Shown here one piece after another: positions 1-64,000 of a stretch of DNA of 64,000 nucleotides. This DNA is from Xylona heveae TC161. Its lineage: Eukaryota > Ascomycota > Xylonomycetes > Xylonales > Xylonaceae. Position 1 is the first letter of the stretch. Each line of letters opens with the position of its first letter. The position numbers were made by a program, and so were the translations under genes. Location of the stretch: contig NW_017264202.1 in NCBI RefSeq assembly GCF_001619985.1, forward strand, positions 806,001-870,000, written 5' to 3'. Below the pieces are notes generated by a model. The model was not told where the DNA came from and searched no databases. It saw nothing but the letters and a program-made list of their open reading frames with translations.

Positions 1-136
1 AACCCCGCAATGATATTTTTGTCTCCTTCAGCAATCACAAGATTAGTGGATTCAGAAGCCTGTCCACGCCGAAGGCCATTTTACGCTTTTGTCGACCTGT
101 GAGCGGTCTGCCCTCAGGGGTCCCCGCTCCCTCATC

Positions 137-3100
137 ATGTCGAAACCATATCAACACACCTTTGAATCTATCCAATCTCCCTTGTGAGTGTAGACAACAT
201 TGTCATTACTTTATCTTGTCTCTAACCATCTGCCTGTGATAGGAGCGGCCCTGGCGGCTACTCGAATCCCGCTTCTCCTGTCGGCGGCCAACCGCCCTCC
301 TTCAAAACAAACCTCAATCGTGCCAAAACAAAGAAATGGGTAGAAGCGAAAGGATACTCCTACGATGGAGATGATTGGGGTGAAGTCGATGAATATGACG
401 AATACGGTGGTTATGACGAGCCACAACCGCCTGCAGTACCTGCTGTTCCTGCTATGCCACCCCTACCAAAGCAACCTACAGGACTCAGACAAAAGGGCCA
501 GAGTGCTGCAAGCCCACGCTCGAGTCCCCAAACTGAACAAACTGGGGTTTTCTCTCCTCCTGCCAAACAGGGCTCCTCACCGTCTATTGGTCACCAACAA
601 CATTACAATGGCCCCTCCGCCGTAGCTTCATCAGGGTCGTCGGCTGTCCCACGGGGTGTTTCCCCAGGCCGCCCAAGGGCCAATTCTTTCGAGCAGGGGG
701 ACGATGCGGTGGCCATGCCCTCCGCTCTTGCGGAGCCGGGAGGAGCTTGGGGCCAGGTCTCGTCCAATGAAGATCAATCACACATCCCGATTCGTACGTC
801 CGCTACAGGCTCGCCCGTTTCTCATTCCCCCACTCTGCACCCATGGGCCAGTGGCGAAGCACATGCGCCCCAAGCAGAGCAAAAGCCACCCCCTCTTCGG
901 ATCGAGACGCAATCTGTTGCTGCGGGTGCTCCTCCGCAACCACCTACTGTATCGCCAAAGTATGCAACGTATTCTCCGTCCCCATCAGCTGGAAGTCATC
1001 GAGCTGTTTCCGATACTGACAGGAGACACCCCTCTGGTCCCGCGAGTCGGAGGCAATCCGTTGACAGCAATGCACCGTCTGTCGAATTACAGAGTCGGCG
1101 TGATTTCTCGCCTTCCGTTGCCCCTCAACGTAATCCCAGCGCCTCCAACTCCCCGAATCCAAATGAGTTTCGCTTTCCGCCTCGCAAGAGTAGCTTGAGT
1201 CAGAGGACAGCTTCATGGAACCGGACACCGCGTCCTTATGAAGATGTCTCTCAAGCTTTCCCGCAGTCTCCAGGCTCCGAAACATTGCAATCTCCTATAT
1301 CCGATCAAGGCGGATTCAGTACAACAAAAGCAACGACGTTTGTCCGACCGGCTGATATCTACAAACGAATTGAAGCTGAGCGAGAGAGGGAAAGGCGCTC
1401 TTTGGATTCTGGCAGACCGAGCCTGGACTCCGTTCGAAGCCGCTCCAGTGAACCTGAAAGGGTCACAAGCCCGCCACTAAGGGAACGCTTGAGCTCCGAA
1501 AGTCTTGGTCGATCTATCAGGGGACGCTCAAGTTTTGATGGAACGGGCGACCTTGAGTCTAACCGTAGACTGAAGCCAATGCTCGATCCCGTAAAGGAGA
1601 GAAAAAGCGAATATGGCTTTGAAGGATTTTCATATGAGGCCGCAAAAGCGGCTGAAGAGCAGTCCAAAAACCCGGTTGATGCCTCATCTAAAGCAGGCCA
1701 ACGAGACTCGAGGCCAATTCTTCCTGACCTTAACCGCATCTCTGCCTTTGGAGATTCTCTTTTCGGACCTACTCTTGCCTCTTCAGATTTCCTCTCCGGT
1801 CCAGAAGGGCAACCTCCCGAGGCCATTGCTGGACCTACTGTCACCGAACCTGTCCGCGATGTGGCTAATGAAAAGACTCTTGAGCACCAACCTTCTCTGG
1901 GATTTCGGTCAGTGGTGAATCAAGCTTTCGACAGGAAAGATGACAAATCTGTCCCGCCAACTCCGTCCTCTACGGATCGCTCAGATATTCGAAGTGGTAG
2001 TGAAAGTACGACCGAGATAAGTCCAATCATGAGTCGCGTTCCTGATATTGCTTCACTTGATGCCCAAGCTGGGAATGCTGCCAAAACGCAGCCGGAGATG
2101 GGAGCTATCACCGAAGAAATTAATGAGTTCGACGCGGGTTCTAGACCAACTTCTACCGCAACCGCCATACCCGCAGATGTCGTGAGGACACCGTCGCCTC
2201 CTCCTTCTGCTCATTCCCGCAAGACGTCAGAGAACTTGCCGCAGGGCTTTGTGCCTGGGCATCGGCGGGATTTGAGTACCCCTAGCCCGGCAAATAGTCC
2301 GGCACGGTCGCCGGCTCTCAAATCTACCGAGACCAATGCCGCAGAAAAGCAAGCCGAGGTCACATCCGCCACTCCCACAGATGCCCAAGCTGTCCATCAC
2401 CCTTCAGAACAACCAAGTGGACCTCCCACAGGACTACCTGAAGTCGCATCTGAGACTGAAGGGCAAGACCTCTCTATCAATGACACGAGCAATCCACTGG
2501 ACCAAGCAGAGGTCGAGAAAGTCGCTCTAGAGCATCGCTCTCCGGAGGCGTCTCCAACTAGAGAGCCTCGATCACCGACTTTTAGTGTTTCTCCTCGAAG
2601 TGGATCCGAATCCCCAAGCAAAGGCCGGGTACGAGATCTTGCTGGCATGTTTGACTTGAATGAGAGATCGTCACGTCGTGGCTCTGCCACTTCCTTTTCC
2701 TCTCGAGGAAGTGTCACAGAGAAGGCCAAAGATGCCACGGATGCGAGCCGTCTAGTTCCGAATCGACTAGAGAGTTTCCGGCCATCTTTGCCTGGCGGGT
2801 GGGTATCATTTTCAACCATGGCTGACAATAGCCCAAGTCGACTCAGTGTGGTGACGGACGATACTGCGGCTAAGGAGGCCGGTCAGAAAGATGCCATCCG
2901 AAACGAAAATGTCCCTGAATTCGGGCCAGCTTTGCAGGGCCCATCAGAGGAGGGTCTTGATTTGGTACAAACCAGCGCTGGTCAGGGCGCGCTGTCGCCT
3001 GAAAGTAGAGTACCTGAGCACGACGCCTTTGCAGCAGCTGCGGCCGCAGGTGCTGCCATGGGTGCATCAATTGCCGACTCAGTCCGGCAACTGCGAGAGC

Positions 3101-6100
3101 GGGGTGGTTTCGACTCGACTTCCCCATCTGACTACGAGCGGAACGAGCATACCGACACGTCACTTGAATCTTCAATCCATAGTCATGTGGCACCTCATTT
3201 TGAGATTCACAGTGACGAAGATGTGGTTGACCAAGGTTTGGACGCACAAACGAGCTCGCCGATGCCTCAGCTTCTCACTCCCTCCAACTTGGAGTCGTCT
3301 GGCTCTCCGAGCGTTGGCCCTACGCCTCCCCCCAAGGATACGCCGTATCAAACAGGCCGCGCTGAATCTGACTATTTCCCTCCAACGCTGCCCCTGAAGC
3401 ATAAGAGTATCAATCCGGCTATGCAGCCGCCAATTCTCAACCCAACCGTTCGTCCAGAAATATTACCCTCTTTAAGCACAGAAACTTCTCCACAAGACCT
3501 TGAAAGCGATCGACTCAGAAAAGAGATTGTCAGAAGGCTTAGTCCAATGTCCTCATCTGAACAGGATGCTCTTCGAGAGCTGGAAGACTCCGAGGGCGTT
3601 CCAGATAATGCTGATTCCAAGTCGTTCGATCCAGCTCGGGAAAGCACATTCTTACCCAGCGAATATGATAGCTATTGGGATCATGGGGAGCGCGATGATG
3701 ATGAGGATGAGGATGATGAAGTTACGAGTGGTAGTCGAACTCCGCCTGCACGGGCCGAGCAAAGCTTACACCCTGTCGAGCTTGAGAGCGATCAGTTCAC
3801 TCTAGCAAAGGCGTCGCATGAGCCAGCAGCGGAGCCGGAACAACATCGCGACGTCCCTTTGACGGAGCAGGCTGGTGCCGCAAGTACAATGGCACAAGGC
3901 CCACCTTTGCTCAAGAAGAAGTTTTCCTGGGAAGAAGATTCTCGCTCTCAATCTCCTGAATCAGTTGAGCTTCATCCTCCAGATTATCCGAGCCATGGGG
4001 AGGCTTTCGAAATCCCTAAGCCTGTGTCATCCGAAGAAACTCGAGACTCGCTTCAGAGTGTCTCGACTACAATCCCTCATGAACAACAGCTTGGCGAGGG
4101 ACAATCCTCTAAGGATTTGCAGTACAGCAAACGGGAATTTTCAGTTCCTAGTGGATACAGATCTTCCCTCCCTCCGTATGAAGAGGCCATGGATGTTGCA
4201 GACGGCGTTGCACCCGATACTGCCAGCAGTGAAGCGCCAGAACCTCTGCGCTCGTCCACTTCCACTGGCCTCCATGACATCGAAATACCAGCAAGTAGAC
4301 CTACCTCAACCGCACTGGAGCATACATCCGTGATTCCAGCAGAGCAGGCGCCTGTAGTTGACCAGGAGAAAACTGGTCCAATTGTAGGCGCACCTGACGA
4401 CGTAGCTCAGTCAACGCAAACCACCTCACAGCAAAAGATGCCTTCGTTTAGGGATATTTTGGCCCTAACCAACCCGTTTGACCGGATACAATCATATAAT
4501 ATAGCCCGAAAGCAGCTGGCGGAATCGGATTCAGGGTTATCTAACTGGATTACTTCGATAACTGCTGCTAATCCTGAGTACGCAGACTTGGTTTCCACAA
4601 ACAGAGAAGCCAGTCAACCAGCGGGTTCTAGTACCAAGCGCTCAGTTAGTTCCATTCAGGGTCCCACTCATGCTAGCGGAAGCATCAGGATCACCAGTCA
4701 TCACATGCAAACCAAAGGCAAGGATCTCCTTCACTCCGCGGGCGCCTTAGGCGGGAGAGCAAATATCGCCGCCAAAGGTCTTTTCTCCAAAGGAAGAAAT
4801 AAGTTACGCGGCAGCAATGCTGAGAAGGTAGATACTTAATTTCCCGTTTTTATTTTTTTCTTTTCCTTTCTTTTCCTTTTTTTTGGTTCCCTCTCCGCCA
4901 TTTTGGTGCATACCTCACTATATATTTTTAATATTCAAAGTCATGTCTTTTTACGCTTCTATTGATGTATCCAGGGAGTCACGGCTATAGCTGGGTGACT
5001 CGTGAGCCAAGAGGATAAAGTGTACGATGAAGCCCGGTCTGGTCTGTATTATTCATGACGGTTGGACTGGTGCGAAATAACGTTTTGGAGCGTTTTTGTA
5101 GTTTTTGTTTCAAAACTTGTACTTCAGATTTCTATTCTCATGACTTTTTATGTTGATGATTGGTGTACTTAGGAAACTCATGCTTCTCCCTTGGCTGGTG
5201 GAGAGAATAGTGCTTCTTGCGTGCCTAGTCAAACTCCCCTTGCGTCCCAGCGAGGCGCAAATTCCAAGCTTAGTGAGCAAGGAAGAAGCGCCACCACCCA
5301 CGAGCAAGAGATTCCATCGCGTCTGGATACTGGCCCTAAACAAAATATTACCGAACGGAATGTGCAACCTGCTCCAAATGTCGATGAAATGGGAAAATCG
5401 CCTTCTCGGCCAGCTTTATCGTCCAGAGGATATACTATTCGTGCAGTGCAGCCAGAGCCAGTTTACGCTCCCAACTCACCTGAGAAAGACCCTAACAGGT
5501 TCAGTCTTGGCCAATCTCTCGGCGTTGTCAACCCTGACAATAATGAGAACGATGTAAGAGAGGCGGATGATGTTGACTTTGAAGAACGAAATAATACCCA
5601 GGATGGTAGCGTGCAGCACGAAGCTAATACTGGAGCCAATCACGCGGAGACTTCTCATGAAGCTCATATCTCCCAACAATCTCCAGTGTCAGCTTTGCCA
5701 ATAGTTTCAGATCCCAATGTCGCTATGAGCCTTCAAACTCTGACAGGTACAACAACACAAGGTGCATACGCAGTGGCAGAGCGTACGGCTGCTAGATCAC
5801 CACACAAAAATTCCCAGATCCCTTTTCGACCTTACCAGGTTGAAGTGCTTAACCACGGCCAAGAAGTGCGACCAGCCACGCATAGGAGATCTTCAACTAA
5901 AGATTCATATGAAAGTTCAGGCTATGCCCGGAGATCTTCTCAAGGGCTCTTGAACACAGATCAAAATGGCCCTGGAATCGGTTCAGATAGTTCCCAATTA
6001 CCATCTCTCGCTGCCGATGTCCAGGCTCAACAGAATGATGACCACGGCAGGCCTAGGCGCTCACTACATCCGCGTCAGCACAGCACTGAATCTTATATGC

Positions 6101-7395
6101 AGGGGCCGGTTCTTAATCATGAGGAGATGCTGCGTGCAGAGTCTCGTCGACGGTCGATGGACCTTCTGAGGCAGTTTGGCGGCGGGTCTCCTGTTTATCT
6201 AGAAAGACGGGATTCGTCAGGATCGACCTGGTCAAGCTCGAGCAAGGTTGGCGCTCATAAAAAGCGTCGATCTAGTCTCTTTGGCTTGCTCAGCAAACCT
6301 CCTACTCCAGAGGTACCCCATGGAAGCCGCGAGAGTGCAATCACACATCTCGCAAACTCAAAAGCTGAACCTGATCCTGCAAATCCGCCGTTGAAAACAC
6401 AGGAAGGCAGTGGTAACAGTGCTCGGCCAAAAGATATAGCTGAGAAGCGGGGAAGAAATAAGTTACAGAGATCTTCGACCAGCCAGTTCGTTCAAGCATT
6501 GGACGAGAAGAAAAAGAAACGTTTCTCCGGTCTTGGCGTAAGTCTTCTCTAAACAATGCGGGACGCACTCAGTAGTAAAGTTTACTAAAAAATCGTCAAG
6601 GGAATTTTTGGTAGGTCAGACAATAATCCCAAGCAAGGGCACCAACCATTTCCTGCTGGCCCAAATGTACTTGTCAAGCATAGCCACACTCGTCGAAACC
6701 GCGAAAGTCAGGCCCTCACGCAGCAGCAAGCAAAGCAAGTGGCGCCAGTCTCCCCCAATGACGCTGTTCCGCATCCTTCTGCAGCCGGCTATACAAACTG
6801 GTCTGCAGAGCCATCAGCCACGGCCTTGCCCGAGCCATATCAGGCGAATACCTATCAGGACGTTGGGGAACAGATCACAGAATCAGACCGTGGAACAACG
6901 CCACAAAATTTCTTAGAAGGTCATGGTCGTACTTCACCTCATCCACAGCCCCCATTTTCCGGGTTTGATCAGTCTTGGCACCCTTCTGGCAGTTCAGGAC
7001 AATATCTTCAACATTGGTCTCACGACTCGACACCTCGAATTAATACAACCAGTAATCAGACAGAGGATCCATGGCGCATAGATGTCCCTCTGCCTTCCTC
7101 CCCACTGAAAATCGAGCATCCCGGTGAAGATTACTATCAACACCCTGCCCAAAATTACCATTACCAAGAGGATCCACAATACCGGGAGTACAATTTTCAT
7201 CGTGCCCCTCAAGCCGACAGCGTCTCGCCGCTCAACGCCCCTGTCCCTGGGGCTGGCCCCGTGGGTCCGCTGAGCATCGACGATCCGTTGACCAAATTAA
7301 GCTCGGGTTCTCCATCTCCAATCCAGGAGCTTCCCGGCGCAGAAAACCCGCAACACCATCACTCCGCTGCTTATGCCTCAGGGTTTCGAACATGA
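137..7395 (+). CDS. Very large intrinsically disordered fungal protein, function unknown
   Basis: Four exons fit one frame: 137-183, 243-4827, 5173-6537 and 6601-7395, giving about 2263 residues. The ATG at 137 is chosen because the first exon splices in frame to a conserved-looking N-terminus with TKKWVEAKGYSYDGDDWG at about residues 45-62. Nearly all the rest is low-complexity Ser/Pro/Thr/Glu sequence with no catalytic domain visible. Short basic patches ending in FGxL or GIFGR recur towards the C-terminus (KKRRSSLFGLL in exon 3 and KKKKRFSGLG joined to GIFGRS across the last junction), which may be membrane- or partner-binding motifs. Intron 3 (6538-6600) uses the acceptor CAAG; the later GTAG would break the frame. 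Intron 2 is long (345 nt), and retaining it would end the protein after five further residues. I cannot name the family; disordered scaffold or septal-pore-associated proteins look like this, but that is only a guess. Gene structure is secure. Confidence 0.85.
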
Positions 7396-8254
7396 ATCCG
7401 ACATAGACTCTTGTCTCATTGTTTTATTGATCTTGTTCTGGACCTGAACAGTCGAAATCTAGATATCTACCTTTCCCGTTTACTTCAATTTGTCCTTTTG
7501 AGCCTATCATATTTTAGTCTTTCTTGTTTCATATTTCCGAATCTTTGCCAGAGAACACGTCATCCTTGGCAGTACACATGGGCATTCCTAGCATACATTA
7601 TTATTTCTTGATCTTTGAGCGTTTGAAATTTGGCATATCATTCAAGGCATAGCGTAACGTATTTCGGCATTTGAAACATAGAACAGCGCTCACCGAGGAT
7701 CCTGCAATGGGGATTCGTCTTTCCAATTGTCATATTCCATTTCGGATGACTTTTTCTCTCTTCGATCTATGACTTATGACAGTCGTGTTTTCTCAATTTC
7801 TGGCAAAATATTTCGGTACCATTCATAGTAGATATTTCACATTTCGTTTAATTTTGCATGGCATGCAATGCAATTACGTTGGTTCAGTGATTCTCATATC
7901 TGATGTCTACATGTCTGTTTTCGAGTCATATTAGGCACATGCGTGAGATTGAGGAAGACAGGGAAACGCCAAGATCTAAACGTGTTTAAGATTACCCCTG
8001 AGCAAACTTGAAGTTTGTCACTGAACGAATCTGAACTATCTACCTCGGAAAGCTCTGGACATAACTCTCATCCTATCCTCATCTCTCCCTTAATCCGGTC
8101 ATTTTCTGAAAGCACAGGCACATTCATTTCTCCCTCAATCATACCAACCACCATTGACGATCCTCCTAATCCTTTTTGATTTCACTAGTCCTTCAGCAAG
8201 TCATTGTCTCCCACCTTGACATTTTCTCTCTCTCCACTTCTAGCACAAGCCAAG
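7396..8254. other. Intergenic region, no gene seen
   Basis: Pyrimidine-rich 3' flank of the large disordered-protein gene, followed by the presumed promoter and 5' leader of the gene starting at 8255. A 66-codon ORF at 7411-7611 is hydrophobic by chance in T-rich DNA and shows no coding character. Confidence 0.7.
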
Positions 8255-9437
8255 ATGCCCAAAACCCAAGCCGGGTGTCAAGTTGCGCTCGGGTTTAAGA
8301 ACAAACCGGAGGCTTGGTCTGCGTTCAAGCAAGACTTTGAAACATGGCACAAAGACCCAGCTCATCCCGATAGAAAATATCTCTCTTTGAATGACGCAGC
8401 TCTGTACGGCGAAGTTCAGGATTTTGCGGAGTCTGTCGGAGAGAAGTACTGGGCTACTTCAATTGAGAAGCTCCACTGGCCATGGGACAAGGACGAGTGA
8501 GTATAACTGCTCCTGCCTTTCAGACCCTGAGTTAACCTCGAGTAGCATCTGCGATTTTATTTATGACTACGCCATTCTTGAAGGTGCCCGTGAGCGGAAA
8601 ACCAAGGATCATGCTGCATCTTCCCCTACGGTGGAATTTAAAGGAGATGCGACCCCACTGGAGCAAACGTCTCCAGCATCAGTGGCGCAAACAGTTGAAG
8701 AAAACCGTCAAGGAACTGGAAGCTCCGTGCGTCGCTCTGAACGGATCAAAAAGCTTCCAAAAAAGCATTTGGGACTCCAATTGCTTAGGGTCAACCCGTC
8801 TACTTCACCCACACCCCGAACGCCAAATCGTAATTTAAATCGTATTTTCATTGACCTCGACGCGGAAGAAAGCACAGTGACTTCAAGAACAGTCTCAGAA
8901 ACAGTCACAGCAGAAAATGCTCCTCCAACAATTCCATCGAATGAAGAACAAAATCAGAAAAAGGCACATCTTCGGAGCTCCCGTGCAATGACTCCTGATG
9001 CCGAGGAAACCGCACCGATTGACCTCTCAACGCCAACCAAGTTGCCCAACAGACCTGATGAAGTATTTGTTCGTCCCGTCGAGCAAACTGTCATCTCATT
9101 TACTCGAAAAGCTTCGTTTCCTTCTCAACGCTGGCTGAAGACCACTTTGATCGTTCACAAATCTTCAGAGACGAGATCCAGGATACTTCGATTAGCAAAT
9201 TGCATTAATGCCGACATGCTCAAAGCCATGGTCTTGTCGACCTGGGAAACAAACGAGCATTCTATTTCCGCGGTGGAGTTAAAATGTCCATGGGTATCAT
9301 CTAAGCCGGTGGAGATCGTACTTGGAGATCCAGAAAGTTTCGGTTTCTTGGTTGAGAGGGTGAACGACTGTCCGGTCTGGTCAGAAGCTGGAAGGGACTC
9401 ATGTACTATTGAAATTGAACTTGTTATGAACTCATGA
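8255..9437 (+). CDS. Hypothetical protein, probably lineage-specific
   Basis: Two exons, 8255-8496 and 8546-9437, joined by a 49-nt intron (donor GTGAGT, branch-like GTTAAC, acceptor TAG at 8545), give about 377 residues. The start is the ATG after an AAG context at 8255; the first exon otherwise ends at an in-frame stop straight after the donor. The N-terminal 100 residues look folded (many W/Y/F, e.g. LHWPWDKD). The middle, about residues 110-260, is polar and basic with a cluster RRSERIKKLPKKH that could be a nuclear localisation signal. The C-terminal 100 residues look folded again (RWLKTTLIVHKSS; a final acidic IEIELVMNS). No known family was recognised. The two-domain layout with a basic linker would suit a nuclear protein, which is inference only. 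Confidence 0.75.
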
Positions 9438-10082
9438 AGGACGCTTGGAAGGGGATCTCGTCTTCATGACCCCAACGTTCGACAAGGCGGATGTGCGCTT
9501 ATCGCAAAGTACATATTGTGTGCCAAGCGCCACTTGACTAAAAAATGGGCTTGCTAACCGTGGATTTGCAAAACCGGAATAATTGTAAAACCATTTGGTC
9601 CCTTCACTCATCTCTCTCCACCACTCCTAATTGGTCCCTTTTGTGCTGAGACTTAATGCAACTCCAAGAGGCAAGGCCACCGCTGCTCTGCTCTGCCACT
9701 TGGTAATTGGAGAATTTGAAGAAAATGCTGAAACCAAATTTGTCATGAAAAAGGCTTGAAAGGGAATATTTCTTATATGGCTCCAACACTCCACACGGCG
9801 GACGTGCAACAATTGCATACGCAGTGTCCACCGCCACCACCAAGTTCTGCAGACTGCTAGATTAGGTATAAGATTGCAACATCTTTTGTCGTTATTGTCT
9901 TGTTCAGGAAATACATTTTGTGTCAATATAAGATGCAGCTGGCACAGAATTCCACTCACGGGTCCAGAACACTGGCATCGTCGTAACGTGCAAGCTCAAC
10001 AACTTCAGTTTTCAAGGCACAACAGCCAGAAAATCAGCTGGTCTTTAGTTTTTGCAAATAGATCTTGCGATCTTTGCCTTCC

Positions 10083-10318
10083 AGGAACAAAAGTTCAAGC
10101 TGGGCTGGACAAACAGCAACCAGACGTGCATTTTGTCTTGGAGCAGAATTGTGACATTGTCCTACCCCAGTCTGCAGTATGGGTCTTTGACTTTTGCAAA
10201 CAGTTTTTACAAATCTCGCCTCTTGGAACAAAAGTTCTGACTGATCCCGACAAACAGCAACCAGACTTGCATTTCGTCTTGGAGCAGAATCATCCTACCC
10301 CAGTCTGCAGTATGTGGC
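10083..10318. repeat. Imperfect tandem duplication, two units
   Basis: The stretch 10083-10182 is repeated at about 10226-10318. Shared words include GGAACAAAAGTTC, ACAAACAGCAACCAGAC, GTCTTGGAGCAGAAT and CCTACCCCAGTCTGCAGTATG. The second unit lacks a short internal piece (GTGACATTGT). Spacing between unit starts is about 143 bp. No function is implied. Confidence 0.8.
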
Positions 10319-13300
10319 AGCGTAGATTCTCAACTGAAGCTCTGTGCTTTTGCACACCCAGCTCATGTGCATTGTCCCATTATGCAAACAACAAAAAGCA
10401 TACCATGCTCTGGTTGCTTTGGTGAACTGTCATTGAGCCCCACCCAGCCTAGATTGATTATTGTCCGAGTCTGCTACAGCAGCGAAAATACACAAGCCAG
10501 ACATTTGCTGGACTGCTTGTAGGATCCAAAGACAACACCTTGATCAGGCTTCCTGCCGCCTGTCAACAAGCCCCGACTCCCCAATTTGTTTAACTCAGAA
10601 AAGCAGAGCAAGCGGACATATTCGATAGTGTCACTTCTTTTTTCCAGAGGACAAATATTCTTTGCCTCCTCAGAGTCCACTCGTGGTTCGGACTGATCAA
10701 GCTTGTCAAATATGTCTTTGCAAACATCTACAAATCTTCAAAAGACATTCCCATTTCTTGAGTGCTTCCATCTACAATTTCCATCTCTACCTATACCTTG
10801 CCTAGGGCAATGGTGTTGCCTTTTTACCTTGTGTTTAGGTGGATTAGTGTTTGCATTTTTTGCTACCTTTGCAGCTTTCTTGATTTTTTTGGTCCATTCT
10901 TGGACCTTTTTAAGTGTCATTATCCAGCCACCCAAAGCAGTTTTCAAACGCTGGAACAGCTAATACATGCCTCAGCATTAATTTGAGACCAAGTGTGTTC
11001 TAGGGTCCTGAACCTCTGATTGATCTTGAGTGACTTGAGTCTTGACAGAGCCAAAGCACGAGGGTCATAGGAGGTTGTCATCAATTTCCAGCCAGCGAGG
11101 TAACTTATCGAGACCTGCATATAAAGAAAAGCACTAGGTAGAAGACAGCCACACAGACAACATTTTCTGACGTTTTCTTGGCTGCGAAGTTGTTTTGCCT
11201 CCTCGACATATCCGGATATTCCCCATTTGGGACTCCTATTGTTGGATTGTCTCATGAGTCTCTCCAGTTTCTTCGAGCTCTTTAACTCGTTCAGTTGAGT
11301 TCTAATCCACGACGCACGGCCGCACGTCGATCCATTTTTTAAATTTCCTGGGAGGAGCGAATACTCTCAGTCTCTACTCTCAGCTGAGATTCCGTGAAAG
11401 AAGTAAATCTCAGAGTTTCAAATGGTATAGATTTCCAGACCACGCCCTTAGGCTGAGTGTGGAAAGGGCTAGGCCCAACAGATGATTTGGTCCGTAGTTG
11501 GGGTTCTATAATTCTTTGTTCCTGGCATTCTATTGCCACTGGTGCATTCTGATATCGGGTTGAGCCTTGATATCATGATATGTTTTCCAGTAATAAATAT
11601 ACTCGAATGCTCTCCATCGGATTGCGAAAGTCAGGTTGTTTTCAAAAAAACTTAGAACGGCAACTTCATTTCTGTTTCGTCAAGGACGTTATGAACTTTA
11701 TGAACAAAAGAAACAATATTGATCTTATCTAGCATCTTGCAATATTGGCTTTTTAAATTTGCCATGTAACATGTTGATAAACCGCACAAGGTCATGGCGG
11801 TCTATAGTCGGCCTGAAGACCCACAGGCCGAACATCAAGAAGGCAGCACCCATCTTTGATTGTTTGATAAACAATCAAGGCCTAGAAGCAACAGGGTTCG
11901 ATGCTGAAGGGCAGTCATTTGTCCAGGGTCCTCCAATAAGCTTCCCCCGTTCGGCGTACAGTGTACAGTGTACTCCTTCTAAAGGAGCGTTTGAGTTTCA
12001 AATACAAATAGTTTTATTTGGTGGATCGATCCGAGCCAAGAATCCTCTGCCGTCTTTCTCCCTGGGGTTTCATTCTGAAAATCAACTTCAGCGTTATTTA
12101 AAAGTTAAATAAAAAAAGAAGTAATATATCCAGCAATGGATTATTGGGAACTACCCAGCCAAATGTTGAGGTGTTCGAACTCTAGACCAAACAAGCTTTA
12201 GTATGATTGGAGCTACCGATTATGAGTAGCCTGGCTAAACGATATTGTTAAAACATTTTCGGCAAGACCAATAGCGTTGTAATGGATTAAATATAACACT
12301 TTGTTACAAGAAGAATGTTCAAAGAAGAATGTTTCAAGCTGGGTCTCCTATGTTCTCATTGGGGATAGTTCCCCTCCTTCGCCGGTTGTGTATCCACCAG
12401 GAATTTTTTAAATTTTTTGCTGTAGCGTGTTCCTCAAGGCGCAGGTGAAATGTGCCTGCCTTTTGTAGTTTTTGATGGCAACCACCGTAGCATAACTGTA
12501 TAACAGTCTTGCGACTCTCTGGTTTTCGTGACGGTCAAGTCAGAAGGAAGGGGCGTTAAGAGCCGCAGCGGTGCAGCCACGTCACTCAATGTCTGCTTCA
12601 TTGAACTCCCCATTCACTTGTCAGCAGCAGTTGATCTGGTTCGAGTAGGCTTTCGGATTTCGAAGTGGAATTCGGATTTTGAACATGTTTCCGGGAGTTT
12701 CGACGTTCTCTTTCGCAAACTCTCGGACAAACCGTTGGCATGGAAGCTTCTCTGCTTTTCTCCCCGTAGGGAAGGAGTGTCTGGTTTGGGAAGCTTTCTG
12801 AATGGAGTGAGTAGAAAGTTCTTCAAATTTTATTTTTCTAACGTGAAACATATGGTGGAACCAGAATTAAAAGAAAACGGATAAATTCGCGGACCCGATG
12901 ATGAAGGCTTCCGGTCCTTCAGCTTTCTTTTTTCGCATGAGCCGTTGAGATCGGAAGTAAGGCAGACTTGCTTGCCAGGACCGAAACAGCACGGCCAAGG
13001 CGTCGTGCCAGATCTCCAGTAATTCTCCGCAGTCGCTCTGGACTCTCTTTGCCTCAATATAAGACTTAAGGAGACTATTGAGGATATTTTATTAATGTCC
13101 AGTCATGAAGACATCGTGTTTTTGCGCGTGTTTGTATCCAGAGCCAAAGCTCCGGTTCCCTGTTCTTCCAACTTTCGAGCTCAAGATAGTAATCTTTTCA
13201 TTAGAGTTCCAATGATTAGCAAGTTCGATAAGTACTAACGCTTCAGTGCAGACAGCATAATTTGCATTCAAGAATTCGAATTGAGAGTGCCTGGACAAGT

Positions 13301-13639
13301 CAACTTAGTCCATGAGTCAGGACTAAGCACCGACACCGACTTCTGCTTCTCGGCTGCTTCTTTACAAACTGTAGTTTCATCGCCCGTTGGATACGAGTCT
13401 CGTTTTATGGTTGTTGTTTTATAATCTTTGAAACCGTTCAAAGTCATGGCCTGAGGGTTCTTCCGCCCCGCCGAGCACGGCGCAGTCCAGCGGTGCCGAT
13501 AGGTCTTTGGCCCGCTGTACCCCTTGCTATGGTAAGCGTGATGTTAGTTCAAGCTTTAACTGTCACCGCGGGCTTATTCCGCCCGGGCGCAACCCATCGT
13601 CAGAAGCGATTGGTCTCTATTGAGCAATTGCCCAGGGCT

Positions 13640-15152
13640 AATATTAAGCGCAACCAGGTCGATTGCAGCCTTGGTCCGAAGCAGCTTGGTAAACAGACAA
13701 GGCCGCATTATGAGAAAAAATTGTGAAATACCAAGATTTCTATTACAGTGATACCTCTTCAAATGTTTCTTGTGGTTTATAAAGATCGCAAAAGGTTATT
13801 TCGAGAACTGAGCTGTCGAATTGGAGCTGTCGAATTGGAACTTTCAATGCAAGAATCTTGCAAAATAAGTGCAAACCCGGACAACATGTTCTTCCCGCAT
13901 TGTATAACGCTGCACAGAGGCAAAATATGAAGAACGTAAATCTTCCCGGGATTTATTTGGCCTGGACTCTGTGATTTCCCCCCAAAACCACCCGCAATGG
14001 AGTCCAGTAGTCGATTCCGATCCTGGCCTTTTATGCAAATCTTGCATTGGCGCCGTTGAATGTCAGAAAATTCTGAGACTTGTACGTTTCGCTCAAACGC
14101 CAAGAGAATTGTCAGCACCTAGCCAACCTCTGGCTTTTAGAATCCTGTTTCTTTTCATGCCTGAAAGGCATTGACTCCAGATACACCGTCAGGCATACTC
14201 TCTTTGGTCGTAGTGTTTGTCATTTATCAAACACTTTTGATGTTTCATGTATGAAACGGGTAATTGAGGAACATCGATGGCATGCTCTTCAACATGGGCG
14301 CTTTGCGCTTACGTTGAGTTATTTGTGTTGATACCAATCTTAATTTTCTTATAAGATTCGAGAAACAAGGATAGGTTGGAACAGGTGATCTCCACGCTCG
14401 TGACTTGCACAATATGTGCTTTCAATGTCTCAAAAGAAAGAAGAAGGTTCTTTCCATTTTCCCAAAGTAGCAGTTCTATTTTTTCAAAAGTGTAGAACTT
14501 GCAAACAGCATCAGCACTGCGATATTTCAGCTTGAGCTCAAGGAAATGTTACGCAAGTGGACGGAAAATTCCAACTGCCAAATGTTCCACTCAGTGCAAT
14601 CTGCAGCCCAAAAACGAACTGATTTGTCGGAATCAACTCGTCTTAAAGAAGTTCTTGAGAGTAATATTCAGATGCTTGCTCCACCAAGGTGAACAGCAAG
14701 TTAGAAAGCCGCATCGAATCCTGGTTATAGTTGTCAATGGATTATTGGAGAGGTCTACAGCGGACTATTAAGTATGACAGGGTGACGTTCCTGAATATCA
14801 GGAATGCGGCAGCCAACGAAACATAGTCTCCGAGCATGCATGCTTCGGAAACCACCGTCCTGATGAACTGTATGGTTGAAAGGATCTTTTGCCTGGAGTG
14901 GTGGCTACTCGGCATGGTGATGTACTCCCGAGATATGTGGAATTCCAGGAGTTTTTTGTTTGTCCTGCATAGCACCAGACGGTTCGAGCCCACCAGTATT
15001 ATGGAGGACTACCGTCTGGCTAATGCCGTGGTCTCTTGATAGTTGCAACTGTCAAATTGACTACAATATTAAGCGCAACCAATTCGATAGCTGCTTTGGT
15101 CCGTAGTAGCTTGCTAAATAGACAAGGTCGCAGTTACGAGAAAACATGAAAT
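13640..15152 (+). repeat. Pair of diverged direct repeats about 1.4 kb apart
   Basis: Copy A (about 13640-13729) and copy B (about 15065-15152) share AATATTAAGCGCAACCA, TTGGTCCG, AGACAAGG and GAGAAAA in the same order and orientation. By eye they are roughly 80 percent alike, with many C/T or G/A differences. The 1.33 kb between them has no recognisable gene. They may be the ends of a small decayed element or two independent copies of a dispersed repeat. Confidence 0.65.
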
Positions 15153-16056
15153 TGCGGGCGAGCAAGACTGGAGCGGTCGGATGTGGCCATCTACTCTGTA
15201 TTGTCGTCGGTATGATTTCATGTTTATTATTAGAAAACAACCGTATTGTGCAAGTATACATCGTTTCAAGAGAAGATAATTGGTGATAATGCTTGTGCAT
15301 CACCGACAAGCCCCTGAAGAGGAGAGGCCTTGGAGTATGACTTGAGCAGAGCAAGCTCTTTTCTATGTCGAAATAAACTCTGGTATCTTGGAAGCTATAC
15401 CAGAGTCTCTCTCCCAGCTTGCCAAGAGTTTGTTGTTGATGTTTATTGATAGTGTGTGTTGTATTACGTTGTAGATGGTACTGTTTGAAGTTGTTTTGAT
15501 TCTTTGAATGATTAATTTAAGAATGGAAAGTGAGATATGTAGTGGATTTCAATTGCGAAAATTGTTCGAAAATTCGTAGCAAATGGTTGAGATGTTGGGA
15601 AAGAAGAACAAGAGAGCGAAATTTGGGCGGGAGCTTGGGGCCTTTTATGTTCGGATCCTAGGCAGCAAAGGTGCATCTTCGTCACTTTGGAACAGTGACG
15701 CTCGAGCACGTGTATTGTGGTGACGGGGTGTAAGTTGGGAATAGTTTTCGTCAAGGAGTGTATTGGCGAGCTCAGCTGCACGTTTCCGACATATCCTTCA
15801 CGGCGTTGAAGACAAACATCACGTCACTGTCCTTATTTGCAGAAATACGCAGCACAGGTAATTGTTGAACACGTGCCTGCAAATTCACGTCGATGAGCAT
15901 TAGCAAGAGACTAAGAGTGCATGCAACGTGCAATACGACCAGAGCATCCTGAAGAACATGTCAGGCAGGCTAGAAAATTTAGTTTTATCGGAGAAGAGTT
16001 ATGTTCATTTCGGCTTGACCGGTTCTACAGATGCCTTGAGTCTAAATTGTTGATAT

Positions 16057-18097
16057 CTAACCTTCAAAAACGCCGTGGTTGAGCTCAATGCCAAAATCCT
16101 TTGCAATATGCTTCATCTGGTTTTCCATTTCGTCCTCCATTCCCCGGCCTATGCCAAAGAACTGCTTCACCTTGCTGGCGTAAAAATACACGTCACTGGA
16201 AAACATGACAAACTTGAAAATGAGGTGACGACCCAAATTGCCGAGCCTTTGAGAGAGAGTTAGATCTGGTGAGTCCACCAGCGAACGTGACGCCCAGTTA
16301 CCAGTGATTTTGATCCGGTTCACTGGTGACCCCAGATACTGGTTGTTGCCTTGCACAATGCGAAGATTCCGGCCAATGAAGATGAGCTCTCGTGGCCACT
16401 TCTCCTCGTCACCCAGGATTTCCTTGATACCCTTTCGCATCTTCTGCTGCATTTCGTACATTTTTTCGGCTTCTTCTTTGCCTCGCAGACCCTTCCTGAT
16501 ACTTCTAGAGGTGGACATGTCACCGCCGGTATAAGGCTTCATCAGAGTAGCCGATGCAAAGATATCCACGTCGTGGATACCCCACTCATTAACAATCTTT
16601 CCAAGAGTCTTGTTGTCAAAGGTCATCAAGCTCTTCCAGAAAAGGGCATATTGATGTCGCAGCTTGGGTGCAACCTCAACATAGAGACCATGATCAATCA
16701 AAACCAATTCGGCCCTTCCTGAAGGTGTTCGGCGAACAAAGATATTACCAGGATGTGGATCGGCATGAATCACTCCAAATAAGAACATTTGAGCAGAGAA
16801 AAGATCGACCATAATAGTCATGACTTCCTTGAGCGAAAGTCCAAGACCACCCTTGCCAGTCTTGCCCTTCCAATGGTCGCGCCGGGGCTTGAGCTCGCCG
16901 TTGACCGAATTTGCCCGCAAGGAATCCTCCGATACGTCGAGGCCCGGTCGGTCCAGAGGCGTTCCATGACAACCCGGACTTCCCTGTCGCCCACTACCAA
17001 GCCATCTTCCTGTGATCGCTTCCTTGTCCCAAAGTCGAACACCCTCGATCCATTCGGCAGTCATGATTCTCTTGGAGCTAAGATCGCGAAAAACTTTAGG
17101 TATGTAGACTTTTCCTCGTAAGCGAGGCTCATTGGCAATGAGCTCTGCCATACGTTCGGAATTGTTGGCTTCATTGACGAAGTCGGTCTCCAGCTGAAGA
17201 CGTTCGGTAATATAAGGGACTAGACTGTACAGTGGGAGATCAAAAATCGTGGAATAAACCTTCATCACAACCCTAGAACTAATGTTAATTGCCCGAGTCC
17301 GCTATTTCGGGGGCAGGGTTCTAAACTTACTTGAAGGCCCACAAATCCCAACCAACCTGCTGCGCAATCTCCTTCTTTTGTACCTTGACAGCGACTTCTG
17401 TTCCATCTGCCAAGCGCGCCCAGTGTACCTGTGCAACGCTTGCACTAGCCCTCGCTTTCCTCTCCATCAATCCCTTGCCAGGCTCACCCGTAAAACTCAC
17501 CCCAAAGACCTCTTCCGGGCTCTTTCCGAAATCTTCACGAATTACCGCTTCAACGTCTTCCCAGTCATTCTGAGGTGCATCATCAAACATTTTTTGAAAC
17601 ATGCGTTGAAATTCTGGCGGAAGAACGGCAGATTGCATCGCAATTGCCTGTCCAATTTTCAGGTAGAGACCTCCATTTTCCCGTAGCAGATCAAACAGAC
17701 GTTGTGCATTACGGGCATGTAATGCTGGAATCGATTCAGCGAAGATAGGTTGCGCACGGAAATTTATCTTATAATCCAGAGCCACAAGGGTTCCGAGTGC
17801 AAAGGTTCGTGTACTGCGAGAGATGGAAGAATAATAGAACTGCTTATCGACGGCATAGACAATGCCGATCCCTAGACCTAAATAAATGAAACGCTTCCCC
17901 CATCTTCGTGTTCGTCGATAAGTCTTGGGAGGGCGCGGTTTTGGGAGGGAGCTAGGAGGCGGAGGAATAAATGGTTGAAAAGCCTGAGATTGGACGCCTC
18001 TTCGACGAATTGCTGACGAGGTTGCCTGACATTGAGACCATAGCCGGGACTGCCCTTTTCTACAAAAGGACAGCGGATTGATCCTGACTGGATTCAT
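16057..18097 (-). CDS. Mitochondrial ABC1/UbiB-family atypical kinase-like protein (Mcp2/Cqd2 type, ADCK1-like)
   Basis: Two exons, 18097-17331 and 17272-16057, with a 58-nt intron, encode about 660 residues. Family hallmarks are visible: KIGQ in GGLYLKIGQAIAMQSAVLPP (about residue 145), the Ala-rich loop equivalent ASASVAQVH, AVKVQKKE as the nucleotide-binding lysine strand, a later HADPHPGNIFV catalytic-like loop and LVLIDHGLY as the metal-binding segment. An Arg-rich N-terminus followed by a hydrophobic stretch (FIYLGLGIGIVYAV) fits mitochondrial import and one inner-membrane anchor. Yeast members of this branch affect coenzyme Q distribution and mitochondrial lipid homeostasis; transfer of that role is inference. 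All key motifs are present, so it looks functional. It lies head-to-head with palI across a 1.6-kb spacer. Confidence 0.92.
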
Positions 18098-19724
18098 TGC
18101 TGGTAAAGGGCGTCAGGCAGCCCTTGGATGACTTGGACAAGTTAACAGATAAATTCTAAAGGTTTGGTATATGTTGGGCGTCGTACAACCAGAGTCGAAG
18201 GTGGTGACGATGATGATGTCCATCGCTTCTTCCTCATATTTCCTCTGTGTCGGACTCTCCCCCGGACCCTTCGGCCGATTCGCTTCCTCCGATCCGACCG
18301 ACAGGCGGATCTTTAAGTTATCAGATTATCTCACCTTTAGTGTTACATCTGCTTGATAGCACACCACATTCGAATCACCTCCTCCCTACGGAGTAGACTT
18401 TTATATAATTACTGCGACTTGAGAAAGAAGAAAAACAATAAGAAGCTTTACGGTCACTATCTGAATCAAGTCTGAATAATTTCACCATTGTGCCTGCGGT
18501 GTGAACGTGGGAAATGACACACGAGCACTAACTTATCTTTTCTTTACGCTTGGCGAATTTGGATTAAAGAACTCACCGGTAGGTTGCGAATTTACCTAGT
18601 TCCTTCTTCAAAGAGTACTGATAATCATAGATCTGAAATGTGCCTAGAATCAAAAGATTTTATTCCGACGGGCCATCGGAGGCAAGATCAATAAAGGCTG
18701 GGCACATTCCCCAGTTCCAGTCACGTGATTGATTGCAAGCATCAAAGATATAAGGTAGGTACGTACTTTGTATGCGCTGCTGTGATAGATCGGACAAATA
18801 TATCCTGCATTTCTGCAGGGACATTTCTTGATTTTCATTCTCAACGCTGAGCTGAATATCATTGGCCGTGACACAGTTTGGCAGACATTATAACTGATGA
18901 TAGGCTAGAACTTGCACTAAACAGCGACACCGGTCCCACTCTTATCAGGTTATCGGACGACCAAACGGCAACAGAAACCCCTGAGAACACGCCTTCGTCG
19001 TCTTCTATTGGCAGATACACTCAAGAGCCCGTCGAGGGTCCTATTGACAGGTTTCCCTTGACCCCTTCTCTCCCATTTTGGCTAGTCAGCCTTGACACCT
19101 GCCGTTCCTGGCATCAGATTGTGTGATTTACTTGCAAAATTCCGACAAGAAGAGGTAGTGCTTCCCCTTTCTGGAGAAGAGTCGGGCTTTACCTTCATAG
19201 TTGTGTATCTTTGAGGTGTCTTCCCTCTTGGTTGGCGTGGAGAAGATCGACCGAGACCACGTTTGCACGAGCGGGTGCTAAACCGCTTGTGTCGGGGAGT
19301 GTGGCTTTGCAACTCCCTAATCAAGAGTTGAACTACCCGGGGAACTCAAACCGCCCGCCCACCCTTTCAATCACCTGCCATCAGCCCCCCCCAATCCTCA
19401 CCACCGGTTCTGGGCCGCGACTCTCGTTACCTTGCTGTTCCTTCTCTTCTCATTTTCGCTCCCATCGCCTGGCGCAGTGCGGGCGCTCATGATTCTTACA
19501 CCATAATTTGCTGATCGGGGCGTCCTTTCTCCAATGTTGTCATCACATCCGCGCTCGTTCTCAACTACTGTCACTCCTTAGACCGCGCCGATACCGAACT
19601 CACGATTTTCTTCCACACGATATATTCTTGAAAGAAAATCAAGTGCTTATTCCATTCTCGTAATACAATTGAAAGAAACACGTCTGAACACGTTGGATGG
19701 GCCTTACCCTCTGCGCGTCTCATC
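18098..19724. other. Divergent intergenic region between the ABC1-like gene and palI
   Basis: Contains the promoters of two divergent genes. Short frames (for example 18878-19126 and 19211-19492 on +) lack a partner exon or domain. The last 250 bases before palI are C/T-rich, as in many fungal leaders. I see no RNA gene or clear repeat. Confidence 0.6.
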
Positions 19725-22214
19725 ATGTTCCGCCCGGCGACGCCGCTTTCTGTCCTCCTTCTCGCCGCCTTTGTGCTCCTGCTTCTCTCTACCATTTCAA
19801 CACCGATCATTAAGGCGATTCCGCTGGCTACATACAATGGTGTAGATTTTGGCGTGTTTGGATATTGTAAGGGCGATCAATGCAGCAGCATCGGGGTGGG
19901 CTATAACACTGGTACGCTTCAGTCCTTGAAACCTGTCTTTATCCTTGGAGACCTTTGAATTTTCGGCTGTTATGGAATAGCCGGGAATGGTCATATGTAG
20001 AATTGTCGGGCACGCGGCATCTCACTTGGAATTTTTACTGACATTTCTTCTCAGATGGATTGTTTTCAAATACGGAAAATGACTTTTCCTTGCCGTCGAC
20101 AAGCCGGCGCTCGCTCTCATCCATTTTGATTGTCCACCCCATAGCGGCCTTCCTCACCCTGATATTGCTCATTCTCTCGCTGACCGCCCACTTCCATTCT
20201 CCTTCTCATTCGCCGCGCTACCTTCTCTTCCTACTGATCCTTACGCTGCCTACTTTACTCGTTTCTCTACTTGCATTCCTCGTCGATATACTACTTTTTG
20301 TTCCCCATATGCGATGGGGAGGATGGATCGTTCTCGCAGCCACCATTCTGATCGTCGCCAGTGGCATTGTCAGTTGCGCTATGCGCCGGACTCTCGTTAG
20401 TCGCAGGGCAAAGCGAAAGCGGGTTGCCGAAAATGCCGAGATGAACGGACAGAATTACTACAGCAACATGCAAACCAGTCTAGCCCGCGCTGACTCTCCC
20501 CCGCCGCTCAGTGGTCAATCGACTGCGCCTTTGTCAGGAACGTCGAGCAACCCAGACAAGCTACCTCAGTTTGCCACTTTTGATGTGGAGCCCAAGGACC
20601 GTGCTAGCACTGAAGATCAGAGACCGTTGAATCCGACCGTTCAATCGCCGCCTGACAACGTTGGTATTGCAATTTCCCCTGATGGTCCCGTTCACGCTGG
20701 ACCAATGCCGCCGCCGGCGGGTATGCGCCGGGGTCCATCTGACCCATCCTTGCGTGCCCAAACCGTAAGCCCTTCGATTTATTCGAACAGCTCTGGGGGC
20801 CCACCATCCGGTGCAGGCCGAGGCCGTGGCATGTATCCTCCACGTGGTGACTACGGAAGGTCGCCGCCTCCTGGAGCTTTCCGTGGACCTCCGCCAGGCT
20901 ACAATGGCCCGCCGCGAGGAAGGGGCTCTCCAGGGCCTGGGCCTGGGCCTGGGCCTGGACCTTATCAAGGTCCTTCCCCTAGCCCATATGGACCTCCTCG
21001 AGGCAGAGGCAGCCCGGGTGCTTATCCAGGCCCGTATCCCGGCCCATATGGACCTCCACGTGGAAGAGGTAGTCCTGGTCCTGGGCAATTCCCTCGTATG
21101 CCATCGAACGGCTCGGTAGGTCCCCGAGGAAGAGGATCTCCTGGACCGAATGGACCTTATCCACCTTCGGGTCCATACGGACCTCCGCCAGGACCGAATG
21201 GCTCCTTCCGTCAAGGTCCGCCTCCAATGCTATATGGCGGCATCCCAGGTCCAAGGGCGTCGCCTGGCCCAGTCATGGGCCCTTCCGACCAAAAACTGGC
21301 CCTTAGACGATCACCTCCTCCAGGATTATCTCCTGTTGGACCTGGCGAAGGTCCTGTCGGGCAGGCAATAGAAATGGATGCCGCTACTTCTAATCCATCC
21401 TTTGCGGGCCCTGGACATCAAATTGTGGGCGGTAGTGGTTTATCTCAGGGTCAACGCTCTAGCCCACTTCCCCGTGGAGGCAGCCCTGCACTCCCTGGGC
21501 CAATGCCTGGAGCACTGCCGGAGGTTGAAGAACCGCAAGTCCCCCCGTTCCTGACGTAATAAGATATTCATGCTGACCGAAAATCCCAGGGCCTATATTC
21601 CTCCAAGAGCGGCATGGAACAGAAGCAGAAATGCGAGCCCCTCGGTTCCTAACGTCGCCCCAACCCCGCCGCCCCCGATTCAGCCTCATGAAGAGGCCCT
21701 CGTCCAGGGTCCTGTTGAGCTTCCCGCCAGCCCTCCCCCAATGCCGGTTCAAGACAATCCGCAACATAGGCGAGTGGGTTCCAGCGACGACTACTACGAG
21801 GACGTGGATTATAGATTTGTGGAACCTGAAGCCATTCCGGGAGGTCACATGCCCTCGTCGCTGATGCCTGGATATGAGATTGGGCCAACTGTTCCTGTCG
21901 CGTCTCAACCTGATCCTAACCTTGCGGAGCATCACTCATACGAAGACCTTCACGAGGGCGCACGGTCGCCAGCTGCCAGTGATATCAGCCATTTCACTTC
22001 GGTGTCTCAGCGCCCAGTCAACCCCAATTGGCACCCTCCGCCGCCGCCACCCAACATGATGCCGCCAACTCGAAAACCCGTACAGCAGCGAGAGGATGTG
22101 TTGCTTGGTGGAAACCCCGACTTCGAGCTTCCTTCAAGGGGTCGTGGCCGTGGTGCAAGAGCAGCTGGCCCGTACCCCTCCGGAGGCGGCCCATATGGTT
22201 CGAGCAACATTTAA
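19725..22214 (+). CDS. palI: pH-response regulator PalI (Rim9/SUR7-family membrane protein)
   Basis: Exon 1 19725-19911, exon 2 from 20055, last exon from 21590 to the stop at 22214. The N-terminus has TM1 (PLSVLLLAAFVLLLLST) and the family signature FGVFGYCKGDQC; three more TM segments follow at about residues 80-165. The long cytosolic tail is rich in Pro/Gly, with PGPGPG and GPPRGRGSPG repeats. PalI helps place the PalH pH sensor in the plasma membrane in the alkaline Pal/Rim pathway. Oddity: exon 2 reads into TAA at 21557. Either a 34-nt intron 21556-21589 is spliced out (770 residues), or the protein ends at 563 residues. Removing 22 nt between two CTGAC copies would instead restore the reading PPFLT-ENPRAYIPPRAAW. 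Membrane part and identity are secure; the tail structure is not. Confidence 0.9.
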
Positions 22215-23045
22215 ACGGTATCGGTTTTCCAAGTGGACTTCTCTACGCAATGATACCAGCGGATGTCCGCAGGGCGGCGCCTCTAAACTTTCATTAAATC
22301 CATTGCAACCAGTTACGCATTGCCATTACTTTCGATTTTTTTACTTCATTTTCCTGCATATACCATTCTGTGGAGCTTAAGCTTTTGCGTGTTTTTACAC
22401 ACTTTTTTTTTTCTCCAAGGATTACTGCGATGGTCTATTGTCATCGTAATTTCATTACTTTCACTCTGTTCCTTGCATTATTTCCTCATCCATTTTCTTC
22501 CCCATTGGGTATTTCGACAATTTTTATTCCACCTTTATCCCGCAGTGCTGTTAGGCTACTTGACCTTTTATCTAGCTTGCATTTGCATTAGCAGGGGCAT
22601 ATTATTTCTTTCTTTCGTCCGATTTTCTTGTTGCTATTGTTATCTTCGGATGAAAAGTGGTAAACTCCTGTGTAGGCCTTGGCTTGATTGGAGGACAAGA
22701 TTTATATTATGGGACCGGGCCGGCTCCTTTATTTGATATAGTGCAAAATTTCAAGCCCTTTTCTATCATACCACTTTCTTTTCATTTACATCTCTTGGAA
22801 AGGACATTTTCGCTCTGGAATCAACCGGCAGCTTGAGCTGCTCTTTTGTTGAAATCTTAGTAGGCTTTGTCCTACCTGCTGTATCTTCACATGAAAACAT
22901 TCAGTCCTACCTACCTACGTGACTAAGCGATGACCCACCCAGCAGCGCTCCCACTGACGCACCACACAAACGTTGAACGTTCTCGCTAGTGCCACACACT
23001 ATGGCTTCAAGTATTGTAAAATGAGCCAACCTTTCAACAACCATT
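22215..23045. other. Intergenic region after palI
   Basis: T-rich 3' flank of palI and the 5' flank of the tRNA-Arg gene. ORFs here (22320-22736) are strings of Phe/Leu/Ser codons expected from T/C-rich DNA. Nothing else seen. Confidence 0.65.
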
Positions 23046-23117
23046 GCCCTGCTGGCGCAATGGTAGCGCGCGAGACTTCTAATCTCGAGGTTGCGGGTTC
23101 GAGTCCCGCGTGGGGCT
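23046..23117 (+). tRNA. tRNA-Arg, anticodon UCU
   Basis: A full cloverleaf can be drawn. The acceptor stem GCCCTGC pairs with GTGGGGC (two G-U pairs), the D stem is GCGC/GCGC, the anticodon stem CGAGA/TCTCG encloses loop CTTCTAA with anticodon TCT, and the T arm is GCGGG-TTCGAGT-CCCGC. The discriminator is T. No intron. A T-run follows at 23131-23139, suitable for Pol III termination. Confidence 0.93.
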
Positions 23118-23584
23118 GGTGAATCAGCAATGGTTTTTTTTTGGTCTTATGGCAGATATATATCTACTATATGATTTCCTTATTTTTATTTCGTCACTAA
23201 AGGTCACTTTTTTGTAGATCAACGTGAATTTCAGTGCTATCCTTGGTCTCTGTTTAACGGGCAGGTGCTTTTTTGTTCCCCTTTCTATCTTGTGCCTTAA
23301 TTCTCTTTGGCAGCCTGTCAGATTCTTTCTCACCGCCCGGTTTGTCGCTAAACGAACAAGGTCGAAGCCGACGGAGAACTCCATGGACCCTCTGATCACT
23401 TGGCATTTACAACATCCGCCAGGACAGAAAATATCTACTCGTCTGCTCTTCGCCATTGTGGAGAGCTACACTGATCACACCGACTGTGCGACATTTGGAT
23501 AATTCAGGGCAATTCGTCTTGCGCTCTAGCATAGCGATATCCTCTCTGCCCGTCTCTAAAGGACCTTCCGAACTGGCAATCCCT

Positions 23585-23636
<52 letters not shown>

Positions 23637-23740
23637 AGCCATACCGGGAAAAACCACGACACCTTCTAGACCACAATCTGCCACACCCTACTGTCTTTCT
23701 CTACACCATTGAACCTCAGTTTCCCAAAATCTGAGACATA
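23118..23740. promoter_or_regulatory. Upstream region of the AIM11 gene
   Basis: Carries the tRNA terminator T-run and the promoter and leader of the gene at 23741. The leader contains the CT microsatellite described separately. No other gene is supported. Confidence 0.55.
23586..23634 (+). repeat. (CT)n microsatellite, about 24 units
   Basis: An uninterrupted CT run about 105-155 bases before the ATG at 23741. CT-rich tracts are common core-promoter or leader elements in filamentous ascomycetes, so this may influence transcription start choice. Length polymorphism between strains is likely. Confidence 0.95.
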
Positions 23741-24397
23741 ATGGGCTTCTCATCAATAACATCCTGGTTCTCGGGCAGCGGCTCTGCTGCTCCCCCTGCC
23801 GAGTCATCTTCACCACCGTCACCTCCACCTACGATTCCAGCAGCAGCAACAGCATCAACATCATCAACAGTACCCGCTACACCTACATCAAACACAACAA
23901 CACCAATGACTCCAACGACTCCAACGACCCCACCCGAGCTTCTCTCCCCCGCGACGCGCACGCGGAAACAACTCTCCCTTTTCTTCGGCGGCGCGACCTT
24001 CTTCCTCATCTCCACGCTCATCACCCGGCGATCTCTCGCGAAACGGCGCCTCGCCAGCGCCCCGTCCTTCTACCACCCCAGCAATGCCGCGCCGCAGGGC
24101 AAAGTCAACGGCGCCATGGACGCGCTGGAAGCCCTCAACATTGCGACCATCAACGTGACCTCTCTCGGCATCATGACTGTCGGCGGCGCGCTCTACGCAT
24201 TTGATATTTGCACGCTGGACGAAATGAGACGCAAGATCCGCGGCGGGCTGGGCGTCGATGGCACAGGCCGCTCGGCAGAACAAGCGGAGGAGAACATCGA
24301 GGAGTGGATTGCAAGTGTGATGGCGCGCAAAGAGGACAAGGAGCGCAAACGCGCGGGGGACGAGGGATTGGTCAATGAGCGCGGCAAGGCGCGGTAG
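23741..24397 (+). CDS. AIM11: Altered inheritance of mitochondria protein 11 (AIM11)
   Basis: Single exon, 218 residues. The first 65 residues are a low-complexity Ser/Pro/Thr segment (ending MTPTTPTTPPELLSP). Then come RKQLSLFFGGATFFLISTL (a hydrophobic segment at about residues 73-92), the conserved-looking RRSLAKRRLASAPSFYHPSN, a second hydrophobic segment (NVTSLGIMTVGGALYAFDI, about residues 137-155) and a charged C-terminus ending KRAGDEGLVNERGKAR. Two membrane spans with a basic loop between them and the overall size fit the fungal AIM11 family, small mitochondrial membrane proteins named from a yeast mitochondrial-inheritance screen; the molecular role is unknown. The start is the only ATG upstream of the conserved part. 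Confidence 0.8.
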   Translation: MGFSSITSWFSGSGSAAPPAESSSPPSPPPTIPAAATASTSSTVPATPTSNTTTPMTPTTPTTPPELLSPATRTRKQLSLFFGGATFFLISTLITRRSLAKRRLASAPSFYHPSNAAPQGKVNGAMDALEALNIATINVTSLGIMTVGGALYAFDICTLDEMRRKIRGGLGVDGTGRSAEQAEENIEEWIASVMARKEDKERKRAGDEGLVNERGKAR

Positions 24398-25082
24398 AGG
24401 GAATTTTTTTCGGATTCTTTGTTTTCTGCCTGTTGTTGTCTTGTGAAATGGCTTGGTAGTGCCGTTTTTTTGTATCATATTGGTTTTATGACGATGAAAA
24501 AAGGAGGACATCAGAGCGAAAGGAAAACGGGAGCGGACTGCGTGAGTTGGAAGGGCTGTGGCATCTCGCATTGAGGAGCTCTTTGCATTTTAGCTCTATA
24601 TATTACGGCGTTGATTTTTGGAAGGTTTTGAAATTGGGGGTATTTGCATGGTTGTACATATGTCGAATATGCTGCTTTACCGGCTGGAATTAAATAACAC
24701 ATACTTCACTCTAAATCACTTCTCATTTATTGCAGCTGGAGACGAAGTCAATTCACTTCCTGCATGTTTGCATGAAAGGGGCAGGCAGTTGATACTTTGT
24801 CAATGCAAAAGATATAATGAAATATGATCAGGACGTACATAAACAATGTATCATGCTATCTCCAAATACGGAAGGAAAAGATAATGAAATGTAAATAAAC
24901 TGGCATAACTCAAAAGAAAACGAGAAACTCCAGGCAAGTCATGCATGCATCCATCATAGAAAGACCTCGCACACTCAAACGTGGGCCGCTCAAAAATCAA
25001 CCATCAAGGAACCAACATTGCGCGCCAAAACTGTAAATCCCTCTTCCTTTGCACATTTATAATGTCAAATTGTGGAGGGTTT
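24398..25082. other. Convergent intergenic region
   Basis: 3' flanks of AIM11 (+) and the secreted-protein gene (-). Composition is AT-rich, and ORFs are short and random. Nothing further seen. Confidence 0.65.
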
Positions 25083-26638
25083 TTATAATGCCAGCAGCGC
25101 CTTTTCTAGCATCGACAGGTCTAATCCCTGTGCCACGGCCTTTCTGCGCACTCGAGCCTTGGGGCCCCCGTGGCCGCCGGGCCCTCCGGCACCCCTTCCG
25201 CCTCCGCCTTCGCCTCGACCGGGCTCAGAGCCTTCTCCCCCAGTAAAGTCCTCGTGAGATGGTGTTACGGTTACTGGCTGTGGGATAACAGTGACAGTAG
25301 TCGTGCTGGTCGAGAAGGAGGTAACGGTTGTTGTGGGTTCTTTGGATGATGAGGCTGATGTCGGGTCAGGATGAGTACGAGTTATTGTTGTCTTAGGCGT
25401 GGTTGTAGTTGTAAAATTGCTAGATTTATTCCATATCGTCAATTGTTGAATGAAAATTTGACAGGTACCGAAGGGGAAAAAGTTCGCGGGGGAAAAGGCA
25501 GTTGTTAATAAAAAAAAAACAAGAAAAAAAAAAGAAAAAATGGAAGACTCACCCAACAAGACTGACGGTGATGGTCTTGGTCAAGGTACTATTGGGGGCT
25601 ATACGAGACACTACTGATGTGACAACTGTCGGGATGGTCACAGTAGAGGAAAATGTGACGCTTGTGTTGAGAGCGAACGGTGTTGTTGATGATGCGGGGA
25701 TCTTGGCGGTCGAGTTGGAGTCGTATATAATTTCAATAGGCTATTTCTCGGTAGTCAGTAACCATCCCGATAAAATTGATACATGCGCAAGTTCTTATTC
25801 AAGAACACGTGGATAGTGTGAAATTATAGAGAGATGGACATACCCCGGCTATATCAGTGGACACTTGAAGCTCGGCAACTCGGTGTCCAACGTAACTTGT
25901 CGTTGTAACCGTCCACTCCTCTATAGCAGTCTGGCAATCTCCGTCGTCATCATGATCATCTCCACCATCCTTGTCATCTTTTTCATCGCCATCGTCTCTC
26001 CTGGTGAGGTCATCTCCAGAACTGGGCAGCCCTGTACTCTGGCACGTCTTTACCGTCACAGTGCGTGGGACCCCTGTGGCAAGATCCTGCCAGGAAGCAA
26101 CATAGTACGTTGCGTTGACTATGCCAACATTTGAGGTGGTTGTTGTAGCTTTTGCTTTACGAGCAAAAAGGCCTAAAAACCTTGGTTTGGATGTGGCAGT
26201 AGCTTCTGACGAGTGTGAAGAGAAAGCAAACTCCTTGTCCACTGAGAAAGTTATAGACTGGGTACACTCGCTGATAATTGCATATCCGGCCCCTAGGAGA
26301 ATCGCCGTGTTGCAAGCAGGAATGCTAGCGGAGAGCAAAGCCGTCTTGCAAGTTGCGTTGTGTACAGGGGCTACTGTGACATTATTTGGGGTGTGTGAGT
26401 AGGTTAGTATTGGCGCTGTGAGTGGACAGAGCGTGAGTGCAGGAACTTGCGTCGTTAATGTCTTCGTTGTTAGACGTAGTGAAGTTGACGAAGGAGCAAT
26501 GTCGATGTGGAAGTCACGCTTTTGAACGGCTTCGGCTTCTTTTGCATTGTGCTGACCCGCGCATGATGCAACCACAAACAGGAGGCAAAAAGAGAGTGTA
26601 AGAAGGGAATTCGGGCTCTGGTTGGATAATGAGAGCAT
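25083..26638 (-). CDS. Secreted Thr/Ser-rich protein with Kex2-type processing site, function unknown
   Basis: Three exons, 26638-25844, 25740-25553 and 25419-25083, encode about 439 residues. I prefer the ATG at 26638 over the in-frame ATG at 26719, because a typical signal peptide then begins at once (hydrophobic LLTLSFCLLFVVASCAG). The next residues contain QKRDF, a Lys-Arg site suited to Kex2 cleavage. The middle has several Cys and many N-glycosylation sequons (NVT, NAT, NST), an acidic Asp-rich run near RRDDGDEKDDKDGGDDHDDD, then Thr/Val repeats of the TTTVTV type. The C-terminus is Gly-rich then basic (GGHGGPKARVRRK) and has no clear GPI signal. Probably a cell-wall or extracellular glycoprotein. 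The last intron (133 nt) contains long A/T homopolymer runs, so the third exon is slightly less certain than the first two. Confidence 0.7.
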
Positions 26639-27927
26639 TTTGGGAAAAGATCGAAAACTGAACTGGCAGCTTGGCTCTAGAAATAACGACGAAGACAAAA
26701 AAGCAAATACCAGCAACAACCAACTCGACGAGCGTCAAGCTCTGTCGCAATACTCAAAAAGCAACTCGATTACCCAGCGAGCGAAACCAACCAGAGGCAA
26801 AGGAACGACTGACTTCGAAAAAAAAAATGAATGATCAACAGGGGCACGAGGCCATTTTGTGGGGTCACCCCTCATCAAGGGTGACTTCAATCCTTATCCC
26901 AGCCATCGTGAAAAGGGGACGCGTTTCTGCGAGAAAAATGCCATACGACGCGCCGCGGTCCACGATACCTTTGCCAATTTGTCCATTTGAAGGTTAATGC
27001 GCTTAGAGGGAGTATATCAGAGATATGGAGGGGCGGAGGTATTGAGGAAAAGGACCTTAACAGCAGAACGAGGGGGCTTGGCCCCTTACGTTCTTCTCGA
27101 GGGCGAAACCCCGCTGGTGGACGGTTTAGGTAAGAAAGGAAGCGGCGAACACACAATGGAATTTTCGCCCAGAGAGGGAGAATATTTTGTGCAAAAAATG
27201 AATCCCATGACAAACGAAGCTATATTCTGATAAGAAACAGCTTGTAGGAGAAGCTCCGGGAGACTCTAGAGATTGAGCAAGCAATCGCACAATGATAGAC
27301 TAGACGAGGTAACAGTGATCCTAGATTGTTTCAGCTATCGATGTCAAACCAGTCAGAGTCTTGAGGAGAGTCAAAGCTTTCACTTCTTCACTGCTGTTCA
27401 ACATTCAGGCTCTCAATGCTCTCTGATCGAGGAGCAAAGGGCGTCACATCGTTGGATGCAAAAGAGTCTCCGTTACGCCCTTGCTAAATCCTGTCTACAA
27501 GTTCGGCTAGGCTTCGCTTAACCTGGCTGTCGATCTTGAGTTCGGGTAGCTCCCGCTCGGGAAGCCTTTTCCCGCTGTTTGGTCCAAGAGCCTAACAAAC
27601 CAACCGAATGCTCAGTGACACAATCTCTCAGATTGGCCTGAAGGTTGTTAAGAATGAAAAAAGCATTTACAAATCACTGGTAGAGTGATTAATGGATAGG
27701 AAATATGTGAATTGTAGATTGATTGTGATTATTAGCCTAATCTGTAATAGGAAGTAGCTTTGCAGCCGCTGCCCGTTGCGGGATATATCTAGGACCCTGG
27801 CCCGTCCCCTCTTCTTCCCCACAAAACCCTGAATCTCGCACCCGAGAGCTTCATTTCCAACTTCATCTTGATCTTCATATTCTCTCCAGCCTTCACAACA
27901 AGAAGTACACAGTTCTTTACTACGAAA
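26639..27927. promoter_or_regulatory. Divergent promoter region
   Basis: 1.3 kb between the secreted-protein gene (-) and the small conserved gene (+). It holds several short frames without support and one small inverted repeat near 27.55 kb (CCCGCTCGGG core). No RNA gene recognised. Confidence 0.5.
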
Positions 27928-28365
27928 ATGCCGAAGGAGAATAGTAACAGCGGAGATTCTTCGTCTCGCACCGGCTATGGAGGAAACTCGTACAGTGTGA
28001 CGGGTAGTGGCACCGACAGTCAGGTGGGTATTTCTTTTCGCTCCGGCAGTGCTCTTTGATGTGCCTCGCTCTCTCGCTCGTCTGTTAATTGTTCCGACTT
28101 CAGTAAAGATGCTGTCCATACTGACATTTTCAAGGGAAACCACTATTGTAACCGTGACTATGGCGCCAGTGCCCCCAATCAAAATTCCTATCATTACTCA
28201 AACAAGTAGGTTTCGGACTCACCTCCGTCACACTCTGGAGAGCGAGGAGCTGGTCCCAATGTTCAATACTAATGGCCTTATAGTAATGGAAGCTATTATT
28301 ATTCCAATCCCGACGGCTCTACCTACTATAACAGTGGAAATGGCCACAGCAAGTACACTAGATAG
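27928..28365 (+). CDS. Small conserved fungal Tyr/Ser/Asn/Gly-rich protein (82 aa)
   Basis: Three exons, 27928-28023, 28135-28205 and 28284-28365, give 82 residues in one frame; the whole protein is invisible in unspliced frames. Introns have clean signals: CAG|GTGGGT to CTGAC...CAAG, and AA|GTAGGT to TACTAAT...TATAG. The protein has a Ser/Gly-rich start, then VTGSGTDSQGNHYC, NRDYGASAPNQNSYHYSN, GSYYYSNPDGSTYYNSG and a short basic end. I recognise this motif string (GNHYC, RDYG, YHYSN, YYYSNPDGSTYYN) from a small uncharacterised protein widespread in ascomycetes. No signal peptide. The repeated short Tyr motifs suggest a structural or RNA/protein-binding role, which is inference. Confidence 0.8.
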
Positions 28366-28543
28366 ACGCCGCGAGGTGTACGGCACGAGAGCAAAAGGCA
28401 CTCCAGATGCAAGATGTTCTCTGCTCTTTTGCCGCCTGTAGCTCTCTAATTCATGTTACTCTCTTTTGATAATACTGGGACTCATGCATACGGCACACGA
28501 GAATGAAATGAAACATTTCGTACGCTAGCTAGATATGCAATTG

Positions 28544-28608
28544 AAAAAAAAAAAAAAAAAAAAAAAAAAANNNNNNNNNNAAAAAAAAAAAAAAAAAAAA
28601 AAAAAAAA
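28544..28608 (+). repeat. Poly-A tract interrupted by 10 unknown bases
   Basis: A-run from 28544 to 28608 with N at 28571-28580, followed by a C6 run. The gap is an assembly gap inside a homopolymer, so its true length is unknown. Confidence 0.97.
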
Positions 28609-30855
28609 CCCCCCAAAGAAGATATCATGGTGCTAGGTGAATTCCTTTTATGATTTTCCAATTTGGCAGGAAAAGAAATTCATTAGTGTCCATAAGAGGT
28701 GTCAGCTGTTGCTAGGTGTTGCATGGTTCATACGTTCAACACTGCGGACAAGGAACGAGGCTGTGTCGAGTTAGCAGAAGGAGAAAGCCGAAGGAGGTGC
28801 GGGGGACATGGAGCTCGCTTATCATGGCTAAAGAAGAGTTGGCGTCGGAACGGAGGATACCGCTTCCATGGCTGCGGGTTGGGATGATCGACGATGTTAC
28901 AAAACAAGCTGCAAAGACATTTCCGGTCTGAGGATAGACTACTCATCAGTTCGTGTGATGCCATTAAGGCTACAGTTCATCCAACAAGTAATTGTATCAA
29001 CCTACGTAAATGTGAGATGGTCAACAGAAAGATTAGAGTGTATGTGCGTTGTAACGATGCGTTTCTGTCTGATAATGATCTATTACGGTGAAAGAGCAGT
29101 CTATCCGCAATTGTATGGAGACAGAGCAACTGAGCAGAAAGCAATTTGAAGGTATTGGGATATTTTTCATGTCAACTCGGCGCGTTTTCGTTTAGCTCAA
29201 GTCCAATCAAAATCAGTCCATTTTGGATGAGATTGCTAACAGCTTTATGTTGATTAGAGCGCCAAATATCGGGAGATGAGAGATGATTAAAAGTCTCTAC
29301 GTCTCTGGAGCATGTATCATGATCTCCGACCGACATCATTCTCGGATATGTCTCTGGAACTACGAGTAAAGTTCTTGTCCGTTTGTGGACCCATTCTGGG
29401 GGAGTGAGGTTGCAGGGTAAGCTTTTTGCACTTAGGGAACCGTTGGCGTTGCTTGAGCCAAAGCAAACAACCACTTTTCGCTCATCGGTCATTCCGAGGG
29501 TACCTAAGCGGAGTGCAGAAACGCAAGACTGAGAGAGCAATTAGTGACTTTTCAGCGACTACCGTTGTCGCCACAGAGAGACTGACAATATCTGATCCCT
29601 TGACCGATGGCTTGGACAGGAAGGAAAGGCAAAAAGAAGTGAAAGGTCTAGAGTCAGTCGGGCAAATTTTGAAAAATTGTTCCGGCCCTTCTCTTTGATT
29701 CATGATATAAAGGGTTCCGACTAAACCCTTTAAGAAGGAGCGCGCCCAAGACAACCAAAGTAGATTGGTCATTCCACCCGATCGGTAACAGGTCCGCATC
29801 GTTGTGGCCATTCAGAAAGGGCCATTTTATGAATCCCCAGAGTTTTTTGACGGCATCTCGAATGGCCTGGTTCCGGAGATCCAAAAGATGGGGGGAAGCG
29901 AGTGCGACGGGAAGGGTGGTGGTGGGTCGGCAAAGTGGATGGTGATGGACCAAGCCTGAGCTGGTGTCGCATAGACCTAATCCCAATCATTTTTATGGCC
30001 CCCGCGTGTGGAACGTGCCCCGTTTATGCTCGCGACCGGTGCAAATCATTCAAACCGGGTCCCGTCTGATGGGTTATGGCAAGATTTACTGCGATCATTG
30101 TGGTATGATTTTGGGGAAGATGGGGAAACAGGGGACCAGACGTCCAGTTGATTTAGGTTTATTCCGCAAAATTAAATCTCAACGGGCCGACTATCGCTGC
30201 CATGGGGAAAGCTTCAAAGGGAAGAGGAGGAGCGGACCGCCAAGCTACAGCACCAGATTGATTCTCGTTTTCCCTAATTGAGACAGAGCGAGTGCTGTAC
30301 CGACGTTACTTGGCAAAGTTGGCACTCAACCATTATCTTTTTGTCGCCTCGGTCAATCCCACCGACGCACAACAATTATACCTTTAGGCACCTACATCAT
30401 CATAACCTTTTGAGGGGGGGGGGGGGAAGAGAATCCCTGCGGCTACTAATAAACAGGCCCTGGCACAACACTGATCATCCCCCACTCCCCCAGTGACAGA
30501 GTCAACGTTGATTATCAATCCGGATGATGAGTGTGGGGGAATGGGCAGAATAGATCTTGATCATACCCGAATTCTGTTATCGTTACCCTTGCAATACTTT
30601 CTATTTCCTTTTTTCCTTTCTTTCCTTTCTTTCTTCCTTCCGATTCCCTGCGCCAAGTCGTTGGCTCGGCCATTACCCTTACGCTGCTCGACACCTTCTC
30701 ACATCATACATGATCGTGCATGATATCAATCTAAGTATTACACGCACTTCCCTGTCCAACACAGCTGGAGAAATCAGAAGCGATACTCGCCTGAATTCAT
30801 TCAACTTCACACTCTCTTAATTAAACACATCTGAACCCATAGTGTGTTCACCATC

Positions 30856-30952
30856 CCTCTCTGACTCTCCCCTCTCTGACTCTCCCCTCTCTGACTCTCC
30901 CCTCTCTGACTCTCCCCTCTCTGACTCTCCCCTCTCTGACTCTCCCCTCTCT
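30856..30952 (+). repeat. 15-bp minisatellite, six full copies
   Basis: Six exact copies of CCTCTCTGACTCTCC (30856-30945) plus a partial seventh. The period is a multiple of three, so a minus-strand frame reads as repeated Gly-Glu-Ser-Glu-Arg; this is not taken as a gene. It lies 0.67 kb before the RING-protein ATG. Confidence 0.95.
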
Positions 30953-31622
30953 TCTCGGGCCCCCTGGCGCCGCATCACAATAAGCCAATCAAGGCAAATC
31001 TGACCCTCCTCAGCCCATTCGACCATTCTTGGTCAGGTCTCCCCTCGTATCAAGTAATTAGTACAAAGATCACCACCACCAGCGCCCGAGGTCATAGTTC
31101 CCGTCACTTTCTTGATCTCAAACCGATACCTCACGAAAAGTCACTCACAAAAACTGACTGGTCGCGTCCTTTTTTTTGCTCGCGGCCCCGCGACAAGGGG
31201 ATCGACACAGCACTGTCCATCTCCCTTTCCTTGCTGAGAAAGGGTTGCGAGGATCTACACGCCTCTAAATCTTCGAATCCACCCGACTTGTCGATAGCCC
31301 TCTCTGCCTCTTCAGCCAGATCCGCGGCTGTTGTGGGACCTACCAATACAAGTAATAGTTTACTGCTTGAATGACAGTCAAGTGCAGAGTACTTGGTTTA
31401 ACTTACTTCTAAGCAAACTCGTCATTCACTCTCACTTTACCTTACCTATTCCAGTGCCGACGGTGACGGTCTCGTCAACACATCATTTTCGGCAGGAGCG
31501 ACTCTTGTCCCAGCAGTTTGTCCCCACTGCTCCTTCCTTCCTTTCTCTGTTTTATCTTCCTTCCTACTTAAAATAGAGAGCAACACTGGATGACCTGAAT
31601 CACGCTTCTTTCCCGGTTACGC

Positions 31623-33606
31623 ATGGCCGCCACTCAGGCCCGTCCTCTGACGGACATGCCACCTTCGCTCCCGTTTCCTCGTGTGCGGGACGATGATGAC
31701 CTTCTGTATCGACTTGAGGTGCTACGGCTGAGCAACGGCGAGACTGAAGCCAACTTGAACGATCATTACCTCCATGAAGCTGCCGACCTTGGCCTCGATA
31801 TTCCCGCAGACGCTGATTTCCTACGCAAGGCTCACATGTCCACTGCTGACTCTGCTCTCACTGTGGCGTCGACACATTTGAGCTCTGACTTTGCCGCGTC
31901 TCGTGCCTCCATCTCGACTGGCATCACTTCCAGAAGCTCAACCGATCATCATTACCTCACTCTTGGTCCGCTCTCTCCTACCTCCCCGAGGAACGACAGC
32001 TCATTCAGCTTACCCTCCTTTGATGAATATGACGCCTTGTTGGACCTTATCCGAGACGAAACCACCAATGGTTCCTCAGCGTCTTTGTCGTACCAGCCAC
32101 AGGCCCCGCCAGCGAGTCCTGTCCATTCTGGCTCTGCCCGCATGTCCTTCAGTGTGAAGAGGAATATTAAGCGCATCTCTGGTTTTACAAAAGGAAGAGG
32201 TGCTTCTGCAAGGTCAGTTGTTGGCTCCTGGCCCAACAAGGCTGCTGAAAGATCAAATGGAGCTAATGTGTCGGGAAGTCGCTCATGCACCACGTGTCGA
32301 AACGACCTTAAGCTGAGCTCGCCAATTTGTACCCTGCCCTGCTCCCACAGCTATTGTCGGTCCTGTCTCCATCGGCTTGTTATTCAGGCTATCGATAATG
32401 AATCCAGATTGCCGCCGAGATGCTGTCTCAACCCTGTGCCTGGTGCCATGGTCAAGATGGTGCTTACCGAAAGCCAACGGCAGGTCCTGATGGAAGCGAT
32501 GCATCGAAATCTTCCGCGATGGCAGAGTCGGGGACTCTTGCCTTCTCCTCAAGAGCCAGACCAGCTCAGGCGCAGGCAGGCAGGCCTTAAGGTCGACACA
32601 TTGTCCACGTCGTCCTCGGCGGCGGTCCGATCAGTCAGCTCGGCGGAAGCCAAGCAGCGAAGTTTGGAAAACAAGGAGCTTTTATCTCTCCGAGACGAGC
32701 AATTAGAGGAACGAGACCGCTTTGTTTGTTTTGAGCGAAATCAGCGACAGCTATCATATGCGCGCCAAGAGGAGAGCAAATCCGAGATGAAAGCTCGCCA
32801 CGAGGCGGCCGGACGTGAGCTCGTGGAACAGGTTAGTGTTTTTGTCCTGAACAACAAGAAAATGCGAGCCTTCTTTTTGCTGACATGATACCTTATTCAA
32901 GCATCGAACGAACGCTACAAATCTCGAAGACCGCCACGTTGCTGAGGAAATGGAACAGCGGACTTCTCTGGAGCAGCAATACAAGTCCTGTCTCGTACGT
33001 TTGAAGCATATGGAGGCGTACTGCTACGGCCCAACCGGCAAAGACGGGCGCGTTGTCACCGATCGAAATCTGCGAGACCTTCGCCAGCAATACAAGACTC
33101 GCGACGACATGGACCGTCTACATGAAGCGAAGATTAACGTCTTACGCGAGCGTCAAGCAAAGCAATTGGAAGCTCTGACGGACAAGCAAGAAGATGAGTA
33201 TAATCGCATGGAGGAGCGAAACAAGCAAGAGTTTGATAGTCTCCGTAAAGCGTTTGCAGACGAAAATAGCGAGTTTGCCCAAGTCTTTGAGAACCGAAAG
33301 CAGGCGCTTGTCGCTCGGTGGATCCTTGCTGAAGATATTCTTCGCAAAAAACTGGAGGAGAAGCACCACTTGGATTTTGGGCCTCTTCCACCAGTTGAAT
33401 TCCCAATCCCAAATGAGGACAATGACGCGGAACTCGTGAATGGTACGGGCCAATCTGTGTCAGCTCTGAACGGGACAGGCCTCCAAACTCAGACTCCGAC
33501 GCCCTCTGAACCTCGACTGGACTCTGACCTTCAGCATTTCGCGGAGCATTTTTATGAACAAGGTCAAGATTCAACTCCGCGACTCGAAGCTCAATCGCAA
33601 GCTTAG
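31623..33606 (+). CDS. RING1-type zinc-finger protein with C-terminal coiled coil
   Basis: Exons 31623-32831 and 32902-33606 (70-nt intron, CAG|GTTAGT to TTCAAG) encode 637 residues. Residues 1-215 are mostly polar and disordered. At about 222-270 lies a RING with CTTC, LPCSHSYCRSCLHRL and LPPRCC, which strongly resembles RING1 of RBR-class ubiquitin ligases (the PPRCC ending is typical). What follows is not an IBR or RING2: after about residue 300 the protein is charged, and from about 350 to 570 it is a long coiled coil (Glu/Arg/Gln/Lys-rich, e.g. RDEQLEERDRF, RERQAKQLEALTDKQ). Likely role: an E2-binding protein or a simple RING E3 that oligomerises through the coil. No transmembrane part. 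The first exon starts at the only suitable ATG. Confidence 0.85.
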
Positions 33607-34598
33607 ATGTATGTCGTGATCTGTTCAATAGCTCCAGGACCGGTTACACTTCAGCATGTTCATCCTTGCACACACATTTGTTTTACTTTATCGCGACGAC
33701 TTGTGATTTGGATGCTCCACGTGCATCAGAGTCGCTTCATCTCTGGTTTTCAATTCACTGCGAGCGAGCATCATTCGACCTCGGGTCAGGCGTTTGGTCA
33801 TGGATACCACAGCACGTCTATTGTCATGCAATACTGGTCAATTTGTTTATTTGCTTCCCTTGAATATCTTCTCTTGTATTTTCCATTGCTCATATGTCCT
33901 TGCTTCTCTTCTTAAGCCTCGACTGCAGTGGATCTGGTTCTGGCCTAGTTTCTTTAGCCTGGAGTTCGCTGGTCGATACCCCTTTATTGCTCTTTTTCCT
34001 CTTCCCCTTTTACTTATCTGTGTCTCTGCTCTAGTGCATGTCCTGGCATGCAGGACGTCTAGCATATTAAGTGTGCAGGCACAACTCCGAACTTTGCACG
34101 TTCAAAAAGTGTTTTTCAATCCGATGCAATGCACATCGGTCAGACTTGCTACTTCAATTTGTCATTTGCTCTACTTCCCAGCACGAATAACTTGCCTTTT
34201 GCTCTACTTTTCTCTTGTTTATCATTGCATCCAGAGCTTTGCTTATTTATGCTTCCTCTTCAATCTTCTGCTCTATTTACAATGATACCTCAGAACAAGC
34301 AGCACAGAATTTGTTTTTTTTTTTTTTTTTTTTTTTTTTTTTCCCTCACAATAATTACATTGCTCTAGGGTTTTAGTCTAGGGTTGGATGACAGGACGAA
34401 TGGAATATTACACTCTATGGCTATCATGCTCCTGTCATTTTTTTTTATTCTTGTGAAGTGCTATGTATTTCAGTGACTTGATATTCTCAATTCATTGTCC
34501 AGGGTCTCGTTAAACCCAACATTCCAAGTCCTTTGCCCGGGTTCTAGGTCAATGCCAATACATGTTCAGACACAGAATAATTCCCCATCAGTGGTCAG
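33607..34598. other. Convergent intergenic region with T29 tract
   Basis: 3' flanks of the RING gene (+) and the CENP-O gene (-). T-rich, with an uninterrupted T run at 34314-34342. ORFs are hydrophobic by composition only. Confidence 0.65.
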
Positions 34599-36237
34599 TC
34601 ATGTCCCTCGTTCAATATCCACGAGAATATCCCCTAGCCGCTCAATTCGTTCAGCGCTCATTATCTTTCTCTCGACATCCCGCTGTCGTTGCCTCTCTTC
34701 TGCTTCTCCTCCCACTTTATCCTCCCTCTTCCCCTTCCCTTTCCCCTTTGTACTATTCGCGTGCTGCTGCAGTTCCTGCGATAGTTGCATGGTCACATTT
34801 CGAACTTCTTGGTCCGTTCTTTCTTCTGCTCCTCCACCTCCTCCTGCTGCCGCCCCCTTTTCATTCGTTGAGAGCAGCGCGTCGTTGTGGCCGTGGCCGT
34901 GGCCCGTGGGAGCAGGAGCAGGAGAGGTAAACAGAGGAGAGCGAGACACAGCAGGGCCGGAGCTGGAGCCGGAGCCGTATACGACACAATGCACCAATTT
35001 GCCGTTCCGCTGCATCTTGATCCGCGCAAGTCGTCCGCTCGTCCAGAGGATTTGGATATCTGTGATTTCGGCATCGCGTGGGGAAATTGCCTTGATTTTG
35101 TTTTCGGATGTGCTTGCGTTTTCAGATGTGGGTGTGCGTGTCGTGGTGTGGTGCGGCGTGGCGGCGGGGTCTCGACTGTCGTGGAGAGAGTGGATGTTGA
35201 GTATGTCCAAAGGTGCGGATGGCTTGGATGGTCCGGATGATCCAGATCCAGATGCGAATTCGGCGAATAAATTGTTTGAAGAAACGGCAGCAGTAGATAC
35301 TCCGCACCGGTCTCGCAGCGTCTCAAGCGCCGCGCGACGAAGATGATACGAGATGATTTCGCGGCGCAAGTCGCGAACCAGACGGGGCAGGTTTTGCGGT
35401 CGGGATTTAGACGGTTTGAGTGGGGTAGAGTCTGATGTAGGAAGTATAGAAGTAGAAGTGGAAGTAGAAGTGGAAGTGGATGCGGTGGGAGAAGGAGGAG
35501 CTGGTAGGTATTTCCCAGCGAGTGCAGATAGGGGAATACATGGCGGAACGGTATGTCTGTGGATACGCAGCGCCGTGGGCGCGTGCGCGTATGGGCGGTT
35601 GAGAAGGAGATAGTATGGCGGAAGAAATTTATCTTTTTGGTCATGCCTTGTTAGTCTTGCCAGGGACATAAAGGGGTACGCATATGGATAAATCAGCGTA
35701 TAGTAACATACCTCGTACGCAAACTTCTAATCGGACACCAAATACTTTTCTGTCGTCGACAGCGTGGGGATCCGGGTCGCGCACTTCAAACATGGTTGCG
35801 CCGGCGCACATGCGGTAGAGACTTGTTTGGCTATGTTTGGCCTGTTTCGAGGCGCGTTCGAGCGCGGTGGTAAGTATCTTGTCGGATGGTGTTTGTGATC
35901 CAGTGGATTCAGGTTCAGCTGGAATTGAGGGACTAGAGGCAGATTGGTCCTTGGTGCGCTGGAGAAGAGAGCGCGTCGAGCGGGACCCGAGCAGCGTGGA
36001 TGTGAGTGTATTTCGGCGCTGAGAGAGATGTTTGACTTGAGACAGAATGTTAGTAGATGGATGAGGAGAAGGAATGATGTAGAGATTTAGAGGAAGTGGA
36101 GTTGAAGAGTGTGAGGGAGGGGAGGAGAACTCACTTTGCGCGCGAATGGATGCGATTTCTGCGTCGAGTTGGGATTCTTCGTCGGTGGTATTGTTGGCGT
36201 CGTTATTGGGCTCGAATAGTGGTGAGGCGGTAGCCAT
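34599..36237 (-). CDS. CENP-O/Mcm21-family kinetochore subunit
   Basis: Exons 36237-36135, 36035-35712 and 35632-34599 give 486 residues. Intron 1 (99 nt, ends TACTAAC...CAAG) is in frame, so it does not interrupt the open frame, but removing it joins AEIASIRAQ to IKHLSQRRN in a continuous heptad coiled coil as in CENP-O. Intron 2 (79 nt) has an ACTAAC branch and an AAAAAG acceptor. Then come the RWD-like core parts: FGVRLEVCVR, KFLPPYYLLLNR, LRIHRHTVPPCIPL and LVRDLRREIISYHLRR. CENP-O (Mal2 in fission yeast, Mcm21 in budding yeast) pairs with CENP-P/Ctf19 in the inner kinetochore. The core is interrupted by a Ser-Thr repeat encoded by a microsatellite (about 35440-35480). A long variable tail carries KGKGKGKRE and a final helix. 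Confidence 0.8.
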
Positions 36238-36811
36238 GTTGCAGTCTGCGATATTGGAGCAACGGGAAGAGACTGGTGTTCGAAAATAAAGGATTGCTGT
36301 CGATGGGATATTGGAGAGCTGGATGTGGTGTTTACGTGGAGAAGCGCATATACCCGCGTCGCGTGCTAGTAGAGCTGCGTCTGGCTCGGCTTTTCAGACT
36401 TGTACACCGTGGGGATGCGCGGGCACAGCGCCGAGAAGATGTGCCGGCTGTTTCTTTTATGCACAGTCCTACAGGATATATATCTTGAATTCCCAATGTC
36501 AAAAACAAAAAACCAAAAAAGCCTTTGGGGTTTCTTTGTAGATTGATTTGGAATATTATTTTGAGTTATACTTTCTTTTTATTATATATATTTGCGTAAT
36601 TATTGATATACGAGAGTTTAAATCCTTTCAATGTTGTATATACCTACGGTTTATACTCTCTAGCTGGCTTGTATCTGTAAGCTCTGTGTATGATATTCTA
36701 CCTACATTAGTTATCTCATTTGCTGACCCAGAGCACCATCAGGCTGAATTTCCGCGATATTGGTATGGATCACACATGGCCAATCGAGACTCTACCGTGG
36801 AACCTTTTTAA

Positions 36812-37153
36812 GAAAGACGTCTTATTACTCCCACCTTCCCACGCCAGCTCTCTGAAAATTTATCTGCCAAATGGTCCTATATTGTAAATAAATTAAGCAA
36901 AGTTGGTGCTGGACGAGGACTCTACCGGTCCCAAACCCCGGAGAACGATGAAATTCACGAGCTCCGCCTCGATCATGGCCCACAGCATAGTAATGACGAA
37001 GACAAGTTTGATGTCAACATTCAGGCAAACGGCCGAGGACCAGCAAGTCACAAGAAGATGATATCGTTGACAGTTAGCAAGAGTGAAAAATTAGGGCAAC
37101 AGGCTATTAGAGAGAAGTTCAAAAGAGCTGCTGAAGAAAGAGGGTATCTGTAA
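36812..37153 (+). pseudogene. Start-less ORF fragment, probable gene remnant
   Basis: A frame of 113 codons is open from just after a TAA at 36809-36811 to TAA at 37151. It has no ATG until KKMISLTVSK far inside. Composition is protein-like (SENLSAKWSYIVNKLSKV, then a charged end KFKRAAEERGYL). The frame upstream of the stop also looks protein-like for about 30 codons (HHQAEFPRYWYGSHMANRD). It may be the last exon of a gene or an eroded gene. Family not recognised. Confidence 0.4.
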
Positions 37154-37321
37154 GCAGCGGCAGGACAGAGGCTTTGTTACCCGTCAGGCAGGCATTGGAT
37201 CAAGAATGTATCTGCTTAGATTTGGGAACTTGAGAAGCCGAATGAAGGAAGTTGACTTTAGCATAGTAAAGCACTGCTCTTCAATCAGCACGCGATCCCT
37301 GAATTCCCGGCAATTTCTTAT

Positions 37322-39083
37322 TCAAAGCCCTTTCCAATCAGTTATATCCCAGCGACCGATGTTATCTAGAAATTCCTGTCGTTCTTTCTCATCTTCAAGC
37401 GAGTTTAGTATATCTTTTAGCACAACCTTAAGCTGCCTCTTTTGCATTTCAAACTCTTCCTTTGGAACCCATCCTTCTCGAGCAACTGGTATGTTGTAGT
37501 GTTGTAACAGATCTTTAAATTCATTCCATCGTCGCCCATCAATTCTATGTTGCCTCAGCTCATTTGGACCAATACTTATCGGGCATGGTGGAGGGCTGCT
37601 GATCCTGGAGTGCATCTCGGGCCAGGTTCGTTGAATATGTATTAGGAGTTCTCGGAGAACAAGGACATCAGTCTCTCGACTGAAAGATCCTCCTCCAAGG
37701 ATAGTGACAAGTTGTCGAATGGATGCAAAAGGATCTCCTTCGAGGATTTGAGATACTTCAGGTGCAACATCTGGAAGAGAACTTAAATAGTACTGTTGTA
37801 ACATTGACTGCCGGTAGTTGTTCCATATCCTTTTCTTCTCAGGCTCGGTCATAGAATCAAATCCATCTGGTAATTCAAGGAGCAAAGAGCCGGATTCGAC
37901 AGCCAAAAACTGAGGTATTCTCGCCTGAAGAAACAAGGGCAGGGCAACTGTGCCTTGCCAATCAATGATGCCAGTGATTTTTCCAGAAGGTGCGACGAAA
38001 ATATTGCCAGAATGCAGGTCTCGATGCCACAACGCAGGTCGAGAGAGGTTGACTGGCTCTTGATAGCATGATACGAGATATGGTACGGCTGCTTCGTACT
38101 GTTTTAACAACTCAATAGCTGCTGCTGGAGAGGTGTCGCTACAAGTATTAACCGCAAAGGAAAAGGGTTCCTTCAAAAAATGGCCACGTTCCAGTTCATG
38201 TTGTGAAGTTTTGACTTTCGTAATGAAGGACTCGGCAACAGCAGTAAGATAATCTTTTGGCAGATGCCCTAAATTGCATGATTAGTCTTACTCTGATCCA
38301 TTAATAGTAAGGTGCTTTACATGGGCCGCCATCCACTCCCGCCATCTTCAGTCTCTTGTCCGAAAAGTCATTATTTGCTAGAGGGCCCAAGCAAAAGCGT
38401 GGAGGGACCTTGGCCATTACCGGCTGCCGCTTGGACAATCCAAGCGTAATTGCATCCTCTGTAAAATATAAGCTGCCATATCCACTGAATCCGCTACTGC
38501 CTTGAAGCAAACGCGTTTGAAGAGACAATATTTGGTCTACAATGGCAAACTTTTGGTCGACATCAAGTGAATGCCACGTGGTGTTCAGAGCAATTCCAGG
38601 CACCTCTTCCATAATGATATATTCACAACCAACAGGATTATCACTAGATATACTCCATGCAAGGACTTCGGGTACAGGGATTCCTATTTCGCTCCGCATA
38701 TATTCCATTGTAGCAACTTCACTAGCAGTGATAAAGTGCTCGGGAACAAGAGGATCAGGCATTTTAATGATCAACCGTCGACCTTGCTCGGCAGCTACAA
38801 AAACCTTATTGGAAGCACCCTCAGCAAGCTTTTTTATGCGGATCCTGTGACTAGAGGGGTTTATACCCATGGCCCGGGCTGCCACCTCTTTAAGTGCCGA
38901 TTCGTTAAAGCTTCTTGTATGCTGAGACATCTGATGCGCCTCGTTCCATAGCCATCGTCCAGAGGTCTGGCGGAAGAGGTTCTCGCTTTTACCATATTTG
39001 TCCAGCGCAAGACGTTGAGAAGCAGAGAGGAGGCGCCGAAGGACCGCAGAAATCGATTGCCAACATTTCCGTGTGTTTAACAT
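37322..39083 (-). CDS. AIM9-like phosphotransferase (APH/choline-kinase fold)
   Basis: Exons 39083-38321 and 38268-37322 (52-nt intron, CCAT|GTAAAG to TTTAG) encode 569 residues. The N-terminus is basic and may be a mitochondrial presequence (MLNTRKCWQSISAVLRRLLS). The fold signatures are ASNKVFVAAEQGRRLIIKMP (nucleotide-binding lysine), LWHRDLHSGNIFV (catalytic loop with HRD-type Asp) and GIIDWQGT (metal-binding Asp). After the core, a helical tail contains EGWVPKEEFEMQKRQL. The whole layout matches the fungal family annotated as altered inheritance of mitochondria protein 9 / phosphotransferase enzyme family. The substrate is unknown. All catalytic residues are present, so it should be active. 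It sits at the left edge of an accessory block next to another kinase-fold gene. Confidence 0.85.
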
Positions 39084-39713
39084 AAGATAAAGCTATGTAG
39101 AATAGAGAGTTAGCTATTGTAAGAATCTTTGAGAGCTAGACTACTCCGTACTAGGCAGTAGAAGGAGTGTACTCGATATTGTAGGTCGTTGAGGTAAGGT
39201 AGACTGTTGGTAACTCTTAATAACGACGTGCTGGCAGATGGGCTGCCGTTTCTGGAGGCCTCGGGCGCCGTTTCCAAAGGTGCATCTGCCCACCCAACCA
39301 ACAGTTGACTAAGGCATCTGTCCTGAACAGTCAGCCAGGGTACAATCAAGGTACTCCTCATGCCATGGTTGCTTCACTTTCTTGCGGTCCGATGCTGTTT
39401 GGTAATTTTTTTTTATAGCGAATTCGTCTAGCAATGAAATCTTGGTATTTCATGAGCTTAGGGACGCATTCTCCTGTTTTTGGAATCTGATCCTTCTATG
39501 AAAGTGACGTTTCAACACCTTCTGGGACCAACAAGCACACTTACCCCAAACCTTGAAGATGCATTAACATGGATGGGAATTCGAGGATACACAGACAAGA
39601 CAAAAGAAGCAATTTTTGTGAGCTAGGATCTGAAAGATTTTTCTTTAATGGCATCTGCCCTATCTAAGCCACAGGCATTATCCTCACATTGGATGAACAC
39701 TTCCTTAGCATAC
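39084..39713. other. Intergenic, between AIM9-like gene and kinase-like gene
   Basis: Upstream DNA of the AIM9-like gene and 3' flank of the kinase-like gene. The CpG-poor composition of the neighbouring block begins near 39.6 kb. No gene or repeat recognised. Confidence 0.6.
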
Positions 39714-40574
39714 CTATTCTCCAAAACCAGCTTCACAGTGTTCCAGATACTCTTCACATTCTTGGACCCTTTCGTGATATTCATCCATTCCCATAACCTT
39801 CCCCTCACCTACACTAATATCTCTGCTATCAACACTGGTGACAATTTCACACTTCAGATCAGCGATTGATAGGTAACTGCTTTTCCAGCATTTTTGAATA
39901 ATACTGCCAAATATCAAGATTCCATGAAGGTCGCTCTTTGCTTCGCATAGAACTAGGTCTTTGCTGATGAAAATGAAATAGCCACAGCTTCCAATCACAA
40001 ATTGCTTGCTTGCAGCACCAGCAACACCAAAGCTGCCTGAGTCTAGCCACTTGTAATATGGCTCAGTTGCCCCTTGAATGTACTCTCCATAATTACACAC
40101 ACTGTCAAAATTGCACAGCTTAGCATTGCTGCGATCATCAAGCAGAATGTTTGGAGGGCGGAGGTTGCAGTGTGCTATTCGAAGTTGTTTGAGCCATGCA
40201 ATCGCATTTGTAACCTGATAGATCCATCGTACCCTATCCATCTTTGAGATTGGTGATTTTCCCTGAATGCATTCAGAGAGAGTTCCCTGCAGGCACTCTA
40301 GGAAGAGGTAGTGCTTGCTGTGTAGAAAACAGGCAATGATGTTGGCATGCCAGTTCTCCAGCCTGGCAAGAACATCATAGATCTTACTCTTGTGTTTGAT
40401 GCCAATGAGACTGTCATTCTGCTGCTCAACATAACTCTCATTTATGTTATCAAATCTCCAGGGTGCTTTGACCACAATTTTGACACTGACAAAGAAAACA
40501 ACACCAGTCACTCCATTGAAAAGGTGAGGAGAAATCAAAAATGGGGAACGCAGACAGGGAGTAGACTCTGACAT
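39714..40574 (-). pseudogene. Protein-kinase-like gene lacking both catalytic aspartates (pseudokinase or decayed copy)
   Basis: One uninterrupted frame of 286 residues. Kinase-fold landmarks: a short N-lobe with VVKAPWRF, LENWHANIIACF, a hinge-like YLFLECLQGTLSE, RWIYQVTNAIAWL, then AHCNLRPPNILLD where kinases of this fungal group have HCD, LCNFDSVCNYGEYIQGATEP where DFD or DFG is expected, and a C-lobe ending CWKSSYLSIADL. Both metal/catalytic Asp positions are Asn, and each Asn codon follows TGC (TGCAAC, TGCAAT), so each could derive from TGCGAY by a CpG-to-CpA change. A glycine-rich loop is not clear. It belongs to the expanded lineage-specific kinase-like proteins of Onygenales (inference). 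It could be a true pseudokinase, since the frame is intact, but the CpG-depleted surroundings favour decay. Confidence 0.7.
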
Positions 40575-40705
40575 CTTGGAAAGTCTTTCTCCTACTGTGT
40601 ATTGATAAGTTGAAATGGTGCTGTAGGATGCAGAGGAAGCTGTTCAGAAGAGCTGAGGTGGACTCAGAAAATAGATACTCTGATTGCTTCCAAGGCATGC
40701 TTTGG

Positions 40706-40861
40706 AGGTAACTCCCAGAAGCAACTCCCAGAGGCAACTCCCAGAGGCAACTCCCAGAGGCACCTCCCAGAAGCACCTCCCAGAGGCACCTCCCAGAGGT
40801 ACCTCCCAGAGGCACCTCCCAGAGGCACCTCCCAGAGGCAACTCCCAGAGGCACCTCCCAG
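40706..40861 (+). repeat. 13-bp minisatellite, 12 copies
   Basis: Twelve tandem units of AGGCAMCTCCCAG (M = A or C), each 13 bp and differing by at most two bases, end to end from 40706 to 40861. It lies about 130 bp upstream of the kinase-like ATG at 40574. Because 13 is not a multiple of three, the unit cycles through all three frames, and long stop-free translations arise on both strands. Confidence 0.95.
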
Positions 40862-42393
40862 GGCTTGATCATGTTTGATATACTGTTACCTCTACATAGA
40901 CCAAAGCTATTTAAACAGGAGGCTGCATCAGCATGATATAGAAGAAACTTTTCTCATTAGGCACAGAAAATCATATACCACAGGATTCATCCATCTTAAT
41001 CTAGTTAGTATCATCTGGCATAGCAACAGGATCTCAACAGCTGACAATATAACAGCAAAATGTGCCAGAAAACATACTCAAAAGACAAGTATATTTGTCA
41101 ACACCAATTCCAAAAGGCACCCACAATAATCCAATGCCCCACTGCAATTCAACAAAAAAGCAATTGTGCAAGCTATACCAACAACCACAGCATTGGTCTG
41201 ACAATGAAGAAGCATCCTTGCAACAGCTGCCTGAACAATGGGAGCTGGATCCATGACGGCAATCAATATGTCAAACGAGCCTGAAGCCAAAGAAACTTCT
41301 TGGCTTGGGCAATTAGCCCTCCACCATTTCCCTGAAGGCTGGAAAGCATGTTTGACAGGAGAGGATGAAGAGAGAGATATTTGAGTTTCACATTTACAAA
41401 GTATTGTCTTGCAAACACAGTCATTATCTATTGAAGATTTGGTTATCCTCTCCCTTGCATAGCAATTCAAATTATTGAAAATTTATTTCCCAGTTCTGTT
41501 GGTGATATCTGAATGGAGATGCAACTTGGGTTGCAGATGATCCTAGCCACTTGTTAGTATATTATTAGGTAGTTTCAAACAGCAGAAGTACATTGAATCT
41601 TTCTTTACCAACAGCTCCTGATGGGAGTGTTGTATCCATACGTCACTTAATGTAATGTGCACCATGATTCTGTCTTTCCCTTCCACGTCCCATACCAGCC
41701 AAGTTGCACAATCAAACGTCTCAAATCGGAGTTTCCCAGTAGCATACTGCTTGGGATAGAAGTACTTGTTACAAAAGCATGTCAGATCCTAAGTAACCAT
41801 CAGAGATGACACAAATGGAAGAAAGTAAACATTGCACCTACCAACCATTCCACGAAGGGAGATCTGACGTCAGCTTGCCCATCTGATGCTGTAGGGAGGA
41901 TATTGCAAACAATGAGCAGAGGCTGGGCTCAAACATCTACTTTCTCAATCTCCTCTGGTTGAATAACTATAGGCTCCATGGCACATAGCACATGGGTCAC
42001 GATGGAAATAGAGGATACAGAAGAATCTCAATTGTTTTGCTTTACATTGTGTACTTGTCAAAATTAGCCTGACTTTATTTCTAAGCTACCAATTACTACA
42101 CATGAACTCCTCCCTCAGCTCAGTAAACACCATATCACCCAGGCAGTCTGTCTAGCTCCTCTGGCCAATCATTTAGGTCATAAAAAGACTGGTCTATGAC
42201 CTGTCTGCTAAGCAAAAGTTCCATATCATTCACATTGAACATTTCTAATATTTGTCATGATGAAGAAGATACAAGTAACTCATGGAGACTGGTAGATGTT
42301 GCTGCCTTTGTGTGTGGTCCTTCATGCTGCTTGGCATCACTCAGAAATTCATGAATACCTATGAATAACATTAGCATCCACACAGTAAATCAA

Positions 42394-43160
42394 TCAGATC
42401 CACAAAGAAGACTGACTTGAATGCTCTGGAGAATCTGTGTGAGCTGGGAGCATGTAGCTATAACTCCTTCTCAGCTTTTTCATTGGTCTGTCTTGTATAT
42501 CAGTGTCCTTTATCTTATTTCTCAAGTTGGCAACTAATTCTGTATTCTTCTTTTCTTTGTGCATAGGAATCTCAAGGTGCTTGCTTTGACAATCCACCAT
42601 AGCATTTAACTGTTCATCAAGCTGTTGCCTGGTCCTCTCAAGCAGCTCCTGTTTCTGACGTGCAACTTCACATGAAGCCGACCCTAGTTTCAAATTCTCC
42701 CATCTACCTCCATCCACATTCAGGCAAGTCTCAATATGGCAGATAAAGTTATCCACATTCAAATTCAAGGTACTGCAGATACAGAGAGCTTCACAATGGA
42801 CATCTGTACACAGTAAATATCATGGTCTTTGTGAAAGAGTCAAACAAGCTCATACAGCACCAATAGTGTCTTAGCAAATTGTCCCTTTGTGAGAAGGTTA
42901 GATCCTTAGCCATGTACTGCCCATCAGGGCAGAATATACACTGGACGTTGGTGTCTGAGCAATGATATGAGGTGAAGGCCTTCATGAGCTCTCCCAGTAG
43001 GGTTTGGATTCGAGATTGCTGCAAAGCGTGAGAATGGTCAACACATCACGGCATTTGCAGCAAACCTTGTCAACAGCCAGATGCTGACATAAGGTCTCTC
43101 TATCCTCAAATGGCTCCAAACACCACAGACACTTCCACTGCAAACTAGCTTGGTCAGTCA
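42394..43160 (-). pseudogene. Zinc-finger C-terminal remnant resembling DUF3435 tyrosine recombinase (Crypton-type/FluG-like)
   Basis: Read on the minus strand, three adjacent frames carry a string of zinc-finger-like pieces. The first is CLWCLEPFEDRETLCQH (43160-43034). Next is CIFCPDGQYMAKDLTFSQRD followed by NLLRH and, further on, YRCPL (43024-42791). Then NFICHIETC is followed by a helical charged tail ARQKQELLERTRQQLDEQLN (42768-42394). The order CxxC, RDNLLRH, CP..C and a final H..C/H is what I know from the C-terminus of fungal DUF3435 proteins, which are tyrosine recombinases of mobile DNA. The frame is interrupted, and no catalytic recombinase region can be read upstream, so this is an eroded fragment. 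Chance similarity of a short finger region is possible. Confidence 0.45.
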
Positions 43161-46140
43161 TTTTGTATGCAGAGCTTGGCTGACAGAGTATGTTCAGTCA
43201 TAATGGTTTGTGTTTCCCAGATTAATTCAAAGATCTCAGCTTCTGGCGTCTTTTATGGGAGGCATGTAACTAGTGTCCGCCGGGAAGCAGCTACAGTACG
43301 AGGCAAAGGAAGAAGCCCTTTCTATAGTCCAGCCGGTTGCCCAAAGTGCAGCTTAACGTGTCTTTTTGCCTACAGGATTAGATTGTCCTTTAATTGCAGG
43401 GTAGTGAAGCAAACTCAGCACGCCTGCAGCAATGGTGAGGAAAGGCAGCATCTCAATGTACCTTGGATTTGTACTGATACTTCCTTTGGATTGTCACAGT
43501 TTGGGCTGATGCTACAAACTCTGTCCTGTGGACTGTTTAAGATGCCAGCCTTCTCTCTGCACTCTCCACCTGTGCTACCATGGTCGACTGTGCTGTTTCC
43601 AACACCACACAGGTGCTGTCCAGCCTGATGTTATGGACACAAAGGCAACAAGGTTCTGGTCGCTAGAGGATCTCATGCTCGAGCTCTGAACCCTATGATC
43701 TCCAATTCCTGTTGACTCTCCTTGGACTAACAATATAAATCTATGCCTTGGTCAATTGGCTACTTGTGTTGGTGACACGTCTTACTTCCAGACACTGTCC
43801 TGGTCAACCATGGCATGTACTGTACAACAAGCTGAACGAGTCTGATCCCTGCAAGATGGCTGGCACATTACATGCAGCTGGCTGGCTTAGACAAGCTGTT
43901 TCAGGTGCAGGGTATTGTGGTGAGATAACATGCTGTTCACCATATGTAGTGGGTAAATTTATGATGCACCCACAGAATGGAGAGCCCAGAGCTTACTGTC
44001 ACCAGCTTTTCTGTAATTTCTGCCACTGCCTGTCACCTTGAGCAACATTTGATACCTTCTGTTTCAAGCCACGCTTGATGATGCAAGAAACCGAACTGGC
44101 TCTAGACAAAATCAGAGAGGATATTTTGCACTACGATGGAGATATTGGAGGGCTTGACCAGATTCAGAATAAACTATCACATCTGCAAGCGCAAGTCAAA
44201 ATTCAGAGAACACTGCAAATGACAACAACAGTGCTATGCCAGCAGCCAAACAATAAGGTGCTTCCAAACCAACTGGCGACCAGAGTTAAGCATTTTATCC
44301 AATTTGTGTACCAAAAGCCTATACTTGAACAAGATAAGTCATCCACCAATCAAAGACGTCTGCAGTTGCACAAGCTACCATGCAATGCATTGAAGTTGTG
44401 TAGTTTATCATACAAGATCAAGGACATCATCAAGCTGCCAATGAAATAGTTTGAATTTCTTGTCAAAAACATAATGGACTATTTAAATCATTGCAACCTG
44501 GTTGGCTATTTGTATCATAACAACATTAACAAGGCTGTCCATGGCAAGCTTGACCCTGATGACAAGAATTTGTTTAAAGGCTTTCTGAAGGGTGCAACAT
44601 GCCTGTTGCTCCAATGATTAGTGCTTCTAATCAAATATAATTGAGCTAGCTCACATTGAACTTCAGTCCATGAAACAAAAGCATGACAGTAGGTCACATC
44701 CATCATTCTCAGAATGGACATTAATGTTGACCAGAAGCCAATGCAATCTCCCTACCTGTTGAACCAAGGAATTCTACTTTTTATGAACAGGATATGGAAG
44801 AGAGACCATTACAGACAACCAGACATAAGTCAAATGATTAATAATACATTTGAGGTGCTGAAATTTCTACTAGAAATTGACTATAGATGCTCCGGTGCTC
44901 CAATCAGCCAAATAGAATTGTTGGGAGTCTTGCTATCAAATGCAATCTCGAGTAGCAATCAGTGGCAATGGGAACATAAGCTAGGAGAAACAGTGGAGAC
45001 AGAGACAACAGACTGCTTAAATGCATTGGTTCCCAAGAGTCAGAACCAAGACATTTCCATCATGGTACTGGTTGGCCACAAGAAGGGACTTGAATTGATT
45101 GAAAGTTTTGAACTCATGTCTATGTGAACTTTACCATCACTCTGATGACACACACCTCAAATCCAGCCAGAACACAGCTTGTCACATATGTAGTTTCACT
45201 TTCATGTTCCCAGTACAGTGCACTATTCATGTCTGCTTTTGGATCAAAGATCATGATTGATTTGCCTCAGCCTGTGATTTGCCTGTCATGATCAATTGCC
45301 TTGAAAAGCTTGATGTTGATGTATTCTTCTTCCCCCAAAAGGGCTTTGGCACCAGCCTATTTGAGATTAGATATTATTTTGTGGATTCAATGATGCTAAA
45401 CCACACCTCTGACATAGTCTATGGCAGCCAAGTTTACAAAATGTATTAGTTTCCTAAAGTTTCTGTTTTGTTATTAGTAAACATAGACCATTCTCAGTTC
45501 ATTCTTATCACAGAAATTCTTGAAGAAGAATCAATAAATTTCTAGGAAACCCACAATTGATCAAGGAATCTGTGCCTTGCAGCTTTTGTGAGCAAGCATG
45601 TTTGCAAACATTGAAATCCATGAACAACAGCAAGAACTGACCCTGAACAGTGCTCACACAGAGATGTCAATTCAAAAGACAAAGCCAAGGGTGGTCTTGT
45701 CTAGAAGTTTAGTTATCAAAGCTTGTTAGTGTAGAGGTACAACACTTGTCCAGAATAATAAAGTGATGATATCAGAAAAAACAAGTTAACTCTTTAAAAA
45801 GTCATTGACAATGACAACTATTACTCGATGCTCAACAAGGTGGGGCATAATCATTCTCACACAGGGCTGAATATTACAATGACTAAGTACACAGTATCAG
45901 ATGAAAATGGTGGCACTCGAGTTGTCACCTGGGCTCCTTCAATGGTGGGTACAGCAATCCAAAGAACAAACAGCACCCAGTCCAACTGAGGGATATCAAG
46001 ACTTTACAAACTGCTTAGTTAACCCACATATCCACTACACATCTCTCTGTTTCCTGGTCTTCAAGTCACCTCAAAATATTGACCACAGCTTGGAGAAGGT
46101 ATCCTTTGCTTCTGGTGAAATTGGAACAATACAAGACTAA

Positions 46141-47058
46141 CCTTGGTACGCAAAGTGTTTTGGACTTTGCCAGGGTTGGCAAGAATTGGACAAGTTGACC
46201 GAGTGTGAGTAGTGGAAGCGACTCTCACTGAGGAAGTGGGGAATTAGCTAAAGAGACTAATTGGATATATTTGGCTTTCCATACTGCGGGATAACCGATC
46301 GGTGGGTAGTTGGGCTATTGGTAGAATGGGTCACGCTATCGTATATATGAACACAGGAGAATCTTCAACGATATGTAAACGGTAGAATGGGGAGATGCTA
46401 GTTTTTCTCATAAAAATCTCTCCAGTCTCCCAAAAAGTGGGAATATCCCAGCTTTTATGGAGCGTAGATATAAGCTAATCGTGGATTATGGTTAAGCCAT
46501 TATCCATTATCCTTTTGCAATAGCAACTGTGGTAGCGATAGAAGCAAGAGCGAGCGATAAACAAAGTAATTCCATCCTTAGTCATGCATGCCCCCCCCAC
46601 AATACGGAACGCGAAACCAAAAGTCATGACAGTACGCTAGCAGGGATGCGTGCAAGTTTGGGAACCAAAACTGTCTATTTGGTATAGTATGTTTCAAATT
46701 ACTAATATTTTACTAAGTTAACTAATGACTAACTTTAGTTTCGTTTGGCAGAGATAATCAATACTGATAAGATTGATTGGATAAAGAATCCCAAAAAAGG
46801 AAAAGCGTGGAACTCCAACATCAAGAGACCACGTTCCCCATTTGCTGTTTCGACTCGATTTAGAAACACTGAGAATCCGCCCTGAACTGCGTGACGTGAA
46901 AAGTCCCTGGTCAGAGGTGTGTTTCGCCCCACAAGTCTATTTCTTTATTTTTTCAATTGTCATCATTCTTACGATTTGTTCAGATTACTCTCTTTTTATC
47001 TAATCCTTCTTGAGGCCAACGAGACCTCTTCCATAGTCTCCGCTGCCAGATCACATGG
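46141..47058. other. Intergenic region before the acetyl-CoA transporter gene
   Basis: CpG returns to normal frequency here, marking the right edge of the depleted block. AT-rich DNA followed by a C/T-rich leader just before the ATG at 47059. No gene seen. Confidence 0.6.
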
Positions 47059-49247
47059 ATGCCGCCTTCCTCAGGCAATCACCCTCCTTCGTCCCTCCCT
47101 CTCACTACCTCTACCATTGAAACGGCTTCTTTTCCTACACACGCTGCGCAGTATCAACAGCAACGACTTGAACAAAAACGCAGAGAAGCTGCTCGAGGGG
47201 TGGAATTAGAAGACCTAGTCCTTGGCATTGACAGTGCTACGTCGCAGCATCACCGTAGAGAGCGCAGTTCCCAGGGCAACTCACACACTCGTTTCGACAA
47301 TTCCACGCATCAACACAGCAGAAGACAAAAGCAAGACGATCTCTCTGAGCAGGGATCACCTTCACATTCCCCAATGGGCAGGCGGGCACGTGCTGAACCT
47401 CAAGCATCCTCGTCGAGGTCTTCTTCGAGCACCTCTGCTTCCTCTGCACGAGCAGCACTGAACGGACGTTCAACGGGAAAAATGAATTCACAGGTGGAGA
47501 TGCGAAGGAAGAATGCGTCGCTGGACAGCCCCACAGCTGCTTCCCAGACGGCCAACCTCATGTCACGGGCGAGCTTCAGTCTGGACCATGATGTGCCAGT
47601 TCCACCGTCTGAAAACCCCAACCATAGCTTCTGGGACCTGTCAGCCGCAGATCGCCGAAATTTTCTTCTACTTGTTCTCCTATATTTTCTCCAGGGAATC
47701 CCCATGGGACTGGCGTCCGGCTCGGTCCCATTTCTGTTAAAGCCATATCTCTCCTATGGGCAGATTGGTATTTTCTCTCTAGCATCGTACCCATACTCGT
47801 TGAAATTGCTCTGGAGTCCAATCGTAGACGCAGTATGGAGCCCAAAAGTGGGGCGCAGAAAGAGTTGGATTCTGCCCATTCAGCTGATCTCGGGAATCGG
47901 CATGATCTGGCTCGGAGGGCACGTCAAAGAGATGATGGTCGAAGCTGGTGCCAACAATGGGGCCGGCGTATGGGGTTTCACATGGGCTTGGTTCTTCCTT
48001 GTTTTCATGTGTGCGACTCAGGATATTGCTGTAGATGGTAAGTCAAGCGTTGATGCGTACCCAGCGAACGTATGGCAACAGAGTATGGATTTTCTGACCG
48101 AATCTCTCTATAGGCTGGGCCATTACCCTTTTATCCTCCCAAAACCTCTCTTACGCCTCAACGGCACAAACCGTCGGGTTGACCGGCGGACAATTCCTTT
48201 CGTATACCGTGTTTCTAGCCCTGAATGCGCCCGACTTTGCAAATAGGTGGTTCCGCCAGGTTCCGTCGCCTGAAGGTGTCATCACTCTTGGTGGATACCT
48301 GAAATTTTGGGGTTGGGCCTATCTTATCATTACCGTTGGTCTGGCCTTGCTCAAGAAGGAAGAAAGAACAAAGGAGAGAGATGGCATCATGGAGGTCTAC
48401 CGGGTCATGGTTGGCATCTTGAAGCTCAAGAACATTCAGTCCATTATCATCTTGCATTTGACCGCCAAAATTGGCTTCCAAGCCAACGATGCCGTCACAA
48501 ACTTGAAACTCTTGGAAAAGGGGTTCAGCCAGGAAGACATGGCGTTGACGGTCCTTATTGATTTCCCCTTTGAGATGGTACTCGGCTACTACGGAGGCAA
48601 GTGGTCATCTCAGTATCCGCCCATGAAGCTCTGGTGTTGGGCATTTGTAGGACGACTAATTGCGGCCGTACTCGCTCAAGTGACCGTCATGATCTTCCCC
48701 TCCGCCGGTGTCAAAACCTGGTATCTCGTCACTGTCATCGCAGAGCATGTGTTTTCAACTTCGATGAGCACAATCATGTTCGTCGCGGTTTCCGCATTTC
48801 ACGCTAAGATTGCAGACCCTGTGGTTGGCGGCACCTATATGACCCTTTTGGCCACGTAAGTTTTTGAACTAAATCATGATTTGAAAGAATATGCTGCTAA
48901 TTTGTACTTACAGAGTCTCTAACCTTGGTGGTACGCTGCCCCGCTTCTTCGTCCTCAAGCTGGTCGACATCTTTACTGTCGCCACATGCCAGCCTCCCAT
49001 CTCCCCTCCAGTCGACCTCAAGTCCGACCTTGTTACTTCTCCCTTTTCTTGTGCTCTCGAAGCGGAAAAGCATCGCTGCGAGAATGGCGGCGGCACCTGC
49101 AACGTCAACCGCGACGGATATTACATTGTCAACGTTCTCTGTATAATAATCGGCCTGGTCACATTCTTATCCTATATAAGACCGGCCGCCATAAAGCTCC
49201 AAAGCCTTCCTTTGCGCGCCTGGCGCCTTGTTGGCGGGGAGAGATAG
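47059..49247 (+). CDS. Acetyl-CoA transporter (SLC33A1/AT-1 family, major facilitator fold)
   Basis: Exons 47059-48037, 48114-48855 and 48914-49247 encode 684 residues. The first 190 residues are a polar cytosolic extension. The membrane part begins at about residue 197 (RRNFLLLVLLYFLQGIPMGL) and shows family features: GSVPFLLKPYLSYGQIGIFSLASYPYSLKLLWSPIVDAV, GRRKSWILP, CATQDIAVDGWAITLL (spanning intron 1), LTAKIGFQANDAVTNLKLLEKG, FPFEMVLGYYGGKWS, GGTYMTLLATVSNLGGTLPRF (spanning intron 2), and a lumenal Cys-rich loop CENGGGTCN before the last span. It moves acetyl-CoA into the ER/Golgi lumen for acetylation. Two ATGs overlap at 47055 and 47059; only the second is in frame. Confidence 0.93.
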
Positions 49248-49473
49248 CGCTCGTTCCCCATGTATTGTAAAACGTAACTTGTATCTAGAGCAAGCATTTG
49301 ATTCTAAACTAATTAGATCTTATTCCTTCCTCATCGTACTCTCGTGGTATCTCGTATTTTGATGCATTCGAAGGCCCAGTAGAGTCTGCCTACCTGAACA
49401 GCTTTCTGTCTCCGTGGTGCTTCTGTCTGCGCGATGCAGTGACTGCCACGACGCCCTGACATGTTTCCCCCGT

Positions 49474-50001
49474 TCAAGCAAACCCATCAATCCTCTCCTC
49501 TTTACTATCCACCCTCACGCCCTCCGCTCCATCCCGATTCGCTCGCCACACGCCGCCCTCATCCCCGCCAAACTCCTCCAGCTTCCATATTTCCGCTTTC
49601 GCTTTACATTCTTCCAGCGCCTCTTCCCCCGCCCGCCACGCCGCCTGCCGATGCGGCGCAGACACCGCGATCAATATGCTTTCTTCGCCAATCGGCACGA
49701 CGCCTAGTCTGTGAATAAGCGCAATCCCTTGCAAGCCGTGGTTCTCCTTCATCGTCCGCGCGATTGTAAGCAGCGTTTGCAGCGCCCGAGGCGGATACGC
49801 GGTGTATTGGAGCTCCTTGACTGGCTTGGAATTGAAGTTGTCTCTTGTCGTTCCTGTGATTTATTATCAACTTTATGTTCTCATCTTTATATTTTCAATT
49901 TTTGTATTCTCGACTTTTATCTTCTCAACTTTTTTATTCTCAACTTGAGTCTTTTTATGTTGTGTATGTGTGTATGTGTGTATGTGTGTATGTGTGTATG
50001 T

Positions 50002-50040
<39 letters not shown>

Positions 50041-50294
50041 AGAGGGGGATGGGGCGGCGGCGGTTGGGAGAGAGAGAAGGAGGGGGAGGAGGAGGAGGAG
50101 GAGGAGGAGGAGGAGGATGAAAACTCGAGGTAAAGAATATCCAGATACATACCGGCAAAAAGCACAATTGCGCCGGCCTTGGGGCTCTTCACTTTATTCA
50201 TGACAGCGCCGGCATCGAGATGCGCGCGGGTGAGCTCCACATGGATGCCCTCTTCTGCAAGTATGAATAGTGTTTGCTCGGTGGAGTCTGCCAT
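49474..50294 (-). CDS. cnxH: Molybdopterin synthase catalytic (large) subunit, MoaE/MOCS2B
   Basis: Exons 50294-50153 and 49853-49474 give 173 residues, normal for the family. Motifs: a start strand TLFILAEEGIHVELTRAHLD, AGAIVLFAG joined across the intron to GTTRDNFNSKPVKELQY, IALIHRLGVVPIGEESI, VSAPHRQAAWRAGEEALEEC and KAEIWKLEEF with the catalytic-region lysines. With the small MoaD-like subunit it inserts the two dithiolene sulfurs into precursor Z to make molybdopterin, needed by nitrate reductase and other molybdoenzymes. The Aspergillus nidulans name is cnxH. The intron is unusually long (299 nt) and carries two microsatellites. The gene shares a 386-bp divergent promoter with the RBM5-like gene. 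Confidence 0.92.
49961..50117 (+). repeat. Microsatellites inside the cnxH intron: (TATGTGTG)n/(TG)n and (GGA)n
   Basis: About 77 bp of TATGTGTG and TG units (about 49961-50037), a G/A-rich spacer, then about 32 bp of GGA units (50086-50117). All lie within the 299-nt intron, so length changes would not alter the protein. On + they create poly-Glu and Val/Cys frames that are not genes. Confidence 0.92.
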
Positions 50295-50680
50295 TGTGTG
50301 CGCGCGCCAACAACTTAACAGATTGATAGATGCTGGGGAAATAATATAAAGCTGTCTTGTTAATTCATGGGAAATGGTCAAGTGCCTTGCCTGGAACCCT
50401 GGGCTTGTTTGACTGTTTATCGAGTAAATTAATTGAAGCGTCGGAATGGTCCCGCTCTTATCGATAGGACATGGGCCGGAGATTGTTGTCAATAAATGTT
50501 GCAGCGGGTAACCTAGAAACGCTGCTATTATAGACAGCATCAATTACTGCCTTGATCATTAGCCGTCGCGTTCGATTCGAACCGAATCATCATCATAGTC
50601 AAGAGCTCCTCGCTCGACAGACACCGAGCACCTCTTCTCCATCTAATTCTTTTCCTTTCTTTTACTCCATAGCATCCATC
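50295..50680. promoter_or_regulatory. Shared divergent promoter of cnxH and the RBM5-like gene
   Basis: 386 bp separate the two ATGs. A pyrimidine-rich tract (CTTTTCCTTTCTTTTACTCC) lies just before the + strand ATG, as is usual for fungal leaders. No specific operator could be named. Confidence 0.55.
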
Positions 50681-53680
50681 ATGTCGTATAGAGCGCCTGG
50701 TGAAGCGCCACCAGGAGAAGAAGACATGTATCGGTCATCACGCCCTGCGCCGGCACGATATGACCGCGAAGCCAGAATGTACGACGACAACGACAACAGC
50801 GACGAGCAGCGATGGCAGCATCATTCACGGTCAAATTCGCCGTGTGAGCGCTATCGACGATATTCACCGTCCCCTAGGCGACGACGCCCTTCGCCTCATG
50901 GTATATATCATTACGGCACACGCGTAGCACTTGATGAGAGTTTTTGTTTTTAGAAAAAACATATCGGCTAATGAGCATCTCTGGTGATTTGCACAAAGAA
51001 GATTATTCTCAGTTCCCTTCTCGTGAACAATCTGCCATCGACTCAGATCCCAACGGGCCAAATACTATGCCGCGCGTACGAGCTTGGGACTATTCATATC
51101 GTGGTGGCCGAGGCAGCAGCAGCAACAACAACCGTGGTGGCGGTCGCAGTCCGCCTCCTGGACCCCGCAGAGGAGGAGCAGGTAGTGGTCGAGGGACATA
51201 CTTTGACCGTGACCGCGAGGAGTATCACTCTCCATCCAATTATCACGACAGTCGCAGCAGAAGCCAAAGCCCTCGGCGCCGAAGGGACCGTGATCGCTCA
51301 CCTTACTTTGGAGGACCACCGAGCAGAGATGTCATCTTGGAAGGACTCCCGCAGGATATGACTGAAGACGACGTTGGACACCCTCCCCTTCTTCCCCTTC
51401 CCCAGACTTCCTCCGTCTAAGCACCACCTCTGTGCTTCCTGCTGTTGTTATGCCCCCTGAAATCTCCAAGTGGCAGAAACAAGACACTCGCTTTCTTTTT
51501 GAATGAACTGAGGCTAAGGCGTTAGCATTGGCCGATTTTGGCCGTTGCGTTTCCACATACAGATTTTACAAGAGCTCAAAGGTCATTATAAAGTGGATGG
51601 CTTGGAGGAAGTCCGAGTGATTCGGGATCGCAACACAGGTACTAAAGAGCCACAAGCAAATTTCTGTTAATAGGTCTATGCTGATAAGGTGAATCAGGCG
51701 CATCACGGCAGTTTGGATTTGTCCACTTCTCCTCTCTATCCGGTTCTCGCGCTTTCCTTGAAAATTATTATCCGACTCTCTATCTCTACGGCTCTGCACA
51801 GCGTGAAGACCAGGCAGCGAAGATTCGAATTGCGTACGGCCGAGAGAAGGACGCAAAGAGCCGGCCGGAGAAAGGCGAGGGCGACTGGAAGTGTATGATG
51901 GTAAGTGGATAAAGTTATCACAAGGTGATGGATGGGGTGTTGACCGTTGTAGTGCCTACTCATGAACTATTCCCATCGTATGCAGTGCTTCCGCTGCCAG
52001 GCTTCCAGACCAGGTGAGTTGTTTTTGTGTCTTGTCATTAGTTTGAGGGCGGGCTTATTGAAAACCATTAGATCCTACCGTTATTGTCCCTGATGATGAT
52101 GAGGAGCCATCTGTCTTTCAGAACATTGGGGACAGCGATGTGTCATCCGACAATACTCCGTCTCAATTCCTGCTCGTGCGTGGACTCGAAGCAAGCGTGT
52201 CTGAAGAGCTTCTCGCAAAGGGCGTGGCCAAACTGTATAAAGCCGGTGGCGACCCTCAATCACAAACCCAAAGCGCCTCGGCGAAGAAATCAACCAGTAA
52301 AGTGGCATCAACGACTAGTGACGGCAACCTCGGCGCCAGGGAGGGCAGCATCAGGCGAGTGCTTCTCGTACGGGATAGAAAATCAAACGACAGCTGGAAG
52401 TACGGTTTTGCAGAATTTGCTGCAGTTGAGGTGAGAGGCCATTCAAACTCTGTCATTTGGTAGTGGCTGACCATATATCAGGATGCGCAAGCTGCTTTGA
52501 CCAAATACAATTCGCTGGATAAATTCACCATCGCTTCTAGGCCAGTAATGATTAGCTATATCCACGCTGGCGTCTTCGTTCCTGTTCTAAACCCTACTCC
52601 GGCAATTGATCGGTTCACCTTCAGCCCTCTCAGCAATGCCGCAATGAAGCTCGCGTACTGGGATGAAGGCGCCTATCTCACCGAACTCACAGTGAATGCC
52701 GCTCCTGAGCCAAGCATAACGAGCGCGGACGAAGTTTCGAGGCGAGCTGCAGCAGCTGAAAAGGAAGGCTTGGTCAAGAACAAAGATGTTGAGAAGTCGA
52801 AGAAACGCAAGGCCGAATCGACTCCCGTTACCAGCACCAAAAAGGTAAATTTTCCTTTGTTTTGTTATCCTTGATCATTGGAGAGACTGACATTGCCAAG
52901 GCCGTTCCTTCGCATCTCCAATTCTGGCGTGAAAGGCATGTTGAGCTGCACGGTGGTCCTGCTGCGGCGACTGCAATTCAAGAAGGGACCGTACCTGCGA
53001 GCGACCCGACGAAAATCACTGAGAAGACACCCGAGCCAGAAAAATCGGACCAGAGCCCTCCCACGCAATCGTTTGCCGATTTGGAGCGAAGCTGCTGTCT
53101 ATTATGCTCTCGCCAGTTCAAGACGTCTGCGGAAGTCAACAAGCATGAGAGACTCAGTCAGCTTCATCGTGACAATCTCAAAAACGAAGAATTAAAGGAA
53201 AAAGCTCTCGAGAAGCTCGCAAAGAGAGGACTCACTTCCCTGTCACCCGCCAACTCTACGGCCGAATACCGGGATCGTGCCAAAGAACGACGTGAAGTTT
53301 ATAGTCAGCCTAAGAAGCCCTCTGCACCCCAGCAAAAGCCTGCTCGTCCAGCCCAAGCACCATCGGCAGCCTCACCTTCTGCAGCAAAGGAAACCGCAAA
53401 GGTCGAAGAAGAAGACGAGGAACCTGTAGTCAAGTCCAAGGGTGCCGCTTTGCTTGGAAAGATGGGCTGGACTGCTGGAGAAGGTCTTGGTGCAGAAGGG
53501 ACTGGCAGGACCGCGCCCATCCAGACAGACGTCTATGTCCAGGGCGTCGGTCTCGGTGCAGAAGGTGGCAAGGTAGGAGATGCCGTAGATGAAGCTAATC
53601 GTAAGACGAAAGGTGGATATGCGGATTTCTTAGAACGGACCAAGGACAAAGCCAAGGAGCGATTCGAACGGATGGCTTAA
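50681..53680 (+). CDS. RBM5/RBM10-like splicing factor (RRM, RanBP2 zinc finger, RRM, C2H2, G-patch)
   Basis: Eight exons fit one frame: 50681-50900, 50999-51372, 51563-51638, 51698-51900, 51953-52013, 52072-52430, 52482-52844 and 52901-53680 (811 residues). Domains in order: Arg/Ser/Gly-rich N-terminus; RRM1 (DVILEGLPQDMTEDD from about residue 183, RQFGFVHFSS as RNP1); a RanBP2 zinc finger joined over an intron (DWKCMM then CLLMNYSHRMQCFRCQASRP); RRM2 (FLLVRGLEASVSEELL, YGFAEFAAVEDAQAAL); a C2H2 finger (CCLLCSRQFKTSAEVNKHERL, about 617); and a G-patch (GAALLGKMGWTAGEGLGAEG, about 733-775). This is the layout of the RBM5/6/10 family, nuclear proteins of the early spliceosome that affect splice-site choice. 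The third intron donor (GTACTA) and the second (GTTGGA) are weak, so those exons may be spliced variably. Confidence 0.9.
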
Positions 53681-54746
53681 CTGCCAGTCTCGTTAGTCAA
53701 TTACAATCACTCCTACTGGTATTGACCCAGTCTGCTGAATCCTTGACTGATTCTTCTTATAATTCTCTTACTGTCCTCTTTCACTTACTATGTGTTGTCA
53801 TTTTTTTTCTCTGTCATGGATTTTATATTCCTCCTGTCAAGCAATGTTCATGGCGAAAATGGCAAATTTGTTTTCACGTCATGGCATCTGTAAAAGGTCG
53901 CACAACTACCTCACTGCACTGAATTAATGCCCTAGACCTACAGTATTAAGCGAAATTTATTACAGTTTTACTTTGCACAATATGAGGTTGAATTTGTGAA
54001 GTAGTTGTATTTCCCTTGTGGGTTTTACAGCCTATCTGCTCAATTAAAAATTGGACAAACCGCTCTCTAATGGCTCTCTGAGCATGAAAAGTGCCAACCA
54101 ATGCACGCTCGCAAATTTGAACAGGCTTTCCGTCTTCAATGGTCATGAACAAAGCCTTGAGAGTCCCCTGCTTCATTCATACTCAGACTCTAGGGGCTAG
54201 TTCCATGCTTGAAAACTGTGAGAACAGCGTGTCACTTGGAAGCATGAATCTGTCACTGGTCTAGCTGTCAGACCGATACATAGAAGCAGCAGCAATAGCT
54301 ACTGCATCACAACCATCTTGGAGCTTGACGCGTGGCACAGCTGTTGCGCTTGAACATAAGTATCAAGCCTGGAGGTATACCTTTGCCTCATCTGCCTTCT
54401 GGGCTCGTCTTTGCTGTCGCTCAGAAAGGGTTTTGACCGTCCGCTGATACTTGGGCTGCCAGGCCAAAATAATATCCAAACACACGGGATATAGCAAGAA
54501 TAGGTTTGGATGGGACAAGTCCAAGGAGGCTGTATTGTTTCTTGCCAGGCCTGGCCATCTCTTTGCAAACGAGCATGGAGCTCCACGTGGGGAGAAGAGA
54601 TGACTTGCCAACAAGGATGGGCTCCGGCCGAAGGGGAAGACACTTGCCCAGTACAGACTTCCCTGAAGAATGGGTGAAAATGGAGGTGAATGCCCAGGAT
54701 AGGCACCCTCCATACAATGGCAGACCAGGCGGATAATAATGCTGCC
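53681..54746. other. Convergent intergenic region
   Basis: 3' flanks of the RBM5-like gene (+) and YAE1 (-). Three overlapping minus frames at 54299-54811 extend into the end of YAE1 in other frames; none shows a domain. No RNA gene seen. Confidence 0.6.
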
Positions 54747-55703
54747 TCAACTAGCAAATCCATCTTCTGCCAATCGTCGTGCCTCGTACTCTGCTCCCTC
54801 AAAGACATCAAGTGCTACTCCTCTCTTCTGCGTCTCTGCAATGACGACGCCTGTCCACTTCTTGACAAGTGGGTGAGAAGATGCTACGTCTTCAAAGGTA
54901 TATTCTCCCTCTCCGACTCCGTTTGCTTCCTCGTTGCCCCCTTTTGAACCGCCTGAATGGCTCGAATCCTTGCCATGCGCAGACCCATGTGCAAGTGCAT
55001 CCGCATGACTCCCACCGGCAGCACCGACAACAACATCAAACAACCAGATCCCATCAGGTCCAAAGTACTTCTTCCCAAACACGTTCTCGGTTTTCAAATC
55101 CTCATTCGCATCGTCAAGAAGCTTGCGCATCTTCTTTGATTCGGTTTCCTCTCCCTTTCCTCCTTCTTCCTCCCTTCCGCTGTCCTGGCCTACCGAGCTG
55201 CCATTACCCACCAAGCCCACCTCTTGCTGTTCACTCTGGTCTTCCACACCGGAACCAACTCGACGAGCATGTCCACTACTCCCCTTCTCCTTCTCTCCCT
55301 TTGCATTACGACCACTCTTCTCCAATGCAATCCAAAGTCCTTCTAGTGCGCCCAAGATCCACCCAATTCGCAACCCAATGACCGCGCCCAATGCATACCC
55401 CTCGTCGAATCCAGCTTGAATGTACTCATTCTTGGCGAACGCAATTCCGTCTCGATATCCCGCTGTGCTATGGACGCTGCGTAGTCGCGGAATGTCCGAC
55501 GGGGCATTGGCGTCGACTTTGGACTCCGAACCAACTTGCGAATTTGTAGCTTTTTTCGTTGGGGTGTCTGTGCTCGGGACAGTGTCTAAAAAGTCCGAGT
55601 TCAAGTCATAGTCGTAGCCGGGCACATCTCGAGTCCTCGCCGATTCATGGGCAAATGAAGGCGGCGGAGAGCCCGAGTCGGAGTAGAATACGTCGTCGTC
55701 CAT
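54747..55703 (-). CDS. YAE1: Yae1, adaptor for Fe-S cluster loading of Rli1/ABCE1
   Basis: Single exon, 318 residues. The N-terminal half contains the deca-GX3 motif, glycines spaced every four residues at about positions 82-122 (GYRDGIAFAKNEYIQAGFDE, GYALGAVIGLRIGWILGALE), which identifies the Yae1/Lto1 family. Yae1 binds Lto1 and bridges the cytosolic iron-sulfur targeting complex to the ribosome-recycling ATPase Rli1. After the motif comes a disordered acidic stretch (about 135-200), then a conserved-looking FGKKYFGPDGIWLFDV and a C-terminal helix GAEYEARRLAEDGF. It is longer than the yeast protein because of the linkers, as is common in filamentous fungi. The start at 55703 opens with acidic MDDDVFYSDS, typical of the family. 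Confidence 0.92.
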   Translation of the reverse strand: MDDDVFYSDSGSPPPSFAHESARTRDVPGYDYDLNSDFLDTVPSTDTPTKKATNSQVGSESKVDANAPSDIPRLRSVHSTAGYRDGIAFAKNEYIQAGFDEGYALGAVIGLRIGWILGALEGLWIALEKSGRNAKGEKEKGSSGHARRVGSGVEDQSEQQEVGLVGNGSSVGQDSGREEEGGKGEETESKKMRKLLDDANEDLKTENVFGKKYFGPDGIWLFDVVVGAAGGSHADALAHGSAHGKDSSHSGGSKGGNEEANGVGEGEYTFEDVASSHPLVKKWTGVVIAETQKRGVALDVFEGAEYEARRLAEDGFAS

Positions 55704-56199
55704 GGCTTTCTCTTCTTCCTTTCTTTCTGTGTTTTGCCTGGTGTGCGGTTTTCTTTTATTCCTCTTGATCGAATGCCGTAATAAATGCCCGCCAATTGCG
55801 CTGTATAAAATATATATTTGCGCTCAACGGTGGTATGTTTCCTGGCAGAGTAGAGCTGTTACCCGTACCCCAATTGCGAAAGCTTCACAGCGAAAAGTGA
55901 CCCTGTACAATTCTTCTTATGTCGGCGCCTGTGATCCTACTATCCTGCTGTCAAAGCTGTCCTGCTGTATTTTATATATATTTTCCTGCTCCGCCAGAAA
56001 GTGCCTATACACAACTTTCCCGCGGGGTCGTCCGGGGCGCCAAAATATTTTGTTTGGTCCGAAGCGTCCGACTAATCCACCCGCGGTCCGCCTTACCAAT
56101 CAACCCGGCATTACCTCCCTCGTCCGTACGGCAGCAGCATTCAACTTGAAAATCCGTGCAGATATATATTTCGTTAATGCAAAGGAATTCAACAACAAC
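55704..56199. other. Intergenic, YAE1 promoter and tRNA-Pro 5' flank
   Basis: Promoter and leader of YAE1 (-) on the left and the 5' flank of the tRNA-Pro gene on the right. An ORF running through it (55702-56223) overlaps the tRNA and is not credible. Confidence 0.6.
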
Positions 56200-56315
56200 G
56201 GGTCGATTGGTCTAGTGGTATGATTCTCGCTTAGGGAGTCGGAGCGCGAGTTCCTTCTCAAAACCCTGAGTTTCAATTTGCGAGAGGTCCCGGATTCGAT
56301 CTCCGGATCGACCCT
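56200..56315 (+). tRNA. tRNA-Pro, anticodon AGG, with intron
   Basis: The acceptor stem GGGTCGA pairs with TCGACCC. D arm GGTCTAGTGGTATGATT, anticodon stem CTCGC/GCGAG, anticodon AGG at 56233-56235. An intron of about 42 nt (about 56237-56278) starts one base after the anticodon, the normal place for eukaryotic tRNA introns. The T arm is TCCCGG-ATTCGAT-CTCCGGA-like with one mismatch. A T-run follows immediately. Confidence 0.92.
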
Positions 56316-56347
56316 TTTTTTGTCTTTTTGTCTTTTTTTTGTCTTTT
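56316..56347 (+). terminator. Pol III terminator of tRNA-Pro
   Basis: Several runs of T5-T8 separated by G/C (TTTTTTGTCTTTTTG...) directly after the discriminator base. Oligo-T is the Pol III stop signal. Confidence 0.8.
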
Positions 56348-57801
56348 TTTCCCTTCATTCTTTTTGGTTATGGTTTCTTTTCTTTTTTTTTTGTGGTCAT
56401 CGCTTCTCATGTTATGCAAGTTAAAATTTTTTATTTGAACATCGGTAAGGTCAATTGCTTTGTTCTGATCTTTTCGCGGTCTACGGGAAGTCGCAACAAA
56501 GGATAGAATTTTGTAAACCGGTTGGTTGTGGTCTGCTTGTTACAAATATCTTCTTTTTTGGCTGTGGGACAACTGGGACAACGGAACGACAGGACGACAA
56601 GACGATAGGACCGGAGCTTGGGGAGACAAACCCTGATTTAAAATTACTCCGTACCGGCACTGTGGTAACGGGGTTGACGGCAACACGGCAGGTGACGGAA
56701 AGGTGCTACGTAGGTAGGGAGTAGGGAAATTCGGAAGTAAAAAAACCCAAACGACCAGGGTGCAAAGCAACCTTGTTTTTTCCACGTCCGACGACAATTG
56801 TCCAAATTACTGGATTCAGCAAAGATTGTCACTTTTGTGTTCCTTGTGTTCCAGGGGTGCGTGACGCCATGTTGGCCATGGGGGACATGGGGGGGAAGTT
56901 TTGGGGCCAAGGATCAAGGGACGGGTGGAGGAGGGGTTTGGTGAACAAGGGTAAGGGTTCTTTCTTAGTTTGGCAGGGAAAGATGTTTTCGATCTTGTGC
57001 GACACGGTGGCTTTGGGGGCTTGTGTTTTTGAGGTTACACAAGGGAAATGTGGTGTCACGGGGGCCCTGGGGCTCTCATGCTTCCCCCCTGGCCGATCTC
57101 GGGGGAGGTGTGCCCGAAATGGAAATGGAAGTACCTAAGGATAGAAGAAACATGGGTTGTAATAAACGACACAAATGAAATAGGCGGCCAAGGAAGAAAT
57201 CTGTGGGAGAGAAGCCAAGGAAATAAAATAAAAAAGATAATGTTGAGGAAGATTAAACAAAAGAGTTCACGTCTCAAAACTTGGGACTCGGTTGAAGGGT
57301 AATCTAATACGACTAAGAGCGATGTAAGTATCTACCTAAAGGTAAATTGGTAAATAGCTGAGGTAGAAGCAAAGGTATCTCATCTATATTGAATTAAATA
57401 CTATTATCAAATATCCCGTGAGAAATGACCTCGGGAATTGGGATATGAGAGAAGAAGAGGAATAAGAAGAGACTGTATTACATCGTGTCGTAGATCGTGA
57501 TCGTGATCGTGAGATCATAACGCCGTTAATCAATCGCTTCGTGAGGATGAAACCAAGCGTTGTCGGCTCTTGAAAAAGCAAAAAGGATATAGCTGCGCTG
57601 ATTGTGGTATACAGATGATGCGCGAGAAGGGCCCGAGAAATGTAACCGTGAAATAAAATGCCGCAAGAAAATATTGATATATAGTGAGAGAAAAGCGAAC
57701 AGATATGAAAAGAGCAAGGTATAAGTAGCAAAATTGGGATTCAAAAATGCCATGCGATGCATTGCAATGCAGTTGGCGAAAGCGGGAGAGGGAAGTCTGC
57801 A
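56348..57801. other. Gene-free region between tRNA-Pro and the DUF3433 gene
   Basis: Contains T- and G-rich stretches and the 3' flank of the DUF3433 gene. ORFs such as 56773-57138 (+) are G-rich chance frames. An inverted-repeat-like word GATCGTGATCGTGATC occurs near 57490 as a short tandem. Nothing else seen. Confidence 0.6.
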
Positions 57802-60342
57802 CTATCCTCCTGTCGTGATAATCATCTCTGGCGCACCCGGCCGCTGCAATCGATCGATACCCAAATGCTCTCGGCCATCGCGGCCGAGGTAGACACCAAA
57901 AGCGTACAAAGGAATAGCTGTTTCCCTTGGCGGGGCGCTCAAGAGTCTAGTGACTAGGTCTGTCTTACTCTTGGGTTCTTTAAACGCAAGATCGCCCAGT
58001 AGCGGGCTTTGATAGACGAAGCTGATGATTTCTGCAAGGGTTGCGATGCCATGTGGCAGGTAACGCTTCTTGGTCGGCCAGATACAGGCCAGCGAAAGCA
58101 CGTAGATGATGAGGAAAACAATAATGGCATAAAAGGCCGACAAATCTGCAGCCATGCGGACCTGGGAGTCGTCGACGAACAATTCGGCCCAGAACACGCC
58201 ACCTGCCAAAACGGGCAGTGTAACAGAGACGATACTCATGAATGAGAACCACGCCACTTTCGAGTGGCCTGAAATTACCGCTTTGACGGTTACTTCAATG
58301 GGAAAGCAGCTGGTATAGTCGAGAAGCAGGCTCTTTTCAGCATTTACACCATTGGGGTTAGCCAGATTGGCGTACGGCTGAAGAGCGCGGAAATACATGT
58401 CGATTGGCTGCCAGGCAAGGAAGAGAATGGTTCCAAGGAGGGAAGGGAGGAAGCTATAGAGGAAATTGGCAGAAGAAAAGATTTCGGAATTGGGTGCCGC
58501 AGGAAGTAAAGGTAACCAGCCGTGTTTGATTGCGTTCTTGACGAAGCTGACGACGAGGAACGCGATGAGTAAGGCAAAGCCGATGACAATCCAAGAGATT
58601 ACCCAGCCCGTCCGGAGGAACCAAGGCGTCCATCGGTACCGGATGTGGGAAGAATATATATCCCGTCGCAGGGATTCATTGGTGGACGATCTCACAGGAC
58701 GCTGTCTCTCGGGATCGAAATCCTGTTGAAGGCGTGCGTCTGTCGGCTTCTCAACCAGCCTACCTTGCTGAACAGAGTAGCGACGAGTGTGAGGTCCTTC
58801 CTCCCCAATGGCGTAAAAGACATCGGCAGGTCTCTCAGAAGTCTTCCAATATCCGAGCCTGTTGCTATTATAGCTGAATCGTTTGCCTACATTCTTTCGA
58901 CTCATTATTTCCGATTTTGTATAATTGTCCAGAATGTTGGACTGCTGGAGCAAAACTAGAACATCTGCAAGCGAGGATGGGTCCCACCGCAGGCCAGTCG
59001 ATCTTCGGAAAAAATACGCTGCTATTGCCACGAGTGCAATCGATAGAAGCGCGTACAAGGCTACCAAGGTCCATACGACCGGCTGCACCGTCGACCATCG
59101 CCAAACGCCTTGGTCTGAGAGGTACCGCACCTGGAAGAGAGAACACTGCAGAGGCAGCGTAAACACGGAGAGCCAGAACACGGAAAAGCACGCCCCAAGA
59201 AATACATGGCCATTCCGAAAGTAGGCAAACTGCGGCAGAAGAAACCGCGTTTGGAAGAGTGGTGTGAACAGAGCGCCCGTTCGTTTCCCCAAGGCTGTGG
59301 ATGCCATGCTTACAAAGGGCAAAACGCGGCAAGCTGCCGTCTGGAGGGCAAAGAGCCACAGCAAAATAACCGCAGCAAGCATTTGCGGTAGGAATTGAAA
59401 CACAAAGTACCGCCCTCCTCCCAGCCCTTTATAGTCCCAGAGGCCATGATGCTTATTCGACCAGACACCGCAGAATATCAAGCCTGCAAGCATAAGAAGA
59501 CAGCAAAATAAAAGGGCTCCAACAGCGACTGGGCGGAGTATGCCAGGCAAGAAATTTAAATGAGGATATCTTAACGAGTTTGCAGGCGTATCAATAGGAA
59601 CAAACACTTCACGACCATCTAGGATAATCAGCAAGAGGAACTTTTCGTATTTTCAAAGCTGCCGAGGACTTACAAGATTCTGGATCCCTTTCTTCCTGGC
59701 GAGAATGAGGTCCTCGTCGGGGATTTCGAACAGATGAAAGGTAACCCAGCCCTTCATCGTGTATTAATCGATCAACGGGATAGTCTTCACTTGGTCGCGA
59801 ATTTCCATTATGTGGCTCGGGCTCTTCTTCGTCTCGCGTTAACTGATCAATGGCAAATCTGATATAGGGAGTATCGTCCATTCCAGGCGTTGGCTGATTC
59901 CGGTCCGCATCGACTGGTCTCCTAGATGAACGACTGGAGGAATGGCGAGCGGTTCGTTGCGAGCTCGGAACCGCGCGCACTGTAGAGGGTATTTGAAGAT
60001 TGGACGGCATTCTCATCACGTCCCTTGCCGACAATGATTCCGGCTCTGACAATGGGTCCTCGTATATGGTGGCTGGGGAGAGGCGTGAAGGTGAACGACA
60101 TGACACTACCGTACTTCGGTCGCCGTCTTGACTTGAGAGATCGTTGCCCGACTCCGAGAAAGAGTAAAAATCATCCGAAGCAGCGATAGATTGCCTCGAG
60201 ACACTGTGTAGAAGCTGCGGTTGACTGACTGTCAACGCAAAAGAAGAGGAGAAGGAAAAATCAATGGGATGTTTCAGCCTAGCACGAAGCGGGGGAAAGA
60301 CATACCGTTCACTGAGTGAAGCTTGGGACTCTCCGAGTTCAT
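57802..60342 (-). CDS. DUF3433 multi-pass membrane protein
   Basis: Three exons: 60342-60306, 60228-59674 and 59618-57802, 802 residues. The first exon is only 37 nt (MNSESPKLHSVN) and is joined by GTATGT to TTGACAG, so the in-frame ATG at 60235 is not the real start. Intron 2 is placed at 59619-59673 because that acceptor (GATTATCCTAG) keeps the frame and gives PESYGREVFVPIDTP. Residues 1-200 are a polar cytosolic part. Then come TM helices in two similar sets: about 225-300 (LRPVAVGALLFCCLLMLAGL; QMLAAVILLWLFALQTA) with FVFLGACF-type helices, and about 500-720 (WVISWIVIGFALLIAFLVV; YAIIVFLIIYVLSLACIWP). The repeated hydrophobic units fit the duplicated DUF3433 domain of fungal plasma-membrane proteins. 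The role is unknown. Confidence 0.8.
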
Positions 60343-61520
60343 GTCTCCTTTGAGCTCAACACGACGACGACGCGTGGTATGCTCCAGACACTTGACAAAG
60401 CATGACGGCAAGCGTTTCGTCAGGAACGTGTGTAACTATGCTATTCAATTATACTTTTGCTCCTGAACCCTTCCCAACATGAGGAGGGCCGTGGGAGGCT
60501 GGAAGTGGTCGGACAGCGTGGCTGGTGATCGACAGCCTGCTATTGGACGACCATCTCCCAGCCATTTCATTTCTGCAGGTACTGTACAGTAATTGTACAG
60601 CAAAAACAGCGCCATGAACCGGTACAGAATATATTTGGCGATACAATGCCGGGATCTAATTCCTCTTTCCCTTGTCCTTCCGACGTCTTTTTCATCAAAT
60701 AATACGCAGGGGACGAAGAATTGTTGCTCTCATGGCTGCGGGCCCTGATGCGTGTTGACCAGTTGTAGTTTCATCTGCTGCGTCACAAAACGGAAGCGAC
60801 ATTGCACGGACCATTGGGCCTGTCCTGGTCTGTGCAATCATATGCGGTACAAGTAGACTAAAGTCCCAGAACTCCCTTATGTCATTGTATCACTGGACAA
60901 GCAAAGTACTGCTACTATCCAGTACTCCTAGTGCAAGGACCCTGAAATGATCGGTGAGCCGGAACCCGTCTTCCATCTATCCGCCCTGCCCCTAGCCCCA
61001 ATTTGTAACTAGTACGAACTGAGACACCTCGGTCCATCATTAAAGCAAAAGCAGAGCAAAAGCTCAGCTGTTCCATTCGCTCTCATCTACAATTGATATT
61101 TGGTGATTTTCTATCACCTTTGATTTACTGGTGTTCAGATATACGATAGTGTGATTAATCCTACTCCTAGCAACCCACATCTCGGTTATCCCGCAACAGC
61201 TAGAAATTATAAAAAAGTTATAAGCCAACGGAATCTAGATAATCTTATGAAATAATGATTTGATTTCGCTAAAAGCCATACCAAGGATTGCTGACTTGAA
61301 CTTAATCAAGTATTATAATAAAGCTAGATTGCAAGACTTATGAAGAGGTTCAAGTGTAGGGCGGTTGACCGACTACGTCCCTCTGAAGCTTGAGTGCAAA
61401 CACAATGATTCGAGGCTGTCTTTAATGCCTGACCGTAAGCTAATAAATCACCCAGTTGTCTTGGCCGTCGTCCAGAAAAATGATACTTTGTGCATTTTTA
61501 GCCTTCTTATGATCTTAGTC
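60343..61520. other. Intergenic region before the DUF3433 gene
   Basis: Promoter of the DUF3433 gene (-) and the 3' flank of the APH-type gene (-). ORF 60449-60646 on minus is unsupported. AT content rises after 61.1 kb. Nothing further seen. Confidence 0.6.
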
Positions 61521-62534
61521 TCAGATTGAATACGGTGGTTCAGCGCCTCGCACAAAGGGAATCCGGTAGGAGAAAAACTTGGGTAGCGCCGCCACCACCA
61601 CGGGATTGTACGGCCCCAGCTTTATCCTATCATCATCCAGCTGAAATGCATCCAGCAGTGTCCCGAGCATGAGTGCTATCTGGACGACTTCCCCATTGGT
61701 GTCCAAGAGGGTGCGGATGACCTGTGGGGCGCCATTGTAGATTTCCTCCCAAAATCCCCGCTCCGAGGCATCAAAATCGGGCGGCATGTAGAATTTTCTC
61801 TCTGCGAATTCGCCGGCAAAGGTGTGGATGCGGCAGAGACCCATGCCAAAGGGCAGGGGTTGGGAGAGCTCCCAGTCGATGATGCCAGATACCTCGCAAT
61901 TCTCGTCAAGGAGGATGTTGACCTCGTTGAGGTCAAAGTGAGAAACGAACAATGGGAGATGCTCTAGCCGATCTAGCTTTCCCAGCAAGTCGCTTCCCAT
62001 ATGATAAAACTGGCGGATCTGGTCGTCATTCGAGGAAAGGATGAGCTCGAGATGGGGCCGAAGTTTCGTCTTCACGACGGCTTCGCTATTGCTTCCCTCG
62101 ATAAGTCCCCGAGATAGTATCCTGCCCAAGGAACGATTGGTGACGACTCGAATTGCTGACATGCGGCCGGCTGCGCTGTCCATCCATATCTTGCCCGGCA
62201 TATACGTCATCCAGTAAGTCCATATACCATCACGCTCAAGCTTTTCATTTGCTATGAGACCGATTTCGGGTACGACCGGCCCTAGTATTTGACGAGCAAT
62301 TTTGAAAGGCTCCATGTCTAGTTGCTCGAGCCGAAATTGGATGACAAGCTTCTCACCGGTCTTTAGTGTTACGATCATTGTTCTGCTGAAGAACCCTTGG
62401 ATGTCTGGGCTGTGTGCCTCCTTGGCAGTAGTGGAAAAATGAGAGGATGCTAGCTCTAGTGCCTTCTTTATCTGCTTTTGTTTAGTGTTTAGACATTTTG
62501 GCATGTCAGAATCAGAGGTAATTTCAATAGCCAT
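61521..62534 (-). CDS. Phosphotransferase of the aminoglycoside phosphotransferase (APH) fold family
   Basis: Single exon, 337 residues. N-lobe: a nucleotide-binding strand with EKLVIQFRLEQLD. Catalytic loop SHFDLNEVNILLD (Asp and Asn present) at about residue 200 and metal-binding GIIDWELSQPLPFG at about 218. A helical C-terminus follows. The APH-like family is much expanded in dermatophytes and dimorphic fungi; substrates are mostly unknown, and the name does not imply antibiotic resistance. The usual second-lobe insert is short. Start at the first ATG, MAIEITSDSD. Neighbours give no functional hint. Confidence 0.82.
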   Translation of the reverse strand: MAIEITSDSDMPKCLNTKQKQIKKALELASSHFSTTAKEAHSPDIQGFFSRTMIVTLKTGEKLVIQFRLEQLDMEPFKIARQILGPVVPEIGLIANEKLERDGIWTYWMTYMPGKIWMDSAAGRMSAIRVVTNRSLGRILSRGLIEGSNSEAVVKTKLRPHLELILSSNDDQIRQFYHMGSDLLGKLDRLEHLPLFVSHFDLNEVNILLDENCEVSGIIDWELSQPLPFGMGLCRIHTFAGEFAERKFYMPPDFDASERGFWEEIYNGAPQVIRTLLDTNGEVVQIALMLGTLLDAFQLDDDRIKLGPYNPVVVAALPKFFSYRIPFVRGAEPPYSI

Positions 62535-63615
62535 TGTGTGATCTTGTGATGATGTTTAAGCTTTAAAGGTAAAGTGACAGACTTGAGTTTAATACTTTAA
62601 GTATATAGAAAGAGGTATTTAATAATTTATAGGTAAGCTCGGCAGATAGATTGGAGGGTAGACTAGGTAACTCCTGCTATTAATTGTATAATTTTTATAC
62701 ATTACATTATAATATATCAAAACCATGTACTTAATATATATATATAATACATATAGTTAATAAATAATTATATAAGTTAAAATTATATACAGTATAAACG
62801 GAGGGATCGAAGGTGCGGGCTCGACATGCTGACCAATCTTTGACCAATTCATAATATTCTTTTGGATTTGAAGCATATTTGCCACATTTGTTTGTTCGAG
62901 GCATCCTGCTTTCCATTTTGACGAAGCACCGTTCAGTGAGTGGTTGGGGCTCGAACGTTTGTTCAAAGCGCTCGACCTGACAGACGAATTGTTTATTTCT
63001 TTCCTAATAGGGTATTGGTGCCGGTATGCTCAGACCGGCGTAACGGTGGTCTGGGTCTAGTACAAAATGCTATCCTTAGTGTACAGTTGTTTTTTTACAA
63101 AAAGACCGAAGATCACCGGTGTTTATCGGCCCTAGCGGACACTCTGAGAAGGGGTTACACGAACCTCGTTTTCAGTACCGATCGCCCGGTTCACGACTGC
63201 CACGACACTCACTGATCTAGGGATGATGCAGTTGAAAGACATCTTGGGAAGCTTGAATGCAACAGTCTGCGGCTTGTACCACATCTTTGACCGCTTGAAA
63301 CATATACAACCCCGCCTGATGATCGTTACAGAAAATCTAGATGATCATACGCCACTGCGGGCAAAAGACCGGGAGCCCCGCGCCCCGGTGCTTCTGCCTT
63401 GGCAAGGTTGCATCGGATTGCTACTCAGCAGATCGCCTTGTGCGCGGGTGAATGCATTCTTGTGCTATTCCAATGAATACAACCTTGCAACGTCCTGAAT
63501 CATAACAATTGAAGATCTGCTTTTACTTTTAGCCTCCCCGGATCCTCCTCAACGCAAAATAAATATCTTTACATACCTCCGTTCATTCATCATTTCCCCT
63601 TATTTCAAGTACAGC
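62535..63615. other. Intergenic region with AT-rich tract
   Basis: An AT-only stretch around 62.69-62.78 kb, then more balanced DNA. ORFs here (62731-62966 minus; 62940-63215 and 63223-63498 plus) lack motifs. A TATA-like AAATAAATATC near 63.56 kb is 50-60 bp before the ATG at 63616. Confidence 0.55.
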
Positions 63616-64000
63616 ATGAAAGCCGAAATCTTCTTTTGCGCCTTGTTTGCCGACATTCTGTCTGCAAACATAATCTTTAACCACGTCACTCTCTTCTGTG
63701 AGCCTGACGAGGTGAATTTCCATCAATGTTTGCGTGGACAAATATGCTCACATGACGGAGTGTATGCGCCGAAATTTTGTGACCCTATTATGGAGTGTTA
63801 GCTGAAATATACAGTTGCGGAGCGCCACCAATACATATGAGCCGCCTCCCTCGAGCTCGCGAGGGCAGGACCTTGTGGAACCCTGCAATGAATCTTGCCC
63901 GAAGGGATAATGAGAATTATTCAACAGATGGAACTTGCGGACCGGATCACGGCAATACAATATGCGATCCTGATAGCACAGTATATAGTGGGACATGCTG
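63616..64000 (+). CDS. Secreted chitin-binding (CBM18) protein, N-terminal part, cut by window end
   Basis: The first exon from 63616 begins with a hydrophobic leader (MKAEIFFCALFADILSAN) then a Cys-containing stretch (CLRGQICSHDG). A 53-nt intron 63762-63814 (GT|GTATGC to ATACAG, branch-like GCTGAAA) would join it to a frame that ends at the window edge with STDGTCGPDHGNTICDPDST followed by VYSGTC. That is the start of a type-1 chitin-binding domain (CG..x..C...CC..), as found in fungal chitinases and cell-wall lectins. The ATG at 63837 in the second frame is internal under this model. The intron placement is my proposal; the chitin-binding motif itself is clear. The rest of the gene lies beyond 64000, so the catalytic part, if any, cannot be judged. 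Confidence 0.55.

What the first reader, a model, noticed from the sequence alone, without database searches (positions are those of the whole stretch)
21546..21600. Possible newborn 34-nt micro-intron in palI, made by a 22-nt insertion plus recruited exon sequence
Exon 2 of palI reads ...PPFLT then TAA. Deleting 22 nt (GTAATAAGATATTCATG plus CTGAC) restores an uninterrupted reading PPFLT-ENPRAYIPPRAAW, and the insert is flanked by a 5-bp direct repeat CTGAC. The insert begins with a GT donor; the second CTGAC is a perfect fungal branch consensus; and the neighbouring old coding bases CGAAAATCCCAG supply an acceptor. Splicing GT...CAG removes 34 nt (22 new plus 12 old coding), which restores the frame at the cost of four residues. 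That is the expected outcome of intron birth by insertion with partial intronisation. The alternatives are a truncated PalI tail or an error.
Basis: partly seen in the sequence, partly recalled or inferred. Interest (0 to 1): 0.85.

Follow-up and report, generated by a model that had tools for sequence, protein, structure and literature searches.

The report
Possible 34-base intron breaking palI
A fungal gene of the pH-sensing type is interrupted by a tiny intron-like segment that would have to be spliced out to read the whole protein; it may be a newly arisen intron, but it looks too short for this kind of fungus and could equally be a small insertion that cuts the protein short.

Summary
In a SUR7/PalI-family gene (window 19725-22214, +) the exon-2 frame ends in two TAA codons at 21557-21562, and strong coding signal resumes one frame over. 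The 22 nt at 21556-21577 lie between two copies of CTGAC. In a splice model trained on 264 kb of this genome, GT 21556 to AG 21589 (34 nt, phase 2) is the best of 74 frame-restoring joins: near-perfect branch (TGCTGAC), average acceptor, poor donor (about 5th percentile).

The newborn-intron story is not shown. The flanking repeat is weak evidence: 1 of 109 control introns has one by the strictest rule, 16 or 27 of 109 with 3 or 6 nt of slack. The "recruited old coding" bases carry no coding signal. An ordinary intron would look the same. Against splicing, 34 nt and a 20-nt donor-to-branch distance lie below the introns I trust here and below 2,022 Fusarium introns (minimum 42 nt). A 52-nt join with the same donor and branch also restores the frame. 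No relative or RNA was reachable. I judge a spliced micro-intron of either origin about 0.5, newborn origin about 0.28, a truncating unspliced insertion about 0.3.

The parts
19725..19911 (+). exon 1 of a SUR7/PalI-family gene (palI/RIM9-like)
   Evidence: start from the gene finder; Pfam SUR7 positions 4-79 at window 19746-19916; right-hand boundary read by eye
19912..20054 (+). intron 1, GTACGC...CTGAC...CTCAG, about 143 nt; donor read by eye, my gene finder placed it at 19867
   Evidence: Pfam match resumes at 20057
20055..21555 (+). exon 2: membrane segments plus Pro/Gly-rich region, frame A
   Evidence: Pfam SUR7 E=3.9e-21; coding score +22.1 over 21201-21555
21551..21555 (+). CTGAC, first copy of the 5-nt direct repeat (last 5 exon bases)
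21556..21577 (+). 22-nt segment proposed as the insertion: 17 nt (4 of 17 G+C) plus second CTGAC
   Evidence: no second exact copy of the 17-mer found in the 24.3-Mb assembly
21557..21562 (+). tandem TAA TAA closing frame A
21556..21589 (+). 34-nt candidate intron, phase 2: GAC|GTAATA ... TGCTGAC ... CCCAG|G
   Evidence: top of 74 frame-restoring joins in the range scanned
21571..21577 (+). branch-site candidate TGCTGAC, branch A at 21576, 13 nt before the last G of the acceptor
   Evidence: branch score at 96th percentile of 112 calls
21556..21607 (+). alternative 52-nt intron, same donor and branch, CCAAG acceptor
   Evidence: second of 74 joins
21570..21572 (+). ATG of frame B inside the 22 nt, poor context (T at -3); possible restart
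21590..22214 (+). downstream coding tail, frame B, to the stop codon
   Evidence: coding score +39.7 over 21590-22211; no Pfam match

Best explanation
Most likely the segment is a spliceosomal micro-intron, removed at least part of the time as GT 21556 - AG 21589 (34 nt, phase 2; possibly 52 nt to AG 21607). Removal joins the membrane part of the protein to its tail. Shown: both sides are coding in different frames, and the GT, branch and AG signals lie where a join must be. Inferred: that it is spliced at all; that the weak donor and cramped donor-to-branch spacing make splicing inefficient, so unspliced RNA ends at TAA TAA and gives a tail-less protein. The origin is left open. A staggered double-strand break filled with 17 nt and leaving a 5-nt repeat is roughly as likely as, or somewhat likelier than, a shrunken ordinary intron.
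For: Coding signal switches frame here. The 34-nt join ranks first of 74 frame-restoring joins. Branch at 96th and acceptor at 59th percentile of 112 intron calls; total signal score at the 22nd. Branch-to-acceptor distance of 13 nt is ordinary (median 16 in 83 introns). A random 22-nt insert with a 5-nt repeat gives an equal-scoring frame-restoring intron in 68 of 4000 (genomic filler) or 78 of 4000 (shuffled filler) trials, and with the donor inside the insert and length up to 75 nt in 6 or 11 of 4000. The 34 nt are 38% G+C, near the intron mean of 41.9% (109 introns), against 58-59% in the flanking exons. Frame B is open for 219 codons.
Against: 34 nt is shorter than every intron call I trust: of 127 calls, 3 were under 44 nt, namely this one and two 25-nt calls that I set aside; at the loosest setting 5 of 172 were (22, 25, 25, 34, 41 nt). 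Donor-to-branch distance 20, against a minimum of 26 in 83 introns with a clear branch; a looser set of 89 holds one of 25 and, from a discounted 25-nt call, one of 12. No intron below 42 nt in 2,022 Fusarium introns, and only 3% with T at +5 of the donor (PMC5677156, passages). Donor at about the 5th percentile. Calls under 45 nt are no commoner than decoys: 4 of 141 real, 10 of 135 GA-AG decoys, 5 of 129 GT-AC decoys. A strict consensus scan of the held 264 kb found 10 matches, none with this donor-branch spacing. No RNA, no relatives.
Confidence: 0.5

Rival explanations
1. Unspliced insertion allele. A small break-repair insertion put the gene out of frame; the protein ends at 21556 without its tail, and the splice-like signals are chance. 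The loss is tolerated because this protein is a helper.
For: 34 nt and 20-nt donor-to-branch spacing fall below the trusted range. The 17-nt filler is AT-rich, a composition found in 1062 of 91560 exonic 17-mers of the sample, though nine 17-mer positions elsewhere in this gene's exons 2 and 3 are as AT-rich. In Neurospora the palI homologue pal-9 can be deleted without loss of growth at alkaline pH (PMC4996508, passages); in A. nidulans a palI null still signals partly (PMC5026065, passages).
Against: Signals this good arise by chance in about 2% of simulated insertions (68 and 78 of 4000). The downstream frame is intact and keeps coding signal, so any loss must be recent.
Confidence: 0.3
2. 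Ordinary old intron that shrank, shared with relatives; no 22-nt insertion ever happened and the CTGAC repeat is chance plus branch consensus. This is the second origin covered by the best explanation, not an addition to it.
For: CTGAC matches the branch consensus learned from this genome; with 3 or 6 nt of slack 16 or 27 of 109 control introns show an equally long frame-compatible repeat. In fission yeast 25.1% of conserved and 29.2% of gained introns have boundary repeats, not different (PMC3629103, passages). The 12 'old coding' bases carry no coding signal.
Against: The strict repeat, exactly the last 5 exon bases with the right frame, occurs in 1 of 109 control introns. No trusted intron here is as short.
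Confidence: 0.22
3. Assembly or sequencing error.
For: The assembly has short N runs (window 28571-28580; L023 5003-5017).
Against: A 22-nt composite insertion is not a usual error type (general knowledge); the nearest N in the window is 7 kb away.
Confidence: 0.05
4. Gene fission with stop-and-restart: the tail is translated separately from the ATG at 21570.
For: TAA TAA closes frame A and an ATG in frame B follows 7 nt later, all inside the 22 nt.
Against: Poor start context (T at -3); reinitiation after a long reading frame is inefficient in fungi (general knowledge).
Confidence: 0.03

Closest known systems
Introns gained during double-strand-break repair (Daphnia neointrons)
   Same: Short direct repeat at the edges of an insert; frame lost if unspliced (PMC3443670, passages; PMC4202315, passages).
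   Different: Those were found by comparing intron-bearing and intron-free alleles; here there is one genome, no allele without the segment, and the insert is only 22 nt.
Protointrons of Saccharomyces
   Same: Weak signals, G5 less well represented in the donor, low splicing efficiency expected (PMC6726248, passages).
   Different: Protointrons are known from RNA reads; none available here.
Intronization of coding sequence (S. pombe SPBC29A10.02)
   Same: Coding bases proposed to be recruited into an intron (PMC3629103, passages).
   Different: There two point mutations made the sites and an EST supported it; most putative intronizations in that study were disproved by transcripts (50 and 77 disproved, 1 supported, 11 without data).
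Standard short Pezizomycotina introns
   Same: GT...CTGAC...CAG anatomy and branch-to-acceptor distance.
   Different: 34 nt against 42-529 nt in Fusarium (PMC5677156, passages) and 44 nt or more in the trusted set here.

Membership tests
Spliceosomal (U2-type) intron | GT donor, branch A, AG acceptor joining two coding frames | tested here: met
   best of 74 joins; coding on both sides
Spliceosomal (U2-type) intron | Length and donor-branch spacing within the range the host uses | tested here: not met
   34 nt and 20 nt; minima 44 nt (124 of 127 calls, three short ones set aside) and 26 nt (83 introns; one of 25 in the looser set)
Spliceosomal (U2-type) intron | Removed from RNA | not testable with these tools
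   no RNA data
Recently gained intron | Absent from close relatives or other strains | not testable with these tools
   no homologue in genome contigs, viral contigs or plasmids, which are not fungal collections; the own genome has no relatives held
Break-repair (NHEJ) intron gain | Direct repeat at the edges beyond chance | tested here: inconclusive
   1, 16 or 27 of 109 control introns by slack 0, 3 or 6; 1, 8 or 14 within 40 nt
Break-repair (NHEJ) intron gain | Filler of identifiable source | tested here: inconclusive
   no second exact copy of the 17-mer in the assembly; 5 copies at 2 mismatches against 2 for the reversed control; no cox1 match, so no mitochondrial DNA seen in this assembly to compare
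SUR7/PalI protein family (PF06687) | Pfam profile above cut-off | tested here: met
   76.1 bits, cut-off 29.6; the specific name palI/RIM9 is recalled, not tested

The most novel reading that the evidence does not exclude
A newborn intron caught at birth: a 22-nt break-repair insertion whose 17-nt filler brought the donor and whose repeated CTGAC became the branch site, with the acceptor taken from old coding sequence, giving a working 34-nt intron, shorter than the minimum reported for 2,022 Fusarium introns (PMC5677156).
Probability: 0.28. Interest if true: 0.72.

Novelty: new member of a known kind. Interest (0 to 1): 0.38.

Why it matters
How introns arise is still argued. The 2012 review, of which I saw passages, lists five break-repair gains as unambiguously identified events (PMC3443670). 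A case where the inserted letters, the repeat and the recruited splice site are all still readable would make the mechanism testable with one RT-PCR and one strain comparison. It would also show that a filamentous ascomycete can splice with only 20 nt between donor and branch. If it is not spliced, it is a simple truncating allele of a partly dispensable signalling helper.

Tried and rejected
Relatives: five homology scans found nothing, a plasmid search had no match, and the PDB sequence search gave only two unrelated weak matches (E 0.77 and 0.79). The scanned collections are bacterial, archaeal, viral or plasmid, so this is no evidence about fungi. Species naming by rRNA failed: one 5.8S match, below the cut-off, in a degraded-looking stretch. 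Source of the 17-mer: no second exact copy in the assembly; pieces of the 22 nt recur in the window at 10 nt once and at 11 or 12 nt not at all. A class of micro-introns: rejected. The only other calls under 44 nt at the two stricter penalties were two of 25 nt. One (L016) has a poor donor and no coding signal upstream. For the other (L027 7326-7350), which does have coding signal on both sides, I see by eye a 55-nt alternative from GTGCGT at 7296. My gene finder is home-made, without homology, and its decoy runs gave nearly as many calls as real ones (135 and 129 against 141), so its intron set is noisy; in intron 1 of this very gene it misplaced the donor by my reading. I dropped 3 of 112 calls under 44 nt before the controls, and 3 of 127. 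The strict donor/branch spacing scan had only 10 matches; in this spacing bin 0 real, 4 in the reversed control, 0.9 in shuffles. A 2025 paper (abstract only, PMC11782384) reports direct repeats at or near the borders of each of 213 introns and reads them as insertion marks; it cuts both ways here. Stop-and-restart considered and ranked low.

Full report
What is there. Window 19725-22214 (+) holds a gene whose first two exons match Pfam SUR7/PalI (76.1 bits against a cut-off of 29.6 for the exon-2 frame; both exon pieces). The long Pro/Gly-rich part runs in frame A to 21556 and meets TAA TAA. Frame B is open 21555-22214. A phase-specific coding model trained on 264 kb of the same assembly (window plus twenty 10-kb stretches) gives +22.1 for frame A over 21201-21555 and +39.7 for frame B over 21590-22211. 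The other forward frames, and all three reverse frames over the tail, are negative. So one gene is interrupted between 21556 and about 21590.

Can it be spliced? Signals learned from the intron calls were donor AAG|GTAAGT, branch TGCTGAC and acceptor TACAG|G. I listed the GT-AG pairs in the region (donors 21301-21560, up to 300 nt) that join frame A to frame B: 74 joins. The 34-nt join 21556-21589 scores highest. The 52-nt join 21556-21607 with the same donor and branch is second, 2 units lower. Donor GAC|GTAATA is at about the 5th percentile of 112 calls, the acceptor at the 59th, the branch at the 96th, the sum at the 22nd. The weak points are spacing and length. Donor G to branch A is 20 nt, against a minimum of 26 and 5th percentile of 38 in 83 introns with a clear branch; a looser set of 89 adds one of 25 and, from a 25-nt call that I discount, one of 12. 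The shortest calls I trust are 44-48 nt; of 127 calls three were shorter, two 25-nt ones and this one, and at the loosest setting 5 of 172. With the three set aside, 0 of 124 gives an upper 95% bound of 2.4% for introns under 44 nt. In Fusarium 2,022 introns of 226 core genes span 42-529 nt, and the donor has G at +5 in 93% and T in 3% (PMC5677156, passages). The 52-nt join avoids the length problem but not the donor-branch one. It must also skip a CAG 13 nt past the branch (5 of 83 introns skip a YAG at least 11 nt past the branch), use AAG (18 of 109) and span 31 nt from branch to acceptor (95th percentile 31.7).

Is it chance? I put random 22-nt inserts (17-nt filler plus 5-nt repeat) into 61 long exons of this sample. 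An equally good frame-restoring intron of 30-150 nt appeared in 68 of 4000 trials (genomic filler) and 78 of 4000 (shuffled filler); with the donor inside the insert and at most 75 nt, in 6 and 11 of 4000. That favours an intron over a blind frameshift, by a factor that the length argument largely eats up. My 0.5 against 0.3 is a judgement, not a computed posterior.

Was it born here by insertion? First, frame B is open from 21555, so removing 22 nt gives a readable frame under any origin. Second, 5-nt repeats near a donor with the right frame occur in 1 of 109 control introns if copy one must be exactly the last five exon bases, but in 16 and 27 of 109 with 3 or 6 nt of slack (8 and 14 of 109 within 40 nt). 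Published work agrees that such repeats can be common in old introns: 25.1% of conserved and 29.2% of gained introns in fission yeasts, not different (PMC3629103, passages). The contrary case is Daphnia, where 43% of gained introns had flanking repeats (PMC3443670, passages) and 61.1% of neointrons (55 of 90) against 16.2% of established introns (100 of 617) had significant internal repeats (PMC4202315, passages). Third, the 12 bases said to be old coding score 0.15, 0.38 and 0.54 in the three frames, which is no information. In favour: the strict form of the repeat is rare (1 of 109); the exon side (GAC) lacks the usual AAG before the donor; the 17-nt filler is AT-rich (4 of 17 G+C; 1062 of 91560 exonic 17-mers in the sample are as low, and nine positions elsewhere in this gene's exons 2 and 3 are too); and a birth would explain the odd length. 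The filler has no second exact copy in the assembly. A mitochondrial origin cannot be checked, because no cox1 match was found in the assembly.

If not spliced, the protein lacks its tail. That would be bearable: the Neurospora homologue pal-9 is dispensable for growth at alkaline pH (PMC4996508, passages), and an A. nidulans palI null retains some signalling (PMC5026065, passages). The same Neurospora passages note that Rim9 is fully required in S. cerevisiae and C. albicans, so tolerance is not general. A restart at the ATG at 21570 is possible on paper but its context is poor.

Verdict. The frame break is real and intron-like. The 34-nt micro-intron is the leading reading at about even odds, its birth by insertion about 0.28, and a truncating insertion about 0.3. 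One RT-PCR and one relative would settle it.

Noticed in passing
window 23046-23117: tRNA-Arg (anticodon TCT) between palI and the next ORF.
   Followed up: no
window 23738-24397: 219-aa ORF with Ser/Thr/Pro-rich start and no Pfam match; it reminds me of fungal AIM11 (recalled, untested).
   Followed up: no
window 23586-23634: Perfect (CT)n run of about 49 nt upstream of that ORF.
   Followed up: no
window 28571-28580; L023 5003-5017: Short runs of N: the assembly has small gaps.
   Followed up: no
L027 7296-7350: Apparent 25-nt intron call (7326-7350) that I read by eye as possibly a 55-nt intron from GTGCGT.
   Followed up: partly
L007 1501-1582: Sub-threshold 5.8S-like stretch on contig C6, looking like a degraded rDNA fragment.
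   Followed up: partly
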